64,000 nucleotides of DNA from Candidatus Melainabacteria bacterium (GTDB taxonomy: Bacteria > Cyanobacteriota > Vampirovibrionia > Obscuribacterales > Obscuribacteraceae): contig JABDBL010000007.1 of assembly GCA_013288645.1 (NCBI GenBank), positions 1-64,000 of the forward strand, written 5' to 3'. Made by a program: the position numbers and the translations under genes. The number at the start of each line of letters is the position of its first letter. The stretch's first letter is position 1. This document shows, piece by piece, positions 1 through 64,000 of this stretch. A model generated the notes under the pieces. It had not been told where the DNA came from, did no database searches, and saw only the letters and a program-made list of their open reading frames with translations.

Positions 1-249
1 AATTAGTCAGGCATAGACTATCATTGAAAATGCTCGCTGATCACTGATATTTGAAAAATATATACTTTCTTCGTAAGATAGCTTGGCAATTCAATTGATA
101 AAGTTTGCTTATCGGTTGTTACTATGCAAAAATTAGCGCTAAATAAACCTTAGCAAAAGGGTCGGAGCTTTTGAGAGTAAGAGAACTAAAAAACATGCAG
201 CATATGACTCTTCAAGGCAAATTGCAGAATAAAAATTGACAGAGGAAAC

Positions 250-942
250 ATGAGAGTTATATTCTTAGCTTTATTAGGTGGTTTTCTTTTAGCTATTGCA
301 AACCCTTGTTTGGCTAAGGAACGGACCCAATTATTTACTAGCGATCGCCACGAAATGCACGGTGGTAGTGCCGTTGTCACCCAAACCGGGAAACTCGACG
401 TTTATGATGGAGCACAGGTTTCTGCTTATGACAATGCAGAAGTTTTTGCTTATGGTGATTGTATTGTCGAAGCACATGGCAATTGTGTTGTACATGCCAA
501 TGCTAGGGTTCACGTAAAAGCCACAGATAATGCTCGAGTTTTTGCCGTGAACAAAGCGGTGATAGATGGTTCTGGCAGTGCTACTATTTATGCTCAAGAT
601 GACACCGTTGTCTCGGTACATGGGAATGTAACCTTGTTTGCCAAAGGGGACACTAAAGTGAGCGCTTTTGATGATGCTTCAGTGATTGTTTGGGATGACG
701 TCAATGTAGAGGCTCATGGCAATGCTGTTATTCGTTCTCACGGGGACTCTGTGGTGATCGCCAACGATTCTGTAACTGTGAAAGCTTATGAAAATAGTCA
801 AATAACAGCCAAAGATAATTGTGTGGTCGAAGCTTTTGAAAATGCTACTGTAAAGGCCAGCAAAGGTGTAGAAGTGGTTCGTAATGGCCAAGCAAAGGTA
901 ACCTTTATCGAAACGACTCCCCCTTCTGTACAGGCGAAGTGA
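250..942 (+). CDS. Secreted octapeptide-repeat solenoid protein
   Basis: A 230-residue protein with an N-terminal signal peptide (hydrophobic residues 3-17, likely cleavage after Ala22) and a GAGGAA ribosome site just before ATG. From residue 49 to 216 it is built from 21 uninterrupted octads, e.g. VSAYDNAE, VFAYGDCI, VEAHGNCV, VKAYENSQ, with pattern V-x-A-x-(D/G)-(N/D)-x-x. No spacer or insertion breaks the register. Such a short repeat with regular Val and Ala suggests a beta-solenoid, with Asp/Asn/Gly at the turns. A short Pro-rich tail ends the protein. No catalytic motif is visible and I do not recognise a named family. Adhesive, surface or ion-binding roles are possible; none is shown. 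The next gene is a metal transporter, but a 71-bp gap makes co-transcription only possible. Confidence 0.85.
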   Translation: MRVIFLALLGGFLLAIANPCLAKERTQLFTSDRHEMHGGSAVVTQTGKLDVYDGAQVSAYDNAEVFAYGDCIVEAHGNCVVHANARVHVKATDNARVFAVNKAVIDGSGSATIYAQDDTVVSVHGNVTLFAKGDTKVSAFDDASVIVWDDVNVEAHGNAVIRSHGDSVVIANDSVTVKAYENSQITAKDNCVVEAFENATVKASKGVEVVRNGQAKVTFIETTPPSVQAK

Positions 943-1013
943 AATAGAAGTTCTGTCGAGAGTCAAAAGTAAAATTGGTCAGCCAGTAGTCTCGGCGATT
1001 ACCGGAATATATT

Positions 1014-1712
1014 ATGCCTATAACTAAACATGTAGAAAAGCATTTTACTGCCGGTGAAGTAGTAAGAGACATTGTAATTGGCATGTCAGATGGTTTGACT
1101 GTGCCTTTTGCTCTGGCTGCAGGCTTGTCAGGCGCTTTAGCTAGCTCTAGCCTCGTTGTTGTAGGCGGTTTAGCGGAAGTAGCAGCCGGGGCTATTGCTA
1201 TGGGACTGGGAGGCTATTTGGCAGCAAAAAGTGATCGTGATCATTATTTGAATGAGATGCAGCGCGAAATGCAAGAAATTAACGAAAAGCCTGAACAAGA
1301 AAGACGCGAGGTAGAAGAAATATTTAAAACATACGGCATGGAGGAAAAGGACATAGTGCCAGTTTTAGAGAAATTCCAGAACGATCCAAAAGCGTGGGTC
1401 AATTTTATGATGCGTTTTGAACTGGGAATCGACGAGCCTAACCCCAAACGAGCAAGGACAAGTGCTTTTACTATTGCTCTGTCTTATGTTGTTGGTGGTT
1501 TAATTCCTTTGCTGCCGTATATGATGCTAGGTGACGTTCGTTTGGCTTTGAGCTTCTCTTGTTTAGTTACACTCATTGCTTTGGCTGTATTTGGTTATGT
1601 AAAAGGCAGATTCACTGGTAATCGGCCATTGGTTAGCGCTTTGCAAACTTTATTTATTGGTAGTTTGGCGGCAGGTGTTGCCTTTGCTGTGGCTAGGGCT
1701 ATAGCGCATTAA
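1014..1712 (+). CDS. VIT/CCC1-family Fe2+/Mn2+ transporter
   Basis: A 232-residue membrane protein of the VIT1/CCC1 family, which moves Fe2+ or Mn2+ across membranes. The N-terminal half has the family signature: DIVIGMSDGLTVPFALAAGL followed by a second helix with GGLAEVAAGAIAMGLGGYLA. A soluble charged segment follows (about residues 75-135, Glu-rich, with EMQREMQEINEKPEQERREV), corresponding to the cytoplasmic metal-binding domain of plant VIT1. Three more hydrophobic helices end the protein. Length is normal for bacterial members. The downstream operon carries a Fur-family-type operator, which places this gene in a metal-homeostasis neighbourhood. Direction of transport and preferred metal cannot be read from sequence. 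Confidence 0.88.
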   Translation: MPITKHVEKHFTAGEVVRDIVIGMSDGLTVPFALAAGLSGALASSSLVVVGGLAEVAAGAIAMGLGGYLAAKSDRDHYLNEMQREMQEINEKPEQERREVEEIFKTYGMEEKDIVPVLEKFQNDPKAWVNFMMRFELGIDEPNPKRARTSAFTIALSYVVGGLIPLLPYMMLGDVRLALSFSCLVTLIALAVFGYVKGRFTGNRPLVSALQTLFIGSLAAGVAFAVARAIAH

Positions 1713-1762
1713 AGCAAATCCGCTGCACAAATTATAAATATTCGCTAATTTCTCTTGAAATG

Positions 1763-1785
1763 AAAATGAAAACGGTTATCATTTT
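1763..1785. promoter_or_regulatory. Fur/Zur-type 23-bp palindrome operator
   Basis: Arms AAAATGAAAAC and GTTATCATTTT around a central G (position 1774) form an 11-1-11 inverted repeat with one mismatch. The core is a 7-1-7 TGAAAAC-G-GTTATCA, the architecture used by Fur-family repressors; the cyanobacterial Zur box is TGATAAT-n-ATTATCA. It lies about 34 bp before the start codon of the ATPase gene, a position suited to repression. Which family member binds (Zur, Fur, Mur) cannot be decided here. Confidence 0.6.
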
Positions 1786-1818
1786 GGAATAACTTTGTTT
1801 GGATATGGAGGATTGATT

Positions 1819-2805
1819 ATGCGTATAGGTTTTTTTGGCAAAGGTGGTGCTGGTAAAACTACAACAGCGGCAGGCTTTATCCGATACCTTATGACGAAGA
1901 CATCTTATGTTTTAGCAATCGATGCTGATGTAAATATTCATCTTAAAGATGCTCTGCAAATAAATAATTTTGCTGGACAGCAATACGATTTGGGTGAGAA
2001 AGCTTCTGAAATCACTTCTTATTTAATGGGAAAGAGAACTGATTTGGCCGGTCGTCCTTTGATAAGTAGCACTCCTCCTTCTCTTAATTCTAATTTTATT
2101 AGAGTGGCAAAAGAAGATCCCTTTATTGTCTCAAGTGGTTTGCATACAAATGGTCTTTCACTTTTAACTGTAGGAACTTACCAGCAGGAAGATGTGGGGG
2201 CATCTTGTTATCATTCTAAACTTGGTGTTTTAGCTATGGTTTTTCATCATCTTCTTGATGGAGAACAAGACTATGTCGTGGCTGATACGAATGCTGGTAC
2301 AGATAATGTGGCCACCTCATTAGCATTTGTCTATGACATGAATGTGTTTGTGGTTGAGCCGACTGAAAAATCTATCAAAGTCTATCAAGATTTTATTCGC
2401 TTGTCGGAAAAGCTGAACGGAAAGACTTTTGTGATTGCCAATAAAGTAGACGGTGATTTAGATAGGCAATTTGTAGAAAAATTTGTGGATAAGGAAAAGC
2501 TCCTCGGTTTAATTCCCTATTCTAAGCATTTAAAGGAATTCGAACAAGGTAATCGGGGAGCTTTATCTTCCTTTGCCATGCAACAGTATGATGTTTTCGA
2601 CACTGTTCTGGAAGTGTGGAAAAAGCAGATTAGAAATTGGGAAGCGTATTTGGCTACTCTTCAGACTGTGCATAAGAAAAATTCTCTCGAGTGGTACGAC
2701 GCCTACTACGGCACTAGTTTATCCGACAATCTCGATCCCAATTTCAAATACCAAAATGTGCTAGCAAAAGATGTTTCAACAGTAAAAGAACTTGTAAGGA
2801 ATTGA
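1819..2805 (+). CDS. CooC/MinD-family P-loop ATPase
   Basis: A SIMIBI-class ATPase of 328 residues. It opens with MRIGFFGKGGAGKTT, the deviant Walker A with the signature lysine (KGGxGKTT), followed by a switch-like AIDADVNIH and a Walker B-like VVADTNAGTDN near residue 155. This resembles CooC, the ATPase that helps load Ni into CO dehydrogenase, more than chromosome-partition ParA; NifH-like and ArsA-like relatives share the fold. I chose ATG 1819 over an in-frame start at 1795 because GGAGG lies 7 nt before it. It is the first gene of a four-gene operon behind a Fur/Zur-type palindrome; the next start is 3 nt after its stop. A role in metal or cofactor handling is inference. Confidence 0.8.
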   Translation: MRIGFFGKGGAGKTTTAAGFIRYLMTKTSYVLAIDADVNIHLKDALQINNFAGQQYDLGEKASEITSYLMGKRTDLAGRPLISSTPPSLNSNFIRVAKEDPFIVSSGLHTNGLSLLTVGTYQQEDVGASCYHSKLGVLAMVFHHLLDGEQDYVVADTNAGTDNVATSLAFVYDMNVFVVEPTEKSIKVYQDFIRLSEKLNGKTFVIANKVDGDLDRQFVEKFVDKEKLLGLIPYSKHLKEFEQGNRGALSSFAMQQYDVFDTVLEVWKKQIRNWEAYLATLQTVHKKNSLEWYDAYYGTSLSDNLDPNFKYQNVLAKDVSTVKELVRN

Positions 2806-2808
2806 TTT

Positions 2809-4317
2809 ATGCTTAAACAATTATTGCCAGATGATCTTAGTACATTGCCAGCAGATGGTTCTGCTGATTTAGCTTTAAAACTGAAAGCGAATCTTAATTC
2901 TGAGGTTGAAAAATTCTTGGCAGACAAAGAATTTGTATTTGAGTTGGTTAGAGGTTTCGGCAGTCCTTTAAATATACTCTTACCGGATTTATTGCAAGAT
3001 AATGTACATGCTTTTCAGAAAATACTTAAGAGTTATTTTTTGTCGGGAAAAATATTTTTTGCTCACAAAACCAACCGATCCGACAGTATTTTAAAGAGGC
3101 TGTCATTAGAGGATGTCGGTATAGATGTGGCATCCGCAGCCGAATTAAAACATGCTCTCGCTTGTGGATTTGCAGCAGAACGAATCGAGGCCACCGGACC
3201 TAAAAACGCAGAGTTTTTGGCTCTAGCTTTATCGCATAATATCGTAATTAATATTGATAGCATTGTCGAGTTGGAGGAAATAATTCGACTAAAGGAAAAA
3301 TATAATTATTCTAGTCGGACGCAGATTCTATTACGTTTGTCGGACTTCGGAAATAATAGTCGATATTCAAACAAAACAAGTCGTTTTGGTATATGTTCTT
3401 GGGAGATTGATGATGCTTTGAATTTGATATTGCAAAGTAAAAAAATAAATTTACTTGGTTTGGCCTTTCACTTAGATACAGTCAGTCTATTAGAAAAAGC
3501 TGCGGCGATTGAAGTATGTTTAGAAATCTTTGAACGAGCTATTGCAATTGGTTTACAGCCTTCTATATTGAATATAGGTGGCGGTTTTAAACTAAATTAT
3601 TTAGCCTATCAATCAGATTGGGACGCTTATACCACTGCTTTGCGCGAAGCGGTTCTTGGGCATAGAAGGCCAATAACATGGCAAAATAATTCATTCGGGC
3701 TTAAAGCAGAAAAGAATGCCCTACGAGGCGGTCTAAATATATATAGCTATTATGATTCTCTGACAGGCGCTCAGTTTTTAGAGGCATTATTAAAACAGAA
3801 TTTGCCTAATCGCAATAATGCTCAGATCGGTAATTTTCTTAGAGACAATGGTATTCAACTTTGGCTTGAGCCAGGGCGATCGCTAGTAAATCAAGTTGGA
3901 TTAACGGTTGGACGAGTCATTTCAATTCGTAAATCAAGTCAAGGTGAAAATCTTGTCTGTTTGGAAATGAAGCGGCAAGATTTGTGTTTTTTAGATCAAG
4001 AATTTTTTGTTGATCCAATAATCCTATATAAGAATCCCGGCAATATTGATCTGGTTAGTCCAATGGCTGTTTATTTTGCTGGTAACCTGTGTTTAGAGAG
4101 CGATGTAATTTATAGACATCAAACATTTGTGGATAAGTTGCCGCAAACTGGTGATCTTGTAGTTTTTCCAAATACTGCCGGATACTTTATGGACTTCAGT
4201 GCCTCTGAATCGATCATGCAACCAGTGGCCTCCAAAGTTACAGTTTACAAAGATAATGGACGATTTATTTGGGCGCGGGATGAGAATTACTTACCGTGGT
4301 CTGTTGGAGGGTTTTGA
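2809..4317 (+). CDS. Y4yA/SbnH-like fold-III PLP decarboxylase
   Basis: A 502-residue pyridoxal-phosphate enzyme of the alanine-racemase/diaminopimelate-decarboxylase fold. The barrel begins with GSPLNILLPD and the PLP-lysine region FFAHKTNRSD. It continues with VASAAELKHAL, a glycine-rich phosphate loop LNIGGGFKL, and WLEPGRSLV, as in DapDC-type enzymes. Overall it matches the Y4yA family, named from the rhizobial symbiosis plasmid and related to SbnH, which decarboxylates a citryl-diaminopropionate intermediate of staphyloferrin B. AAGGA precedes the ATG, and the stop overlaps the next start by one base. Its partner downstream is SbnA-like, so the pair recalls siderophore/diamino-acid chemistry; there is no IucA/IucC synthetase here. 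The substrate is unknown. Confidence 0.8.
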   Translation: MLKQLLPDDLSTLPADGSADLALKLKANLNSEVEKFLADKEFVFELVRGFGSPLNILLPDLLQDNVHAFQKILKSYFLSGKIFFAHKTNRSDSILKRLSLEDVGIDVASAAELKHALACGFAAERIEATGPKNAEFLALALSHNIVINIDSIVELEEIIRLKEKYNYSSRTQILLRLSDFGNNSRYSNKTSRFGICSWEIDDALNLILQSKKINLLGLAFHLDTVSLLEKAAAIEVCLEIFERAIAIGLQPSILNIGGGFKLNYLAYQSDWDAYTTALREAVLGHRRPITWQNNSFGLKAEKNALRGGLNIYSYYDSLTGAQFLEALLKQNLPNRNNAQIGNFLRDNGIQLWLEPGRSLVNQVGLTVGRVISIRKSSQGENLVCLEMKRQDLCFLDQEFFVDPIILYKNPGNIDLVSPMAVYFAGNLCLESDVIYRHQTFVDKLPQTGDLVVFPNTAGYFMDFSASESIMQPVASKVTVYKDNGRFIWARDENYLPWSVGGF

Positions 4318-5675
4318 TGATTGTCAAAAATGTAACGCAATTAATTGGTAATACACCGTTGCTTGAGATCGATCCTTCCGTACATGGTTTAAAAAATGTC
4401 AATCTTTTTGCCAAGCTTGAGCTGCTTAATCCCTTCGGCTCCGTAAAAGATAAAACCGCTTGGAATATGTTGCGCCATGATTTAGACGATATCAAGACTA
4501 AATCACAGACTGTAATTGAATCTTCGAGCGGCAATACGGCGAAAGCACTGCAGATGATTCTGTCCATGCATAAGATACCGTTCAAGATAGTGACTAATCG
4601 CATTCAAGTACGCGAAGTAAGGCAAATATTGCAATTAATTGGTATTGATATCGAAGAGCTGCCAGGACAGTCTCAGTGTCTAGATCCAACAGATCCTAAT
4701 GATCCACAATTTATAGTAGAGCAGATAATCAACAGTGCTCCAGACAAATATTTTCACACCTCACAATATACAAATTTGAAAAATCTAGAAGCACACAGTC
4801 TCATGACCGGAGAAGAAATTGTCAAAGATTTAGCGCGGGTTGATTACTTCTTTGGCGGTCTTGGTACAACTGGTTCTACAAGAGGGACTGGAATGCGTCT
4901 GAAAGAGCAGAATGCTAATCTTAAAAATATTGGTGTGATATGTGCAAAGGGAGAATCTTTACCAGGCATACGAAATGTAGATGAAATGTACGAAGTGGGG
5001 CTTTTTGATAATAGTTTTTACGATACTATTATCGAAGTGAAAATTGATGAATCTATTGATTCGATGTTAACCCTAATCCGTTCCTGCGGAGTTCTTGCTG
5101 GGCCCACAGGTGGTGCTAGCTTGGCAGCTGTACTGAAATATTTCCAAGAGATTGATGAAGAATTAGAAACAGAGAAAAACGTAGTATTTATCGTTTGTGA
5201 TCGAGTGGAATGGTATTTGTCTTATCTTCAGAAATATAGGCCGCGATTGTTCGGTTTGGCAGAAAAGAAATCTGGACTTTCAGATATAAGCGTGGCTGAA
5301 AGCAAAGAAAGTCCTGAGATCTCACCTGATCTGGCCCTGCAATGGCTTAATCAAATGCCACGACCTTTAATTATTGATATTCGGGGGCAGTTAGCCTATA
5401 AGAGTACACACATACATCAATCAATAAATATTCCTGCTGATGCGTTAGAAGAGTTGCTCAAATGGGGGATGCCGACTGCTGCGGATCAAAAAATACTTTT
5501 TGTTTGTCCAATTGGAGAACAATCAAAAAGATTTGCTGCATACTTTAACAGGAAAGGTTTTGTTGCTTGGAGCCTTAAAGGCGGTTTTGCTGAGTGGAGG
5601 AATTATCATGCTACGTGCACTCATTTAAATCTGGCAAACGATAAAGCAAAACAGCCCGTGGCAGGGTTTAAATAA
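4317..5675 (+). CDS. SbnA-like PLP synthase fused to rhodanese
   Basis: Start chosen at ATG 4317, 6 nt after GGAGG and overlapping the previous stop (TGATG), giving 452 residues. Residues 1 to about 325 are a cysteine-synthase-fold enzyme: IGNTPLLEI, PLP-lysine in PFGSVKDKTAWNML, and ESSSGNTAKAL. The glycine loop GLGTTGSTRG is closer to SbnA-type synthases, which use O-phosphoserine, than to CysK. Residues about 340-435 form a rhodanese domain (PLIIDIRGQLAY, a CPIGEQS active-site loop with its cysteine, and GGFAEW). The fusion suggests that sulfur is transferred to or from the amino-acid product. The next gene is a cysteine desulfurase, a natural sulfur donor to a rhodanese. The actual reaction is not established. 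Confidence 0.82.
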   Translation: MIVKNVTQLIGNTPLLEIDPSVHGLKNVNLFAKLELLNPFGSVKDKTAWNMLRHDLDDIKTKSQTVIESSSGNTAKALQMILSMHKIPFKIVTNRIQVREVRQILQLIGIDIEELPGQSQCLDPTDPNDPQFIVEQIINSAPDKYFHTSQYTNLKNLEAHSLMTGEEIVKDLARVDYFFGGLGTTGSTRGTGMRLKEQNANLKNIGVICAKGESLPGIRNVDEMYEVGLFDNSFYDTIIEVKIDESIDSMLTLIRSCGVLAGPTGGASLAAVLKYFQEIDEELETEKNVVFIVCDRVEWYLSYLQKYRPRLFGLAEKKSGLSDISVAESKESPEISPDLALQWLNQMPRPLIIDIRGQLAYKSTHIHQSINIPADALEELLKWGMPTAADQKILFVCPIGEQSKRFAAYFNRKGFVAWSLKGGFAEWRNYHATCTHLNLANDKAKQPVAGFK

Positions 5676-6985
5676 TGGTCAATGTGAATAATCAGCTTCT
5701 TAAGAATGAATGTGTGTTTACTCCGCCAAGTAGTGTGCACGCGTCGAGCTTTAGCTCAATCAGAAAACAGTTTCCCGCGATTAAGGAGAACACTGGCACT
5801 ATCTTTTTTGATAATGCGGCAACAACACAAAAGCCGCAGCAAGTAATCGATGCAATGAACTCATTCTATATGCAGTACTGCGTAAATGCTAATCGAGCCG
5901 CGTATTCTTTATCGAGCAAATTACATCAGCAAGTAGAAATAACCCGCGCGACAATAGCAAGGCTCATAAATGGAGAGGCTACTGATATAGCTTTCACTTC
6001 CGGCGCCACCGATAGTCTGAATCTTGTGGCACTAGCCTGGGGACTACATAATTTAAATGACCGAGACGAAGTAATGCTTTGCCTAGAAGACCACCAATCG
6101 GCGATATTACCATGGATTAATTTGAAACTGCATTTGAATCTTTTTGGCAAACATATTGAAATTGTGCATTTTCCCATACATTATTCAGGAATCTACGATC
6201 GAAAAAGCATTTGTGAAAAAATAACTCCCCGCACTCGTCTTGTGGCTATGACGCATATTCATAATCTTTATGGATTAGAGTGGGATGGAAAGGATTTGGC
6301 AGAGATCAGAGCACAATTGCCAGACGATACACTAATATCTCTTGACGTTAGTCAAAGTATTGGACACACTGTCGTTGACACGGATCAATTAGCAGTAGAT
6401 TTTATTTCTTTCTCTGGACATAAAATGTTTGCAGCCAACGGTATAGGTGTTCTATGGGTAAATCCCAAAATAAGAGAAAAACTTTATCCAGCGCGGATTG
6501 GTTCCAAAAGTTCGGTGACAATAGTTGATGGCGAAATGAAAATTGACAGATCCACTTTAGCTGGAATTTTAGAGTGCGGCACTTTAAACCTGCCCGCGAT
6601 TTATTCGCTGAAATCAGCTGTAGAATTTATAGAATCAATCGGTATGAAAAATATAGAAACGCATGTGTCTTACCTAACTCGTTTTTTGTATGAAAAGCTA
6701 AGGGTCATTCCAACAATAGAGTTTGCACCGGGCGTAAATAATTACAATTGTGCAAAAGGGTTTGGCATAATAAGCTTTAGATTTTCTGGAATATCTTCCT
6801 CTGATATGGCTCAATATTTAGACCAACGTGGTGTTCAGGTACGAAGTGGAGACCATTGCTTGGCGACCAAGCATAGCGAGGAGGCTGACTATATTAGAGT
6901 GAGTTTGCACATATACAACACAGAGGAAGAAATAGATTTATTTGTCAAGTTTTTAGAGCAGGTGTTGAGTTGGCAAGACTTGTGA
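5675..6985 (+). CDS. SufS/CsdA-like cysteine desulfurase
   Basis: A 436-residue class-V aminotransferase-fold enzyme of the SufS type. It shows IFFDNAATTQKPQQVIDAM, the PLP-lysine motif SFSGHKMFAANGIGVLW, and a C-terminal VRSGDHCLATKH loop with the cysteine that carries persulfide in SufS (compare VRxGHHCAQP). It probably removes sulfur from cysteine and passes it on as persulfide. The start ATG overlaps the stop of the rhodanese-fusion gene (TAATG), so the two are likely translationally coupled and the rhodanese domain is an obvious acceptor. No SufE, SufB, SufC or IscU gene is adjacent, so this need not be a general Fe-S cluster desulfurase. It ends 30 bp before a convergent metal exporter. 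Confidence 0.85.
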   Translation: MVNVNNQLLKNECVFTPPSSVHASSFSSIRKQFPAIKENTGTIFFDNAATTQKPQQVIDAMNSFYMQYCVNANRAAYSLSSKLHQQVEITRATIARLINGEATDIAFTSGATDSLNLVALAWGLHNLNDRDEVMLCLEDHQSAILPWINLKLHLNLFGKHIEIVHFPIHYSGIYDRKSICEKITPRTRLVAMTHIHNLYGLEWDGKDLAEIRAQLPDDTLISLDVSQSIGHTVVDTDQLAVDFISFSGHKMFAANGIGVLWVNPKIREKLYPARIGSKSSVTIVDGEMKIDRSTLAGILECGTLNLPAIYSLKSAVEFIESIGMKNIETHVSYLTRFLYEKLRVIPTIEFAPGVNNYNCAKGFGIISFRFSGISSSDMAQYLDQRGVQVRSGDHCLATKHSEEADYIRVSLHIYNTEEEIDLFVKFLEQVLSWQDL

Positions 6986-7014
6986 AACTCCTCTTTATCT
7001 ATTATCAGAAATGC

Positions 7015-10000
7015 TCAATTTGATAAAACTTTGTTTTTAGAGAAAGCCCATTCGTATACCACAGGCAAGACTAAAAGAGTGAGCAAAGTAGATGTGCATA
7101 GACCACCTATAACCACCGTAGCCAATGGCTTTTGAATTTCAGCTCCTGATCCTTGTGATAAGGCCATGGGCAGAAAACCCAGCGCTGCCACAAGAGCGGT
7201 CATGATCACTGGACGCAAGCGAGCTAGAGAGCCTTGTTTAACAGCTTGATGAATAGGTAATCCTTGCTCAACCAATTTGTTTATATAGGAAACTAATACT
7301 AGGCCGTTTAAAACTGCTACGCCAAAAAGAGCAATGAAACCTATTGAGGCAGGTACACTTAAATACATATGCCGAAGCCAAAGGGCAAAGACACCACCTA
7401 TAAGAGCAAAGGGTACATTTAAAAGTACTATAAGAGCTTGTCTAGCCGAATGAAAAGTAAAAATCAGCAAAGTAAAAATAATAAAAATTGAAAGAGGTAC
7501 GACAAAAATGAATTTGTTCATAGCCCGTTGTTGATTTTCAAATTGTCCGCCCCAAGTTATACGATAGCCTTTATCCAGCGAAACCGATTGGCTGATTTTG
7601 GCTTGGCACTCTTCAACGAATGAACCTAAATCACGATTGCGCACGTTGCATTGAACAACGATGCGACGTTGTCCAAATTCACGGTTTATAGTTTCAAGAG
7701 CTTGAGCGAGTTTTACGTCTGCTACCTGACTGAGTGGTACAAGTTTGTTATTGCTGCCCTGGATCAATAAATTGCCCACATCCGAGGGTTCAAGTCCCAT
7801 ACCCTTGGGAAATTGAATTCGTATATTAAAGCGCTTTCTACCCTGAATTACCTGTGTTTCTGCTACACCAATAATAGCAGTCTGCAACAAGGTACGAATC
7901 TCGGCTATATTGACTCCGTAACGAGCCATTTTTATCCTATCCGGCAGTATCTCTATTTGTGCGCTGCCAGTTAGTCGCTCTACCTGTAAGTCAATAGCTC
8001 CTTTTACTTTAGCAATAGTATTTTGAACTTCTTGCGCTTTTTGTTGCAAATAATCGACATCATCTCCGAAGATCTTTACAGCTAAATCTGAACGCACACC
8101 TGAGACAAGCTCGTCTACACGCATTGCGATGGGTTGAGAAAAATTAAAGTTTGCACCGGGTATAGTATCATTTAAGTTTTTCCGCAGTTCTTCCGTGAGG
8201 CGTTCTTTATTCATACCCAAAGGCCAAGAATTTTTTGGGTTAAGGATAATAAAACAATCAGTGCCATAAACTCCCATTGGGTCTGTTGCCAAGTCCGGTC
8301 TGCCTAAACGAGAGACAACCGTTTTTACTTCGGGAAATTTTTTGATCACTCTTTCTATTTGAGTAGCTGTGTCTATGGCTGCTGGTAACGAAATGCTAGG
8401 GAATTCTTTGACTTCTAGCAATAAATCCCCTTCGTCTAGTTTAGGTACAAATTCAGTGCCAATAAAGAACAGAGAAAATGTGCTTAAGCTTAGTAAGGAC
8501 AAGGATATGTTTATTGTTGTGCGCTTGTGATCGAGGGCTATATCAAGTAGTTTCGTATAATACTTTTTCGCAGAGCTGATAATAAACGTCTCTTTTTCCT
8601 TGGTGTTTCGTTTAAGAAAAAATATGCAGAGCACAGGTATTAGTAATAAAGACAATAAGAGTGAGCCTAGTAAAGCGGAGCATACCGTGATTACCATGGG
8701 TGAAAACATTTTGTATTCGATGCCTTCCAGGCATAAAATAGGAATATAGACAACAGTAATAATCAATATTCCAAACAAAATTGGCCTAGATACTTCGCTT
8801 ACTGATTTCTCGATTATTTGCTGTTTGCTTAAATGTTCTAACTCTTTATCGTTTAAATTGCGCAAAATATTTTCGACCATCACGATGGCACCATCTACAA
8901 TCATGCCAAAGTCAATTGCGCCCAGACTCATAATATTGGCCGTAATTCCGGCGCAACGCATGCCTAAGAAAGAGAATGTCATTGCTAGAGGGATAATAGA
9001 AGCTACTATAAGAGCGGCTGGAATATTGCCGACAGTAAGAAAAAGCACGGCTATAACAAGCAGTCCCCCCTCAAATAGATTTATGCGTACTGTATCAATA
9101 GTTTGTTCTACTAATTTAGATTGGTCGTAAAATGGTTTAAGGGTTACTCCCTCAGGAAGATTGTGTGTAATTTCTGCGATCTTTTCTTTTACTTTGCTAA
9201 TTACGTGTTGACTATTTTCGCCTTTTAGCATCATTACTAAGCCCACGACAACTTCTCCCAAGCCGTCTTTGGTGGCTGCACCTTGGCGTAATTCGGCTCC
9301 ATGACTAACAACACCTAAGCTTTTTATATAAATGGGTACGCCATTGGCAGATTTGACAATTATGTTTTCTATATCACTTATTGAGGCTACTCTGCCTATG
9401 CCGCGCACTATATATTGCTCACTCTCGTGGTTGATAATGCCGGCGCCAAAATTTTCGTTATTATCCTTAAGTGCTTCCAGAACTTCCTTGATGGTAATTC
9501 CGTATAGCTGTAATTTAGCGGGCAGAATTGTAACTAAGAATTCGTCAGTGAGACCACCCCAAGTATTTACTTCGGCAACGCCAGGTACAGTACGCAAGGC
9601 GTATTTAATATCCCATTCTTGGATTGTTTTTAATTGTGTTGGCCAGTGTGCGGAGCTTTCTAAGACGTACTGATAAATTTCACCCATAGCAGTGCTCACC
9701 GGTCCCAACTGGGATTCTACTCTTTCGGGCAAGCGTGAATGAGCTGCTTGCAAACGTTCGAAAACTAGCTGGCGCGGGAAATAAGTGCCTAGACTGTCTG
9801 GAAAAACAACTGTGATTACAGATAAGCCGAATTTCGATATTGATCTAATTTGCTGAACGGAAGGTAGTCCGTTCATAGTTGACTCTAGCGGAATAGTAAT
9901 TAATTGTTCGATTTCAATCGGCCCCATTCCCGGTGCTTCGGTGAATATTTGCACCTGATTATTAGCTAGGTCGGGAAAAGCATCGATAGGTAAATGGAAA

Positions 10001-10089
10001 AGGCTATAAATGCCAGCACTTACGAAAAATAAGAACAAAAGACAAATTAAAGATTTAAAGCGAGTGAGTTTAGCAAAAAAACTTTCCAT
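7015..10089 (-). CDS. CzcA-type heavy-metal RND efflux pump
   Basis: A 1024-residue inner-membrane RND transporter of the heavy-metal-efflux (HME) family, close to the usual 1040-1060. The N-terminal helix is followed by IDAFPDLANNQVQ, typical of CzcA/CusA. TM4, near residues 390-405, reads DFGMIVDGAIVMVEN. The D/D/E pattern is that of CzcA-like HME pumps for divalent cations (Zn, Co, Cd, Ni); the Cu/Ag pump CusA lacks the first Asp. It should work with the membrane-fusion protein encoded 1 bp upstream and a TolC-like outer-membrane channel, which is not in this window. Convergent with the Fur/Zur-box operon, so zinc or a similar metal is a reasonable shared theme. Confidence 0.93.
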   Translation of the reverse strand: MESFFAKLTRFKSLICLLFLFFVSAGIYSLFHLPIDAFPDLANNQVQIFTEAPGMGPIEIEQLITIPLESTMNGLPSVQQIRSISKFGLSVITVVFPDSLGTYFPRQLVFERLQAAHSRLPERVESQLGPVSTAMGEIYQYVLESSAHWPTQLKTIQEWDIKYALRTVPGVAEVNTWGGLTDEFLVTILPAKLQLYGITIKEVLEALKDNNENFGAGIINHESEQYIVRGIGRVASISDIENIIVKSANGVPIYIKSLGVVSHGAELRQGAATKDGLGEVVVGLVMMLKGENSQHVISKVKEKIAEITHNLPEGVTLKPFYDQSKLVEQTIDTVRINLFEGGLLVIAVLFLTVGNIPAALIVASIIPLAMTFSFLGMRCAGITANIMSLGAIDFGMIVDGAIVMVENILRNLNDKELEHLSKQQIIEKSVSEVSRPILFGILIITVVYIPILCLEGIEYKMFSPMVITVCSALLGSLLLSLLLIPVLCIFFLKRNTKEKETFIISSAKKYYTKLLDIALDHKRTTINISLSLLSLSTFSLFFIGTEFVPKLDEGDLLLEVKEFPSISLPAAIDTATQIERVIKKFPEVKTVVSRLGRPDLATDPMGVYGTDCFIILNPKNSWPLGMNKERLTEELRKNLNDTIPGANFNFSQPIAMRVDELVSGVRSDLAVKIFGDDVDYLQQKAQEVQNTIAKVKGAIDLQVERLTGSAQIEILPDRIKMARYGVNIAEIRTLLQTAIIGVAETQVIQGRKRFNIRIQFPKGMGLEPSDVGNLLIQGSNNKLVPLSQVADVKLAQALETINREFGQRRIVVQCNVRNRDLGSFVEECQAKISQSVSLDKGYRITWGGQFENQQRAMNKFIFVVPLSIFIIFTLLIFTFHSARQALIVLLNVPFALIGGVFALWLRHMYLSVPASIGFIALFGVAVLNGLVLVSYINKLVEQGLPIHQAVKQGSLARLRPVIMTALVAALGFLPMALSQGSGAEIQKPLATVVIGGLCTSTLLTLLVLPVVYEWAFSKNKVLSN

Positions 10090-10090
10090 A

Positions 10091-11368
10091 TTAATCTTCG
10101 GTGCTGATCTTAGATTTCAATAATTCAGATTTGAGTTTAAAACTGCCGCTACCCACCACTTCGTCGCCAGCACTTATGCCGTCTCGAATCATATAACCAT
10201 CACCTACTCTATCGCCTAATGAAACTGAACGCTTTTCAAAAATACCATCATCATGTCTAATAAAAGCAAATGTCTCATTGTCATATTTTTGCAATGATCG
10301 ATCATATAAATAAGGATATTCTTGGCTGCTGCTGCCGCTGATTTCTGCTTGACCAAACATGCCAGGCTTAAGATTCATATTTTGATTGGGCAAGATAACC
10401 CGAGCGAGAAAAGTCTTTGTTGTGTCGCCAGCTAACGGTTGAATATAACTAATATTGCCAGTGAATTTTGCTCCGTGCAGACTATCGCTGCGGAAGGTTA
10501 CTAATTGTCCTTCTTTTATTTTTTGCAAGTCCTTATCGTAAACGGCTACATCTAACCAAACTTGCGATAAATCTGCTACTACATAGAGGACTTGACTTGG
10601 CGATACTACGTCGCCGACAGTGACATTTTTTTGAATAACAACACCACTCTTAGGAGCGACTATGGGGCTACCTGAGTTTATATGTTCCATTCCTCCCTTT
10701 TCTTCTTTTTCTAACGAAACGCCATATGTAGCAAGCAATTCTTTAGCTTCAGCTCTTATATGAAGATGATGTTCTAATAGACCTTTAAGGTCGATCTCTA
10801 AGATCTTTTGTTGATTTTCAGCGGCCAATAAATCCTTTTCGGCGACAATACCTTCTTGGCTCAGACGAGATAAGCGCTGCATTGTTTTTTTGGCTAAATC
10901 CAGACGTGCTTGCACTTGAGCAATGTCGACCTCATTTTGATGTGCTTGGTGTATGTATTCTCCATAAGTGCGAGCAACCTCTAAATTTTGAATAACAGCA
11001 AGTTGGTCGCCGCGTTTAATGGTTTTGCCTAATGTGACATCGTCCTCAATTACTCTGCCGGCAACAATTGAATTAATATGGAAGACACGGTTTTCATCTG
11101 CTTTGATTTCGCCGGTAGTAATGATTTTTGCTTGATCAATCCGATTTTCGACTGTCAGTATTTCAAGCTGGGCCGAATCAAGAGCCCGTTTAGATAAAGA
11201 AATTCGATTAGGATTTAAAGCCGATGCAGAAACAGTAACCTTATCGGGCTGTTGATTTGCACAGGCTGAAAGACAAGCGCAACTGGTGAAGAGAATCAAG
11301 TTATCAATTTGATGTTTTATTGAAAATCGATTAAGAGTTGATTTTTGATTTCCTCGACTTTTGATCAT
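10091..11368 (-). CDS. CusB/CzcB-like membrane-fusion lipoprotein
   Basis: A 425-residue periplasmic adaptor of the HlyD/CusB type that links the RND pump to an outer-membrane channel. The N-terminus carries a hydrophobic stretch ending in a lipobox-like CLSACANQQ, so it is probably a lipoprotein. Then come a biotinyl-lipoyl-like half motif (HINSIVAGRVIEDDVTLGK), a helical hairpin (about residues 130-205), a second half motif (SPIVAPKSGVVIQKNVTVG), a beta-barrel and a membrane-proximal domain (VGDGYMIRDGISAGDEVV). No His-rich or CzcB-type zinc-binding N-terminal extension is seen. It lies one base from the pump gene, 4 nt after the TPR gene, in one transcription unit. Confidence 0.9.
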   Translation of the reverse strand: MIKSRGNQKSTLNRFSIKHQIDNLILFTSCACLSACANQQPDKVTVSASALNPNRISLSKRALDSAQLEILTVENRIDQAKIITTGEIKADENRVFHINSIVAGRVIEDDVTLGKTIKRGDQLAVIQNLEVARTYGEYIHQAHQNEVDIAQVQARLDLAKKTMQRLSRLSQEGIVAEKDLLAAENQQKILEIDLKGLLEHHLHIRAEAKELLATYGVSLEKEEKGGMEHINSGSPIVAPKSGVVIQKNVTVGDVVSPSQVLYVVADLSQVWLDVAVYDKDLQKIKEGQLVTFRSDSLHGAKFTGNISYIQPLAGDTTKTFLARVILPNQNMNLKPGMFGQAEISGSSSQEYPYLYDRSLQKYDNETFAFIRHDDGIFEKRSVSLGDRVGDGYMIRDGISAGDEVVGSGSFKLKSELLKSKISTED

Positions 11369-11372
11369 TTCT

Positions 11373-12104
11373 TTAGTTTAACTCTTTGGCTTTTTTCTTG
11401 TCGAACTTCGCTTGTTTGAGATCACCGACAGCATAATTAGCTTGACCACGAATTGAATAAGCTATGCCTAAGTTTGGATCAAGCTCAATGGCTTTATTTG
11501 CATCTCTAATGCATCTTAGATATTGTTCCACTTTATAATCAAGCTCAGCACGAATTTCGTAATAGCGAGCGTTGCTAGGTTCCAAGTCTATTGCTTTACT
11601 GCAGTATTGCAATGCTTCGGCATATTCTTTTAAATTACCATTTATTTGGGCTGCTAAGGCGTATATTTTTGCGTTGATATAATTGAGAGCAATAGTTTTA
11701 TTAATCTCAGGGAGGGCTTCTCCATAATTTTTTTGGGCAAATAAAATCTCGCTTTTTAGTAAGTGTATGTTTGCATGATCGAGGCCGCAGGACATTGCTT
11801 GCTGACAATCTTTTAGTGCACCTTTGTATTCTTTCAACTGATAATAAATGAAGGCGCGCCGAAAATAATTATCGCCGACTTCCGGGTGCTCTTCAATTTT
11901 GTTGCCTAGGTCTTCTAAGAGCTGATGTTGAAACTTCTTAATGTGGGCAATATCAATATCTTCGACAGACGTTGGTGCTGTCTTATGCTCACTGCTAGTG
12001 ACCAAACTTAGTTCTGCAGCACAGAGAGGAAGAGCACTTCCGACTGATAGCCAGAATAATAAAAGCCTTAAACAATAAATAAACACAAGCTTATAAGGGT
12101 TCAT
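11373..12104 (-). CDS. Exported TPR-repeat protein
   Basis: A protein of about 243 residues made of tetratricopeptide repeats, e.g. EYAEALQYCSKAIDLEPSNARYYEIRAEL and YLRCIRDANKAIELDPNLGIAYSIRGQA. It starts with a signal-peptide-like segment, MNPYKLVFIYCLRLLLFWLS, probably cleaved near CAAELS, so it works outside the cytoplasm. An in-frame TTG at 12140 would add 12 charged residues ahead of the signal; I prefer ATG 12104 because it gives a normal signal peptide, though neither start has a clear ribosome site. TPRs bind proteins, and the position just upstream of the efflux adaptor suggests an accessory role in the same operon, unproven. Confidence 0.8.
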   Translation of the reverse strand: MNPYKLVFIYCLRLLLFWLSVGSALPLCAAELSLVTSSEHKTAPTSVEDIDIAHIKKFQHQLLEDLGNKIEEHPEVGDNYFRRAFIYYQLKEYKGALKDCQQAMSCGLDHANIHLLKSEILFAQKNYGEALPEINKTIALNYINAKIYALAAQINGNLKEYAEALQYCSKAIDLEPSNARYYEIRAELDYKVEQYLRCIRDANKAIELDPNLGIAYSIRGQANYAVGDLKQAKFDKKKAKELN

Positions 12105-12158
12105 AAGCAATGCAAAGTGTCGCTTCTGGCGCCTCAGCAAGATGGTAAGACAGTTTGA

Positions 12159-12359
12159 TTATTCTTCGTCGTAATCAGAATAATCTTCATCTTCATCCTC
12201 ATCTATATACTCTTCTGCAACAGTACTAGTAGCTATGAAGAATTTGGTTGTTACGTTGGCAGCAGTATCAGGCGAAACACCAACGTCTTTGAGAGTCTTT
12301 ATCCATTGAACAATTTCATCCAGGACAGATGTGTCCATTATGGTTTGTGTTTGCGACAT
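12159..12359 (-). CDS. Small acidic-tailed hypothetical protein
   Basis: A 66-residue cytoplasmic-looking protein with AAGGAG 4-5 nt before its ATG. Residues 12-45 look helical (LDEIVQWIKTLKDVGVSPDT), and the last 15 or so are almost all Asp/Glu/Tyr (EDEDEDYSDYDEE). No signal or membrane segment. I do not recognise the family. It lies upstream of the TPR/efflux genes on the same strand with a 54-nt gap to the TPR ATG, so it could be the first gene of that operon. The acidic tail could bind cations or a basic partner; this is a guess. Confidence 0.6.
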   Translation of the reverse strand: MSQTQTIMDTSVLDEIVQWIKTLKDVGVSPDTAANVTTKFFIATSTVAEEYIDEDEDEDYSDYDEE

Positions 12360-12987
12360 AATGCTCCTTTATTAAACGCTGTACGTTTTAATTGACAATC
12401 TACAAAGGCAGTCTATTATCGCACTTTTCGATCAATGTGGATAAAAGAAAACTGCTTTGATTCATTACCATTTACACACATTACTTTTAAGTTATAGTAA
12501 GCGCAAAAAAGATCTATTGGCAGCTTTCATAAGTTAGGGCAGCGGCTGCGTTAAGGAAGGAATAAAAGCAGGATGAAATTAAAATCTCTGGTTAATATAG
12601 AAAAACTGCCGGAAGTAATGTTAGTGGTGATTTTTTTGTGAGGTTAATACGGTAATTGTAGGGAGTTAACGTGGGAAATATTTGAAAAGTATAATAATCT
12701 TAGCGAAGATAATTTGGCTGTTTTCAGGAGATGCATTTATCTCTGCATGGAGTCTCAGCAAGGATTACGAGGCTGCCTACTATTCTTTTGCTCGTAGTTT
12801 TAACGTAAACAAATAGAGCTTGTTTATATTTTTACGCCAAAGAAATTCAGATTTGAGTGTATTTTGCCGATAAATTGGAGTAGCCAGCCCTGGATATGGA
12901 GCATATTTAAGCTTTTATAGGGTTAAACGATGATTTTAACTTGATTGTATCCAGATAAAGGCAATAATTGTATTGAGGGGCCTGTCA
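12360..12987. other. Long intergenic region with possible TPR-gene remnant
   Basis: About 630 bp between divergent genes, AT-rich, with no intact gene that I can support. At 12650-12816 two overlapping frames read like a decayed helical-repeat protein: ELTWEIFEKYNNLSEDNLAV in one frame, then a +1 shift to SLSKDYEAAYYSFARSFNVN and a stop at 12814. It has no start codon or ribosome site, so at most a remnant. The rest must hold the promoters of the two flanking divergent units; I could not assign -35/-10 boxes with confidence. Confidence 0.3.
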
Positions 12988-13647
12988 ATGAAGGACTTTA
13001 CTACACGATACTCGTCATTAATCATAAGTGCTAGCCTTATGACTAGCACTGTTTGGAGCACTGCGCGGCCTGCTATAGCTGGAAACGATACAAAAAGCCA
13101 GGGCAGGCCAATTGTTCGGGTAACGACAGGTATACAGCAAGTGCAAGGCTGGGAGCAGGGGCTAGTGAGAGCGAATCCCAACTTGGCCCGCTGGCATTGG
13201 GATCCTATTTATTCTTATAAGCAGGGCTATGCCAAGATTGGACCTGAACCAACAAAACTAATCAATGGACAAACAGGCAATAAGGCGGTGGGAAACCCAG
13301 GTGGACCTGCCTACAAGTACAATGTGCCAGCACCACAAGACAATAGGCCTACACATATTCCATTTTCTGCAAAGGCTTTGGCAGAAGTGCAAGCTAGATA
13401 TTCGCAACCCGTCAAGCCGCGACATGAAGATAGCGTATACGGTAAATTAACCAGTAAACAGACGCAGGCACTAGTCATACCTCCGACGGTAGCTACATAC
13501 GGTCATCCGTACGCTAGCCAGGAAAAATTAGATACTGCCCTTAAATATAGCTCTAATGAGACCTCCGTTTATGGTCAATTGCTCAATAAGAGGCAAAAAA
13601 GTCGCTACAATCAAGCAAAGACCGTAAAACAAAGAAGCGTAAACTAG
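12988..13647 (+). CDS. Secreted protein of unknown function
   Basis: A 219-residue protein starting at ATG 12988, 7 nt after GAGGGG; an in-frame TTG at 12973 lies upstream of this ribosome site and is less likely. It has a signal peptide (hydrophobic LIISASLMTSTVW, probable cleavage near RPAIAG). The mature part is Pro-, Gln- and Tyr-rich with little predicted regular structure. It contains two similar segments, DSVYGKLTSKQTQ and TSVYGQLLNKRQK, about 52 residues apart, and ends in a very basic tail. I do not recognise it. It may be an envelope-associated or matrix protein. Confidence 0.7.
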   Translation: MKDFTTRYSSLIISASLMTSTVWSTARPAIAGNDTKSQGRPIVRVTTGIQQVQGWEQGLVRANPNLARWHWDPIYSYKQGYAKIGPEPTKLINGQTGNKAVGNPGGPAYKYNVPAPQDNRPTHIPFSAKALAEVQARYSQPVKPRHEDSVYGKLTSKQTQALVIPPTVATYGHPYASQEKLDTALKYSSNETSVYGQLLNKRQKSRYNQAKTVKQRSVN

Positions 13648-13653
13648 AATAGG

Positions 13654-13673
13654 TCCGGTGGATTTAGACCGGA
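13654..13673 (+). terminator. Weak hairpin after secreted-protein gene
   Basis: TCCGGT and ACCGGA form a 6-bp GC-rich stem around an 8-nt loop, 7 bp after the stop codon, followed by a short TTCTTT. The position fits an intrinsic terminator, but the T-run is poor. Confidence 0.35.
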
Positions 13674-13772
13674 TTCTTTCAGCCGTAGGTATAGAAGAAG
13701 GTCAGTATATAATAGCTAATTCGTGTTGCTCTCGAACATGTAAAGCAAGCAGGACTTGGTTAAGAGGAAAAT

Positions 13773-14696
13773 GTGCCTAAGATTTCGATTGTAATTGTTA
13801 ATTGGCGCACGCCGGAATTGCTTAGAGGTTGCCTGAACGCATTAGGTAATGACGAGCATAAGGATTCTTTTGAACTTTATGTTGTAGATAATGCTTCGGG
13901 CGACGAATCGCTTTCTATATTGTCTAATGAATTTTCCTATGTCAATGTTCTTGTCAACGAGGATAATGTTGGCTTTTCTAAGGCTTGCAATCAAGTTATT
14001 CCGAAAGCAAAGGGTGAGTATGTTCTGTTACTTAATCCAGATACAGTCGTAATAGATAATGCAGTGAGTAAATTAGCTGCTTTTTTAGACAATAATCCAG
14101 AATGCGGGGCTGTTGGTCCAAAGATACTAAATGAAGACGGCACTCTGCAATTGGCTTGTAGACGCGCTTTCCCCTCACCAGCGGCAGCCTTTTTCCGTCT
14201 TACTTATCTGAGTATATTATTTCCAGGACATCCGTTGTTTGCAAAATATAATATGACTTATATAGATCCAGAAAAAGCTGCATCAGTAGACGCATTATCA
14301 GGTAGCTGTATGATGGTGAGAAAAAATGTTATAGACAAAATCGGATTATTGGACGAAGACATTTTTATGTTCGGGGAAGATATAGATTGGTGCTGGCGAA
14401 TAAAACAAGCGGGCTGGCAGGTATTTTATAATCCGCAAGCGGTAATTTATCACAGCCATGGTGCTGCTAGTCGACTGCGACCTATTGGTACAACATTCGA
14501 TTTACATGCAGGCATGGAAGTGTTTTACCGTAAACATTTGGCCCAAGATTATTGGCCAATATTCAATCAATTGGTTTATATAACTATTCGACTGCGCGCA
14601 TTGATTTTTGTAATGGTCAATTTAATTAAAGCGCAAATGCCAAAGACGGGTAAAGTAACTTTAAAAGAAAGACAAATAGACAAGTCATCATGCTAA
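13773..14696 (+). CDS. GT2-family glycosyltransferase
   Basis: A 307-residue family-2 glycosyltransferase (GT-A fold). It starts at GTG after AAGAGGA. Seen are the nucleotide-binding start ISIVIVNWRTPELLRGC, VVDNASGDESL, the LLLNPDTVV metal-binding region, a DALSGSCMMVRK segment and the acceptor-side motif FGEDIDWCWRIKQAGW. This pattern is typical of rhamnosyltransferase-like enzymes that build O-antigen or other surface glycans. A C-terminal hydrophobic helix (LRALIFVMVNLI) may tether it to the membrane. It overlaps the next gene, a sugar-type epimerase, by 7 nt. Donor sugar unknown. Confidence 0.9.
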   Translation: MPKISIVIVNWRTPELLRGCLNALGNDEHKDSFELYVVDNASGDESLSILSNEFSYVNVLVNEDNVGFSKACNQVIPKAKGEYVLLLNPDTVVIDNAVSKLAAFLDNNPECGAVGPKILNEDGTLQLACRRAFPSPAAAFFRLTYLSILFPGHPLFAKYNMTYIDPEKAASVDALSGSCMMVRKNVIDKIGLLDEDIFMFGEDIDWCWRIKQAGWQVFYNPQAVIYHSHGAASRLRPIGTTFDLHAGMEVFYRKHLAQDYWPIFNQLVYITIRLRALIFVMVNLIKAQMPKTGKVTLKERQIDKSSC

Positions 14697-15694
14697 ATGG
14701 AAACCACATTCTGGTTACTGGTAGTACTGGTTTAATAGGGCAGGCTGTCGTTTATGAATTGTTAACTAAAAACGGCTACCGTTTGCGGTTACAAGTGCGC
14801 AATGCTAAAGAAGCGCGGGTCAAGTTTAATAAATTTACTGATTTAAATCGAGTTGAAATTATTGAATGTGACTTTACTAAATGCAGTGATTTAGATTCTT
14901 ACAATCTAACTAAAGGCTGCGACACTGTTATTCATTTAGCAGGACTGGTGCATAAACCAAGCGCTCCTTATCAAGATTATGAGTTGTTGAACGTAAGAGC
15001 AACAGATCAGTTATTTACCTCAGCACAATCTAATGAAATTAGTACATTTATCTTTCTAAGTAGTTCTGTTGTCTATGGTAACGGACCATTCTCTTCCGTT
15101 GATGAGGACGCGCCACTAAAAGGTGAAACACCATATGCAGTATCAAAAATTAATTGCGAACAAATATTAGAAAGGCCGACAAATATTGGTCGTGTTGTTA
15201 ATTTGCGGCCGGCGATGGTTTTTGGGGAAGGAGATCGCGGTAATTTGATTAAACTGATACAAACGATTAGTAAAAAACGGTATGTGCAGATAGGAGCTGG
15301 AAAGACATTGAAGAGTCTTATTTATTCTCGCGATCTAGCAAAAGCAATTATAGGCTGTATGGATAAATTATCTAGCGGTAGATACGTTCTAAATGTGGCT
15401 AATCCTGAGGCTATATCTATGAAAAACTTGTCGACTGAGATCTGGCATGCTTTGGGCCATAATGGGAAAATTCTAAGTATACCGGAGCAGTTGCTTTTGG
15501 CAGCTCTCAAAATTACAGATAAAGTTATGCCTGGACGCTTGCCTGTAAATGAAGAACAGATTAGTAAGCTTACGACAGAAACGACTCTAAATGTTTATAA
15601 GTTGGCAGCCATGACTGATTTTCATCCGACTTTTACATTGGGGGCAGCCTTGAGAGCAGAAATTAAGTGGGCTAGAGATCAAGGTTTGATTTGA
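14690..15694 (+). CDS. NAD-dependent epimerase/dehydratase
   Basis: A 334-residue extended short-chain dehydrogenase. The Rossmann motif GSTGLIGQAV lies at residues 10-19, FLSSSVVYG includes the catalytic Ser, and TPYAVSKINCE has the Tyr-x-x-x-Lys pair. Such enzymes epimerise, dehydrate or reduce nucleotide sugars. The gene overlaps the GT2 gene by 7 nt and probably supplies or modifies a nucleotide sugar or lipid-linked sugar for it. Relatives with this architecture include UDP-glucose 4-epimerase-like and WbpV/FnlB-like proteins; I cannot choose among them. Confidence 0.88.
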   Translation: MLNGNHILVTGSTGLIGQAVVYELLTKNGYRLRLQVRNAKEARVKFNKFTDLNRVEIIECDFTKCSDLDSYNLTKGCDTVIHLAGLVHKPSAPYQDYELLNVRATDQLFTSAQSNEISTFIFLSSSVVYGNGPFSSVDEDAPLKGETPYAVSKINCEQILERPTNIGRVVNLRPAMVFGEGDRGNLIKLIQTISKKRYVQIGAGKTLKSLIYSRDLAKAIIGCMDKLSSGRYVLNVANPEAISMKNLSTEIWHALGHNGKILSIPEQLLLAALKITDKVMPGRLPVNEEQISKLTTETTLNVYKLAAMTDFHPTFTLGAALRAEIKWARDQGLI

Positions 15695-15712
15695 GTTGAA
15701 GATCAAGAATAT

Positions 15713-15973
15713 TCAACGAGCGTTGCTTGATACTGGATGAATTTTATTGTCGATTGGTGGCGGATTATTAGGGTTGTATGGCTGGGATATCGAATAGGGA
15801 GTGCTAGCCTTTTTCTTTATATTGGTCGGCTTGCTTAATTTATATTTGCCTTTTTTCTTAATGTGACCTTGGAGAGGCTTTTTGATTTCGTTGGTAGCAA
15901 AAGAAAATGGTGTTAAATACAGTGCCAAAGTAAGAACTACTAACAAGCAAAAAAGTTTACTCAAAATTTTCAT
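15713..15973 (-). CDS. Small basic secreted protein
   Basis: An 86-residue protein starting at ATG 15973, 7 nt after AGGAA; a longer in-frame start at 16075 has no ribosome site and would bury the signal peptide. The N-terminus MKILSKLFCLLVVLTLALYL is a strong signal peptide with cleavage near FSFATN. The mature part is Lys- and Pro-rich (HIKKKGKYKL, NPNNPPPIDN) and looks unstructured. No family recognised. It faces the end of the epimerase gene. Confidence 0.6.
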   Translation of the reverse strand: MKILSKLFCLLVVLTLALYLTPFSFATNEIKKPLQGHIKKKGKYKLSKPTNIKKKASTPYSISQPYNPNNPPPIDNKIHPVSSNAR

Positions 15974-16146
15974 AAGATCGTTCCTGTTGCAAAAGTTTTG
16001 GATAGTATAAATCCTTTTGACATAGTTTAAGAGAGAGGTAATACAAATGCCAAGAGTATAACTTTTCTCATACATCTTCTAGCAGCACATGATAACTTAA
16101 TACGATTTAGTTTGTCTTGGCAATGAGCAATTTTATTTAATTACAG

Positions 16147-17880
16147 ATGGACGCATTCAAGCTTTGTAAGCTCGTCGTTGTTTTCTCAAAACGTTCAGTT
16201 CAATTACTTACGCTTTGCTTTTTGGCTAGCTTACAAACGCAACCTGCTTTTGCTGAGCTAACGACCATAATGTTGCCGATGCATACAATTTTGCAAGCTA
16301 GTAAAAGTGGAGATGCAACAACCGCAGGAATTACAGTTCATGACATTACGGCTGGGCAGAGTTCTAGTGCTGGACTGACAGCATCGACAGCGATACCTCA
16401 ACCATCGATAATTACCCTGCCCGCAAGTACTCCAAGCGAAACAAATTCTCCATCTGCAATAGCTGACCAGTCTGCTACTTCACAATCGGAAAGCCAGCCG
16501 CTTAAGGGCAGTACTGCCGAACCGGCAAAATTAAAAGGGCGAGTTGTTGTACCAGCAAATCCATATCGCGGTGTAAATAATTCAAATACCCCCTTTGCAC
16601 CAGAGGGTACAGTGCGTCGAGGCTTACCGGCTCCTCTTGATCCGGTATTTCCCAGTACTGAATATATTGGCATTGCTAGCCAGATACAAATCGGTATTCC
16701 AGATCAAGACCCAATGTTTCCTTTGGAAAAAGCCATCTATAAAGCCTGTCCGCTTTTAGCTAAGTATAGAATAAAAATTTATGGTTGGGCCAACCCCGGT
16801 GTTGATTACAGTTCGTCTCATAGAGCTAATACACCATTATCATATTTTGCTGTTCCCAGGCACATAGAGATGGATCAGGCAGTCTTTCGTGTTGAACGGG
16901 TACCGGATACGGTGCAAAACGAACACATGGATTGGGGTTTTCGCACCACTTTACTTTATGGCATAGATTATCGCTGGACAACGGCTGAGGGCTGGTATCC
17001 GGCTAGTGCTGAATTATTGAAGCATAATCAACTTTACGGACTAGATCCAGTTGAGCTTTATGGACTTCTCTATATACCCAAAGTTGCTCAGGGCATGGTG
17101 CTCAAATTTGGCCGTTATATTTCGCCGCCAGATATTGAAGCGCAATTAGCACCAGATAATTATTTGTGGACGCATTCATTGATGTTTGACTATGATGCCT
17201 ATACACAAACGGGACTTCTAGCTAGCATTAAGCTTAACGATTCATGGATGGTGCAAGCGGGTATTTGTGCTGGCTCAGATATTGCTCCCTGGTCTAAACC
17301 AGCAATTCCTACAGGAACATTACTTCTTCGCTGGCAAGCACATAATAATAAAGATATGCTTTATGGTGGTTGCAATTCGATCAATAATGGCCAATTCAGG
17401 TTGTATGGAGAGCATGACAATTTGCAGCAGTTTAATCTCACTTGGTTCCACAGATTTAACAGGCGATTTCACATAGCAACGGAAGGTTATTTTCTCTATA
17501 CATTTAATGCTCTACAAGGTGGAACCGTAAACAATGGGCCGCCGAGAAACTTCGATACACTGACTGGACCAGGTAAAATTCTTCCGGGTTTCTCTGAAGC
17601 ATGGGGGATTGTCAGCTATTGGAACTACAAGGTTACTGACAGAGACTATATTTCACTACGCCCAATTGATTATCTTATTGATCCTAGGGGCTGGCGAAGC
17701 GGTTTTCCAGGATATTATTCTGATTGGACTATTGGCTGGATACATCGTTTCAGTGATTTACTCACTATTCGTCCAGAAATTAGGTATGAACGCGCATTGA
17801 ATAATTACAGCGCCCCCTGGGACAATGGGCAGCGAAGATATCAATTTACATTTGGTTTTGATGTGATTCAACGATTTTAA
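16147..17880 (+). CDS. Outer-membrane beta-barrel porin (BBP2-like)
   Basis: A 577-residue exported protein. The signal peptide ends near TQPAFAELT. Residues about 50-170 are low-complexity Ser/Thr/Ala/Pro. The rest looks like a beta-barrel with alternating aromatic strands: KIYGWANPGVDYSSSH, MDWGFRTTLLYGIDYRW, MVLKFGRYISPPDIEAQL. It closes with RYQFTFGFDVIQRF, ending in the aromatic residue expected of outer-membrane proteins. The body resembles the putative beta-barrel porin-2 (OmpL-like) family. This supports a double membrane. The Ser/Pro linker may span the peptidoglycan; the substrate is unknown. Confidence 0.8.
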   Translation: MDAFKLCKLVVVFSKRSVQLLTLCFLASLQTQPAFAELTTIMLPMHTILQASKSGDATTAGITVHDITAGQSSSAGLTASTAIPQPSIITLPASTPSETNSPSAIADQSATSQSESQPLKGSTAEPAKLKGRVVVPANPYRGVNNSNTPFAPEGTVRRGLPAPLDPVFPSTEYIGIASQIQIGIPDQDPMFPLEKAIYKACPLLAKYRIKIYGWANPGVDYSSSHRANTPLSYFAVPRHIEMDQAVFRVERVPDTVQNEHMDWGFRTTLLYGIDYRWTTAEGWYPASAELLKHNQLYGLDPVELYGLLYIPKVAQGMVLKFGRYISPPDIEAQLAPDNYLWTHSLMFDYDAYTQTGLLASIKLNDSWMVQAGICAGSDIAPWSKPAIPTGTLLLRWQAHNNKDMLYGGCNSINNGQFRLYGEHDNLQQFNLTWFHRFNRRFHIATEGYFLYTFNALQGGTVNNGPPRNFDTLTGPGKILPGFSEAWGIVSYWNYKVTDRDYISLRPIDYLIDPRGWRSGFPGYYSDWTIGWIHRFSDLLTIRPEIRYERALNNYSAPWDNGQRRYQFTFGFDVIQRF

Positions 17881-17895
17881 GTAGGAATATGACAG

Positions 17896-18357
17896 GTGTA
17901 CAAGAACAAGATTTCTCTAGCTAGTCTAAGTCTCCTGGTGTTCAATGCATTCGCAATCAAAATCGCATTTGCTGATTCTGATATCATTAAAGCCGTCGGC
18001 AAAGTGTCTTTGAGTGCAAGCAGTATGGCTGTCGGCACTGTAGTTGGAACTCCGATTGCGATAATACGCAAAACTGATAGTCAGTATGTAGGTTGCGTAA
18101 AAGAATTTAAGAAGGATAGCAATACTTATAAATTTTGGGGCGCAGCTTGCTCAGCTCCTGTTGCAGTTATTTCAGGATTAATAAAAGGACCTGTTTATGG
18201 TGCCAAAAACGCAATCAGCTATTCGATTGATAAGCCATTTAGTAAGGATGCATTTAGTTTAGGCAATTTAGAAGACAATACCCCGACAAATGCGAAAACA
18301 AATATACAGCCAAATATGGATAAACCGGAATCCCAACCATGGGGAACATCAAGATGA
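17896..18357 (+). CDS. Small exported protein, paralogue A
   Basis: A 153-residue protein with a GTG start after AGGAA and a signal peptide (LASLSLLVFNAFAIKIAFAD). It shares blocks with the protein encoded at 19614-20099: VVGTPIAIIRKT versus VVGTPVCVVRRT, a middle hydrophobic stretch CSAPVAVISGLIKGPVYGA, and PFSKDAFSLGNL versus AFSKDQLSQGKL. The two therefore form a paralogous family of unknown function. They flank a beta-propeller protein on the same strand. The hydrophobic middle may associate with a membrane. Confidence 0.7.
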   Translation: MYKNKISLASLSLLVFNAFAIKIAFADSDIIKAVGKVSLSASSMAVGTVVGTPIAIIRKTDSQYVGCVKEFKKDSNTYKFWGAACSAPVAVISGLIKGPVYGAKNAISYSIDKPFSKDAFSLGNLEDNTPTNAKTNIQPNMDKPESQPWGTSR

Positions 18358-18382
18358 ATAGCAATGCTATGAGGATGTAGTA

Positions 18383-19594
18383 ATGAGGCAAATTATTTTA
18401 ATTGCGGCAATGGTGGCCACTTTCTTCAATGGACAAGCGACTCAGGCGGCCGAAATGTCGAACATTACCCAGGCTACGCACCCACGTATTGCTGCAGACA
18501 GTGCAAACAATATGCATGTAGTTTTTGAGGGATATGCAAAGGGCTCAGATATTAGAGAAATTCTTTATTCTAAAAGCACTGATAATGTCAGTACTTGGAC
18601 AGCACCTCTTAATATTTCCAAAACTACTGGCGTATCGACAGTTCCGGCAATTGCTGTCGAGAATAGCGGAGCCATTGATGTCGTATGGCGTGACACAACT
18701 TCTGGGGAACTGCATCCAGATATATATTTTACTAGATCTGCTGATGGTGGACGAACATGGACTAAAGCGTTAGACATTTCGCATACTACCGGTATATGTA
18801 GGGAACCAGCTATTGCTACTGGCTTAGATAATTCAATTCATGTGGTTTGGGTTGATACCAGTCCACGCGATGGACGGCCGGATATTTTTTACTCTTATTC
18901 TATAGATGGTAAAACCTGGTCACCATGTGAAAGTATTAGTCCCACACCAGGAGTTTCAAGTGAGCCAACAATTGTTGCTTGTCATGATGGTGTTGTTCAC
19001 TGTGCCTGGCTGGATACTACCTCCGGCGAAGAACGCCCAGACATTTTTTATACACGCAAAGTAAGCAACGTTTGGACCACACCTATTGATGTGAGCAATA
19101 GTCCAAGAATATCTGATCATCCCTGGCTGGCTTGTGGTGCCAAGGAAAAGATATTTTTATGCTGGTCTGACAATTCCCAAAAATTAAATGCTGCTGATAT
19201 TTGGTGTGCCATTGGTAAGAACGGCCGCTTTGCAAAACCAATCAATATTTCTGATACGCCTGGGGTATCCAGTCAGCCAATCGTGATAGCAAATAAGACT
19301 GGTCGTGTGGCCGTTGTTTGGTCTGATACAAGCCTGAAAAGATCAAAACCGGATATCTTTGCTAGAGTGTCAACAGACAATGGAGATGATTTTTCAAACG
19401 TTCTTTATGTGACGAATACAGTCGATATTTCAAAAAATCCTACAGCCTTGTTGGTTGGTACGAAAATGATCGTGGCTTGGGAAGAAGTTACAGGATTCAT
19501 TAGTATGCTCAAAGCAACAAGTGTTGAGCTAAATAATATTGCTACTGGCCCAGTCGATCAAGTTAGTCCTACTATCCACAGAGTTAATAGATAA
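18383..19594 (+). CDS. Exported seven-repeat BNR/sialidase-like propeller
   Basis: A 403-residue protein with signal peptide (cleavage near QATQAAEMS). It consists of seven repeats of about 50 residues, each with a P-x-I start, a VVW-D strand and an Asp-box or its remnant: STDNVSTW, SADGGRTW, SIDGKTW, STDNGDDF. Repeat 2 reads VVWRDTTSGELHPDIYFTRS, and repeats 3, 4 and 6 are close copies. This predicts a seven-bladed beta-propeller of the sialidase/BNR superfamily. I see no arginine triad or other sialidase catalytic set, so binding rather than hydrolysis is equally likely. It sits between two small exported paralogues. Confidence 0.85.
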   Translation: MRQIILIAAMVATFFNGQATQAAEMSNITQATHPRIAADSANNMHVVFEGYAKGSDIREILYSKSTDNVSTWTAPLNISKTTGVSTVPAIAVENSGAIDVVWRDTTSGELHPDIYFTRSADGGRTWTKALDISHTTGICREPAIATGLDNSIHVVWVDTSPRDGRPDIFYSYSIDGKTWSPCESISPTPGVSSEPTIVACHDGVVHCAWLDTTSGEERPDIFYTRKVSNVWTTPIDVSNSPRISDHPWLACGAKEKIFLCWSDNSQKLNAADIWCAIGKNGRFAKPINISDTPGVSSQPIVIANKTGRVAVVWSDTSLKRSKPDIFARVSTDNGDDFSNVLYVTNTVDISKNPTALLVGTKMIVAWEEVTGFISMLKATSVELNNIATGPVDQVSPTIHRVNR

Positions 19595-19613
19595 CGGAAG
19601 AAAATTAGATTTT

Positions 19614-20099
19614 ATGACAAAGAATAGACTCATATGCTCGCTATTAACTTGTATTACAGCCTGTATTTATCCATGTTGGGCTGATGAAACTGTGCCGTTG
19701 ATTGGCAAGCCTGAATCCGCCGATAACGCGAGTATAAATCAGCCCCAACTAAGCGCTACAGATACAACACCAGCAAATAATCCACCTACAGATAAAACTA
19801 GCTACGCAACAAAGGCGTCATTGCCCAAGAAAGTATTTAGCGTTGCAACAGCATTGGTAGTCGGTACCCCTGTTTGTGTTGTGCGCAGAACCAAATATGA
19901 GGAATGGTATGGAGTCAATGGACTGATTGGCAATTCCGAAAACAAATGCAAAAAGGTGTTGGCCAGAATATTTTGGTTTCCGTGTGCTGTAATTTGTGGT
20001 ACGGGTGAGGCACCATTCGATGCCTTAGCTAACGGCTTAATGTATCCGGCATTTAGCAAAGATCAATTAAGTCAAGGTAAGCTCATACAAAATAACTAA
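19614..20099 (+). CDS. Small exported protein, paralogue B
   Basis: A 161-residue protein from ATG 19614, chosen because a signal peptide begins there (LICSLLTCITACIYPCWAD). An in-frame upstream start at 19539 lies inside the previous gene. A Thr/Pro/Asn-rich linker is followed by the conserved core VVGTPVCVVRRT, WFPCAVICGTGEAPFDALANG and AFSKDQLSQGKL, shared with the protein encoded at 17896-18357. Function unknown. Confidence 0.68.
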   Translation: MTKNRLICSLLTCITACIYPCWADETVPLIGKPESADNASINQPQLSATDTTPANNPPTDKTSYATKASLPKKVFSVATALVVGTPVCVVRRTKYEEWYGVNGLIGNSENKCKKVLARIFWFPCAVICGTGEAPFDALANGLMYPAFSKDQLSQGKLIQNN

Positions 20100-20118
20100 T
20101 GGTGCTAGGCAGGTTATT

Positions 20119-20151
20119 TAAGGGTTTGATTCGAGCCTTATATTCTTTTTT
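20119..20151. terminator. Weak hairpin with T-run between convergent genes
   Basis: TAAGG (20119-20123) and CCTTA (20136-20140) can pair around a 12-nt loop and are followed on the plus strand by TATTCTTTTTT. The stem is short. It lies between convergent genes and overlaps the stop of the minus-strand one. Confidence 0.3.
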
Positions 20152-21145
20152 CTCCGCGAACTACCATGGATAGTTCAAGCAAAAAACGCTTCATTTTTAA
20201 AATCTCGGCGCCCAGTTGCTGCAGCATGATTTGTCGTAAATTTAAATTAGCTATAGACAAACCTTTTGGTCGGGCGACGCTGGCGGTAATAATGTCCAAG
20301 TCTTTAGTATGACGATCAGTAAAATTAGGAATATTTTTGTCTGCTATCCAGCGGTCAATAATCAAATCCCGCCTAGTTTTACTGCTTTCTCCAGCAGGTG
20401 CCAAATTTAAAAATTGCCAAACGCATTTTGGGTACTCAACCTCTGAAGTAGTTGGATAGTCAAATAATTTAGCCAGCATATTGGGATCTGATTCTGATTT
20501 GGTTTTTTTGCCATTTAACTGATATAAAGCATACATTGAAGCAATAGAAGGGACGATACCGGCTAAGATACCATTGGTACCAGAAGGTATAGAAAGTCTT
20601 GGATAACGATAGGTGGGGATGTCGAGCCCTTCGGCCACTGCCCATAAAATACCATTTGTAATAAAGCTAAGAGCATTGGTTTTTAATACGGCGTGATCAC
20701 GGTTACTTTGGTAATTGCTTAACACATCACTATAAACTTGCTGTTCGGCAGAAATTTCGGCCAGAGTGAAGTCGATCGCTAAATTTGTCTCCTGAATTAT
20801 TTGCATAGCATCAATAACGTTCGAGGTGAGAAGATGACTATCCCGTAAATCTTCAAAAGTAAGTAAGTCTTTATTGCCTTTTAGTCGATCGCGCTGCACT
20901 TGAATATTCTGAAGCACAGGAGTGAGGTTAACAATCTCAGCTAATTGCCGGCTATTAGGGGAGATATCTTGCACATCCAGGTTAATGCCGGTGCGCAAAA
21001 TTTGTGCGGGAAGTTCTTGGCTGTTTGGGACTGGCGGACTGCTTGTTGTTTGCGTATGATTAGAAGCGGCAGAGCAGGGCAAATAAAAACCTAAATTATT
21101 CGAGGCGATAATAAATGCTGCTAAAAATAGGCGGAAAGTGCTCAT
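20138..21145 (-). CDS. Exported hypothetical protein
   Basis: A 335-residue protein with a signal peptide (FRLFLAAFIIASNNLGFYLPCSA). After a Pro/Ser-rich stretch come long helical segments (about residues 60-150, Gln/Asn/Leu-rich, coiled-coil-like). Two hydrophobic stretches follow, near residues 160-215 (SFITNGILWAVAEGLDI; GILAGIVPSIASMYALYQL), then a charged helical C-terminus. No family recognised. Possibly an inner-membrane protein with a periplasmic coiled coil. It is a single-gene unit between convergent and divergent neighbours. Confidence 0.65.
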   Translation of the reverse strand: MSTFRLFLAAFIIASNNLGFYLPCSAASNHTQTTSSPPVPNSQELPAQILRTGINLDVQDISPNSRQLAEIVNLTPVLQNIQVQRDRLKGNKDLLTFEDLRDSHLLTSNVIDAMQIIQETNLAIDFTLAEISAEQQVYSDVLSNYQSNRDHAVLKTNALSFITNGILWAVAEGLDIPTYRYPRLSIPSGTNGILAGIVPSIASMYALYQLNGKKTKSESDPNMLAKLFDYPTTSEVEYPKCVWQFLNLAPAGESSKTRRDLIIDRWIADKNIPNFTDRHTKDLDIITASVARPKGLSIANLNLRQIMLQQLGAEILKMKRFLLELSMVVRGEKRI

Positions 21146-21271
21146 ATAAGGTTAAACAACTTCTCTGACAACTCGGAAGTAAAGTAATACAACCTTTGCC
21201 AAATTTATTCTTGATAGTTTTTTAAAGCAGTACACTATTTTAATATTTAGAAAAGCAGCCAGGAGCTATTT

Positions 21272-23182
21272 TTGAGAACAACTAGACAAAAAATATCAAT
21301 TTGGTTACTAGAAGGCATGCGCAAGCACTTTTCTGTCCATCGCAGCGAACAAGACAGCTGGTGGCGGGTTATGTGTTTAACTGGGGTTGATTACTTTTCT
21401 TCATTAAGTTATGCTCCCGGTATTGCCTTTTTAGCAGCGGGAATATTATCTCCACTGGCTACAGTGGTATTGGTTTTGCTTACCTTGTTTGGCGCTGTTC
21501 CTGTTTATTATAGGGTGGCTAGTAGAAGCCCACACGGGCAAGGAAGCATAGCCATGCTTGAAAGCCTTTTACCTGGTTGGCTGGGGAAGCTGTTTGTTTT
21601 ATGCTTGCTCGGATTTGCTGCCACAGACTTTATCATAACAATAACTTTGTCCGCTGCAGACGCCGCCACGCACTTGGTACAGAATCCTTTAATTCAACAA
21701 ATGTTCTTACCTTTGTTGCATCATCGCATGGCTCTCACTCTGTGTCTGCTCGCTACTTTGGGCGGGATTTTTCTTAAAGGATTTAGAGAAGCTATTGGTC
21801 TAGCTGTTATTTTAGTCTGGTTTTATTTGGCATTAACTGCGGTCATTTTGGTTAATGGCTTATTATTTCACTTATCAAGCAATGCATTCCTGGTCACAGA
21901 TTGGTGGCATCAATTATTGGCTGCGCATCATGACTCAGTCTGGAGAACAATTGGTCTTTCTTGCTTGCTTTTCCCGAAACTAGCTTTGGGTTTGTCTGGT
22001 TTTGAGACTGGGGTTGCAGTAATGCCTTTGGTTAAGGGTGATCCCCATGACACCGAAAACGAGCCTGCAGGGCGTATTAGAAACACGAAGAAACTTTTGA
22101 TCACGGCCGCTATTATCATGAGTCTTTTCTTGTTGGTTAGTTCTATATGTACTACTATTCTCATTCCAGCGAAAGAATTTTTACCAGGTGGTGAAGCAGA
22201 TGGTAGAGCGATTGCCTATTTAGCCCATCAATATTTAGGAACTTATTTTGGTACGGTTTACGATGTCAGTACCGCCTTGATTCTTTGGTTTGCAGGGGCT
22301 TCTGCTATGGCTGGCTTATTGAGTCTAGTTCCGCGCTATTTGCCCCGTTTTGGTATGGCTCCTGATTGGGCTAAAGCTCGCCGTCCCTTGGTAATTTTTT
22401 ACACTTTAGTTTCATTTGCGGTCACCTGGATTTTTAATGCAGATGTAATTGCCCAAGGATCGGCTTATGCCACAGGTGTTTTGGTAGTCATGACTTCAGC
22501 TGCTATTGCTTCTTTTCTTACTACCTTAAAAGAGAGCCGTACGAGCCGCATGTTCTATTTTTTTCTTACGCTTGTTTTTTGTTATACAACTGCTGTCAAC
22601 ATGGTAGAACGTCCTGACGGAATCAAAATAGCTTCTTTCTTTATCTTAGTAATAATGATCACCTCTTTCACTTCCCGGATTATGCGTTCAACTGAGTTGA
22701 GGATAAACAAAGTAAGTTTAGATGCCCAAGCCAACTCGTTTATAGAAGCCGCTTCTTCTGGAGTATTGCGCTTGGTTGCTCATCGTCCAGGGAGTGTTAA
22801 CTATGCGCAAAAAGCACAAGAGTCAGTAGTTTTGCACAATATTTCTGAGGATGAAATAATTTTTGTTGAAGTAAAAATCAGTGATGCTTCTGACTTTGGT
22901 GATGAAGAGCTTGATGTTAGCGGTGAGCGAATTGGTAGTTATAGAGTTTTAAAGTGCTCAAGCACAGCCGTACCAAATGCTTTGGCTGCTTTGATGCTTT
23001 ACTTGCGCGACAAAACTCACCACATTCCCCATCTATATTTAGGCTGGACTGAAGGTAATCCGCTTGTCTATATCCTTAAATATTTAATTTGGGGAGAAGG
23101 TGAGACCGCACCTGTTACTAGAGAAATTTTACGTAAGGCAGAGCCAAATCCAAACAAGAGACCCAAAGTGCACGTAGGCTGA
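21272..23182 (+). CDS. APC-superfamily permease
   Basis: A 636-residue transporter starting at TTG, with AGGAG 6 nt upstream. About 12 hydrophobic helices occupy residues 30-470, beginning [20 protein letters not shown], the glycine/serine-rich first helix of APC transporters. A soluble C-terminal domain of about 160 residues follows ([17 protein letters not shown]...). Family members annotated as amino-acid transporters include K+ carriers of the KimA type. The gene is convergent with kdpD only 13 bp away and a related permease lies on the other side of the kdp genes, so K+ transport is plausible; amino-acid uptake is the alternative. Confidence 0.78.
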
Positions 23183-23195
23183 CATTCATTTTTCA

Positions 23196-25157
23196 CTAAA
23201 CAAGCTCGTTGTGCTGGGGTGATTGTGCTCGCTCACAAGCCAAGGCGATTTGATTAGCAAATGACTCTAATAAACGAAGCCGTTCAGGTGATAAAAACTC
23301 ATCTTCATTTTCGGGTTTGACTGCTAATACGCCTATATTTTTTTGTGCACCGATAAGCGGTATGTACAGTTCTTTAGCACCAGGGATGGTATCGGTTCCG
23401 AGTCCAGCTGATCGTTTGTTCTGTTGCACCCAGGCAGCTACGCCAATTCTTGGATTAGTTAAACTGTGTTTGCCATCTCCTTTGGAGAGCAAAGATAGTT
23501 GTCCATCAGGTGTGGTTATTAACAATGCAACTTGGCTGTTAAAGACATTTCCGATATGTCTCAGTCCGATAGATACTAGGCTGTCCATATCAAGCGTTGA
23601 GGCGAGTTCTTTGCTCATTGAATATAAAGCAGCAGTGCGGGTTTCTCTAATCTTAGCGGCTTCAGCCTGTTTTTTAGTTGTGAAGGTTAGATTGCTTATA
23701 ACAATAGCAACGACAAGCATGACAAAAAAGGTAACCACGTTCTGAGTGTCTCTAACGCTAAATGAAAAATAGGGAGGCACACAGAAAAAATCAAATGCCG
23801 CTACACTTAATATAGAAGCAAGAATAGAGGGTCCACGCCCATATCTGGTAGCTACTATTACTATCGCCAGCAAATAGGACATGACCACATTAGACAATTC
23901 AAAATAAGGTAGCATCAATTCAGCTATGCAGGTGAAGAACGCCACAGTTAATACAGTTTTTATGTAAACTGATTGCTGGTTGCCGTTATGCGCTGCTGAG
24001 CTTGGTGGCAAAAGTTCGGCTTCATCGCCCGTAATTACATAAACATCAATTGCCCCACTTTGACGGATAATGTCATCTACGACAGATCCAAATATAAATT
24101 CTTTCCATCTTGGGCGAGCCGGTTTGCCAATAATAATTTTGGTCACATTGTGTTGTAGTGCACATTTCATAATCTCTTGAGCAACATTTTGTCCTGAAGA
24201 TTCTAAGATATCAGCACCTAATTGCTGGGCGAGTCTTAAAGTTTGCATTACCCTATTTCTATTTTTTGAATGGATTTGCACTTCTTTTGGACCTTCGACG
24301 TACAAGACCATCCATTTGCCATGTAACGCTTCGGACATGCGCTTGGCGGCACGGACTAATCGGATGGATAATGGACTACTGCTGACACAGACTAAAAGAC
24401 GGTCAGTTGCAGTCCATGGACTTTTGATTGCATGAACTTCTTTATAGGTTTCCATTTCGGCCACTACGCGGTCGGCTGTATAGCGAAGCGCCAATTCACG
24501 TAGAGCGATTAAATTGCCTTTGCGGAAAAAATTGTCCATAGCAGCTTGAGCTTGTTGTTCTACATAAACTTTTCCCTCTCTCAGTCTTTCAAGGAGTTCA
24601 TCAGGAGGCAAATCCACTAGTTCTATCTCGTCAGCTTTTTCTAGGAGCGAGTCGGGCACTCGTTCATTTACGGATATATTGGTTATTTGAGCTACCACAT
24701 CGTGCAAACTTTCTACGTGCTGAACATTTATGGTTGTATAGATATCTATTCCTGCTTCGAGAAGTTCTTGAACATCTTGCCAGCGTTTTACATGACGTGA
24801 ATCTGGTGCATTAGTATGGGCTAGTTCATCGACAAGAATAATGGCCGGTTTGCGAGCTAATGCAGCATCTAAATCAAATTCTCTTAAATGCGTTCCTTTA
24901 TATTCAACAAGTTTAGAAGGAAGAATTTCCAATCCAGTTAAAAGGGCTTCCGTTTCTTGTCGGCCATGTGTCTCAATATAGCCGGCAACTACATCTATAT
25001 GTTGTCCTTTCAGTTTCTGTGCTGCTTGAAGCATGGCGTATGTTTTTCCAACACCAGCCGTGGCTCCAAAAAAAATCTTTAACCGTCCATGCTTATCTTT
25101 TAATTCCTCTGCTTTTAATCGAGAAAGCAGGACGTCTGGATTAGTTCTTTCGTTCAT
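23196..25157 (-). CDS. kdpD: KdpD-like sensor lacking kinase domain
   Basis: A 653-residue protein matching the N-terminal three quarters of KdpD, the K+ sensor. In order: the KdpD domain with Walker A GATAGVGKTYAML (about residues 30-43) and ILVDELAHTNAPDSRH; a universal-stress-like domain (about 245-375); four membrane helices (about 395-490, DUF4118); and a GAF domain. It ends at FANQIALACERAQ, where E. coli KdpD (894 residues) goes on to its histidine-kinase domains. No HisKA or HATPase is present, and the next gene ends 13 bp away, so nothing has been cut off unseen in the same frame. The start overlaps kdpC by 17 nt with GAGGAG 7 nt upstream. It may regulate KdpFABC directly or via another kinase. 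Confidence 0.9.
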   Translation of the reverse strand: MNERTNPDVLLSRLKAEELKDKHGRLKIFFGATAGVGKTYAMLQAAQKLKGQHIDVVAGYIETHGRQETEALLTGLEILPSKLVEYKGTHLREFDLDAALARKPAIILVDELAHTNAPDSRHVKRWQDVQELLEAGIDIYTTINVQHVESLHDVVAQITNISVNERVPDSLLEKADEIELVDLPPDELLERLREGKVYVEQQAQAAMDNFFRKGNLIALRELALRYTADRVVAEMETYKEVHAIKSPWTATDRLLVCVSSSPLSIRLVRAAKRMSEALHGKWMVLYVEGPKEVQIHSKNRNRVMQTLRLAQQLGADILESSGQNVAQEIMKCALQHNVTKIIIGKPARPRWKEFIFGSVVDDIIRQSGAIDVYVITGDEAELLPPSSAAHNGNQQSVYIKTVLTVAFFTCIAELMLPYFELSNVVMSYLLAIVIVATRYGRGPSILASILSVAAFDFFCVPPYFSFSVRDTQNVVTFFVMLVVAIVISNLTFTTKKQAEAAKIRETRTAALYSMSKELASTLDMDSLVSIGLRHIGNVFNSQVALLITTPDGQLSLLSKGDGKHSLTNPRIGVAAWVQQNKRSAGLGTDTIPGAKELYIPLIGAQKNIGVLAVKPENEDEFLSPERLRLLESFANQIALACERAQSPQHNELV

Positions 25158-25779
25158 TGGACAGCTCCTCGAGCGCCAGATTTAATTTTAATACATTTAC
25201 TCTTGGCTCGCCGAAAATGCCAAATTGGCGGTCTTCTGTGTGAGTTCGAATAAGGGTCGTTATTGTTTTTAAGGGTAAGTTTCGCACTTTACCGATGCGT
25301 CGTGCTTGAAAGAGAGCGTTTGTTTCACTAATGTGCGGATCTAATCCGGAGCCGGAATAAGTTACTGCGTCAACGGGAGGTTTTTCGCTTTTAGAGAGTA
25401 AATTTTCATTTGCATATATTTGCGCTAATTGCTTTATTCCAACAAAAGATTCGTCGATATCCTTTGTTGTTGGGTCGTCCAGTTTCCCATTAATCAATTT
25501 TGAGGAAGTTGGTCCCAAATTAGTGCCAGCAGAAAATTCTCCGACGTAACCCGAGCCGGCTGCTGAGGGACGGGGTTGAAAGTATTTTGATTTGGTGAAC
25601 TTTTGACCAATCAATTCTGAGCCTATGACCTGACCTTCTTTATTCCTGATTAGTGATCCGTTAGCTTGCTTAGGAAAAACGAATTGAGTAATTACAGTTA
25701 TGACGACGGGAAAAATAAGGCCGATTAAAACTGCCAGAACGATAGTTGCTCTTATAGCTGGTAGTATTTGTTTTAACAT
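25141..25779 (-). CDS. kdpC: K+-transporting ATPase subunit KdpC
   Basis: A 212-residue KdpC, the single-span subunit of the KdpFABC K+ pump. It has an N-terminal helix (IRATIVLAVLIGLIFPVVITVI) followed by the family block GSELIGQKFTKSKYFQPRPSA and the conserved GSGLDPHIS. I chose ATG 25779 because GAGGG lies 8 nt before it and the helix begins normally; a TTG at 25797 is in frame but less likely. It sits 22 nt after kdpB and overlaps kdpD. Confidence 0.95.
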   Translation of the reverse strand: MLKQILPAIRATIVLAVLIGLIFPVVITVITQFVFPKQANGSLIRNKEGQVIGSELIGQKFTKSKYFQPRPSAAGSGYVGEFSAGTNLGPTSSKLINGKLDDPTTKDIDESFVGIKQLAQIYANENLLSKSEKPPVDAVTYSGSGLDPHISETNALFQARRIGKVRNLPLKTITTLIRTHTEDRQFGIFGEPRVNVLKLNLALEELSNERKN

Positions 25780-25801
25780 CTTCCGGACCCTCAGCAAATT
25801 G

Positions 25802-27925
25802 TTAGCTAAACGGAGCTAGACCAAACATAACTATTATCTTGTCGATTAATTGAATACCAAAGAAAGGGATAATCAGTCCACCTATGCCATAGATAAATAA
25901 ATTTCGCTGCAACAAAGATTGAGCATTCATAGGACTGTAAGAAATGCCACGCAGTGCTAAGGGGATTAAGGCAATAATAATAAGGGCATTGAAAATGACG
26001 GCAGCTAATATCGCTGAATTAGGTGAGTGTAGTCCCATAATATTTAGGGACCAGAGTGGTCCATGATTAGTATTATGTGTGAGATACAAACCGCCGAACA
26101 TAGCAGGCAGTATGGTGAAATATTTGGCTACGTCATTGGCGATCGAAAAGGTAGTCAATGATCCACGAGTCATCAATAATTGCTTACCGATTTGTACTAC
26201 TTCAATTAATTTAGTTGGATTAGAATCAAGGTCGATCATGTTGCCCGCTTCTTTGGCTGTTTGGGTTCCGGTATTCATTGCTAAGCCAACGTCGGCAGCT
26301 GCTAGAGCAGGAGCATCATTAGTTCCATCACCTGTCATGGCAACAAGGCGCCCTCCTTCTTGCTCTTTACGAATTAATTGCATCTTCTTCTCTGGGGTGG
26401 CTTCAGCTAGATAATCATCAAGACCAGCTTCACTAGCTATCGCAGCTGCTGTAAGTGGATTATCTCCTGTAATCATTACAGTGCGAATCCCCATCTCACG
26501 GAGATGAGCAAAGCGCTCTTTTAGTCCTCCTTTTACTACATCTTTAAGGTAAATAACGCCTAGTAGCCCTCGCACATTGTCAGCTACTACGAGCGGGGTG
26601 CCACCAGCCTGAGCTATTTGTTCTACTTCTTTTTCTATTTCGATAGGAACATTTTTAGCTTGTTCACGCACGAAATTATAAATAACGTCGGCGGATCCCT
26701 TACGTATTTGCTTTTTATTTAAATCAACGCCACTCATTTTTGTATGAGCACTAAATGAAATGAATTTTGCTTTGACTGAAGATAGCTCGCGTTCACGCAG
26801 ACCAAATTGTTTTGCTAGAGAAACAATGGATCGTCCTTCTGGTGTCTCATCGGCCAGTGATGAGAGCTGGGCGGCATCAGCTAGGATTTTTTCAGAAATT
26901 CCTGCAGCGGGAATAAACTGTACTGCTTGTCTGTTGCCTAAAGTTATGGTGCCGGTTTTATCTAATAGAAGTGTATCGACGTCGCCTGCTGCCTCGATTG
27001 CTTTACCACTCATTGCTAAGACATTATGCTGTAATACACGGTCCATACCAGCTATACCAATTGCTGAGAGCAATCCTCCGATAGTAGTTGGAATAAGGCA
27101 AACAAGTAAGGCAATTAAAGAAAACATATCTGAAGGTTGTCCAGAACCGCCAGCTCGAACAGCAAAAATTGAAAATGGTAGAAGCGCTACTACGACGAGG
27201 AGAAAAATGATAGTTAGTCCAGCAAGCAAAATGTTCAAAGCGATTTCATTAGGTGTTTTTTGTCGTTGTGCTCCCTCTACTAGAGCGATCATATGATCAA
27301 TGAAAGTCTCCCCTGGCTGTACTGTCATTTTAATGCGCAACCAATCGGAAAGGACAGTGGTGCCACCGGTGACAGCGCTGCGATCACCACCGCTTTCTCT
27401 AATTACAGGAGCCGATTCACCTGTGATAGCACTTTCGTTAACGGTTGCTACTCCTTCAATTATTTCTCCATCGCAAGGTATTAATTCACCTGCTTTAACG
27501 AAAACAATGTCACCCTTTTGCAGTGTTGTAGCTGAGACGGTTTCATATTTGTCTTTGCATATCTCTCGTTGAGCTGTGGTTTCTTGCCGACTCTTTCTTA
27601 ATGTCTCTGCTTGTGCTTTTCCCCTCCCTTCGGCAATTGCTTCAGCGAAATTGGCAAATAGTACAGTAAACCATAGCCACAAAGTGATTTGCCCTTCAAA
27701 AAGGAGAACGTTTGCAGGGGTACCAATAGTTAAATCGCGAAAAAATAAAACTGTCGTGATCAAGCTGCCTGCTTCCACAACCATCATGACAGGGTTCTTT
27801 GCCATCAAAGTAGGATTCAGCTTCACGATTGAATCTTTCAAAGCACGCATGATAATGGACTTCTGGAAAAGCGATATCTTTTTTCTTTGTGTTTTGGGCA
27901 CTAGGCTCAAATCGTCATTGATCAT
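25802..27925 (-). CDS. kdpB: K+-transporting ATPase ATP-binding subunit KdpB
   Basis: A 707-residue P-type ATPase, the catalytic subunit of KdpFABC. The phosphorylated aspartate lies in [10 protein letters not shown] near residue 322, the actuator loop reads [11 protein letters not shown], and the hinge is [19 protein letters not shown]. Length is close to the usual 680. It powers high-affinity K+ uptake together with the channel-like KdpA. It follows kdpA with a 22-nt gap and has only a weak ribosome site, suggesting coupling to kdpA translation. Confidence 0.97.
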
Positions 27926-27947
27926 TACTATTTCTTATTCTCATTTT

Positions 27948-29738
27948 TTAGAATACCTTCAAAGTATGCATTATAAAGTGTTCTACGATAGGCCCAAGAG
28001 TTAAAGCTGGGAAAAATGTTAAAGCGCCAACGATTAAAATCACGCTTATTAATAACCCAACAAATAACCATGTGTGTGTTGGAAAAGTACCCCTTGAAGG
28101 TGGTACATATTTTTTTTGTACAAGAGAGCCGGCAAGAGCTAAGGCGGGAATCATCATTAAAAAGCGTCCAATTAGCATAGCTAATCCGCTTGTTAGATTA
28201 TAGAAAGGTGTATTGCATGTTAGTCCTGCAAAAGCTGAACCATTGTTGCCTGTGCAAGAAGAAAAGCAATAAAGTATTTCTGAAAAACCATGTGGACCGG
28301 CATTATTTACGTTATTGTAAGTGGCTCCTGGAGAGTTCAAAGGGCACTTTGCTGGTAACTCACAAACACCGCCTAATGCGGTAAAGACTAGGATAGAAAA
28401 AGAACCGGCTAGAACAAAAAGCATGGCCATTTTTACATCTTTTTGTTCTATTTTTTTACCAACATATTCAGGTGTACGTCCTACCATTAAACCAGCAATA
28501 AATACAGTAAGAATGGCGAAAATAAGCATACCGTAAAGACCAGAACCAACGCCGCCAAATACAATTTCACCAAGTTGTATATTGAGCAAAGGCACCAAGC
28601 CGCCTAAAGGTGTTAGAGAATCATGCATACAATTCACTGCACCACAGCTGGCGGCTGAGGTAATTGTGGCGAATAGGGCAGAATTGGCCAAGCCAAAACG
28701 AACTTCTTTGCCTTCCATGTTGCCACCAAGATCGCCTAAAATTTTTGTGGAGGTTTCAACGTTCTGAGCGCTTATATTAGGATTACCAAAACTCTCAGAG
28801 CAATAGCAAATGATAATACCAATAATAAATAGGACGTACATGGTGCTTAAAAGTGCCCAACCTTGACGTGTGTCTTTCACCATTTTGCCAAACACGTATG
28901 TTAATCCGGCCGGGAGAATAAATATAGATAGCATTTCAACGAAATTGCTAAAAGGCGTTGGATTTTCAAATGGATGAGCGCTATTGGCATTAAAAAAGCC
29001 ACCTCCATTAATACCAAGCATTTTGATAGCTTCCTGTGAGCCAACTGGTCCCTGAGGAATAATTTGTTTTTCCCCTTCTATGGTTGAAGCTACTGTATAA
29101 GGTGAGAAATTTTGCACAACTCCTTGCGAAACAAGAAACAAAGAATATGCAAACATGATCGGGAAAAATATGTACAGAAGGCTGCGCACAAGATCTTGCC
29201 AAAAGTTTCCAACAGTCTTGGCAGATCGACGAGCAAAGCCGCGAATTAGAGCCAGGCATGCTGCCATGCCTACGGCTGCTGAAACCCAATTGTGATAAGC
29301 GAGCCCCAACATTTGTGAAAGGTAAGACAGCGTATTTTCGCCGCTATAACTTTGCCAATTAGTATTGGTTGTAAACGACATCGCTGTGTTGAAAGCAAGG
29401 TCTGGTGTCATTGCTGTAGCATAACTTGGTGCTGCCGCAGTAGAAAAACCCATTGGATTAAGAGGTAAAACTCCTTGCAAGCGCAGAATCGCATAAGTAA
29501 AGAGCGCGCCAACAAGCGAAAATGCCAAAAGTGCATAGGCGTAAGTTGACCAGTGCATTTCTTCTTCTGGCTTGACGCCAGACAACTTATAGATAAGGCG
29601 CTCTAATGGTTTTAGCATCGGCTCAAGTAGAGTCTTTTCTCCCTCCATTACCCTTGTCATATAGACACCCATTGGCTTAGTGAGGAGCAATAAGACTAGG
29701 CAATAAAGTGCTATTTGGATCCAGCCTACTAAAGTCAT
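27948..29738 (-). CDS. kdpA: K+-transporting ATPase K+-binding subunit KdpA
   Basis: A 596-residue KdpA, somewhat longer than the 557 of E. coli. It carries the four selectivity-filter-like loops of this Trk/HKT-related subunit, including SFTTNTNWQSYSGE and NGGGFFNANSAHPFENPTP. The extra length is partly a Cys-rich external loop near residues 465-525 (CELPAKC, YCFSSCTGNNGS, LTCNTPF). AAGGA precedes the ATG and overlaps the kdpF stop region, so kdpF and kdpA are probably coupled. Confidence 0.97.
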   Translation of the reverse strand: MTLVGWIQIALYCLVLLLLTKPMGVYMTRVMEGEKTLLEPMLKPLERLIYKLSGVKPEEEMHWSTYAYALLAFSLVGALFTYAILRLQGVLPLNPMGFSTAAAPSYATAMTPDLAFNTAMSFTTNTNWQSYSGENTLSYLSQMLGLAYHNWVSAAVGMAACLALIRGFARRSAKTVGNFWQDLVRSLLYIFFPIMFAYSLFLVSQGVVQNFSPYTVASTIEGEKQIIPQGPVGSQEAIKMLGINGGGFFNANSAHPFENPTPFSNFVEMLSIFILPAGLTYVFGKMVKDTRQGWALLSTMYVLFIIGIIICYCSESFGNPNISAQNVETSTKILGDLGGNMEGKEVRFGLANSALFATITSAASCGAVNCMHDSLTPLGGLVPLLNIQLGEIVFGGVGSGLYGMLIFAILTVFIAGLMVGRTPEYVGKKIEQKDVKMAMLFVLAGSFSILVFTALGGVCELPAKCPLNSPGATYNNVNNAGPHGFSEILYCFSSCTGNNGSAFAGLTCNTPFYNLTSGLAMLIGRFLMMIPALALAGSLVQKKYVPPSRGTFPTHTWLFVGLLISVILIVGALTFFPALTLGPIVEHFIMHTLKVF

Positions 29739-29747
29739 TGCTTATCC

Positions 29748-29837
29748 TTAAAATTTTTCGGGAAATAGTAAAGCATATAAAAGATAAATGCCTAAACTAA
29801 ACGCTACGCAGGCGACTAATAAATATTCAAGTGGCAA
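29748..29837 (-). CDS. kdpF: KdpF small membrane subunit
   Basis: A 29-residue ORF, the same length as E. coli KdpF. TTG start with GGAG 8 nt upstream (29846-29849). The peptide is one hydrophobic helix (EYLLVACVAFSLGIYLLYAL) ending LLFPEKF, a typical KdpF ending (YAL-x-x-x-E-x-F). The stop codon lies just before the kdpA ribosome site. KdpF is the stabilising subunit of the Kdp pump. Identification rests on position, length, helix and C-terminus together. Confidence 0.88.
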   Translation of the reverse strand: MPLEYLLVACVAFSLGIYLLYALLFPEKF

Positions 29838-29869
29838 TATAATTACTCCGAGCCGAGGTAGTTGATTGC

Positions 29870-29953
29870 TTAGATACGTTCGCAGCCATAAACATAAAGG
29901 GCACTCAATATGAAAAATATTACGGTCAGAATCACATAAATAAGGTCACTCAA
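29870..29953 (-). CDS. 27-residue membrane micro-ORF before kdpF
   Basis: TTG start with AAGGTG 6 nt upstream. The peptide is one hydrophobic helix (LIYVILTVIFFILSALYVYG) ending GCERI. It ends 32 bp before the kdpF start, on the same strand, making it the apparent first gene of the kdp operon. It is not KdpF, which follows intact. I believe similar tiny peptides ending in G/A-C-(D/E)-R-(L/I) occur ahead of kdp genes in other bacteria, but that is memory and not checked here. Possible roles: an extra Kdp subunit or a leader peptide. Confidence 0.6.
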   Translation of the reverse strand: MSDLIYVILTVIFFILSALYVYGCERI

Positions 29954-30034
29954 GATAAACACCTTGCAGCTGCTCCAATCATGATTGTCAAGGCAAGTAT
30001 AATTGCAGATCGTTTTTAGTGCATTTATTATGCT

Positions 30035-30415
30035 ATGGATTGTGCCAAAATACTATCAATGAATAATGAATCAAATTCACAGCCGTTTGGTGACCAGAAG
30101 GACTTATCCGAGCCGATGTTAGGGGAGGAGATTGAAAAGAATAAGCTCAGGCCCTTTCCGATTGTTTTGAGTCTAATAGGGTTATCTCTTGCTGTCTATC
30201 TATATTTATTTCGGCACAATATGTATCCTGGGAAATCAGATGAGTTCATATATCTGATGAGGAATAGAAATTCATGGCAGCATTGGTACGTTTATACTTA
30301 TGCAATTATTTGTTGGCTTGCATTGCCTGCTGTAATTGGCTATGTTATCTATCTTATTTGGATAATGTTGCCCTGGCTTCGGCGGCTATTGCGACAAAGG
30401 AAACGCATAAAGTGA
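30035..30415 (+). CDS. Small two-helix membrane protein
   Basis: Up to 126 residues. An in-frame ATG at 30059 gives 118 and is equally possible; neither has a ribosome site. A polar, acidic N-terminus is followed by two hydrophobic segments (FPIVLSLIGLSLAVYLYLF and YTYAIICWLALPAVIGYVIY) and a strongly basic tail (RRLLRQRKRIK), as expected for an inner-membrane protein with a cytoplasmic C-terminus. No family recognised. Divergent from the kdp operon. Confidence 0.6.
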   Translation: MDCAKILSMNNESNSQPFGDQKDLSEPMLGEEIEKNKLRPFPIVLSLIGLSLAVYLYLFRHNMYPGKSDEFIYLMRNRNSWQHWYVYTYAIICWLALPAVIGYVIYLIWIMLPWLRRLLRQRKRIK

Positions 30416-30434
30416 CTGAAAGAATGAAGCGCTA

Positions 30435-32378
30435 TTAAACAGAATAGCGCACATCGGTTACGATCACATCATTTCGGGCAAGGAAAGCTAATTTCAACAA
30501 AAGTCCAGTATTGCCGTGCAATAGAGATTGCCACCATTTGTTGGGAACGAATTCACCAATCACGACTGTTATTGTTTGATCTGGGTGTTCTTTGTGAAAT
30601 TCATCTAGATAACACATAATTGGTTGTATCAAAGAGCGGTATGGTGACGGTAAGACTACAAGCGGCACATCAGGGAAATATTGCTGCCATTTCTTTTTTA
30701 GATCTGCGGTGTTATCAGGATTTGTTTCTACATAAATGGCTTGGCAGTTGTTGCATAATGAGCGGGCATAGTCGATAGATTTTACTGTACCGGCATGTAC
30801 ACCTTGCACTAAAACTAATACGGTATTTTTGTGCGGAATATTACTCAAAGACTCTGGGGTAATTGTTAACTTAAGAGCCAGATTTTTATAATGGCTGGAT
30901 ATAGTGTGAAAAAGGAAGAGTAATATAGCCATTAATACAAGTACTAGCCAAGCGCCATCTAAAAACTTTTCAATTACGATATCAATTAAAACGATAAAGG
31001 TTGCCAGCGCTCCTATGCCGTTTATCAGTAATTTTAATTGCCAATTATTTCCCTTTTGCTTAAGCCAATGTCTGACCATTCCGATTTGAGACATTGTGAA
31101 GGCAAGAAATACACCAATGGTAAAAAATGGGATGAGAAGATCTACGCTGCCCTTTTTTGCCACAATAAAAATAGTAGATAGTACACCTAAGGCCATAATG
31201 CCATTGTCGAATGCCAATCTATCGCCTAGTTGAGTTAATTGTCTAGGCATAAAACCATCTTTAGCTAATATTGAAGTAACACGCGGAAAATCGGCAAAAG
31301 CTGTTTGCGCGGCTACAAATAAAATAGCGGCAGTGGCAAATTGAGTTAGATTATAAAAAACACTGAATGAACCACTTTTGCTGAAAATTGCTCCTGAGAT
31401 TTGATCGATAACGGCTGCTGCACTAATTCCATCGTGTTCCCAATAAATGACATGCAGTTTCGAGGAGAGCATGGAGATGCCGATAAAAATAGTGCCCAAG
31501 ATGATAGCCATGTATATGAGAGTTAGAGCAGCGTTTTTTGGTCGAGGTTCTTTAAAAGCAGGTATGCCGTTGCTCACGCATTCAATTCCCGTAAGGGCAG
31601 AGCAACCGGTGGCAAAAGCCCTTAATAATACGGCTAATCCAACCGGGCCTATAACACCTGTGAGAGTATGGGCAAGATTTGTCTGTGCCTGGGGTGGCAC
31701 CATTTGATTTATGTATTCTTTGTGCAAAGGCCAACCAAAGAAGTCAGCGCCTAGTCCTAAGATCAGCATGAAATATGCCATGACAATGAAGGTATAAACA
31801 GGAATTGCAAAAAGCAGTCCGGGTGTGCGCAAACCTCTTAAATTGAGCCAGGTCATAAACGCAATTCCAGCCATACAATAAAGGACCAGGTGATTCTCGA
31901 TATGCAATCCTGACAAAAGCGGCACATCTTTAAGGTTTTGTATGCCGGAAGCTATAGATACAGACACGCAAAGAACATAATCGATTAACAAAGCGGCAGC
32001 AGCAATAAGTCCTGGCCAGGTACCCAAATTATCTTTAGTAACTATATAAGAGCCGCCGCCGCCTGGATAAGCAAAAATAGTTTGCCAATAAGAAATGGCC
32101 ACAAGTAAAAGTACCAAAACAATTAAAGAGGCAATAAGACTTACATGGTGATTAAATATTTCGCTGTACTGAGGTGCCCAAAGCCCAGCTAAGCAGAGGG
32201 TCAATACGATCTGTTGTGGACCATAAGCAACAGAAGAAATAGCGTCCGAACAAAAAACAGGCAAAGCCAAAAGTTTGCGCAGACACATTAAGTCATACTG
32301 CTGAGTGGCTAAGGGTTGTCCATAAATGAGCCACCGGAGGGCGCGCAAGGGTAAATTTTTGGGTTTTTCGTCAGTCAT
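30435..32378 (-). CDS. KimA-like APC potassium/amino-acid permease
   Basis: A 647-residue transporter with about 12 helices. It opens with the KimA/YdaO-type segment LALPVFCSDAISSVAYGPQQI (quoted in part in other members as LPVFxSDAxSSVAY). The end is a soluble domain (VLVLVQGVHAGTVKSIDYAR) that KimA-family proteins also have. Bacillus KimA is a high-affinity K+/H+ symporter controlled by c-di-AMP. Placement next to kdp genes agrees with K+ uptake. No ydaO-type riboswitch is evident in the short upstream gap. Confidence 0.82.
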   Translation of the reverse strand: MTDEKPKNLPLRALRWLIYGQPLATQQYDLMCLRKLLALPVFCSDAISSVAYGPQQIVLTLCLAGLWAPQYSEIFNHHVSLIASLIVLVLLLVAISYWQTIFAYPGGGGSYIVTKDNLGTWPGLIAAAALLIDYVLCVSVSIASGIQNLKDVPLLSGLHIENHLVLYCMAGIAFMTWLNLRGLRTPGLLFAIPVYTFIVMAYFMLILGLGADFFGWPLHKEYINQMVPPQAQTNLAHTLTGVIGPVGLAVLLRAFATGCSALTGIECVSNGIPAFKEPRPKNAALTLIYMAIILGTIFIGISMLSSKLHVIYWEHDGISAAAVIDQISGAIFSKSGSFSVFYNLTQFATAAILFVAAQTAFADFPRVTSILAKDGFMPRQLTQLGDRLAFDNGIMALGVLSTIFIVAKKGSVDLLIPFFTIGVFLAFTMSQIGMVRHWLKQKGNNWQLKLLINGIGALATFIVLIDIVIEKFLDGAWLVLVLMAILLFLFHTISSHYKNLALKLTITPESLSNIPHKNTVLVLVQGVHAGTVKSIDYARSLCNNCQAIYVETNPDNTADLKKKWQQYFPDVPLVVLPSPYRSLIQPIMCYLDEFHKEHPDQTITVVIGEFVPNKWWQSLLHGNTGLLLKLAFLARNDVIVTDVRYSV

Positions 32379-32475
32379 TTATATTTTATTTTTATATCTT
32401 ATTTCTGGATCCTATTTTGATCTTACTTTTGGGAATTATTATGCTAGCTTATCTTGAGTTATTTGCGTTGGAAAA

Positions 32476-33315
32476 TCAATCCAACAGGGGCAAGTGATCA
32501 AATCTAAATGAATAACCTGTTCCAACAAATGTGGCGGGGGCAGTTTTATCCAAACCAAAACCAAAATGCAAGTCGATTTGATTGTGAGCATTTAATTTGC
32601 GCACGATACCAAAATGAATAATATTACTGGCTGAGTTGTGGTGGGTAATAAAGCCAGCATACTCTATAAAAATGGATGTCCTGCTGCCGAATGATTTATT
32701 TATTAACCAAAAATTTTGCCATTGAACATCTCGACCTGAATTTATAACAATTAGGGACTGCATGCCACTGACAGACCAGCTGCCATAAACAGGCTTGCTC
32801 CAAGGAGCTCTAAGAACAGGTTGCACGCCGGTGCTGGAAAATACTTGTTTGCCGACCGGCGCGTTAACACCGCCAATAAAGGCTAAATTTAAGTCTTTGA
32901 AAAGAGGTTGCTTTATTGCTTGCTTGATGCCAACTTCATACAAATCAGTTATGCCAGTTTGAAACCCACCGGGCGTCTGTGAATTGGTAAAACTTGGCCT
33001 GCTGGTTGCTAGGCCAACTGAGGATGATGACTGAGGCGAATTCAAAAATGCCCAACTAGGGGTAAACATTTGAAACTCGGTACTATTTGTTAATCCCAAA
33101 CGTATTTCGTTTTCTGGTATATCAACATAATTTTTACCGTGTTGAGAATGTTGGTACATAGTACCGTTCTCCAATTCGAGACTTGCTTGCGGTACTACTA
33201 GTGGTGAGTCTGTAAAGCTGGGTCGATTGGTATCTATGTCATCAGCAGAAGTGAGCGCGACTGACGGCAATATGCATGAGATGTAAATGAGCAGAATGAC
33301 TGCATGAGTTTTCAT
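32476..33315 (-). CDS. Outer-membrane transporter-like protein (Phenol_MetA_deg type)
   Basis: A 279-residue exported protein with signal peptide (VILLIYISCILPSVALTSA). The mature start DIDTNRPSFTDSPLVVPQASLELE is characteristic of the MetA-pathway-of-phenol-degradation/transporter family of beta-barrels. Alternating strands such as NEIRLGLTNSTEFQMF and IDLHFGFGLDK continue to the end. The substrate is unknown. It follows the UPF0016 exporter gene by 4 nt and is likely co-transcribed with it. Confidence 0.72.
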   Translation of the reverse strand: MKTHAVILLIYISCILPSVALTSADDIDTNRPSFTDSPLVVPQASLELENGTMYQHSQHGKNYVDIPENEIRLGLTNSTEFQMFTPSWAFLNSPQSSSSVGLATSRPSFTNSQTPGGFQTGITDLYEVGIKQAIKQPLFKDLNLAFIGGVNAPVGKQVFSSTGVQPVLRAPWSKPVYGSWSVSGMQSLIVINSGRDVQWQNFWLINKSFGSRTSIFIEYAGFITHHNSASNIIHFGIVRKLNAHNQIDLHFGFGLDKTAPATFVGTGYSFRFDHLPLLD

Positions 33316-33319
33316 AAAC

Positions 33320-33895
33320 TCAGCTAATCAGCCCCTGCCTAAGCGCCAGAAGACCAGCAATAATGTATATGGTGGCAGCGATTAAATGCATTGCTTTGCC
33401 ATTTACATATTTACTAAGAGTTTTTCCAACGATAATAGCTAAGGAATTAGAGGCAAGTAGACCCAATGTGCTGCCTGCCCAGATAGCAAAATAATTACTG
33501 TCCCTGCTGGCAATTGCTATTGTGGCTATCATAGTTTTATCCGCCAATTCGGCTAAGAAAAAGGTAAATGCAATGCTAAGCCAAATCAGATGCTGATTAT
33601 TTTTAAGTGTGTCAGTTTGAATCTTTTCTTCGTCTTTGGATTGTTTCAAGCTAAGAATGCCAAAAATGATAAATATCAAACCAGCAAAAATATTCATCAA
33701 GTTCCGAGGCAATACACTACCTAATACTCTTCCTAGCATGACGGAAACCATGCTGACGAGCATGGTGCCAAGAGCTACTCCAAGCAAAACTGTTACTGCT
33801 TTATATCTTGACGACAGGGCAAGTGTCATGAACTGAGTTTTGTCACCTAATTCCGCGACAAATATGAGTAAAAAAGCTGTCCAAAAGGATTTCAC
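33320..33895 (-). CDS. UPF0016/TMEM165 Mn2+/Ca2+ exporter
   Basis: A 191-residue membrane protein with two homologous halves of three helices each, bearing the family motifs FVAELGDKTQFMTLALSSRY (start) and FLAELADKTMIATIAIASR (middle). Bacterial and cyanobacterial members (Mnx, MneA) export Mn2+; eukaryotic ones are linked to Ca2+/Mn2+ homeostasis. GTG start with no clear ribosome site. I looked upstream for a yybP-ykoY manganese riboswitch and did not find one. Confidence 0.9.
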   Translation of the reverse strand: MKSFWTAFLLIFVAELGDKTQFMTLALSSRYKAVTVLLGVALGTMLVSMVSVMLGRVLGSVLPRNLMNIFAGLIFIIFGILSLKQSKDEEKIQTDTLKNNQHLIWLSIAFTFFLAELADKTMIATIAIASRDSNYFAIWAGSTLGLLASNSLAIIVGKTLSKYVNGKAMHLIAATIYIIAGLLALRQGLIS

Positions 33896-34070
33896 TATAT
33901 ACTTACTGCTTATATCTTATGAATAAAAAATGGTAAGAAAGTCAGACTATTGATAAGTCTAATTGTTGGTATGTAACAAATATAGCTTGTTAGACAAAAT
34001 AAGAAGATCATGCAATATTCAGAGGAGGTTAATATTAAAGGTGGCACACTTGGAGTTGAGGTGAGTTAAT

Positions 34071-34745
34071 TTGAAAATTTTGATTATTGAAGACGATGTC
34101 AATATCGCTCGCCTCATAGAACTGGAATTGGGCTATGAGGGCTATCAAGTCTCTGTTGCGCACGAAGGGAATCATGGCATCGATCTTTTTAAGAAGGATC
34201 AGCCGGATTTAGTGCTTTTAGACGTCATGTTGCCGGGGTTGGATGGGGTAGAGGTCTGTAAAAGACTAAGAGCAATGTCCAAAGTGCCGGTTATTATGTT
34301 GACGGCGAAAGATGGCGTGGGAGATCGGGTAGCAGGGTTAGATAGTGGCGCTGATGATTATCTGACGAAACCATTTGCTACTGAAGAATTATTGGCTCGT
34401 ATTCGTGCAGTCATGCGTCGTAAGCCACAGGAAGGCATTCTTACTTACGCCGACTTATGGATGGACCAACTCAATCGCATAGTCAAGCGTGGTGAGCGCC
34501 AATTGGATTTGAGAGCCAAGGAGTTTGATCTTTTGCGTTTATTTATGCAATATCCTGACCAAGTTTTGTCACGCGAATTTATTTTTGACAAAGTTTGGGG
34601 TTATGACTTTATTGGTGAATCAAATGTAATTGAGGTTTATATCCGTTATTTGCGTTCAAAATTGGAAGACGGAAATACCAAACGTCTAATTCAAACAGTA
34701 CGTGGCGAAGGCTATGTATTGCGCGAAGAAGAACCATCTAGATAG
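34071..34745 (+). CDS. OmpR/PhoB-family response regulator
   Basis: A 224-residue two-component regulator, TTG start with GAGGTGA upstream. Receiver domain: acidic pair EDD near the N-terminus, phospho-acceptor Asp51 in VLLDVMLPG, Thr in VIMLTAKD, and Lys in YLTKPF. The winged-helix DNA-binding domain (about 125-220) ends in VWGYDFIGESNVIEVYIRYLRSKLE and TVRGEGYVLRE. No histidine kinase gene is adjacent. It lies 9 kb from the kinase-less kdpD and 6 kb from a PAS histidine kinase, either of which could be related functionally; KdpE identity is not shown. Confidence 0.93.
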   Translation: MKILIIEDDVNIARLIELELGYEGYQVSVAHEGNHGIDLFKKDQPDLVLLDVMLPGLDGVEVCKRLRAMSKVPVIMLTAKDGVGDRVAGLDSGADDYLTKPFATEELLARIRAVMRRKPQEGILTYADLWMDQLNRIVKRGERQLDLRAKEFDLLRLFMQYPDQVLSREFIFDKVWGYDFIGESNVIEVYIRYLRSKLEDGNTKRLIQTVRGEGYVLREEEPSR

Positions 34746-34842
34746 ATATAAAGTAACAAGTCAGAAATGCTGTTAATACGTGCCAATTTGTATGAAGTTC
34801 AATTGCAATTGCGCACTTGAATTCTTGAGGCAGACTCAATAA

Positions 34843-35346
34843 TCATACGGCGAAGCGAAACGGCAGCAAAGCCTGACTTATTAAAGCCTGCAAGCGGCTT
34901 TGCTTTTCAGGTAAAAGTCTGGCAATAGTTTTTATTGCCCGACAACGGACATATGGATTTTCATCCATGGCTAAAGCCAAAAGAATTTCATCTGGCATCT
35001 GATGATTTTCTGCTACTCCGTAACGAACATCGACATTCTCGTCTTGGATTAGTATTGTCAAAGCATCGGTCCCGACTCGTTTGTTTTCAGAGATTGCTAA
35101 ACATACGTCTGGATCTTTGTCTTTGGCCAAACTGTATAAAATATCGTGCGGTGTACGAGGATTTTCTGCTACGGAACGGCGAATGACGGAGCTTTCATCT
35201 GCCCCTAGACCACGCAGAATCTCGGCCGGGGTATTAGGATTACTAGCTACTATTCGCCTGACGTGGAAAGATTCCAGATCTGTCTGAGAATTCCCACCTT
35301 GACTAGGTGTGTCGCCCATTTGAAAAATTGCCCCAAAGCAAGACAA
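34843..35346 (-). CDS. LRV-repeat protein
   Basis: A 167-residue protein made of leucine-rich-repeat-variant (LRV) units of about 24 residues: VASNPNTPAEILRGLGADESSVIRR, VAENPRTPHDILYSLAKDKDPDVCL, VAENHQMPDEILLALAMDENPYVRC (each quoted here only to show N-P-x-T-P-x-x-I-L and D-x-x-x-V-R). LRV repeats form alpha-helical solenoids used for protein contacts. There is no signal peptide, so it is cytoplasmic. It lacks the Fe-S cluster N-terminus known from the Azotobacter LRV protein. Partner unknown. Confidence 0.8.
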   Translation of the reverse strand: MSCFGAIFQMGDTPSQGGNSQTDLESFHVRRIVASNPNTPAEILRGLGADESSVIRRSVAENPRTPHDILYSLAKDKDPDVCLAISENKRVGTDALTILIQDENVDVRYGVAENHQMPDEILLALAMDENPYVRCRAIKTIARLLPEKQSRLQALISQALLPFRFAV

Positions 35347-35636
35347 CGAGAGTGTCTGTTAACAACCGACTCTTAACCAACATTAACTATATCTTAATAT
35401 AATAATCATCGCTTGGAAACCCCACGTTAGCGTGATTGTTGCAAAGAAATGATTGTTGATGGACACTTTTATTATGCATTCTTAATAGAGATTCGTATAT
35501 TCCACATAAAAATGACTAAAAAAATCTGCAATTAAGTAAAAGATACTTGTCAGTTAAGCAATGTAAACTTATTATACTGACAGCTTTGAATCCTATATCT
35601 TCTCTTTGAAACTGAATAAGTGGTCGAAATTAAATA

Positions 35637-35906
35637 ATGACAGCCTATAGAAAAACGAATTGTGTAAACCATTCTTTAGCAGAAATAATGCCTATTGTTT
35701 CACTTAACGAGACCGGTTCTTATGTTCTGACATTACCAGGATTTTTACGAGCAGAACAAAAAGAACTAGAACTAATGCTTAGTCGCATCTTCGCGGATAG
35801 AAATAATAGCCCAGCGAATTTGGCACTGGCTCAACAACTTTCTATAAATTGGTGTATGTCAAAGGCAAAGAAAAACGGTTTAAGTGAAAAGTGTTTGTGT
35901 CGCTAG
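35637..35906 (+). CDS. Small hypothetical protein
   Basis: An 89-residue ORF without a good ribosome site; an internal ATG near 35688 is an alternative. It has a beta-like segment (VSLNETGSYVLTLPG) and two probable helices with several Cys near the end (INWCMSKAKK, EKCLCR). It ends 17 bp from convergent gyrA. I do not recognise it and cannot exclude that it is spurious. Confidence 0.4.
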   Translation: MTAYRKTNCVNHSLAEIMPIVSLNETGSYVLTLPGFLRAEQKELELMLSRIFADRNNSPANLALAQQLSINWCMSKAKKNGLSEKCLCR

Positions 35907-35923
35907 AACTTTTAGTGATTGAA

Positions 35924-38494
35924 TTATTCCTCAAATTCGTCCACCACATCGTTTTGATTTTCGTCATTTGATCCATCGAGTTCTTCACCTTCATCAATAC
36001 TGTCGACAGTTGCTTCTACTAGCGGAGTTACTGATACTACCTTGTCGTCATCTTCCAGCTGTTGCAGACGTACACCAGTGGCCATACGACCCTGCACACT
36101 AATTGCGTCTACTCTTTGTCTCACAACAATGCCATTTACGGTGGCTATCATAATGCCATCGCCTGGTTTTACAATTCTCAGAGTGGCCAGACGAGATTGA
36201 GAATTCTTGAATTTAGTACCAATTAAACCGATACCACCGCGTCCTTGTTGACGGAATTCATCTAAGCTAACGCGTTTGCCATAGCCATCATTGGTTACTA
36301 CTAAAATAGCGCCGTCTCTATTAGTGTCGTCGATCATATCAAAACCAACAATTTTATCGCCTTCACGCAAGGTAATAGCACGCACTCCGCGAGCAGAACG
36401 GCCTAAAGGACGTAATTCGTCTTCGCTGTAACGGATACACATACCGTCACCGGTACCAATCATTACATCTGCTTTACCATTAGAGGGTCTAACCCAGCCT
36501 AAATGATCACCGTCATTTAAAGTGATGGCGATGATGCCACTGCGGCGAATACTTTCAAACTCAGACATATCAACCTTTTTGATATATGCCTGATGAGTGA
36601 TCATAACTAAGAAATTGCCTTCGCTAAAAGAAGCAACGGGAATAACCGAGGTTACTGTTTCGTCTTGGCTGATGCGTAATAGGTTTACCAAAGCTGTGCC
36701 ACGCGCCGTTCTTCCACCTTCCGGTAAATCCATTACTTCTAATGAATATACTTGCCCCATATTTGTGAAAACAAGTAAGCGATCATGCATATTAGCAATG
36801 AAGAAATGTTGCAAATCATCTTCTTCTTTTGGTTTGACACCAGTACTGCCCCGTGTATTACGTCTTTGACGCTTGAATGAATCCAATGGCATACGCTTGA
36901 TGTAATCTTGGCGAGTGATAAAAATCGCCATTGCTTCATTCGGAGTTAGATCTTTATTCGTTAAATCTAAATCTGCTGATGAGCCTTCAATACGTGTACG
37001 TCGTGCATCACCATATTTTTCTTTAATGGCTGCTAATTCACCTTTGATAATACCCAGAACCAATTGACGATCGCCAAGTATCTTTTTATATTCAGCAATT
37101 TTGTCAGTTACTTCTTTGTATTCTTTTTCAATTTTTTCTTGTTCTAAGCCAGTCAAACGACGCAATTGCATTTCTAAAATTGCATTGGCTTGTGGTTCAT
37201 CTAGATCGAATTTTTCTATTAAACTTGCTCTTGCTTCTTCAGTTGATTTGGAAGCGCGAATGGCCGCAATTACTTTATCTAGATTCTTTAAAGCTTTTAA
37301 ATAACCAAGCAATATATGAGCGCGGTCTTCTGCTTTGCGCAATAAATAGCGCGTGCGTCGAGTAACAACTTCGATGCGGTGATCGATAAACTCAGAAAGC
37401 ATGTCTGCCAAATTTAGTGTGGCAGGACGTCCACGTACCAAAGCCAAAGTATTGACTGGGAAAGATTGTTGTAATTGTGTGTGCTTATAAAGATTATTTA
37501 AAACAATTTCGGGGTGAGCATCACGCTTAAGCTCGATAACAACACGCACCCCACTTCTATCGGTTTCGTCATTTATCTCACTAATGCCTGTGAGCTTTTC
37601 ATCTCTAACCAAATCAGCCACACGCTTAGTAAAAGCTTCTGGTCCGCACATATAAGGCAGAGAAGTAACAATAATTCCCATGCGCGATTGCTTGCCTGCA
37701 GTTCCAGGAATTTGGTCAATGGTAGCTAAGCCGCGAACAGGAATAGACCCACGTCCGGTAGAAAATGCTTCTTTGATACCTTCGGTGCCCATGATTATGC
37801 CACCGCTTGGAAAATCAGGACCTTTTATATATTTGGCTAATTCGAGTGGACTTAAATCGGGGTTGTCAATTTTGGCAATGGTGCCATCAATTACTTCTGA
37901 CAAATTATGAGGAGGGATGTTAGTGGCCATACCAACGGCAATGCCAGATGAACCATTGAGTAAAAGAGTGGGAACGCGAGATGGCAATACAACAGGTTCA
38001 CGTCTTGTGTCGTCAAAGTTAGGACGTGTATCAACTGTTTCTGCTTCTATATCAGCGAGCATTTCCATAGACATAGGAGCCAGGCGCGCTTCGGTATAAC
38101 GCATAGCGGCGGGAGGATTATCTAAATCACCAAAATTACCGTGTCCATCGACTAATACATAACGACTAGCTGACGGTTGAGCCAGTCTTACTAAGGATTC
38201 GTAAATAGCAGAGTCGCCGTGTGGGTGGTAATTACCCATGACGTCCCCAACTGTTTTTGCCGCTTTGCGGTATCTATCAGTAGGGCTTAAGCCTAATTCA
38301 TACATGCCATAAACAATGCGGCGATGTACGGGCTTCAAACCATCACGGACATCGGGGATGGCCCGGCTGACAATGACAGACATGGCGTAATCCATAAAAG
38401 AACGCCGCATCTCATCGCGCAGTTCTACAGTAACAACACGTTGTGTCCCGCCGCTATTATCGCTACTGTCGTTATCTGTAACCTTTTTGGCCAT
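35924..38494 (-). CDS. gyrA: DNA gyrase subunit A
   Basis: Start chosen at ATG 38494 ([11 protein letters not shown]), giving 856 residues. A longer frame to 38569 would add residues encoded by a tandem-repeat region and is unlikely. It contains the quinolone-resistance region with [17 protein letters not shown] and the catalytic tyrosine in [10 protein letters not shown] six-bladed C-terminal domain follows, with a GyrA-box variant [10 protein letters not shown] where many bacteria have QRRGGKG; the variant resembles that of cyanobacteria. The tail is very acidic ([13 protein letters not shown]). Gyrase introduces negative supercoils with GyrB, which is not in the window. Confidence 0.95.
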
Positions 38495-38515
38495 GTTTTT
38501 TAATCGCTCCGCTCG

Positions 38516-38830
38516 CTCAATCCTTTGCTCTCTCCGCGTATATACGCTCCGCTGCAGCCTGTTCACCACAGCCTTTCGCTACGCTATATCTCCTGCTTGC
38601 CTTTTCCGTTCGCTCAATCCTTCGCTCTCTCCGCGTATATACGCTCCGCTGCAGCCTGTTCACCACAGCCTTTCGCTACGCTATATTTCCTGCTTGCCTT
38701 TTCCGTTCGCTCAATCCTTCGCTCTCTCCGCGTATATACGCTCCGCTGCAGCCTGTTCACCACAGCCTTTCGCTACGCTATATTTCCTGCTTGCCTTTTC
38801 CGCTCGCTCAATCCTTTGCTCTCTCCGCTT
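38516..38830. repeat. 97-bp tandem repeat, three copies plus a part
   Basis: Units begin at 38516, 38613 and 38710, exactly 97 bp apart, and a partial fourth copy of about 24 bp begins at 38807. Units differ by only a few bases. Each contains the 12-bp palindrome GCGTATATACGC (38536, 38633, 38730) and GCTGCAGC. Composition is much richer in C and T on the plus strand than the surroundings. It lies directly before gyrA, in its probable 5' leader, in the gyrA-lysS divergent gap. As 97 is not a multiple of three, a coding role is unlikely despite open frames. Confidence 0.9.
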
Positions 38831-39093
38831 AGCCCTGCTTCATTTCCGATTGCTCCTCGCAACCGCTCACTTCGCCACTATGCCCTTCTGTTCTTGTAAA
38901 CGCTCCGTTCGCAATAAATTGGACAAATAGTAAATAGTGATTTTAGCAAGTGATCACTACTTTAGTTTATGTTCTAAGATAGAGCTGTCTTTATTCTTAG
39001 TATTAGAATTTTAGCACCAATTGTTGCTTTGCCTAATAGAGCTAATTCTAGTAGAGCAAATCTTAGCGATTTTTTGCTAATGGGAGTTATATT
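38831..39093. promoter_or_regulatory. gyrA-lysS divergent control region
   Basis: Non-coding, AT-rich DNA after the tandem repeats. It holds an inverted repeat TAGTGAT (38935-38941) and ATCACTA (38953-38959), with a perfect 10-bp palindrome AGTGATCACT at 38949-38958 inside it. This is a reasonable operator candidate, but the protein is unknown. Promoter boxes could not be assigned. Confidence 0.4.
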
Positions 39094-40578
39094 TTGTCAA
39101 CAGAAGAAGATAGTAGGCTAAAGGCTGAACGCATACGTAAACTAAAGTCTTTACAAGAAGAAGGAGTAAATCCTTATCCTTATTTTTTTTCGCGCACTCA
39201 CAAAGCCGCCCAATTACAAAAAATATATGAACATTTAGAGTCGGGTGTCGAAACTCAAGATGTAGTGAGCGTTTGTGGACGAGTAATGAATGAACGCAAT
39301 ACTTGGATGTTTGTAGATTTGTTTGACGACAGCGGAAAAATTCAGCTTTTTTGTCACAAAGATAATTTATCGCCGGAAGATTTAAAACGGTTACGTCTTT
39401 GCGATAAAGGCGATTTTATTGGCGCAACCGGTGCTATCAGGCGCACTAAACAAGGCGAACTCTCGGTAAAAGTAACAAGCTACGAAATTTTGACCAAAAG
39501 TTTGCAGCCGTTACCTGATAGTTGGCAAGGTTTTACTGACGTAGAGGCTCGCTATAGACATCGCTATGTCGATATGATAATTAATCCTGCGGTGCGTGAA
39601 ACTTTTCGTAAGCGCAGTTTGATTATTAAAGCCATTAGAGAATTTCTTGATAATAAAGATTTTTTTGAGATAGAAACACCTGTTTTGCAGGTAGAGGCTG
39701 GCGGAGCCGATGCACGTCCTTTTACTACTCACCACAATACTTTAGATATGAATCTTTATCTGCGTATAGCTACCGAGCTGCATTTAAAGCGCTTAATAGT
39801 TGGCGGTTTTGAACGCGTGTATGAAATAGGTCGGGTTTTTCGCAATGAGGGTATAAGCACGCGTCACAACCCCGAGTTTACTATGCTTGAGCTTTATGCT
39901 GCTTATGGGGATTACAATGAGCTAATGAACTTCACTGAAGAAATGCTTATAGCTGCAGCCAGCACTGTCTGTGATGGCACTGATATTCTATATGGCGATA
40001 AAGAGATTAATTTGGCCCGTCCCTGGAAGCGAATTCGTATGGTTGATGCGATAAGTTCAATGACCGGAATTGACTTTAATTCCTTGAATTATGAAGAGGC
40101 AAAAAAGGCGGCTAATAAATTAGGAGTTGACACAAAAGAATTAAATAGTCGTGGTTATGTCATTAACGAAGTATTTGAAACTTTAGTTGAGCCAACTTTA
40201 TGGCATCCAACTTTTATTATCGATTATCCGGTTGAGGTTTCTCCACTCACTAAAGCGCATCGTGAGAACCCAGGTGAGGTTGAGCGTTTTGAATTATTTG
40301 TAGCTGGACGTGAACTAGCTAATGGATATAGTGAATTGAATGATCCCGAAGATCAAAGAAGACGATTAGAGCAGCAGGTGCAAAAAAAGGCCGCTGGTGA
40401 CCTAGAAGCTATGCCAATGGATCAAGACTTTTTACTTGCTTTAGAATATGGCATGCCACCAGCAATGGGGCTAGGTGTTGGCATAGATCGACTAGTTATG
40501 TTTTTGACCAATAGTCAATCGATACGAGATGTTATAGCTTTCCCGACCATGAGGCCAATAGGAGAAAGCAGTAATTAA
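39094..40578 (+). CDS. lysS: Lysyl-tRNA synthetase, class II
   Basis: A 494-residue class II LysRS that charges tRNA-Lys. TTG start preceded by GGGAG. The anticodon-binding OB domain covers residues about 50-145 (VSVCGRVMNERNTWMFVDLFD). The catalytic core shows motif 2 (ERVYEIGRVFRNEGISTRHNPEFTMLELY, arginine and glutamate conserved) and motif 3 (GLGVGIDRLVMFLTNSQSIRDV). Length is normal. Single gene, divergent from gyrA and convergent with a histidine kinase. Confidence 0.96.
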   Translation: MSTEEDSRLKAERIRKLKSLQEEGVNPYPYFFSRTHKAAQLQKIYEHLESGVETQDVVSVCGRVMNERNTWMFVDLFDDSGKIQLFCHKDNLSPEDLKRLRLCDKGDFIGATGAIRRTKQGELSVKVTSYEILTKSLQPLPDSWQGFTDVEARYRHRYVDMIINPAVRETFRKRSLIIKAIREFLDNKDFFEIETPVLQVEAGGADARPFTTHHNTLDMNLYLRIATELHLKRLIVGGFERVYEIGRVFRNEGISTRHNPEFTMLELYAAYGDYNELMNFTEEMLIAAASTVCDGTDILYGDKEINLARPWKRIRMVDAISSMTGIDFNSLNYEEAKKAANKLGVDTKELNSRGYVINEVFETLVEPTLWHPTFIIDYPVEVSPLTKAHRENPGEVERFELFVAGRELANGYSELNDPEDQRRRLEQQVQKKAAGDLEAMPMDQDFLLALEYGMPPAMGLGVGIDRLVMFLTNSQSIRDVIAFPTMRPIGESSN

Positions 40579-40630
40579 TGAAGTAATCTATCGATGAGTG
40601 GGTAATTGAAGCGATTGTCAAGAATACATT

Positions 40631-42481
40631 TTACGCTATTTCTATTTTGTTCTGCTCCGCTAAGGGCAAACTAAAGGAAAAGGTGCTTCCCTTGTCAATA
40701 TTGTTTTTAACGGTTATTTTGCCGCCGTGCAATTCAACAAGCGTTTTACAGATGGATAAACCTAGTCCACTACCACCCTTGTCAACAGCATCGGCTATTT
40801 CAACCTGATGAAAACGCTCAAAAATAGCTTCTTTCATCTCTTCGGGTATACCCCGTCCCTGATCGCTTATGTGTATAAAAGCCATATTTTCATTTTTTTC
40901 TGCACTGATCTTAATAGTGCTGTCTTTAGCTGAGAATTTAATCGCATTACTGATTAAATTTATGAGAATTTGTAGGACTCTATTATTGTCTGCTAAAACC
41001 TCTAAGTCGGTAGGTGTTAATTCCATCCGCACCTGCTTTCTAAAGGACAAACTGCTAACAGTTTTAACAGCTTGATTCAAAAGTTCATTCAAACTTTGTT
41101 TTGAGCATTCGAGCTGTAGTCCACCAAATTCTGCTTTTTCTAGATCCAGAAGGTCATTTATGAGACTAAGCATACGATTGCCATTGCTCTCGGCTATTTT
41201 CAGTAAGTGCTCACCCCTCTCGTTTAATTCACCGAATAAGCCAGCCGCGAGCATTTCCAAATAATTGCTAATAGTTGCAAGTGGAGTTCGTAGGTCATGG
41301 CTGACCATAGCCATAAATTTTTGTTTAAGTCTTTCGATTTCTTTTCTTGCCGTAATATCATGTCCCACACAAAAAAATGACTTCTCAGGCTCTACCCAAT
41401 GGATTGACCACAATACGTCTATTGGGTCGCCATTTTTTTGTCTTACACGAGATTCAAATTGAGTTTCTGTTGTTCCAGTCATAGCTGAAGATAAAGACTC
41501 ATTAAAAGTTTCAATATCTTCGTCAACAAGAATGCTTCTGATATTCATACCTAAAATCATTTCTTCTGAATATCCAAGAATGCGTTTGCAAGCGGGATTG
41601 GCTGTGGTCAGCTTTCCGTCAATATCTAGCGAACAAATAACATCGGCAGAATGCTCAATCATAGATTTTTCTTTTTGCTTTGCTTTTGATAAAGAATTAG
41701 CCAGATCGTGGAATGTGGCATCAAGCTCAGCGATTTCGTCTGAACCGGCTATTGATGGGTTCAAGGGTAGTCCATTTGCTAAGCGAAAATTGTTATCAAT
41801 GAGGGTATTTAATCGTTTAACGATCTTTTTGCTAAAGGTAAGTACCACAAAGATCGCAATGATTATATTTAAAATAATTCCTATAACCAATAGTGGTTTG
41901 ATCTGATTTCTAAAACCAAGTTGTTTAGAATGACTTTTCTCTGCTTTCTGTTTTTCTCTTAGGGCCATTTCTATTAAGTCACGTGAAATCATGCGTTTAG
42001 CGCATGAGCGTAGTTCATCCTTCAGCTGTCTCAACTTATCTATTGCCAGTAAAGAATCGCCCGATTCAAGAGTTTTGTGCAACTGATTTAAGAGTAAAAG
42101 TGCTTCTTCCCCTGCGTCAACTGATTCTTGGACAATGCGCTCCTGAGTCGGATCATCTTTTGCTGCTGCCTGTAACGCGTCTAGGTCAGACCTGATTGTT
42201 GAGACCGTTTTCTTGTACCAATCGGATGATAAGGCTTGAGAAACATCATTGCGTGTCATGGATGTTAATTCAAAAATATCTCTGATTAACACATTTGAAC
42301 AATCGCCAACTCTGGAGGCATGGAAAGCTTTATATGACTCGTCTTCTGCTTGCGCTAATAAAAATGACAATGTTCCGACGAATAGTAATTCAAAAACTAA
42401 TGGAATAGATACAAGGATTATGCCTTTTTGTGTGAGAGTAAATTTCAAGATCTGTATTTCCGTATATGTGCTCAATTTCAT
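40631..42481 (-). CDS. PAS-containing sensor histidine kinase
   Basis: A 616-residue membrane kinase. One helix lies near residues 18-42 (GIILVSIPLVFELLFVGTL), followed by an extracytoplasmic helical sensor of about 150 residues, then a second helix near 200 (LLVIGIILNIIIAIFVVLTF). A HAMP linker and a PAS domain (SADVICSLDIDGKLTTANPAC) come next. HisKA has its phospho-His in MVSHDLRTPLATISNY near residue 393, and HATPase_c has SNAIKFSAKD, ISDQGRGIPEE and GGSGLGLSICKTLVELHGG. All key boxes are intact. No response regulator is adjacent, so it is an orphan; the OmpR-type regulator 6 kb away is one possible partner. Confidence 0.93.
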   Translation of the reverse strand: MKLSTYTEIQILKFTLTQKGIILVSIPLVFELLFVGTLSFLLAQAEDESYKAFHASRVGDCSNVLIRDIFELTSMTRNDVSQALSSDWYKKTVSTIRSDLDALQAAAKDDPTQERIVQESVDAGEEALLLLNQLHKTLESGDSLLAIDKLRQLKDELRSCAKRMISRDLIEMALREKQKAEKSHSKQLGFRNQIKPLLVIGIILNIIIAIFVVLTFSKKIVKRLNTLIDNNFRLANGLPLNPSIAGSDEIAELDATFHDLANSLSKAKQKEKSMIEHSADVICSLDIDGKLTTANPACKRILGYSEEMILGMNIRSILVDEDIETFNESLSSAMTGTTETQFESRVRQKNGDPIDVLWSIHWVEPEKSFFCVGHDITARKEIERLKQKFMAMVSHDLRTPLATISNYLEMLAAGLFGELNERGEHLLKIAESNGNRMLSLINDLLDLEKAEFGGLQLECSKQSLNELLNQAVKTVSSLSFRKQVRMELTPTDLEVLADNNRVLQILINLISNAIKFSAKDSTIKISAEKNENMAFIHISDQGRGIPEEMKEAIFERFHQVEIADAVDKGGSGLGLSICKTLVELHGGKITVKNNIDKGSTFSFSLPLAEQNKIEIA

Positions 42482-42713
42482 GATAATGCAAGCTAGAGCA
42501 ATGTTCCTCTGGATCTATAAATTTAAACATTAGCTTGATCTATGATGCAACTGTTCGAGAAAAAGTAGCCGAAATAGCGGTTTGCTAGGAGCAATAAAAG
42601 AGTAGTCTTTGTGGTTTATTTTGGGACAATTCCTAAATAGGTTGGCCACCGTTCTTGTCTGTCTTTTAATATTAATTGTTAAAACTGGCTATTAAAGCCA
42701 CTAGGCACCCGGA

Positions 42714-43358
42714 ATGAGATCGGATAGAATATGGATTATGAGTGCTCTCCAAAAGCTAGCCAAAAATATCCCAATGAATCAAGGGTTCTTTGCAGAAGTC
42801 CTTGATGTAATATTTAAGGCTTCGGCAATGGGATTAATTGAAAAACCAAGAGATATCTTTAAACTCGATTTTTCCACTATAAAAAAATTGCTTAGGCAAA
42901 TTGCTAAGTCCGGTTTTGGGGAAAAATGGTTACATGATATTGATGCATGGCCTGCTCAAGATCCGGTTGATGTAATTCAAAAATTGAGGCTACTTAATAA
43001 TATATTGGAGGAATCGCCAAATCCTAAGGGTGAGTGGAGGGTTGTGCTGGAATACATTCCCGATAATCTTTTGTCGTATTTAGTTGGAGGAATTTCGCCA
43101 AGTAGTATACAGCGTTATTCATCTGATGAGCGGAATACTCCTGATGATGTCAAAGCAAGATTGCATTTTCTAGCGCTAGTTATTGGCGATCTCTCAGGCT
43201 CATACAATCATGAAGGCATTAAGCAATGGTTTCAACGTTCCCGCAACAAAGCGTTTGATGGAAAAAGTCCTGTAGATTTGTTAGTAGGTAACTGGAAGCC
43301 AGACGATCCTTATCCGTCCAAAGTCAGACAGTTTGCCCATTCACAAAGCCATTTGTAG
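42714..43358 (+). CDS. Xre/MbcA/ParS-type antitoxin
   Basis: A protein of 214 residues (206 if the in-frame ATG at 42738 is used). The C-terminal third matches the Xre/MbcA/ParS toxin-binding (DUF2384) domain: a helical segment with VKARLHFLALVIGDLSG, then WFQRSRNKAFDGKSPVDLLVGNW, where F-x-G-x-S/T-P-x-x-L-L is the hallmark. Ahead of it, VGGISPSSIQRYSSDE fits the recognition part of a helix-turn-helix. The N-terminal 100 residues are longer than usual. Its stop is 5 nt from the RES toxin start, the normal order for such operons. It should bind and neutralise the toxin and repress the operon. Confidence 0.8.
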   Translation: MRSDRIWIMSALQKLAKNIPMNQGFFAEVLDVIFKASAMGLIEKPRDIFKLDFSTIKKLLRQIAKSGFGEKWLHDIDAWPAQDPVDVIQKLRLLNNILEESPNPKGEWRVVLEYIPDNLLSYLVGGISPSSIQRYSSDERNTPDDVKARLHFLALVIGDLSGSYNHEGIKQWFQRSRNKAFDGKSPVDLLVGNWKPDDPYPSKVRQFAHSQSHL

Positions 43359-43363
43359 ACTAT

Positions 43364-43891
43364 ATGATTTTATTTCGACAAACTCCTATAGGACGCCCGT
43401 TTCTCTGGGAAATTGCAAGTCAACCGGAAGGCAGATGGCATGGATCTGGTGAAGGCCCTGCACATTATTTTGCTGATACTCCTGATGGTGCCTGGGCAGA
43501 GTTTTTAAAGCATTCAGAAATTGTTGATATTGATGAACTAAAGGATATTAAGAGATGGGTTTGGGCTGTTGAGGTGAACATTGAGCCAGTATCTATATTG
43601 AATCAAGGGCTTGATCGTAAAATTCTTACTGGCAATAAAAAAACCTATGGCATTTGTCAGAAGCTGGCTAGGCACTTACGCGGTGAGGGTGTGACGGCCA
43701 TAGTTGCTCCATCTGCCGCACTGCGGGCAGGAGAAGCCAATGGTTGGAATTTAAATAACGGATTGCAGCCGGCTTCACCAAGAGATGGACGTGTTTTTGT
43801 TGTATTTGGCGCATTAGCTACTGCTGTTGCTTGGTTGATTGGCACCGCGAGTCCCCCTGAATATATGTTAGATAAATGCAGGTATTTCTAA
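43364..43891 (+). CDS. RES-domain toxin
   Basis: A 175-residue RES-domain protein. Conserved features are the arginine and glycine-rich start EGRWHGSGEGPAHYFADTPDGAWAEFLKH, with Arg, Tyr and Glu at family positions, and the C-terminal VTAIVAPSAALRAG with the conserved Ser. RES toxins such as MbcT and ParT act on NAD+ (phosphorolysis or hydrolysis) or modify a nucleotide-synthesis enzyme, stopping growth. No ribosome site precedes the ATG, so translation is probably coupled to the antitoxin 5 nt upstream. Confidence 0.85.
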   Translation: MILFRQTPIGRPFLWEIASQPEGRWHGSGEGPAHYFADTPDGAWAEFLKHSEIVDIDELKDIKRWVWAVEVNIEPVSILNQGLDRKILTGNKKTYGICQKLARHLRGEGVTAIVAPSAALRAGEANGWNLNNGLQPASPRDGRVFVVFGALATAVAWLIGTASPPEYMLDKCRYF

Positions 43892-43960
43892 AGCAAATTG
43901 AGTAGAAATCCCAACCGAATCTTTAGACCTGCAGTAAAAGCTGTGGTCCATCTTTCAGTG

Positions 43961-45283
43961 TCATTGTGAATTAATTTCTTGTAGCGAAACGTGGGTAGGG
44001 ATAATGTCAACTGGATAGGGGAAGAACCCCGCTATTGTGTAAAAATGGTCTGGATCGGGATTTTTAGTGGCAGCCCAATAAGAATTTTGAGCACGGATTT
44101 TTTTTGCCTGCTCTTGTAGCGACCGGGCTAGAGTCAATTTTCTTTGTTTTGAAGCTACTTGTGATAAACGTTCAAGACAGAAAACTTGTCCAGAATAAAC
44201 GACTCCGTCAGGATGAATAATTTTGTTTGTTGAGTTAACTTTAGGAACCGGACATTTTTCAAACGTAATTAAGCTTGTTCGGAGGAGCCAATCTGCTTCA
44301 GTTAGGTTTCCCAGGCGATATTCCAATAGACCTAACGTTGCGCCATACATCCCTGTATAGATTGTATTATTGAACGACGGAAATCTTTCAGCATGTTTCT
44401 TTATTGATTCAAAGGCTTTTGTATAAAGTGCTTTCGCTCTCTCTTTGTCTCCCTCCTCTTCTTTTGCATGACCGAGATAAAAATAAAAGCGAGGATCGTC
44501 AACAATACTTTTATTGGTTTGGTCAGGTTGGAAAGCTCTATTAAGAGCGACTTCAGCATCAGCTGGCCGACATGCCAGCAAGTACGACATTCCTAGGTCC
44601 AAATACATTGAAACTGTATTGTTCGGATCAACTGAGTTTACTCGCTGCATATAGCTGGTTAGCTTTTCATTGTAGTGCACTAATTTTTGATAATTTCCGT
44701 ACTGTCCACAATCACTTTTAAGTAGCATTGTTCTACTTATCAAAACAGGATCAAGTTTGTCCTCCGTAGAAAGCTTAATGTCTAGATAGTGCTCTAGACA
44801 ATATTCTTTTATATCTTCTCTTATTGAATGTTCGCCACGTTTGTAAAAAGCGTTTGCCATATCGTCCATCCACACTTGGAGATTAGAATCACAGGCAGCC
44901 GTATCTTTTATGGTTAAGGCAAGTTTTATCGCTTTCTGAACCAATACATCGGTCTGTCCTAACTTGTGGTTTTGTATTTTAACTTGTACTAAACGGCTTA
45001 GAAATTCAATGACTTTCATGCTCGATCCAGAGTTTTCTGCTTCTGCGAGAGCTTGAGTGTATAAGCTGTCTGCTTTATCTAAAGCACCATCAGTTTGTGC
45101 TTTTAAAGCCTGCATTCTTAGATTCGAAACGGATTTTTCTAAAGAAATAGCCTTTTGTTGGATTTGGATATGTTGAATATAAAAACATAGAGCGGTTGCA
45201 CTGATAATAAATATCAATACAAACATAAACGTCAATAAGCGCCAGCGTTTATCTAATTTATTTATGGTTTCTATTGAAAACAT
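43961..45283 (-). CDS. Membrane-anchored TPR-like protein, copy 1
   Basis: A 440-residue protein. One N-terminal helix (LLTFMFVLIFIISATALCFY, about residues 16-35) is followed by a coiled-coil start and TPR-like helical pairs: ALDKADSLYTQALAEAENS, YFYLGHAKEEEGDKERAKALYTKAF. The C-terminus ends IIPTHVSLQEINSQ. It is a clear paralogue of the protein encoded at 49256-50563. The first 185 or so residues are nearly identical, the centre has drifted, and the last 30 are again similar. The topology predicts an extracytoplasmic solenoid. Function unknown; neighbours are envelope genes. Confidence 0.75.
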   Translation of the reverse strand: MFSIETINKLDKRWRLLTFMFVLIFIISATALCFYIQHIQIQQKAISLEKSVSNLRMQALKAQTDGALDKADSLYTQALAEAENSGSSMKVIEFLSRLVQVKIQNHKLGQTDVLVQKAIKLALTIKDTAACDSNLQVWMDDMANAFYKRGEHSIREDIKEYCLEHYLDIKLSTEDKLDPVLISRTMLLKSDCGQYGNYQKLVHYNEKLTSYMQRVNSVDPNNTVSMYLDLGMSYLLACRPADAEVALNRAFQPDQTNKSIVDDPRFYFYLGHAKEEEGDKERAKALYTKAFESIKKHAERFPSFNNTIYTGMYGATLGLLEYRLGNLTEADWLLRTSLITFEKCPVPKVNSTNKIIHPDGVVYSGQVFCLERLSQVASKQRKLTLARSLQEQAKKIRAQNSYWAATKNPDPDHFYTIAGFFPYPVDIIPTHVSLQEINSQ

Positions 45284-45434
45284 TTTAGTCCATGCGAGTT
45301 AGAGTAATTCAGTAAGTTGTTTCTGATTTTAGAACTTAACCTTTCTATTCATTCCCCACAATTTCCTCATTAAACTTGCCACATTGATTGATAAATATAG
45401 AACAGGTTCCTATGGAGTTTTATTGAGCAACCAA
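45284..45434. repeat. Upstream flank shared by TPR copies (copy 1)
   Basis: About 150 bp before the TPR gene align with 50564-50714 (shared blocks CTTTCTATTCATTCCCC, TTAAACTTGC, and AGCAACCAA at the edge). Start codons and upper edges of the two copies are both 5280 bp apart. Homology ends after AGCAACCAA. This is one half of a direct-repeat block. Confidence 0.8.
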
Positions 45435-45456
45435 GCAGACAGCATTACTCGATTAA

Positions 45457-47904
45457 TTATTCAATGTTGATAAAAAAGTGATCGCCACAAAGTCCAACTT
45501 GCTCTCCATTTTTATTAAGAGCCCTCAGGCGTGCTTTATAAGTACCTTTGCCTGGAAATGATGCGTGTAGTATTTTTAGCATCCCAGACGGACTGCTAGC
45601 CGGAATGCTAAATGCAACATTTGGGTCTGGCTGATTTGAATAAGGAGTTTCAAAATCTTTATTTTGGTCAGGAAGTTTGTATGGGCCAATAACTTCCAGT
45701 GCAACTTGAATGCAGCCGGTAATATGGCTCGCATCATAGTGAATAAGATGATTATTAGACGACTGGTTTAATTTGATCAAAGAGGACCCGGAAACTATAG
45801 GAATAATTGTATTTGCCTCTGGCAAGCTCATGGACAGTAACTTAATATCACTGTGTGGTGGTAACACTAATTTCAATCCACGACATTTATCACCTAATGC
45901 CCAATCAGGGAAATTTCGGAGCGGGAATATTAATTTCTGTTCTTTCCCATTAGGGATAATTTTTACACGAGAAAATGTATTGGGAGAACAATATTCATTT
46001 AAAGAATAATCCGGAACAATATTGTTTAAAAAGTGTAATTCATAATCAAGTGTTGACTTGTTGTCTGGTTGCGATCCTATGGCTATCTCGAAACTTACAA
46101 AATCAATTGGCCAACAGGGGAATTCTGCTAAGTTAATTTCTAGAGATGAACGGCTGTCTGAAACGAGATGAATGCTTTCATTTTCCCATTCCACTTTACC
46201 AGGTGAAGTTGTTTCATTGTGAATTATCGCCTTAAGCTCCTTACCTTGCCAAGTTTTTTTGTAATTTGTAATCGGAAAAATCATAGAAATAGGAATCGAA
46301 CAATAAGGGATAGTAGGTTTTAGTTTTTGTTCTTTATCGTCCCAATACAAAAAATATATTTTCCCTTCTCCTGTATTGATAGATTCCTTTAAAAAGGCAA
46401 AAGGAATATACCAATCATCAACTTCAAGAATGCTGCAATTAGAAAGGTTTCGTTCTAGAAACGGAACTTTAGGCATGCTGATGATGCCCAAAGCATTTGT
46501 TGGCGGTGGTAAACCCAGAATTCTCACTAACGGATCGCCAGGTATTGACTGATAGTATTTTTGCAGTTCTTTGATAACTTTATTTGATCGGTGTCCAATA
46601 TCAGCATATGCTTGATTGTTGCAATAAAGAATCAAGGCTGACAAGGCAATAAAAGCACCGCCAATGGTACGTATTAATGTGGAGTATTTAAAATCAGAGC
46701 TAAAATTGGACAGGCCGCAAGTGGCAAGCATGCATAATGGAACCGTTGCTAAATAAGTAACTCTGGCATTTATAAGATGAAAATGCGGAAAATTAGTCCC
46801 GAAAATATTACTTGCCGGTGCCAAACTACACACGAACCACGTTATTAAAAATAGTCCTAACCTTCTATTGCCCGACAACTTGTTTGGCATTATGAAAGTA
46901 TATAAAGATAACAGTAAGGCTGAGATTATTATTATTCCCCATGCAATAGCCACAGGGCTGTCTTTGGCAAGAATGGAGATGTCTAGAGGTATCAATAGCT
47001 GTTGCAGTCCATGCAACCATGTTTGGAGTATGTCTATAAATCTCTGGTGATATAGGGTCGAAGACTTAACAATAAATGTTCCGAGTACAAATTTGCGCAA
47101 GAAAAAATATGCAATTAATACAAGCCAATATGGTGTGGTGATTAGAAGTGTCTTTTTTAATGCTGTTCGCCAATTTATTGAAATAGAAATTCGATTTGCC
47201 AAAAGTATTTCATATGCAAGGAGTATAAATGGTAAGGTAGTAGCTGCTTCTTCAGTAAGGAGTGCCAAACCAAAGCAACAGATACTTGAAATAATAGACA
47301 CTTTGGTGGATGATTTGCGCCAAGAGATATAACACCAGAAACTCAGTAAATAAAATAAAGTAACGAGAATAGTGTGTTGAGCAGCAAACCAATTCACTGC
47401 AGAAATATGTATTGGATACAAGTCGAATAATGCTGCGCTAAAAAACGCCCAGGTGATTTGTGTTTTATTTATGTTAGATGATTGAGTGGCATCTTTGCTC
47501 AACCCGATAACGATTGATCCGAGCAGTAAACTACTAAGAAGCATACACACAATGCTAAATAAGCGAAAGTAAAGTCCGTTTGCCCCCCCCAAAAAATATT
47601 CCATGGCCCAGATTATGGTAATTAGGGGCCGATAATAATATGGCTCGTTCATATAGTGATGAAAGAACGGTTGTATAAGAAGTGAAGGGTTATTTGTTGT
47701 CTCCTTGAGCCATACAAGGAAGGCAAAATCGTCCATGAAAAAGAAATTAAATAACGCTGGTTTATAAGCTACGAGAGTGATAGCTGTAATAAGAATAGCC
47801 AATAGTCCATAAAACCAAAATCGGTATAGGGCATAAAAAGATGGTTTTCTTTCCAAAACGCAGTTAGTATTATGTTTGATTATCTGAGAAGCTGATGAGT
47901 CCAT
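45457..47904 (-). CDS. GT-C-type membrane glycosyltransferase
   Basis: An 815-residue membrane protein with about 11 helices in residues 30-440. It opens with FFMDDFAFLVWL, placing an Asp-Asp pair in the first extracytoplasmic loop as in GT-C enzymes that use polyprenyl-phosphate sugars (PMT/ArnT/RgtA group), and HYMNEPYYYRPLITIIWAM follows. The C-terminal 370 residues form a soluble, beta-rich domain (VSFEIAIGSQP, LKLVLPPHSDIKLLSM) on the outside. It probably glycosylates a protein or envelope glycan. It lies with a 37-bp gap after the SGNH-like gene on the same strand. Donor and acceptor unknown. Confidence 0.72.
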   Translation of the reverse strand: MDSSASQIIKHNTNCVLERKPSFYALYRFWFYGLLAILITAITLVAYKPALFNFFFMDDFAFLVWLKETTNNPSLLIQPFFHHYMNEPYYYRPLITIIWAMEYFLGGANGLYFRLFSIVCMLLSSLLLGSIVIGLSKDATQSSNINKTQITWAFFSAALFDLYPIHISAVNWFAAQHTILVTLFYLLSFWCYISWRKSSTKVSIISSICCFGLALLTEEAATTLPFILLAYEILLANRISISINWRTALKKTLLITTPYWLVLIAYFFLRKFVLGTFIVKSSTLYHQRFIDILQTWLHGLQQLLIPLDISILAKDSPVAIAWGIIIISALLLSLYTFIMPNKLSGNRRLGLFLITWFVCSLAPASNIFGTNFPHFHLINARVTYLATVPLCMLATCGLSNFSSDFKYSTLIRTIGGAFIALSALILYCNNQAYADIGHRSNKVIKELQKYYQSIPGDPLVRILGLPPPTNALGIISMPKVPFLERNLSNCSILEVDDWYIPFAFLKESINTGEGKIYFLYWDDKEQKLKPTIPYCSIPISMIFPITNYKKTWQGKELKAIIHNETTSPGKVEWENESIHLVSDSRSSLEINLAEFPCWPIDFVSFEIAIGSQPDNKSTLDYELHFLNNIVPDYSLNEYCSPNTFSRVKIIPNGKEQKLIFPLRNFPDWALGDKCRGLKLVLPPHSDIKLLSMSLPEANTIIPIVSGSSLIKLNQSSNNHLIHYDASHITGCIQVALEVIGPYKLPDQNKDFETPYSNQPDPNVAFSIPASSPSGMLKILHASFPGKGTYKARLRALNKNGEQVGLCGDHFFINIE

Positions 47905-47941
47905 ACAAAATTACGGGAATATCAAATTCATAAAATCGTAC

Positions 47942-49030
47942 CTACAAAAGACATTTATTGGAAAGAGCTAAAAGTTCCTGGTATGTTTTCCAGCGAAATT
48001 TATTAGCCATATATACTGCGAGTACCCTAGACCATCTAAGACCGCCAGCTAAATTCAAGTGAATACCATCAATCAGCTCATTATTTTCAAATGGTAACAC
48101 AACCCGATCCGCACTAATATAGTCGGCCCCATTTTTTCTGCAGATTTTGCTAATCCGATCGTCATAGTATTTCCAAAAAGTGTCTGACAATAATTTTTTG
48201 TTAGTAGCTGAAATAGGAAAGTTAAAGGCTACTACTTGAATGTGTTGTTCTGCCAAGTATTTTAACAAAGAATCGAAACAATCCATTTGCCTATCTAATT
48301 GTGGCGAAAATGGGTTGTTATATCGTAACCTATATTCTGCTGTATCATCCTTGAATAAAGAACTGTCGTTTGAGTAAATGATGACTTCTCCGTCAGAAAT
48401 ACGTTGAAAGGGCTTCCCTAAATGAAGTGATGACTCGTCTTCAGATCCATAGTTACAGGTTTGTTTAAGTCCATATTTTTCTGTACGGATCTTATCTAAA
48501 GCATTATGTAATGAATCCGAATTAGTATATCTGGAGAAAAAAGCAAATGCTTCAGTAGAATTTTCTGATGGGAAGTAATTATCAATAAAGTCTCTAGGAG
48601 AGAATGTTATTGCTACAAGTTTAGGTTTGTATTTTGTTGAAAATAATGCACGAGAAATAACCAATTGATCAGAAATCATTGCTCCAGGAAGCGCACCAAT
48701 AAATACGCGCAAGTGCTTATTTAATAGAGCATAAAGATCATGTTCGAGAACATATGAACGATGATCGTCTGTAACGTCAATAACTCGATCATAGATATAA
48801 GCATCAGCCCCAAGTACTGGACCCAGCTGGGAACTGCCCAATATGACAATATCCGGTGGTTGTGACTCAGCAAAGTACGCCTTTGCTAACCACCAGCTAG
48901 CAAGGCCATCTATGATGTTAGATTCTTTATGGTTATTTGAAAGAGATAATAAGGTGTTGGCAAATACGAAAATTAATAAGGCAACAAGGCAACTTATTAT
49001 TACAATTTGTACTGTGTCTTTATTTTGCAT
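47942..49030 (-). CDS. Membrane-anchored SGNH-like hydrolase
   Basis: A 362-residue protein with one N-terminal helix (IVIISCLVALLIFVFANTLL) and an external domain. IVILGSSQLGPVLG supplies a candidate nucleophile Ser, VAFNFPIS lies mid-domain, and the C-terminal DGIHLNLAGGLRWSR gives the Asp-x-x-His pair of SGNH esterases/acyltransferases, as in AlgJ/AlgX and DltD-like proteins. It may add or remove acyl groups on a surface glycan. The adjacent GT-C gene supports an envelope-glycan role. The catalytic set is read by pattern only. Confidence 0.68.
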   Translation of the reverse strand: MQNKDTVQIVIISCLVALLIFVFANTLLSLSNNHKESNIIDGLASWWLAKAYFAESQPPDIVILGSSQLGPVLGADAYIYDRVIDVTDDHRSYVLEHDLYALLNKHLRVFIGALPGAMISDQLVISRALFSTKYKPKLVAITFSPRDFIDNYFPSENSTEAFAFFSRYTNSDSLHNALDKIRTEKYGLKQTCNYGSEDESSLHLGKPFQRISDGEVIIYSNDSSLFKDDTAEYRLRYNNPFSPQLDRQMDCFDSLLKYLAEQHIQVVAFNFPISATNKKLLSDTFWKYYDDRISKICRKNGADYISADRVVLPFENNELIDGIHLNLAGGLRWSRVLAVYMANKFRWKTYQELLALSNKCLL

Positions 49031-49234
49031 AAATCTTTCCGAGCAAAGTCATTTTCTTATGTTTAAAAATGTCCTTTGTAGCCGCGCAATTTTAGACAGG
49101 CAGACATTAAAGACACAGCAAGTATAACTTAATTACTGGGTTAGGTATTTAAAGCATTCAATCGTTCATTGGTTGATGGCTTCGATTCTTATCGTAATCT
49201 TATTAATAACCTTAGTTGGTATTTATCAACCGCC

Positions 49235-49262
49235 AAAATAGAAATCGATCGATTTCTATTTT
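49235..49262. terminator. Perfect 28-bp palindrome at gene end
   Basis: AAAATAGAAATCGA is followed directly by its exact reverse complement, with no spacer. It overlaps the stop codon of the TPR copy 2 gene (49256-49258). In RNA it would fold into a long AT-rich hairpin, and U-rich ends flank it, so it could act as a terminator or 3' stabiliser. A protein-binding palindrome is the alternative. Copy 1 has no equivalent. Confidence 0.5.
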
Positions 49263-50563
49263 TGGTCAATTTCTTGTAGTGAAAAGTGGGTGGGGATGAT
49301 TTCTAGCGGAAAGGGAAACATTCCTCCCGTAGGATAAACGCTATCTGGATCAGGGTGTTTGCAGGTGGCCCATTCAGGATTCTTCAAACGAATTCCTTTT
49401 GCTTGTGCTTGTAGTGCGTGTGCTAACATTAGATTTCCCTTCTGTAGAGCTATTTGTGCCAAATGTTCGGCAGCAAAAACCCGGCCCGAATAAACTAACC
49501 TGGCAGGATACACCTGGGCGTTTGCGGAATCGTCTTTAGTTATGGGACATTTATAAAAACGATCTAAACTTGCTGCATAAAGCTTTGCGGCTTCAGCTAT
49601 GTTACCTAGGCGCTGTTCTACAAAGCCCAAAGTATTTTCGTATACTCCAAGTCTTACTGTCCAAGCACATTGTTTTTCTAGCTCGAGAGCTTTTCGATAA
49701 AAAATTCTAGCTGCTTGCAGATTGCCTTCCTTTTCTTTCAAAAGTCCAAGATGAAAATCAAGGTCAGCTTCCTGTCCCTGGCTTCCATTAAGCTTAGTTC
49801 TGAGAATAAAACATTGTTTGAGAGAGGACTCTGCGTTAGCAAATTGGTGCCTTTGTGCGAATATGTCAGATAAAGCAAGGTATACGCTTGCCAGAGTGTT
49901 AGGGTCATTTGGTTTTGTTCGCTTAAGATAATCACAAAGTTTTTCTCCATAAGGAGATGCTTCGATGTCGCGCCCGTCATTCGAGAGATGAGCAATCAGT
50001 AAATGCGCTTTACCAACTAAAAGAGGATCGTAATGATCTTCTATTGGTAGTTTAATGTCTAGATAATGCTTTAGACAATATTCTTTAATATCTTCTCTTG
50101 TCGAATGTTCGCCGCGTTTGTAAAAAGCATTTGCCATATCGTCCATCCAAACTTCTAGGTTGGAATCGCTGGCAGTGGTGTCTTTTATTGATAAGGCCAG
50201 TTTTATTGCTTTCTGAACCAATGCATCAGTTTGTCCGAGCTTGTGGTTTTGTATTTTGACTTGTACCAAGCGGCTAAGAAATTCAATAATTTTCATACTT
50301 GAGCCAGAACTTTCTGCTTCTGCCAAAGCTTGAGTATATAAGCTATCTGCTTTGTCTAAGTTACCATCAGTTTGTGCTTTTAAAGCCTGTGTTCTTAAGG
50401 TGGATACTGATTTTTCTAAAGAAATGGCCTTTTGCTGGTTTTGGATATGTTGGACGTAAAAGCATAGAGAGACTGTACTTATAATAAATACCAATACAAA
50501 CATAAACATCAATAATAAGCGCCAGCGCTTATCCAATTTAGTTATGGTTTCGATTGAAAACAT
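49256..50563 (-). CDS. Membrane-anchored TPR-like protein, copy 2
   Basis: A 435-residue paralogue of the protein encoded at 43961-45283, with the same anchor (LLMFMFVLVFIISTVSLCFY) and the nearly identical block SLEKSVSTLRTQALKAQTDG. The end is IIPTHFSLQEIDQK. The start at ATG 50563 is the counterpart of the copy 1 start; an in-frame TTG five codons upstream is less likely. TPR pairs such as GNLQAARIFYRKALELEKQ and GNIAEAAKLYAASLDRFY are visible. Function unknown. Confidence 0.75.
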   Translation of the reverse strand: MFSIETITKLDKRWRLLLMFMFVLVFIISTVSLCFYVQHIQNQQKAISLEKSVSTLRTQALKAQTDGNLDKADSLYTQALAEAESSGSSMKIIEFLSRLVQVKIQNHKLGQTDALVQKAIKLALSIKDTTASDSNLEVWMDDMANAFYKRGEHSTREDIKEYCLKHYLDIKLPIEDHYDPLLVGKAHLLIAHLSNDGRDIEASPYGEKLCDYLKRTKPNDPNTLASVYLALSDIFAQRHQFANAESSLKQCFILRTKLNGSQGQEADLDFHLGLLKEKEGNLQAARIFYRKALELEKQCAWTVRLGVYENTLGFVEQRLGNIAEAAKLYAASLDRFYKCPITKDDSANAQVYPARLVYSGRVFAAEHLAQIALQKGNLMLAHALQAQAKGIRLKNPEWATCKHPDPDSVYPTGGMFPFPLEIIPTHFSLQEIDQK

Positions 50564-50714
50564 TTTTAGTCCAGGCAAGTTTAGTAGTACAGTAAATTGT
50601 TTCTGTTTTTAGGATGTTAGCCTTTCTATTCATTCCCCGCGATATTCTGATTAAACTTGCTGCATTGACTGATAAATGTAGAATTGGCGTCTACGAGTTT
50701 TATTAAGCAACCAA
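50564..50714. repeat. Upstream flank shared by TPR copies (copy 2)
   Basis: Counterpart of 45284-45434. Its upper edge falls in the last codons of the truncated esterase gene: the shared sequence encodes that gene's final Leu-Val-Ala and stop. This marks the duplication boundary. Confidence 0.8.
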
Positions 50715-51065
50715 AAGCATAGAAGGTGTTTTATGACTATTGTGAAAAATCACACCATTGCCGCTGTAAACTGATAGCTCGTAGGGTCCACCAGCAGGCA
50801 TCGCCGGTAATTTTGCAGACCAATTGCCACTGATACCGGGGATAGTGTCAATTTGATTAAGTCCCAATTTAACTTTTACAGGAAGCCCTGGGGTCGCAGT
50901 GCCCCAAATAGCGATTGGTTTATCTCTTTGAAGCACCATATTGTTTGCGAATATTGCTGGCAGCCAAATTGCTGCCACATCAGCAGGGTGCTCAGGCAAC
51001 AGCCAAACCACCAAGGACAAAATTATGGGAATCCATAATTTATGCCAAGACAGAGGTCTATCCAT
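50703..51065 (-). pseudogene. Truncated sialate O-acetylesterase
   Basis: A 120-residue remnant. After a signal-like helix (LWIPIILSLVVWLLPEHPADV) it reads LPAIFANNMVLQRDKPIAIW, then GNWSAKLPAMPAGGPYELSV and NGVIFHN, the N-terminal beta-domain of sialate O-acetylesterases (usually about 500 residues). The catalytic domain, which should follow with a G-x-S-N-M-type Ser motif, is absent. The frame ends SHKTPSMLLVA at the boundary of the duplicated TPR block, so insertion of that block or deletion between copies probably destroyed the gene. Confidence 0.75.
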
Positions 51066-51088
51066 AATTAAGGCTAGACGAAGACGGC

Positions 51089-51448
51089 TTAAACTTGTTC
51101 AGACTTAGCGATTTGATCGGTAGTTTCATTGAGACTTTCTTGAGCCAATTCTTCAATATAACTAATCACTCTTTCGAATTCTTGATCGTCTTCAATGGTT
51201 TGGAAAATGCACTGATCATCACGTTGTATAAGGCGCATCACAACTAGAGAGCCTTCTTCTGGCTCATCTTGTTTTGGTTTCTTACTTTCTTTGCCATCCT
51301 GCTCGGCTTCAGGGTTCTTAAGCAATAAGGCGTATTCTTGTTTTTCAAATTCAAATACGTCAATCAATTGGCAAGAGTAAGAATGCCCGTCATCACCTTC
51401 TAAAGTGATTAGGGTTTCATCTTGTTCTGCTGGTGTTTGATTAGGCAT
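51089..51448 (-). CDS. DUF1292-family protein
   Basis: A 119-residue acidic cytoplasmic protein with AAGGA 7 nt before ATG. It follows the DUF1292 (YrzB) pattern: ITLEGDDGHSYSCQLIDVFE, then EYALLL, an acidic linker (EAEQDGKESKKPKQDEPEE), VVMRLIQRDD and a final EFERVISYIEEL. Family function is unknown; in Firmicutes such genes sit near yrrK/mltG. Here it is divergent from atpD. Confidence 0.75.
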   Translation of the reverse strand: MPNQTPAEQDETLITLEGDDGHSYSCQLIDVFEFEKQEYALLLKNPEAEQDGKESKKPKQDEPEEGSLVVMRLIQRDDQCIFQTIEDDQEFERVISYIEELAQESLNETTDQIAKSEQV

Positions 51449-51654
51449 TTCTAATTCCTTCTGTAAAGCGGATCTTTAATATTAAAAAAGTAGATAGCGC
51501 TTAGATATCCTCAGAGCTTACCACTTTTGTCGGGGGCTATACATAAAAGCAACGGATCATAAAAGATAAAGTACGAATTAAAGTAAAGTGACTTCATGGC
51601 TGCTAATATTTATACATTATCTATATATCGCTTCTTTATTTCGGTGGAGTCTAA

Positions 51655-53082
<1,428 letters not shown>

Positions 53083-53120
53083 ATGGTCAGATAGCGTACT
53101 AAACAAGAAAGCAGGGTGTC

Positions 53121-53744
53121 ATGAAAAAGAAATATCAAATTGAAGATGACGAACAGCCCGTAGTTAGTGGTACTGGCAAAGATAGCGGCCAAAGAAATAT
53201 TTATCTCTTCGGACGTTTAGAAAACGAAATTGCCTTGCCAGTTGTAAAACGCTTGCTGAAATTCGAAAAAGACTTGCCCGAGGAACCTATCAATTTGTAT
53301 ATAAATTCTGCTGGTGGCAATGGTTATAATGCTGACGCCATTATTGCTGTCATGCATTCTATGCAGCCCAGAGTAAATACTGTCTGCCTAGGACATGCTT
53401 TATCTGGTGCTTGTGAAATCTTAGCTGCTGGTACAGGGATTCGCAGTGCATATGAGTTTTCTACTTTGATGTTTCACCAAACACTTTGGGAAGCTGATGG
53501 TGATATTACGAACTTAGAAATACAAGCAGCTCAAGGACAACGTTTTAGAGAAGCACAAATTGAGCTACTGCACCGCTGTACTGGACAAGATAAAGGTAAA
53601 TTACGTAAAGACATTGAGCGGGACTACTATCTGTCTGCCAAAGAGGCTTTGGACTATGGAATTATTGATGAAATTATTTATCATCGTGGCACTACCAGTA
53701 GTGCAAGCAAAAACAAGCTTACAATTACAACATTGGCTAGCTAA
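53121..53744 (+). CDS. ClpP-family serine protease
   Basis: A 207-residue ClpP-type peptidase. NIYLFGRL starts the fold, and EEPINLYINSAGGNGYNADAI is the family core. The triad appears intact: Ser95 in GHALSGACEILAAG, His119 in LMFHQTLWE, Asp168 in ERDYYLSAKEAL. The usual GQAASMGA around the Ser has become GHALSGAC, so it is a divergent member, perhaps a second ClpP or a ClpR-like partner that kept its triad. It lies between atpD (38-bp gap) and atpC (26-bp gap), all on one strand and likely one transcript. Confidence 0.88.
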   Translation: MKKKYQIEDDEQPVVSGTGKDSGQRNIYLFGRLENEIALPVVKRLLKFEKDLPEEPINLYINSAGGNGYNADAIIAVMHSMQPRVNTVCLGHALSGACEILAAGTGIRSAYEFSTLMFHQTLWEADGDITNLEIQAAQGQRFREAQIELLHRCTGQDKGKLRKDIERDYYLSAKEALDYGIIDEIIYHRGTTSSASKNKLTITTLAS

Positions 53745-53770
53745 ATGTAATTGTTGTTTAAGGAAACAGA

Positions 53771-54202
53771 ATGCCCGGAACATTGAATTTACAAATAATT
53801 ACTCCTGAGCGTGTGGTGCTTGATCAAGAAGTAGAGCAGGTAAGTGCTCATGCTATAGATGGTGAATTGACCATTCTACCGAATCATGAGCCTTTAATCA
53901 CTGCTTTAGCTATTGGCGTTGTGCGTTACACAACCAAAGGAAGTGAGTCGGCCGCAGCTGTTATTGGTGGTTTACTGGAAGTAACTGATAATCGTGTAAG
54001 AGTCTTAAGTGATTCAGCAGAGTTAGATGTTGAAATAGACGAAGCAAGAGCCCATCAAGCCAAAAGCCGTGCTGAAGCAGAAAAAACTCAGCGTACTGAT
54101 AAGCTTGATATCTATATTACCGAAATGGCTATTTCACGTGCTGTTGCTCGCTTGAAAGCAGCAGAGCTAGTTAAGCGTCGCCGACATTCAATTAATAACT
54201 AA
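53771..54202 (+). CDS. atpC: F1 ATP synthase subunit epsilon
   Basis: A 143-residue epsilon subunit with AAGGAAA before ATG. The N-terminal beta-sandwich has LQIITPERVVLDQEVEQV and DGELTILPNHEPLITAL. The two-helix C-terminal domain (DEARAHQAKSRAEAEK, AISRAVARLKAAEL) can inhibit ATP hydrolysis. Length is normal. Separated from atpD by the ClpP-family gene. Confidence 0.95.
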   Translation: MPGTLNLQIITPERVVLDQEVEQVSAHAIDGELTILPNHEPLITALAIGVVRYTTKGSESAAAVIGGLLEVTDNRVRVLSDSAELDVEIDEARAHQAKSRAEAEKTQRTDKLDIYITEMAISRAVARLKAAELVKRRRHSINN

Positions 54203-54244
54203 TTGCTCTCAAAAAAATTTGGCTGACACTGAGAAGTTCTTGCC

Positions 54245-54523
54245 TTAGGCTATTTGATGTAGAAACTGCTCATCAAGCGCAGGTAGCTCGTTTGTTGGGC
54301 CACTTGGTGTAATAGTAGCTAAAGTAATTAAAATGGTGCCTAACAGAACTTGTTCTATAACAGCCTGCTTCCCAGCTACCATGTGCATAAAGCTCATAAT
54401 AATCATTGGGCTGCCAAAAACTATGGCAAGAGTTTGTAAGCTTGTAATACAAGACTGATAAATAAATTCCATAGCGGTTTGATTGGGGTTAAAGGGGCTA
54501 GATTTAGTAAAGAACAGCGGCAT
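54245..54523 (-). CDS. Small hypothetical membrane protein
   Basis: Up to 92 residues; ATG 54472 is an in-frame alternative giving 75. Neither has a ribosome site. Two hydrophobic segments (SLQTLAIVFGSPMIIMSFMHM and VLLGTILITLATITP) suggest a membrane protein. No family recognised. Could be spurious. Confidence 0.45.
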   Translation of the reverse strand: MPLFFTKSSPFNPNQTAMEFIYQSCITSLQTLAIVFGSPMIIMSFMHMVAGKQAVIEQVLLGTILITLATITPSGPTNELPALDEQFLHQIA

Positions 54524-54632
54524 AAAGTGCTGAGGATACTAGTATAATAACATTTTAAAAGAAGTCAAGTAGAAATTAAACTAGGGTGTGCGTGCAAGAA
54601 TATATTGGTGTCTTGGAAATCCAGCAAAATAA

Positions 54633-55571
54633 ATGTCGCAGCAAACAGCTTTTATTCAAATAAATAATCTCAGCAAAACGTATGGTCTATTTTTTAAGTT
54701 TCGTGCGCTGACTGATATAAATTTGAATATTCATAAAGGCGAAACTTTTGGTTTAATAGGACCCAATGGTGCTGGTAAAACAACCTTGATGGGTTGTTTG
54801 CTTGGTTTGCTGAAGCCGTCTGCTGGTACCATTCTGATTGATAATAAATCGGTTAATGAGATATCAGTCAAAGCACTAACAGGTTTTATGCCTGAGCGTT
54901 CTAATTTTGATGCATGGATGATAGTAGAAAATTTTCTTCATTATCATCATATGCTTGCTCGACAACCAGAATCGACAGCGAACGAAGATGTGACAAAAGC
55001 ACTTGCTGATGTCGGTCTGGAGCCTGAAGTGGGTAAAAGACTTATACGTAAACTTTCACGGGGAATGTTGCAACGATTAGGGTTGGCGCAATTGTTGCTT
55101 GGAAAACCGGACCTATGCTTTCTGGATGAACCCACTTCTGGTATGGATCCTTTAGGAATGTCGCTGGTACGTGAATTACTTTTTCGTTGGAAGCAAGAGG
55201 GCAAGACGGTTGTCATAAATTCGCACCATCTTGATCAAGTAGAAAAAGTGTGCGATCGAGTTGCTTTTATTGATAATGGCAAAATACGTTCTATTGAAGA
55301 GTTAGTGCCTACTGCTCAAACAAAGCAAATTTTTGTTATTCAATGGGCTAAGCCTTACCCAAATGAAGACTTAGTGAGAAAGGTTGCTCAAGACAATCAA
55401 GTTGAATGTCAATCTGTTAGCGACGGCAGCGCACGCTTTTTATTAACCAGCAAAACTCAAGGCAGTAATCTTCTCAGAGCATTTGTAGGCATTAATACGC
55501 AAATAGAACAAGCATCATATGAGCACAAAGATCTTGTTGAGTTATTTAGAAGGAATAATGCAACACAATGA
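54633..55571 (+). CDS. ABC transporter ATP-binding protein
   Basis: A 312-residue ABC ATPase of the CcmA/NatA-like exporter group. Walker A is GPNGAGKTTLM, the signature is LSRGMLQRLGLAQ, Walker B CFLDEPTSGMD, and the H-loop His lies in VINSHHLDQ. A C-terminal extension of about 90 residues is usual for this group. It overlaps the permease gene by 4 nt and drives it. Substrate unknown. Confidence 0.92.
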   Translation: MSQQTAFIQINNLSKTYGLFFKFRALTDINLNIHKGETFGLIGPNGAGKTTLMGCLLGLLKPSAGTILIDNKSVNEISVKALTGFMPERSNFDAWMIVENFLHYHHMLARQPESTANEDVTKALADVGLEPEVGKRLIRKLSRGMLQRLGLAQLLLGKPDLCFLDEPTSGMDPLGMSLVRELLFRWKQEGKTVVINSHHLDQVEKVCDRVAFIDNGKIRSIEELVPTAQTKQIFVIQWAKPYPNEDLVRKVAQDNQVECQSVSDGSARFLLTSKTQGSNLLRAFVGINTQIEQASYEHKDLVELFRRNNATQ

Positions 55572-56347
55572 ATAAAGCGATTATTATGCATAGCTTCCTG
55601 AGATTAGCCCGTCCTGGGACACTGATGACGCTGGTAATGTTTGTGCTGGTTTATCCTACTGCTCTTATTGCTTTTATAAGTCGATTGCCTAGTGTCTCAT
55701 TTGATTTTGAGGCGTTTGCGAATCTAGTGTTTGGTCCAATGATGATTAATGTAGCGGCATTTACATTTGTTAGTAGCTCAATCGGTAACACTAAAAGTTT
55801 GGATGATGGTGAGTATTTAGCATTGCTTTTCTCAAGACCAATATTTCGGTGGGTATATGTTGTGTCAAAGTGGTTAGCTGGGTTTGCTTTAGTTGTTTTA
55901 GTTATTGGGTCACAAACTATAGTGTTTAAGACCCTGCTCCAGTTGATTGGAAGAGGGGATCAACTGTCTGTGGGATTTATAGATGTAGCTAATATAATAC
56001 TGAATTCACTGCAAATAACCGCGCTAGTGGCTATGATTTTTGCTTTTCCTTCGAGAATAGGGGCAATGCTTTTCGCTGGGTTACTTTATCTCTCCTTCGC
56101 TGCACCAATGATGTTCAATGCCATTCCCGATAGCGCATTATGGTTTCATGGCGATTTGCACAACATAGTAAATTCTATTTCTGGGTGTTTGCGTAGTTTT
56201 ACCTATGCGCCTATTGATCTAGATCCGTATTTCAACTCTATACAAATTCTATGGCTGCCGATAATTACCTTTGCATCAAATCTGGCTATATACATATGGA
56301 TAGCGGTAGTAGTGTTGAATAATAGAGAATTCTTTTATACAAATTAA
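55568..56347 (+). CDS. ABC transporter permease
   Basis: A 259-residue membrane protein with six hydrophobic helices, such as TLMTLVMFVLVYPTALIAFI and WLAGFALVVLVIGSQTIVF, typical of ABC-2-type permeases. Segment SIGNTKSLDDGEYLALLFSRPIFRW resembles the conserved loop of this class. It overlaps its ATPase by ATGA and is followed after 3 nt by a thioredoxin-like protein gene. Confidence 0.85.
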   Translation: MNKAIIMHSFLRLARPGTLMTLVMFVLVYPTALIAFISRLPSVSFDFEAFANLVFGPMMINVAAFTFVSSSIGNTKSLDDGEYLALLFSRPIFRWVYVVSKWLAGFALVVLVIGSQTIVFKTLLQLIGRGDQLSVGFIDVANIILNSLQITALVAMIFAFPSRIGAMLFAGLLYLSFAAPMMFNAIPDSALWFHGDLHNIVNSISGCLRSFTYAPIDLDPYFNSIQILWLPIITFASNLAIYIWIAVVVLNNREFFYTN

Positions 56348-56350
56348 AAA

Positions 56351-57295
56351 ATGCAGAGTGAGAAATTGACATCTAGAACCCCACTGTTACTTACAATAAC
56401 AGTGATACTGCTTGTGGTGTTGCGCATAGCGGTTTGGTCTGTGGAAACTTCTAAAACACAAGAGCCAGATGGCATTAAATGGCAAGAACCTTCTAAGGCT
56501 GATCTTGCTGGTATTAGCGACTATCAACCGAAATTGGTGTTCTATTATTTTTGTGAAGAGAACTCAGAACCTTGCCGAAGAGTTAATCATGGTGCTCTTC
56601 TCAACAAAAACGTGGTTAAATTAGTTAATGATAGTTTCCTGCCTATAAGGGTGTTAAGTCAACCGGGTACAGAATTGAGTAAGGAACTGCAGCAGAGATT
56701 TGGTGTGTCGATGTGTCCGGCTTTTGTGATAGCGCTGCCAAATGGTAATGAAATCGGGATGCAAGAAGGTTATTTTGGTATGAGTGCTAGGAACTTATTG
56801 TCTTTTATCAAATACTGTAAGCAGAGAAAAGAATATGTAGCTGGATTAGATTATTTGAGTCACGATCAATATGAACAGGCAGCGCAAGCATTGCAAACAT
56901 GGTTTCAAACAAAGGACAGGTTCGATTCACAAGCGTTAGACGGGGCGCTTTTTTGTGCTTTGGCTCACATGATGCTTTTTAGAGAAAATGCAGCTCAGCA
57001 GGTACTTGCAAAAATTAGAAATAGCCAATATGAAAACGATTCAAATTGGCCCCAACCTCTGGTGCAATTTTTGTTGGGAAAACTGAGCGCTACGGACTTA
57101 TTACGGATGTGCGATCATCAAGATAACAGACAATCACAGTCCCTTTACTTTACGGGTATGATCGAACTTAGGAATGGCAATTTGCAAGGTGCTGTAAACA
57201 ATTTTAGACAGGTTGATAAAATCAATGAGGTCTCACCAGAAATCCGTAGTTTAATTAATGGACAACTAAGTATAACAGGCAACCCTAAAAACTAA
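56351..57295 (+). CDS. Membrane-anchored thioredoxin-like/TPR protein
   Basis: A 314-residue protein with an N-terminal helix (LLLTITVILLVVLRIAVW). A thioredoxin-like domain (about residues 50-160) has KLVFYYFCEENSEPCRRVNH and the cis-proline region VSMCPAFVIALPNG. The two cysteines are six residues apart instead of the usual two, so redox function is doubtful. The C-terminal half has TPR-like pairs (SHDQYEQAAQALQTWFQ, NGNLQGAVNNFRQVDK). It ends the ABC operon and may act outside the inner membrane. Confidence 0.75.
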   Translation: MQSEKLTSRTPLLLTITVILLVVLRIAVWSVETSKTQEPDGIKWQEPSKADLAGISDYQPKLVFYYFCEENSEPCRRVNHGALLNKNVVKLVNDSFLPIRVLSQPGTELSKELQQRFGVSMCPAFVIALPNGNEIGMQEGYFGMSARNLLSFIKYCKQRKEYVAGLDYLSHDQYEQAAQALQTWFQTKDRFDSQALDGALFCALAHMMLFRENAAQQVLAKIRNSQYENDSNWPQPLVQFLLGKLSATDLLRMCDHQDNRQSQSLYFTGMIELRNGNLQGAVNNFRQVDKINEVSPEIRSLINGQLSITGNPKN

Positions 57296-57307
57296 TGCAG
57301 AAAGGTG

Positions 57308-58306
57308 TTAACGATATCTTGAATTGGTCCGCTTTATATTTTTTTGCACTAACAGCCCTGACTTCACGAGCTTTTCGGGCTCGCAGGATATTTCTTTGTG
57401 AAAAGTACAATTGAGCTCATCGCGTGAATCGCCTTGACTTATGATCATGGTAGTTGAAGTACCACCATCGCAATTTAATGCCTGCTTGCAACCTAACTCC
57501 TGCATCATCTTAGCTAGTTCCTCTAAAGTGACGCCGGATGAGAATGAGTCTTGCTTTTTGTCTGCAACTGCTAGGAGCAAAATATGGTTATCTCTGGTGA
57601 TACCAATGGCAGTGCGGGCAGCTTTTTTGTGAGATCCAATAGAATCGAACAACTTGCCATCAGTTGACTTACGAACAAAAGCTTCTTCTGCATCAGTGAC
57701 TTTGGGCAATAATCTTGGGCCGGCTTGCAGAGAGTGGACCAATGTCCAGCCGCTGGGAATCGGATCTGTATGTGACATAATACTAGCTTTTAGCTTGCCA
57801 TCTTTATCAGCCATAATGCGAAATTCACTGCGATTAAAGATAGTTTCTAAATAAGGCGCAAGTTCAGGGTTGTTAACAAGAGCCTTATTGGTTTTTGGGT
57901 CGCATTGATCTTTGCCCTGAATTACTATATAGCTTGTACTTTCACCATTACTGAGATTAAAGAAACCGCCATTAATTCCGGCTAGCGCCTTCTGTTCTTT
58001 AACTACTCTAGATACGGTATTTGGGTGATCATTAAAGAACGGTTTGAGCACGTAACTGCGGTCATTTAAGTCTAAAACTAACAATGAAGCTCGGCTACCG
58101 TTTTCAGTTTTGATGCGGTAGAATCTGAGCGATTGACTAATAGAATATTCAGCGTCAGAATGCTGTTCTTCCCAGCATTTTTTAAAGTCATTCTCTTCTT
58201 CAGCAGTTAAAGCTCTTTGTGCACAGATAAAAAGATTGCTACTTAATAGAGCAATTACTGCTAATGTTCTACAGAATTTTTGTAAGTTATATTTTTGCCA
58301 GCACAT
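57308..58306 (-). CDS. Phosphodiester glycosidase-family protein
   Basis: A 332-residue exported protein with signal sequence (TLAVIALLSSNLFICAQRALT). It matches the NAGPA-type phosphodiester glycosidase domain: LAGINGGFFNLSNGES, GPRLLPKV, KKAARTAIGITRDNHILLLAV and LNCDGGTSTTMI. Family members cleave or bind sugar-phosphodiesters; bacterial ones are often linked to envelope polymers and exopolysaccharide. Signature Asp and Gly residues are present. Confidence 0.85.
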   Translation of the reverse strand: MCWQKYNLQKFCRTLAVIALLSSNLFICAQRALTAEEENDFKKCWEEQHSDAEYSISQSLRFYRIKTENGSRASLLVLDLNDRSYVLKPFFNDHPNTVSRVVKEQKALAGINGGFFNLSNGESTSYIVIQGKDQCDPKTNKALVNNPELAPYLETIFNRSEFRIMADKDGKLKASIMSHTDPIPSGWTLVHSLQAGPRLLPKVTDAEEAFVRKSTDGKLFDSIGSHKKAARTAIGITRDNHILLLAVADKKQDSFSSGVTLEELAKMMQELGCKQALNCDGGTSTTMIISQGDSRDELNCTFHKEISCEPEKLVKSGLLVQKNIKRTNSRYR

Positions 58307-58390
58307 AGACTTATTCTTCCCAATAATTGCTAGATACGTACACTTTTATAGGTATTTTAATGCAATGTTATACTAGTTAACGAAATTAAG

Positions 58391-59500
58391 GTGTACTTTA
58401 ATACAATGTGCTTTTACCGCAGCTTTATCAGACCGCTATTATTCAGATTTGACCCTGAGCAGTCACATTATTTGGCTCATGAAGTGATAGCTAAGTATTT
58501 ACCGCTTATCGCTTCCTTTGCTAAGAAGTTTATTTACCAAAGAGATGATTTGCAAACCGTTTTTTTTGGTAAGACTTTATCTAATCCAATTGGCCTGGCG
58601 GCTGGCTTTGATAAAAATGGTGATTTAGTTCATGCTCTAAAGTATTTGGGTTTTGGTTATGCTGAAATTGGCAGCATTTCGGCTCAATCCCACGAAGGTA
58701 ACCCAGAACCCCGCCTATGGCGTTTACCAGCTGATAATGCATTGATTAATTGGCTGGGATTGAATAGCGAAGGCGCTATAACGATAGCGGAGAAGTTAGC
58801 TACCAGTAAGTTCTCCTTACCGGTTGGTATTAATATCGTCAAATCAAATAAACCTGATATTAAAAGTGATACGGCAGTGGAAGATTTACTTTTTACTTTT
58901 AGAACAATTAGGCATCTACCCATTTTGTATGTCGTTGTAAATATTAGTTGTGTGAATACGCCAGATGGTATTTTGCAAGAAACTAATATTTTGGCTTCGT
59001 TTCTTGAAAGCATTGATCGTGAGAATCCGAACAAATTGCCTATCTTGATTAAATTATCAGAGGATGGTAATGATGAGTTAATAGAAAAGATAGTTGAAAT
59101 AGGCAAGCAATTTTCCATTGCTGGTTATATTTGTGGTAATACTTCTCGCCAAAGACCACCTTTAAAAACAGAGAAGCATATAGTGGATGGCATAGAGAAT
59201 GGTGGCTTAAGTGGTCCGCCCATCAAACAATTAGTTCTGCCACTCTGTCGGAAAGTTTATCAATTGAAGACGCCTGATCAAATTATAATTAGTAATGGTG
59301 GCATTGCTAATGGGCAAGACGCCTATGATTACATTCGTGCCGGTTCTTCACTTGTACAGTTATACACAGCACTAGTGTATGAAGGTCCAAGCCTAGTTAG
59401 AAATATATGCGAAGAATTATCCTCACTACTTAGAAGAGATAATTTGACACTAAGTCAGGCAGTGGGTGTGGGTTGTTCAAAGAGAGCATCCGTAAGCTAG
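58391..59500 (+). CDS. pyrD: Dihydroorotate dehydrogenase, class 2-like
   Basis: A 369-residue enzyme of pyrimidine synthesis (dihydroorotate to orotate). GTG start; ATG 58406 is possible. Class 2 features: an N-terminal membrane-binding helical part (YRSFIRPLLFRFDPEQSHYL), SNPIGLAAGFDKNGDLVHAL, GNPEPRLWRLPADNALINWLG, ENGGLSGPPIKQL, and a FMN-phosphate loop AGSSLVQLYTALVYEGP. Odd point: the catalytic-base motif, NISSPNT in E. coli, reads NISCVNT, with Cys187 where class 2 enzymes have Ser. Cysteine there is the class 1 base. The fold calls class 2; the residue does not. Confidence 0.9.
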   Translation: MYFNTMCFYRSFIRPLLFRFDPEQSHYLAHEVIAKYLPLIASFAKKFIYQRDDLQTVFFGKTLSNPIGLAAGFDKNGDLVHALKYLGFGYAEIGSISAQSHEGNPEPRLWRLPADNALINWLGLNSEGAITIAEKLATSKFSLPVGINIVKSNKPDIKSDTAVEDLLFTFRTIRHLPILYVVVNISCVNTPDGILQETNILASFLESIDRENPNKLPILIKLSEDGNDELIEKIVEIGKQFSIAGYICGNTSRQRPPLKTEKHIVDGIENGGLSGPPIKQLVLPLCRKVYQLKTPDQIIISNGGIANGQDAYDYIRAGSSLVQLYTALVYEGPSLVRNICEELSSLLRRDNLTLSQAVGVGCSKRASVS

Positions 59501-59542
59501 CTTCTAGATAATATCAAATTTTTTCTAACTGTTGCTAATTTG

Positions 59543-61042
59543 CTAGTCTGCTACGTTAACCCAAACGCTCTTGATGTTTGTATAGAGATCAATAGAGTGT
59601 TTGCCCAATTCACGACCATAGCCGCTCATCTTATAACCACCAAATGGCACAGCTGGATCAAGAACGTTGTAGCAGTTAACCCAAACAGTACCGGCTTTAA
59701 TTTTTGCGGCTAATTTATGAGCTTTCTTCACATCGCGTGTCCAAACTGCTCCGGAGAGCCCGAAAGTAGTTTTATTAGCTTGCTCAGCTACTTCTTCTAC
59801 ACTTGTAAATGGTATTACAGCTAATACCGGACCAAATACTTCTTCTTGAGCAATGCGCATATTGTTATTGACGCCTTCGAAAATAGTAGGCTTAATGTAA
59901 TAACCTTTTTCCAGGTCACCTTTAGGGGCATCACCGCCGCAAACGAGTTTAGCTCCTTCTTTCTGAGCAATACCTATGTAACTTAAAATGCGTTCTTGTT
60001 GTTCTTTCGATACTTGAGGTCCAATTTGAGTATTTTCGTCAATGCCTGGACCTTGGCGCATTTTATTTACGCGTTCGGTTAATTTAGTCATAAACTGATC
60101 ATGGACAGATTTTTCTAAAAATAATCTTGATCCGGCACAACACACTTGCCCCTGATTAAAGAAAATACCGGTAATGGCACCACGTACAGCAGCATCAATA
60201 TCAGCATCGGCGAATACTATATTCGGTGCTTTGCCACCTAGTTCGAGTGATACACGTTTGAGATTTCCTAATGATGCTTTGAGTATTTCACGCCCAGTTT
60301 TGTCTTCGCCGGTAAAAGCTATTTTGTCTACATCCATGTGGTTAGCAAGAAATTCACCAGCCGAATTAGGTCCAAGCCCGGTGACAATATTGAGTACGCC
60401 TTCTGGAATACCAGCTTCCAAAGCTAATTCACCTATGTATAAAGCAGACAAAGGAGTCTGTTCTGCAGGTTTAAGAATTACTGTATTGCCGCATGATAGA
60501 GCTGGTCCTAATTTCCAGGCAGCCATAAGCATAGGAAAATTCCATGGAATGATTTGTCCTACAACGCCTACTGGTTCTCTTAATGTATAAGTGAAAAAAT
60601 TATTGTTGACATTGATTGTCTCGCCTTCAATTTTTGTTGCCCAACCAGCATAATAACGAAAAGTTTCAATCGCAGAAGGTACGTCCATATAAGTGGATTC
60701 TTTGATCGGTTTGCCATTGTCGAGCGTTTCTAGTTGAGCCAGTTCCTTAGCGTGTTTTTCTATTAAATCGGCTAGTTTGTAAAGACAATGAGCCCGCTCG
60801 GCGGCAGTCATTTTATTGCGCCAGGGTCCGGTCTCAAAAGCTTTACGGGCAGCTTTTACAGCTTTGTCTATGTCTGCTTTGCCACCTTCTTGAATTTTAG
60901 CCAGAACTTCACCAGTAGCAGGGTTCAAAGTATCAAATGTTTTGCCGGATTCTGCATCTGCCCATTTACCGTCAATCAATAATTTTTTTGGCTTGGATAA
61001 GAATTGTTTGCAAAGCAGCTCTTGTTCTTTGACTAAAGACAT
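59543..61042 (-). CDS. NAD(P)+-dependent aldehyde dehydrogenase
   Basis: A 499-residue ALDH1/2-like enzyme oxidising aldehydes to acids. Start chosen at ATG 61042, 9 nt from GGAGG; a TTG two codons upstream is too close to that site. Conserved parts are IIPWNFPMLMAAWKLGPAL, VSLELGGKAPNIVF (general-base Glu) and NQGQVCCAGSR, with catalytic Cys301 or 302, and EEVFGPVLAVIPF. VPFGGYKMSGYGRELG near the end is typical of betaine/retinal-type ALDHs. Substrate not determinable. Confidence 0.93.
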   Translation of the reverse strand: MSLVKEQELLCKQFLSKPKKLLIDGKWADAESGKTFDTLNPATGEVLAKIQEGGKADIDKAVKAARKAFETGPWRNKMTAAERAHCLYKLADLIEKHAKELAQLETLDNGKPIKESTYMDVPSAIETFRYYAGWATKIEGETINVNNNFFTYTLREPVGVVGQIIPWNFPMLMAAWKLGPALSCGNTVILKPAEQTPLSALYIGELALEAGIPEGVLNIVTGLGPNSAGEFLANHMDVDKIAFTGEDKTGREILKASLGNLKRVSLELGGKAPNIVFADADIDAAVRGAITGIFFNQGQVCCAGSRLFLEKSVHDQFMTKLTERVNKMRQGPGIDENTQIGPQVSKEQQERILSYIGIAQKEGAKLVCGGDAPKGDLEKGYYIKPTIFEGVNNNMRIAQEEVFGPVLAVIPFTSVEEVAEQANKTTFGLSGAVWTRDVKKAHKLAAKIKAGTVWVNCYNVLDPAVPFGGYKMSGYGRELGKHSIDLYTNIKSVWVNVAD

Positions 61043-61156
61043 AATCAAAATCCTCCGACTAAACTTGTGCGGCTATTTCACTTGCACCATCAATATATAT
61101 TATACGGGTAAATGAACTAAAAGCAGAGATTTAAGATAATTCTGCACCTATCATGA

Positions 61157-61176
61157 CATCAGTGGTTTGACTGATG
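61157..61176 (-). terminator. Hairpin after ftsH
   Basis: CATCAGT and ACTGATG form a perfect 7-bp stem with a 6-nt loop about 24 bp past the ftsH stop. There is no clear T-run, so this is only a weak terminator candidate. Confidence 0.3.
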
Positions 61177-61199
61177 AATTTGATTGTTAGAAGCCGAGC

Positions 61200-63176
61200 T
61201 TATGCAAATTTTGGTTTTAAGCCAGGTTTAGAGTCTGGTGATTCTGGGTTTTTGCTAGTGTTTGGTTGCGATGGACTAGTTTCATCAACCTTGACAGCCG
61301 TCGCCGGCGGCGTGCCACCACCGTCGGTGCCGTGAGATTTGTCTTCGGTTATCCAGCCTAATTTGCGGCTTGTTTCCTCAATTATGGCATCGACATCTTT
61401 TCGATCTAAAGTTTCTTTTTCTAACAAAACAGAGACGATAGCGTCCATGTGTGGCCGATATTTTTCAATTAAAGCTTTGACGCGCAAATATTGTTCGTCG
61501 ATAAATCTTTTTACTTCTTCATCGATAATACTGGCTACTTGCTCACCATAATCACGCTCATGTCCAAAATCGCGGCCTAAGAAAACCTGGTCATGGCGCT
61601 TGCCAAAAGTCATTGGTCCTAATCTATCACTCATACCAAATTCAGTTACCATGCGTCTTGCTAACTTGGTTGCTTTTTCTAAGTCATCGTGAGCGCCGGT
61701 TGTAATTTCGCCATAAACAACTTCTTCGGCCACGCGTCCACCGAGGCTGACACCAATTTGGTCAATTAATTGTGAGCGTGTTTGAGTAAGAATATCCTCT
61801 TCTGGGAAGAACATGGTTAGTCCTAAGGCAAATCCACGCGGGATGATACTTACTTTATGCAAGGGATGAGCATGTTCAAGCAAGACACACATTAGAGCAT
61901 GACCACATTCGTGATATGCAGTCATCGCTTTTTCTTTTGCCGCAATAATGCGTGTTTTCTTTTCTGGACCTGCTACTACTTTGTCTATGGCCAATTCTAA
62001 ATCAATCATTTCTATCTCGCGCTTATTGGACCTAGCGGCTAGAAGAGCTGCTTCGTTAATTAAGTTAGATAGATCAGCCCCAGTAAAACCCGGTGTGCGT
62101 TTAGCTAATATTTTAAGCTCGATATCTTTACCCAAAGGCTTGCCTTTAGCATGCACAGAAAGAATTTGTTCACGTCCTAGAACGTCAGGACGGTCTATAA
62201 CCACCTGTCTATCAAAGCGGCCTGGCCTTAACAATGCTGAGTCAAGAATGTCTGGTCTGTTTGTAGCAGCGACGACTATAATGCCCGAGACGCCTTCGAA
62301 GCCATCCATTTCAACTAATAATTGATTTAAAGTTTGTTCGCGCTCGTCATGTCCACCGCCGAGACCAGCACCACGCTGTCTACCTACAGCATCGATTTCA
62401 TCTACAAAAACGATACAAGGAGCGTGTTTCTTGGCTTGATCAAATAAGTCTCGCACACGAGAGGCACCGACTCCGACAAACATTTCAACGAAATCAGAAC
62501 CTGAAATACTAAAGAAGGGCACTCCAGCTTCGCCAGCTACAGCTTTAGCTAGTAAAGTTTTTCCGGTACCAGGGGCGCCAACTAGGAGCACGCCGCGAGG
62601 GATTCGGGCTCCCAAAGCTTGGAATTTCTCGGGGTTTTTTAGAAAGTCAACTATTTCTTGTAATTCTTGTTTGGCTTCGTCTATACCTGCAACATCAGAA
62701 AAACTTACTTTAACTTTGTTGTCTACCATTAATTTGGCTCTGCTGCGGCCAAAGCTCATTGCTTGATTCCCACCACTCTGGGCGCTGCGAAACATAAACA
62801 AAAACCCAACTAATAATAGAATTGGCAAAAAGAATGAGCTAAGCATACTGAACCAGAAGCTTGATTTATCCGGCTCTCTGACATCAAGAGTGATACCAGC
62901 CTTATTTAGCTCTGTTATAAGAGATTCTTTCGACTCAATAGGTACAATAACAGAACGTTCACGCTCGCTACCGGTCATTTTAACTTGCACGGTAGAGTCG
63001 CCATTAGTGATAATCACTTTGGAAACATTTTCGGCCTTACCGCTTTGAAGTAAAGAAAGTAATTGTGTATAGGTTAATGGTTCTTCTTTCCTGCTAAATG
63101 AAGTCAGAGAAAAAACCAAAATAAATAAGATTAATAGTAAAAAGAAAACGGCTCCAGGAGTTCCGTACTTCTTCAT
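61200..63176 (-). CDS. ftsH: ATP-dependent zinc metalloprotease FtsH
   Basis: A 658-residue membrane AAA+ protease. Two N-terminal helices ([30 protein letters not shown]) enclose a periplasmic domain. The AAA module has Walker [14 protein letters not shown], Walker [13 protein letters not shown], and SRH with [17 protein letters not shown]. The zinc site is HECGH near residue 421 in [12 protein letters not shown]. The C-terminal tail is Pro/Ser/Lys-rich. FtsH degrades membrane and regulatory proteins. The tilS gene lies upstream on the same strand, an order common in Firmicutes and some other phyla. Confidence 0.97.
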
Positions 63177-63463
63177 CTCTAATGCTCCACTGTTGCCAAA
63201 ACTTGATTATAACACGCTAAATATATTAATCCAAACTACTAAAAATCAGGTTAGGCTCTGCCTAATTCTAGAAAGCTGGAAGGGTTGGGCGTATTGGGAA
63301 ACACACCTTAGCTATCAGCTTATATCTTTATACCTTCGCAAGGCGATTGTTTATCAATTTCTTTCTTATTTAGGGGATTATTCAAAGACAAATGGCTCAG
63401 TTAAGCTTAAATTCTTAGTAAAATGTTCAATCAGTAAAGTTAAAATCGCCTGTTATAAGACTC
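63177..63463. other. tilS-ftsH intergenic region with hairpin
   Basis: 287 bp that hold no supported gene. A perfect hairpin TTAGGC-tct-GCCTAA lies at 63251-63265; read on the minus strand it is followed shortly by TGATTTTT, so it could terminate tilS transcripts. The rest probably holds the ftsH promoter. Confidence 0.35.
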
Positions 63464-64000
63464 TTAAAGCTTGTCTAGCAAGCCTTGCCGCCATCTGAGT
63501 ATATGTGAAGGGGCGTCAATTACTTTAATTTTTTCACTCATACCAATGCCTGGTAACCAGATTACTTCTTCCTGGTCCGCTAAAAGTACTTGAGGATAAA
63601 AAGGATGGTTGCCGTTTTTATGAGTGTGTAAATACTTTTTTAGCTTAACCAATTGAGACATACCTAAAGGCTGAATCCTATCGCCTGCTTGGCGTTGCCG
63701 AACTACAAGGGGAGGTTTAATCCTAGATAAATCGGTAAATATTGTTTGTCCGTCTGATCCGATTTGTAAAGGATTTTTGACAGCTGAAATGCGGCAAGAG
63801 CTCTTTTGATAAGTTTCTACAAGCAGTTCTGAATTAATCTCCGGCAAAAAGTTTATACCTGGAATATTGACCGATAAAGGTTCAAATTGTTTATCGTTGG
63901 CTGATTCGTTTAATTTTTGCCATAAAAATTTGTCAGCCACTCGTTTGATACGCCAGAGCTTGTTCAGATTAAGATAAAGAGGTTGAGCAGCGACTGAAAG
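63464..64000 (-). CDS. tilS: tRNA(Ile)-lysidine synthase, C-terminal part
   Basis: The frame stays open to the window edge, so the gene's 5' part, with the ATP-binding SGGxDS loop, lies outside. Visible are the C-terminal domains: PPLVVRQRQAGDRIQPLGMS, then VKLKKYLHTHK and the closing VIWLPGIGMSEKIKV, which is the TilS C-terminal domain pattern (R-x-R-x-x-G-D-R ... K-K-x-x). TilS makes lysidine at the wobble base of tRNA-Ile(CAU), changing it from Met to Ile reading. About 178 residues are present. Confidence 0.9.
   Translation of the reverse strand, partial: LSVAAQPLYLNLNKLWRIKRVADKFLWQKLNESANDKQFEPLSVNIPGINFLPEINSELLVETYQKSSCRISAVKNPLQIGSDGQTIFTDLSRIKPPLVVRQRQAGDRIQPLGMSQLVKLKKYLHTHKNGNHPFYPQVLLADQEEVIWLPGIGMSEKIKVIDAPSHILRWRQGLLDKL

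Follow-up and report, generated by a model that had tools for sequence, protein, structure and literature searches.

A four-gene operon in the window, the whole 64,000-nucleotide stretch of Obscuribacterales DNA analyzed here, probably directs the synthesis of an undescribed zinc-scavenging compound, because a Zur-type switch and metallophore-like enzymes are combined in one operon. Our main reading, to which we assign a probability of roughly 55%, is zinc-repressed synthesis of a zincophore of the diaminopropionate or ethylenediamine type, with a CooC-like ATPase that carries a Cys-X-His motif. The regulation is well supported, and the chemistry is what we infer for the encoded enzymes. The Obscuribacterales are a non-photosynthetic lineage related to the cyanobacteria.

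A conserved operon behind a palindromic box

The operon lies on the forward strand and consists of a cooC-like gene (1819 to 2805), a decarboxylase gene (2809 to 4317) that follows after a 3-nt gap, a PALP-rhodanese gene (4317 to 5675), and a SufS-like gene (5675 to 6985), the last two each overlapping the preceding gene by 1 nt. A ribosome-binding site, GGAGG, precedes the first gene on the same strand (1807 to 1811). A sequence-only reading of this DNA had placed a palindrome at 1763 to 1785 ahead of four genes spaced by 3, −1, and −1 nt, which is exact to the base, and its family assignments (CooC/MinD ATPase, Y4yA/SbnH decarboxylase, SbnA-like enzyme plus rhodanese, and SufS-like desulfurase) match the results from Pfam, the PDB, and homologues.

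The four families recur together: the quartet is found in the same order in all 13 related loci, and three of the genes also occur in Streptomyces, which belongs to an unrelated phylum. In most of the related loci the operon is longer, and in 9 of the 13 it includes a Fur-family gene. Strong matches to the PALP-rhodanese protein were found in 32 of 53 Obscuribacterales genomes and in none of 385 other genomes drawn from the Cyanobacteriota (E ≤ 1e−50), which speaks against a spread through that phylum. A search of the window's own genome yielded none of the relatives' accessory genes (FAD enzyme, GNAT, and ORF5), a point against our main reading that is tempered by a genome completeness of only 72%. 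ORF5 contains DGNHR as an invariant motif and weakly matches SbnI; its assignment as an SbnI-like serine kinase was rejected, since a fold search listed SbnI (probability 0.38) and free serine kinase, neither significantly.

The box is a 23-bp imperfect palindrome, AAAATGAAAACGGTTATCATTTT (1763 to 1785), with 10 of 11 positions paired. Its 15-bp 7-1-7 core, TGAAAACGGTTATCA (1767 to 1781), agrees at every fixed position with the Zur motif of actinobacteria, TGaNAANNNTTNtCA (PMC5472717), a loose motif that E. coli Fur boxes fit too. By itself, the palindrome is not significant: the window contains one 23-mer of such pairing and ten Markov-simulated 64-kb sequences contained 0 to 3 (mean 0.5), i.e., about one per two random windows. 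What lends it significance is that it lies 33 nt upstream of the first start codon and is conserved. Each of the 12 relatives whose upstream region is intact has a related box near the first gene, with 0 or 1 mismatch in 8 and 3 mismatches in 4, while the best match in shuffled 21-kb control loci had 4 to 6 mismatches.

The box regulon points to zinc

The 53 Obscuribacterales genomes were scanned for the conserved box with at most one mismatch allowed, which yielded 22 sites versus 8 for a reversed-pattern control. Ten of the 22 precede this operon, 5 precede a TonB-dependent receptor (one of them in the window's own genome, at G000:C3:125209), 2 precede MerC/cation-efflux genes, and 2 precede COG0523 GTPases, one of which exceeds the ZigA zinc-chaperone cutoff (610.8 versus 600). 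The scan proposed in the sequence-only reading thus places the box beside zinc-response genes as well as receptors and cation efflux. The TonB receptor is present in 22 of 32 genomes with the operon and in 14 of 21 without it; this is no co-occurrence beyond chance, so the receptor was dropped as a cognate partner and is kept as a member of the box regulon only. No ZnuA was found in the window's own genome.

In Streptomyces sp. strain NBC_01237, the last three genes of the operon (the triad) sit in a classical Zur island, beside L33, L31, S18, COG0523, and divergent L28/S14 genes. The box there, GAAAATGGAAACCATT, and the box of related locus L011 are identical across 16 bases. Three genomes have triads that lack the CooC-like gene and adjoin P1B metal ATPases; no Zur-type box was seen near two of these three, which counts against our reading.

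Comparison across these genomes argues that the box is Zur-type and narrows the metal of the operon to zinc, an assignment that we regard as well supported; binding of Zur to the box is predicted. The earlier claim that the operon is metal repressed is likewise supported by the conserved box, its regulon, and the Streptomyces island, and of the original "Fur/Zur" label the Zur half is retained, with the ZigA/COG0523 genes and the same island speaking against the Fur half. A Fur-controlled siderophore operon with an iron-binding product is accordingly improbable, even though the 7-1-7 core suits E. coli-type Fur boxes too, Fur models give the highest scores (below their cutoffs) for the Fur-family protein encoded in the relatives' operon, and Y4yA/SbnA pairs occur in iron siderophore clusters too. 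Against it, the same box stands upstream of ZigA and another COG0523 GTPase and in the Zur-type ribosomal-protein island of Streptomyces.

Enzymes of the operon

The third gene encodes a PALP domain (about 4332 to 5201, forward strand; K44 and ESSSGN) fused to a rhodanese domain (about 5340 to 5603, forward strand; invariant C397), both identified by Pfam and alignment. It scores 151 bits with the SbnA equivalog TIGR03945, below the cutoff of 350. The top matches in a fold search were structures of aspergillomarasmine A (AMA) synthetase (8h4h/8h4q, E = 7e−28), one of which contains O-phosphoserine, and a profile search aligned both domains with that enzyme (E = 4e−43, ∼22% identity). By structure and profile, the protein is closest to AMA synthetase, which is itself a PLP-rhodanese fusion and makes a metal chelator by linking O-phosphoserine with aspartate. 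Fda4 of Fusarium has the same PALP-rhodanese makeup and forms a C–N bond from O-phosphoserine, and AMA is a metal chelator (PMC12751119). Because both enzymes share this architecture and form C–N bonds, a rhodanese domain by itself is not evidence of a sulfur arm; the SbnA-like fusion described earlier holds, but rhodanese as proof of sulfur transfer was discarded with AMA synthetase as the closest relative.

The second gene encodes a fold-III PLP decarboxylase of the Y4yA/SbnH type with an Orn_Arg_deC_N domain. Its best PDB match is SbnH (6knh), Y4yA-annotated homologues are about 30% identical, and alignment shows the PLP lysine (K87, in FAHK), GGG, EPGR, and the C-terminal cysteine motif (C428, in CLESD) to be conserved. 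Y4yA and SbnA share clusters with IucA/IucC, opine dehydrogenase, a TonB receptor, an iron ABC transporter, or a MATE exporter. Metallophore-type chemistry, as first suggested, is favored by this pairing and by the AMA synthetase match. The operon lacks an NIS synthetase (IucA/IucC), as observed earlier, and the annotated operons of the relatives do not encode one either. An SbnB-like dehydrogenase and an NRPS are likewise missing from the operon, which counts against our reading in that no step completing the chelator is apparent.

The first gene encodes a MinD-family ATPase with a CbiA match and the Walker A motif GKGGAGKT, and its nearest PDB relative by sequence is CooC (3kje). The C-Y-C of 3kje, which forms the CxC nickel site, aligns with an invariant C130-Y-H132 (nt 2206 to 2214, forward strand). 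We suggest that this ATPase has a role in zinc handling. It could instead belong to a zinc-sparing or metal-delivery operon, an unlikely alternative in which the ATPase and the desulfurase would mature or repair a metalloenzyme or Fe-S protein at low zinc and the PLP enzymes would supply a small-molecule cofactor. Both proteins are of maturation type, zinc-sparing paralogues are frequent in Zur regulons, and in Nonomuraea a lone CooC-like gene stands behind a Zur-like box (its surroundings were rejected as a biosynthetic cluster, the next ORF being a NucS shadow ORF). That gene keeps CYH, and together with its box it also speaks for our main reading. However, a decarboxylase-PALP pair of this kind is characteristic of metallophore clusters, and the operons of the relatives showed no gene for a scaffold, a target enzyme, or Fe-S assembly.

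The fourth gene encodes a SufS-type cysteine desulfurase that matches SufS structures and scores 306 bits with TIGR01979, below the cutoff of 475; the PLP lysine (K250), histidine (H140), catalytic cysteine (C395), and arginine (R408) are all invariant. In the G039/G049 branch it is replaced by a member of the IscS/NifS-type subfamily. Desulfurase activity itself appears to matter, since the catalytic residues are kept and one branch has substituted another desulfurase type. A product that carries sulfur, as proposed in the sequence-only reading, is thus possible, with the desulfurase speaking for it and the rhodanese domain offering no proof. In one such scheme, close to that proposal, the rhodanese cysteine would receive a persulfide from the desulfurase, and the sulfur would then be inserted by the PALP domain or at a later step to give a thiol or thioether zinc ligand. 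The invariant desulfurase residues and C397, together with the IscS/NifS-type replacement, are consistent with this scheme, which we nevertheless find doubtful: the rhodanese domain is shared with enzymes of C–N products, making cysteine from O-phosphoserine with cysteine-derived sulfur would be circular, and a thiocarboxylate-forming adenylating enzyme is missing.

Proposed function

In the zincophore pathway that we favor, zinc-loaded Zur would bind the box and repress the operon, and the four genes would be expressed together when zinc is scarce. By analogy with SbnA, AMA synthetase, and Fda4, the PALP-rhodanese enzyme would most likely combine O-phospho-L-serine with an amino acid such as aspartate, glutamate, or alanine, through the amino group of the latter, giving an N-(2-amino-2-carboxyethyl)-amino acid. 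The decarboxylase would then remove a carboxylate, leaving an ethylenediamine-type chelating backbone, and the cell would export the product as its zincophore. A probable role of the CooC-like ATPase is to handle zinc via Cys-X-His, as a counterpart of the COG0523 metallochaperones. The desulfurase may pass a persulfide to the rhodanese domain, for a sulfur-bearing product, or have a supporting role.

More tentatively, the Obscuribacterales and, in part, actinomycetes may harbor two novelties: a zincophore class built by a bacterial aspergillomarasmine-type PALP-rhodanese synthase and a Y4yA decarboxylase, possibly with cysteine-derived sulfur, and Zur-controlled CooC-like zinc chaperones with Cys-X-His. 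If correct, an uncultured lineage beside the cyanobacteria and some Streptomyces strains would have a zinc acquisition pathway with its own enzyme logic, aspergillomarasmine-type chemistry would be tied to a natural role in bacterial zinc starvation, and a Zur-linked CooC-like ATPase family would have a metal site unlike that of CooC. Fungal aspergillomarasmine has drawn interest since it strips zinc from metallo-beta-lactamases. The copy in Streptomyces sp. strain NBC_01237 should make the prediction testable, strain permitting.

Comparison with known systems

No paper matching this gene combination was found in the open-access literature searched, in agreement with the sequence-only reading, to which no described pathway of this kind was known. 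The operon shares an SbnA-like synthase and an SbnH-like decarboxylase with the staphyloferrin B pathway, to which ORF5 of the relatives adds its DGNHR motif and weak SbnI likeness, but it lacks SbnB, NIS synthetases, and citrate synthase, has Zur-type rather than Fur control, and contains an extra desulfurase, rhodanese domain, and ATPase. Y4yA also adjoins an SbnA-type enzyme, along with transport genes, in clusters of rhizobia, Aureimonas, and Mycobacterium avium plasmids. These clusters include ornithine cyclodeaminase or opine dehydrogenase and sometimes IucA/IucC; they lack the rhodanese fusion, desulfurase, and CooC-like ATPase, all three of which are present here.

AMA synthetase and Fda4 share the PALP-rhodanese fusion, and across both domains AMA synthetase ranks first among PDB structures in the fold and profile searches alike, but they are fungal, only ∼22% identical, and not known to be zinc controlled, whereas this operon has a Zur-type box. 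Neither enzyme is known to work with a decarboxylase, a desulfurase, or a CooC-like ATPase. The ATPase resembles CooC of CO dehydrogenase in its MinD-family fold and in sequence across both halves, but it has CxH in place of CxC, and the genes around the operon, as viewed in the window and in full for two relatives, showed none for CO dehydrogenase. The zincophore [S,S]-EDDS of Amycolatopsis japonicum is Zur controlled and made by neither NRPS nor NIS enzymes (PMC4993170, PMC6103462). The likeness to our operon lies in Zur-type control without NRPS or NIS and in the proposed chemistry; a decarboxylated AMA-type intermediate of O-phosphoserine and aspartate would correspond to half of EDDS.

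The operon and its setting

Several comparative lines from sequence indicate that the operon near the start of the window is real, conserved, and zinc linked. The sequence-only reading had described four closely packed genes, and its coordinates and tight spacing were borne out by the sequence and its ORFs. A CooC-like ATPase (1819-2805), a decarboxylase (2809-4317), a PALP-rhodanese (4317-5675), and a SufS-like desulfurase (5675-6985) follow one another at spacings of 3, -1, and -1 nt. The best predicted start of the first gene is ATG 1819, with its ribosome binding site at 1807-1811, rather than TTG 1795, because homologues start with MRI or similar. A VIT-family transporter gene (1014-1712) lies upstream of the operon and a convergent CzcA/CzcB-type efflux pair (7015-11368) lies downstream, which makes this end of the window a metal-related stretch. 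Two 440-aa ORFs on the reverse strand, at 43961 and 49256, group together as paralogues. The genome is a draft assembly of 2.78 Mb in 87 contigs that is 72% complete, and its relatives are Obscuribacterales/Melainabacteria.

Conservation and operon variants

Related loci were collected by scanning genome contigs with the PALP-rhodanese gene. The four families, whose co-occurrence the sequence-only reading proposed as a check, were found together at every locus recovered (13 of 13), in identical order. Strong matches to the PALP-rhodanese (E below 1e-100) are present in 32 of 53 Obscuribacterales genomes, and no match at E ≤ 1e-50 turned up in 385 genomes sampled from the rest of the phylum. 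The copy in the window branches near the shorter operons of two genomes (G020 and G036). Most of the 13 loci carry a longer operon encoding an AspH-like hydroxylase, ORF5, CooC1, the decarboxylase, the PALP-rhodanese, and SufS, followed by an FAD enzyme, a double GNAT protein, a Fur-family regulator, a second CooC-like protein (CooC2), and methyltransferases. The regulator gene lies within the operon at 9 loci, and a divergent MFS gene is found at 8. ORF5 may be a kinase that makes O-phosphoserine, as weak evidence hints.

In one branch (genomes G039 and G049), the gene order is desulfurase, CooC, decarboxylase, and PALP-rhodanese, and the desulfurase belongs to the IscS/NifS subfamily instead of SufS. 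The desulfurase appears to matter to the operon, since it is conserved, retains a complete set of catalytic residues, and has been replaced by a desulfurase of another type.

Three Obscuribacterales genomes contain the decarboxylase, PALP-rhodanese, and SufS genes without a CooC-like gene (L078:5277-12522, L080:8208-15423, and L085:5169-12446). P1B-type metal ATPases with YHS/HMBD domains are encoded close by, and no Zur-type box was evident upstream of the triads. The chemistry may be that of the operon, put to use in metal resistance.

A Zur-type box and its neighbors

The relatives share a box, GAAAAYGGNAACCRTTTTC, located ∼50 to 150 bp upstream of the first operon gene; at L016 it overlaps the called start of that gene. 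Mismatches number 0 or 1 in 8 of 12 relatives and 3 in the other 4, while the best match in shuffled loci was no better than 4 to 6 mismatches. The site at 1768-1785 in the window is the same motif on the opposite strand. A search of the 53 genomes allowing ≤1 mismatch returned 22 sites, versus 8 with the reversed pattern used as a control. The operon itself neighbors 10 of the 22. TonB-dependent receptors account for 5, COG0523 GTPases for 2 (one being ZigA above the cutoff), MerC plus cation-efflux genes for 2, and unclear neighbors for 3. A scan for the palindrome beside zinc or iron genes, proposed with the sequence-only reading, led to ZigA, a second COG0523 gene, TonB receptors, and MerC/cation-efflux genes. 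The MerC-like and cation-efflux genes adjoin the conserved box in two genomes (L118:1064-2432 and L119). In Streptomyces coelicolor, a zinc exporter is activated by Zur (PMC5472717).

Within the genome of the window, the same search found one near-perfect box besides that of the operon. It lies on contig C3, ∼100 bp before a gene for a TonB-dependent receptor with a carboxypeptidase-regulatory domain (L082:4323-7109), which is followed by a TonB-like gene encoding a TonB C-terminal protein (L082:3809-4213). Across the genomes of the order, the presence of TonB receptors does not track that of the operon.

The decarboxylase, PALP-rhodanese, and SufS genes are also consecutive on two Streptomyces replicons. 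In Streptomyces strain NBC_01237 they stand after genes for L33, L31, a COG0523 protein, S18, and a His-rich ORF; L28 and S14 are divergent from this arm, and a box, GAAAATGGAAACCATTCCC, separates the two arms. The gene families of this island (ribosomal proteins and COG0523) are standard Zur targets (table in PMC6103462). The strongly His-rich ORF of 100 aa (L098:16041-16343) is immediately 5′ of the decarboxylase gene, and no Pfam match to it was found.

PMC5472717 quotes a Zur motif for actinobacteria to which the core of the box in the window conforms, although this motif is loose and admits Fur boxes too. Taken together, the conserved box, its neighbors, the Streptomyces island, and the motif fit favor Zur over Fur as the predicted regulator at the box.

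The CooC-like ATPase carries a C-Y-H motif where CooC has C-Y-C. A Nonomuraea relative (L077:14899-15867), at 33% to CooC2 of the longer operons, keeps CYH and has a Zur-like box ∼20 nt before its start. Together, these features make zinc handling by the CooC-like ATPase plausible.

Predicted chemistry and comparison with known metallophores

The sequence-only reading knew of no described pathway with this combination of genes, and the open-access papers searched likewise yielded none matching the quartet. The AlphaFold model of the PALP-rhodanese (mean pLDDT, 80.9) has aspergillomarasmine A synthetase as its best structural match (E = 7e-28), and the family profile also ranks this enzyme first, across both domains. 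Superposition of the whole chain is loose (rmsd of about 20 Å) and thus does not fix the relative placement of the domains. Aspergillomarasmine A synthetase joins O-phosphoserine to aspartate, and Fda4, which is likewise a PALP-rhodanese, joins O-phosphoserine to alanine (PMC12751119). By analogy with these two enzymes, the chemistry of the PALP-rhodanese is likely C-N bond formation.

Among solved structures, the nearest to the decarboxylase is 6knh, identified as SbnH in PMC7139808. The decarboxylase is also homologous to annotated Y4yA proteins. These adjoin SbnA-type enzymes, and the clusters around such pairs variously contain IucA/IucC, an opine dehydrogenase or ornithine cyclodeaminase, a TonB receptor, iron ABC transporters, and MATE exporters. 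Metallophore chemistry is a likely role for the operon. O-phosphoserine and an amino acid would be coupled first and the product then decarboxylated to give an ethylenediamine-type chelator. If the amino acid partner were aspartate, the product would be half of an EDDS molecule, and EDDS is itself a Zur-controlled zincophore (PMC4993170).
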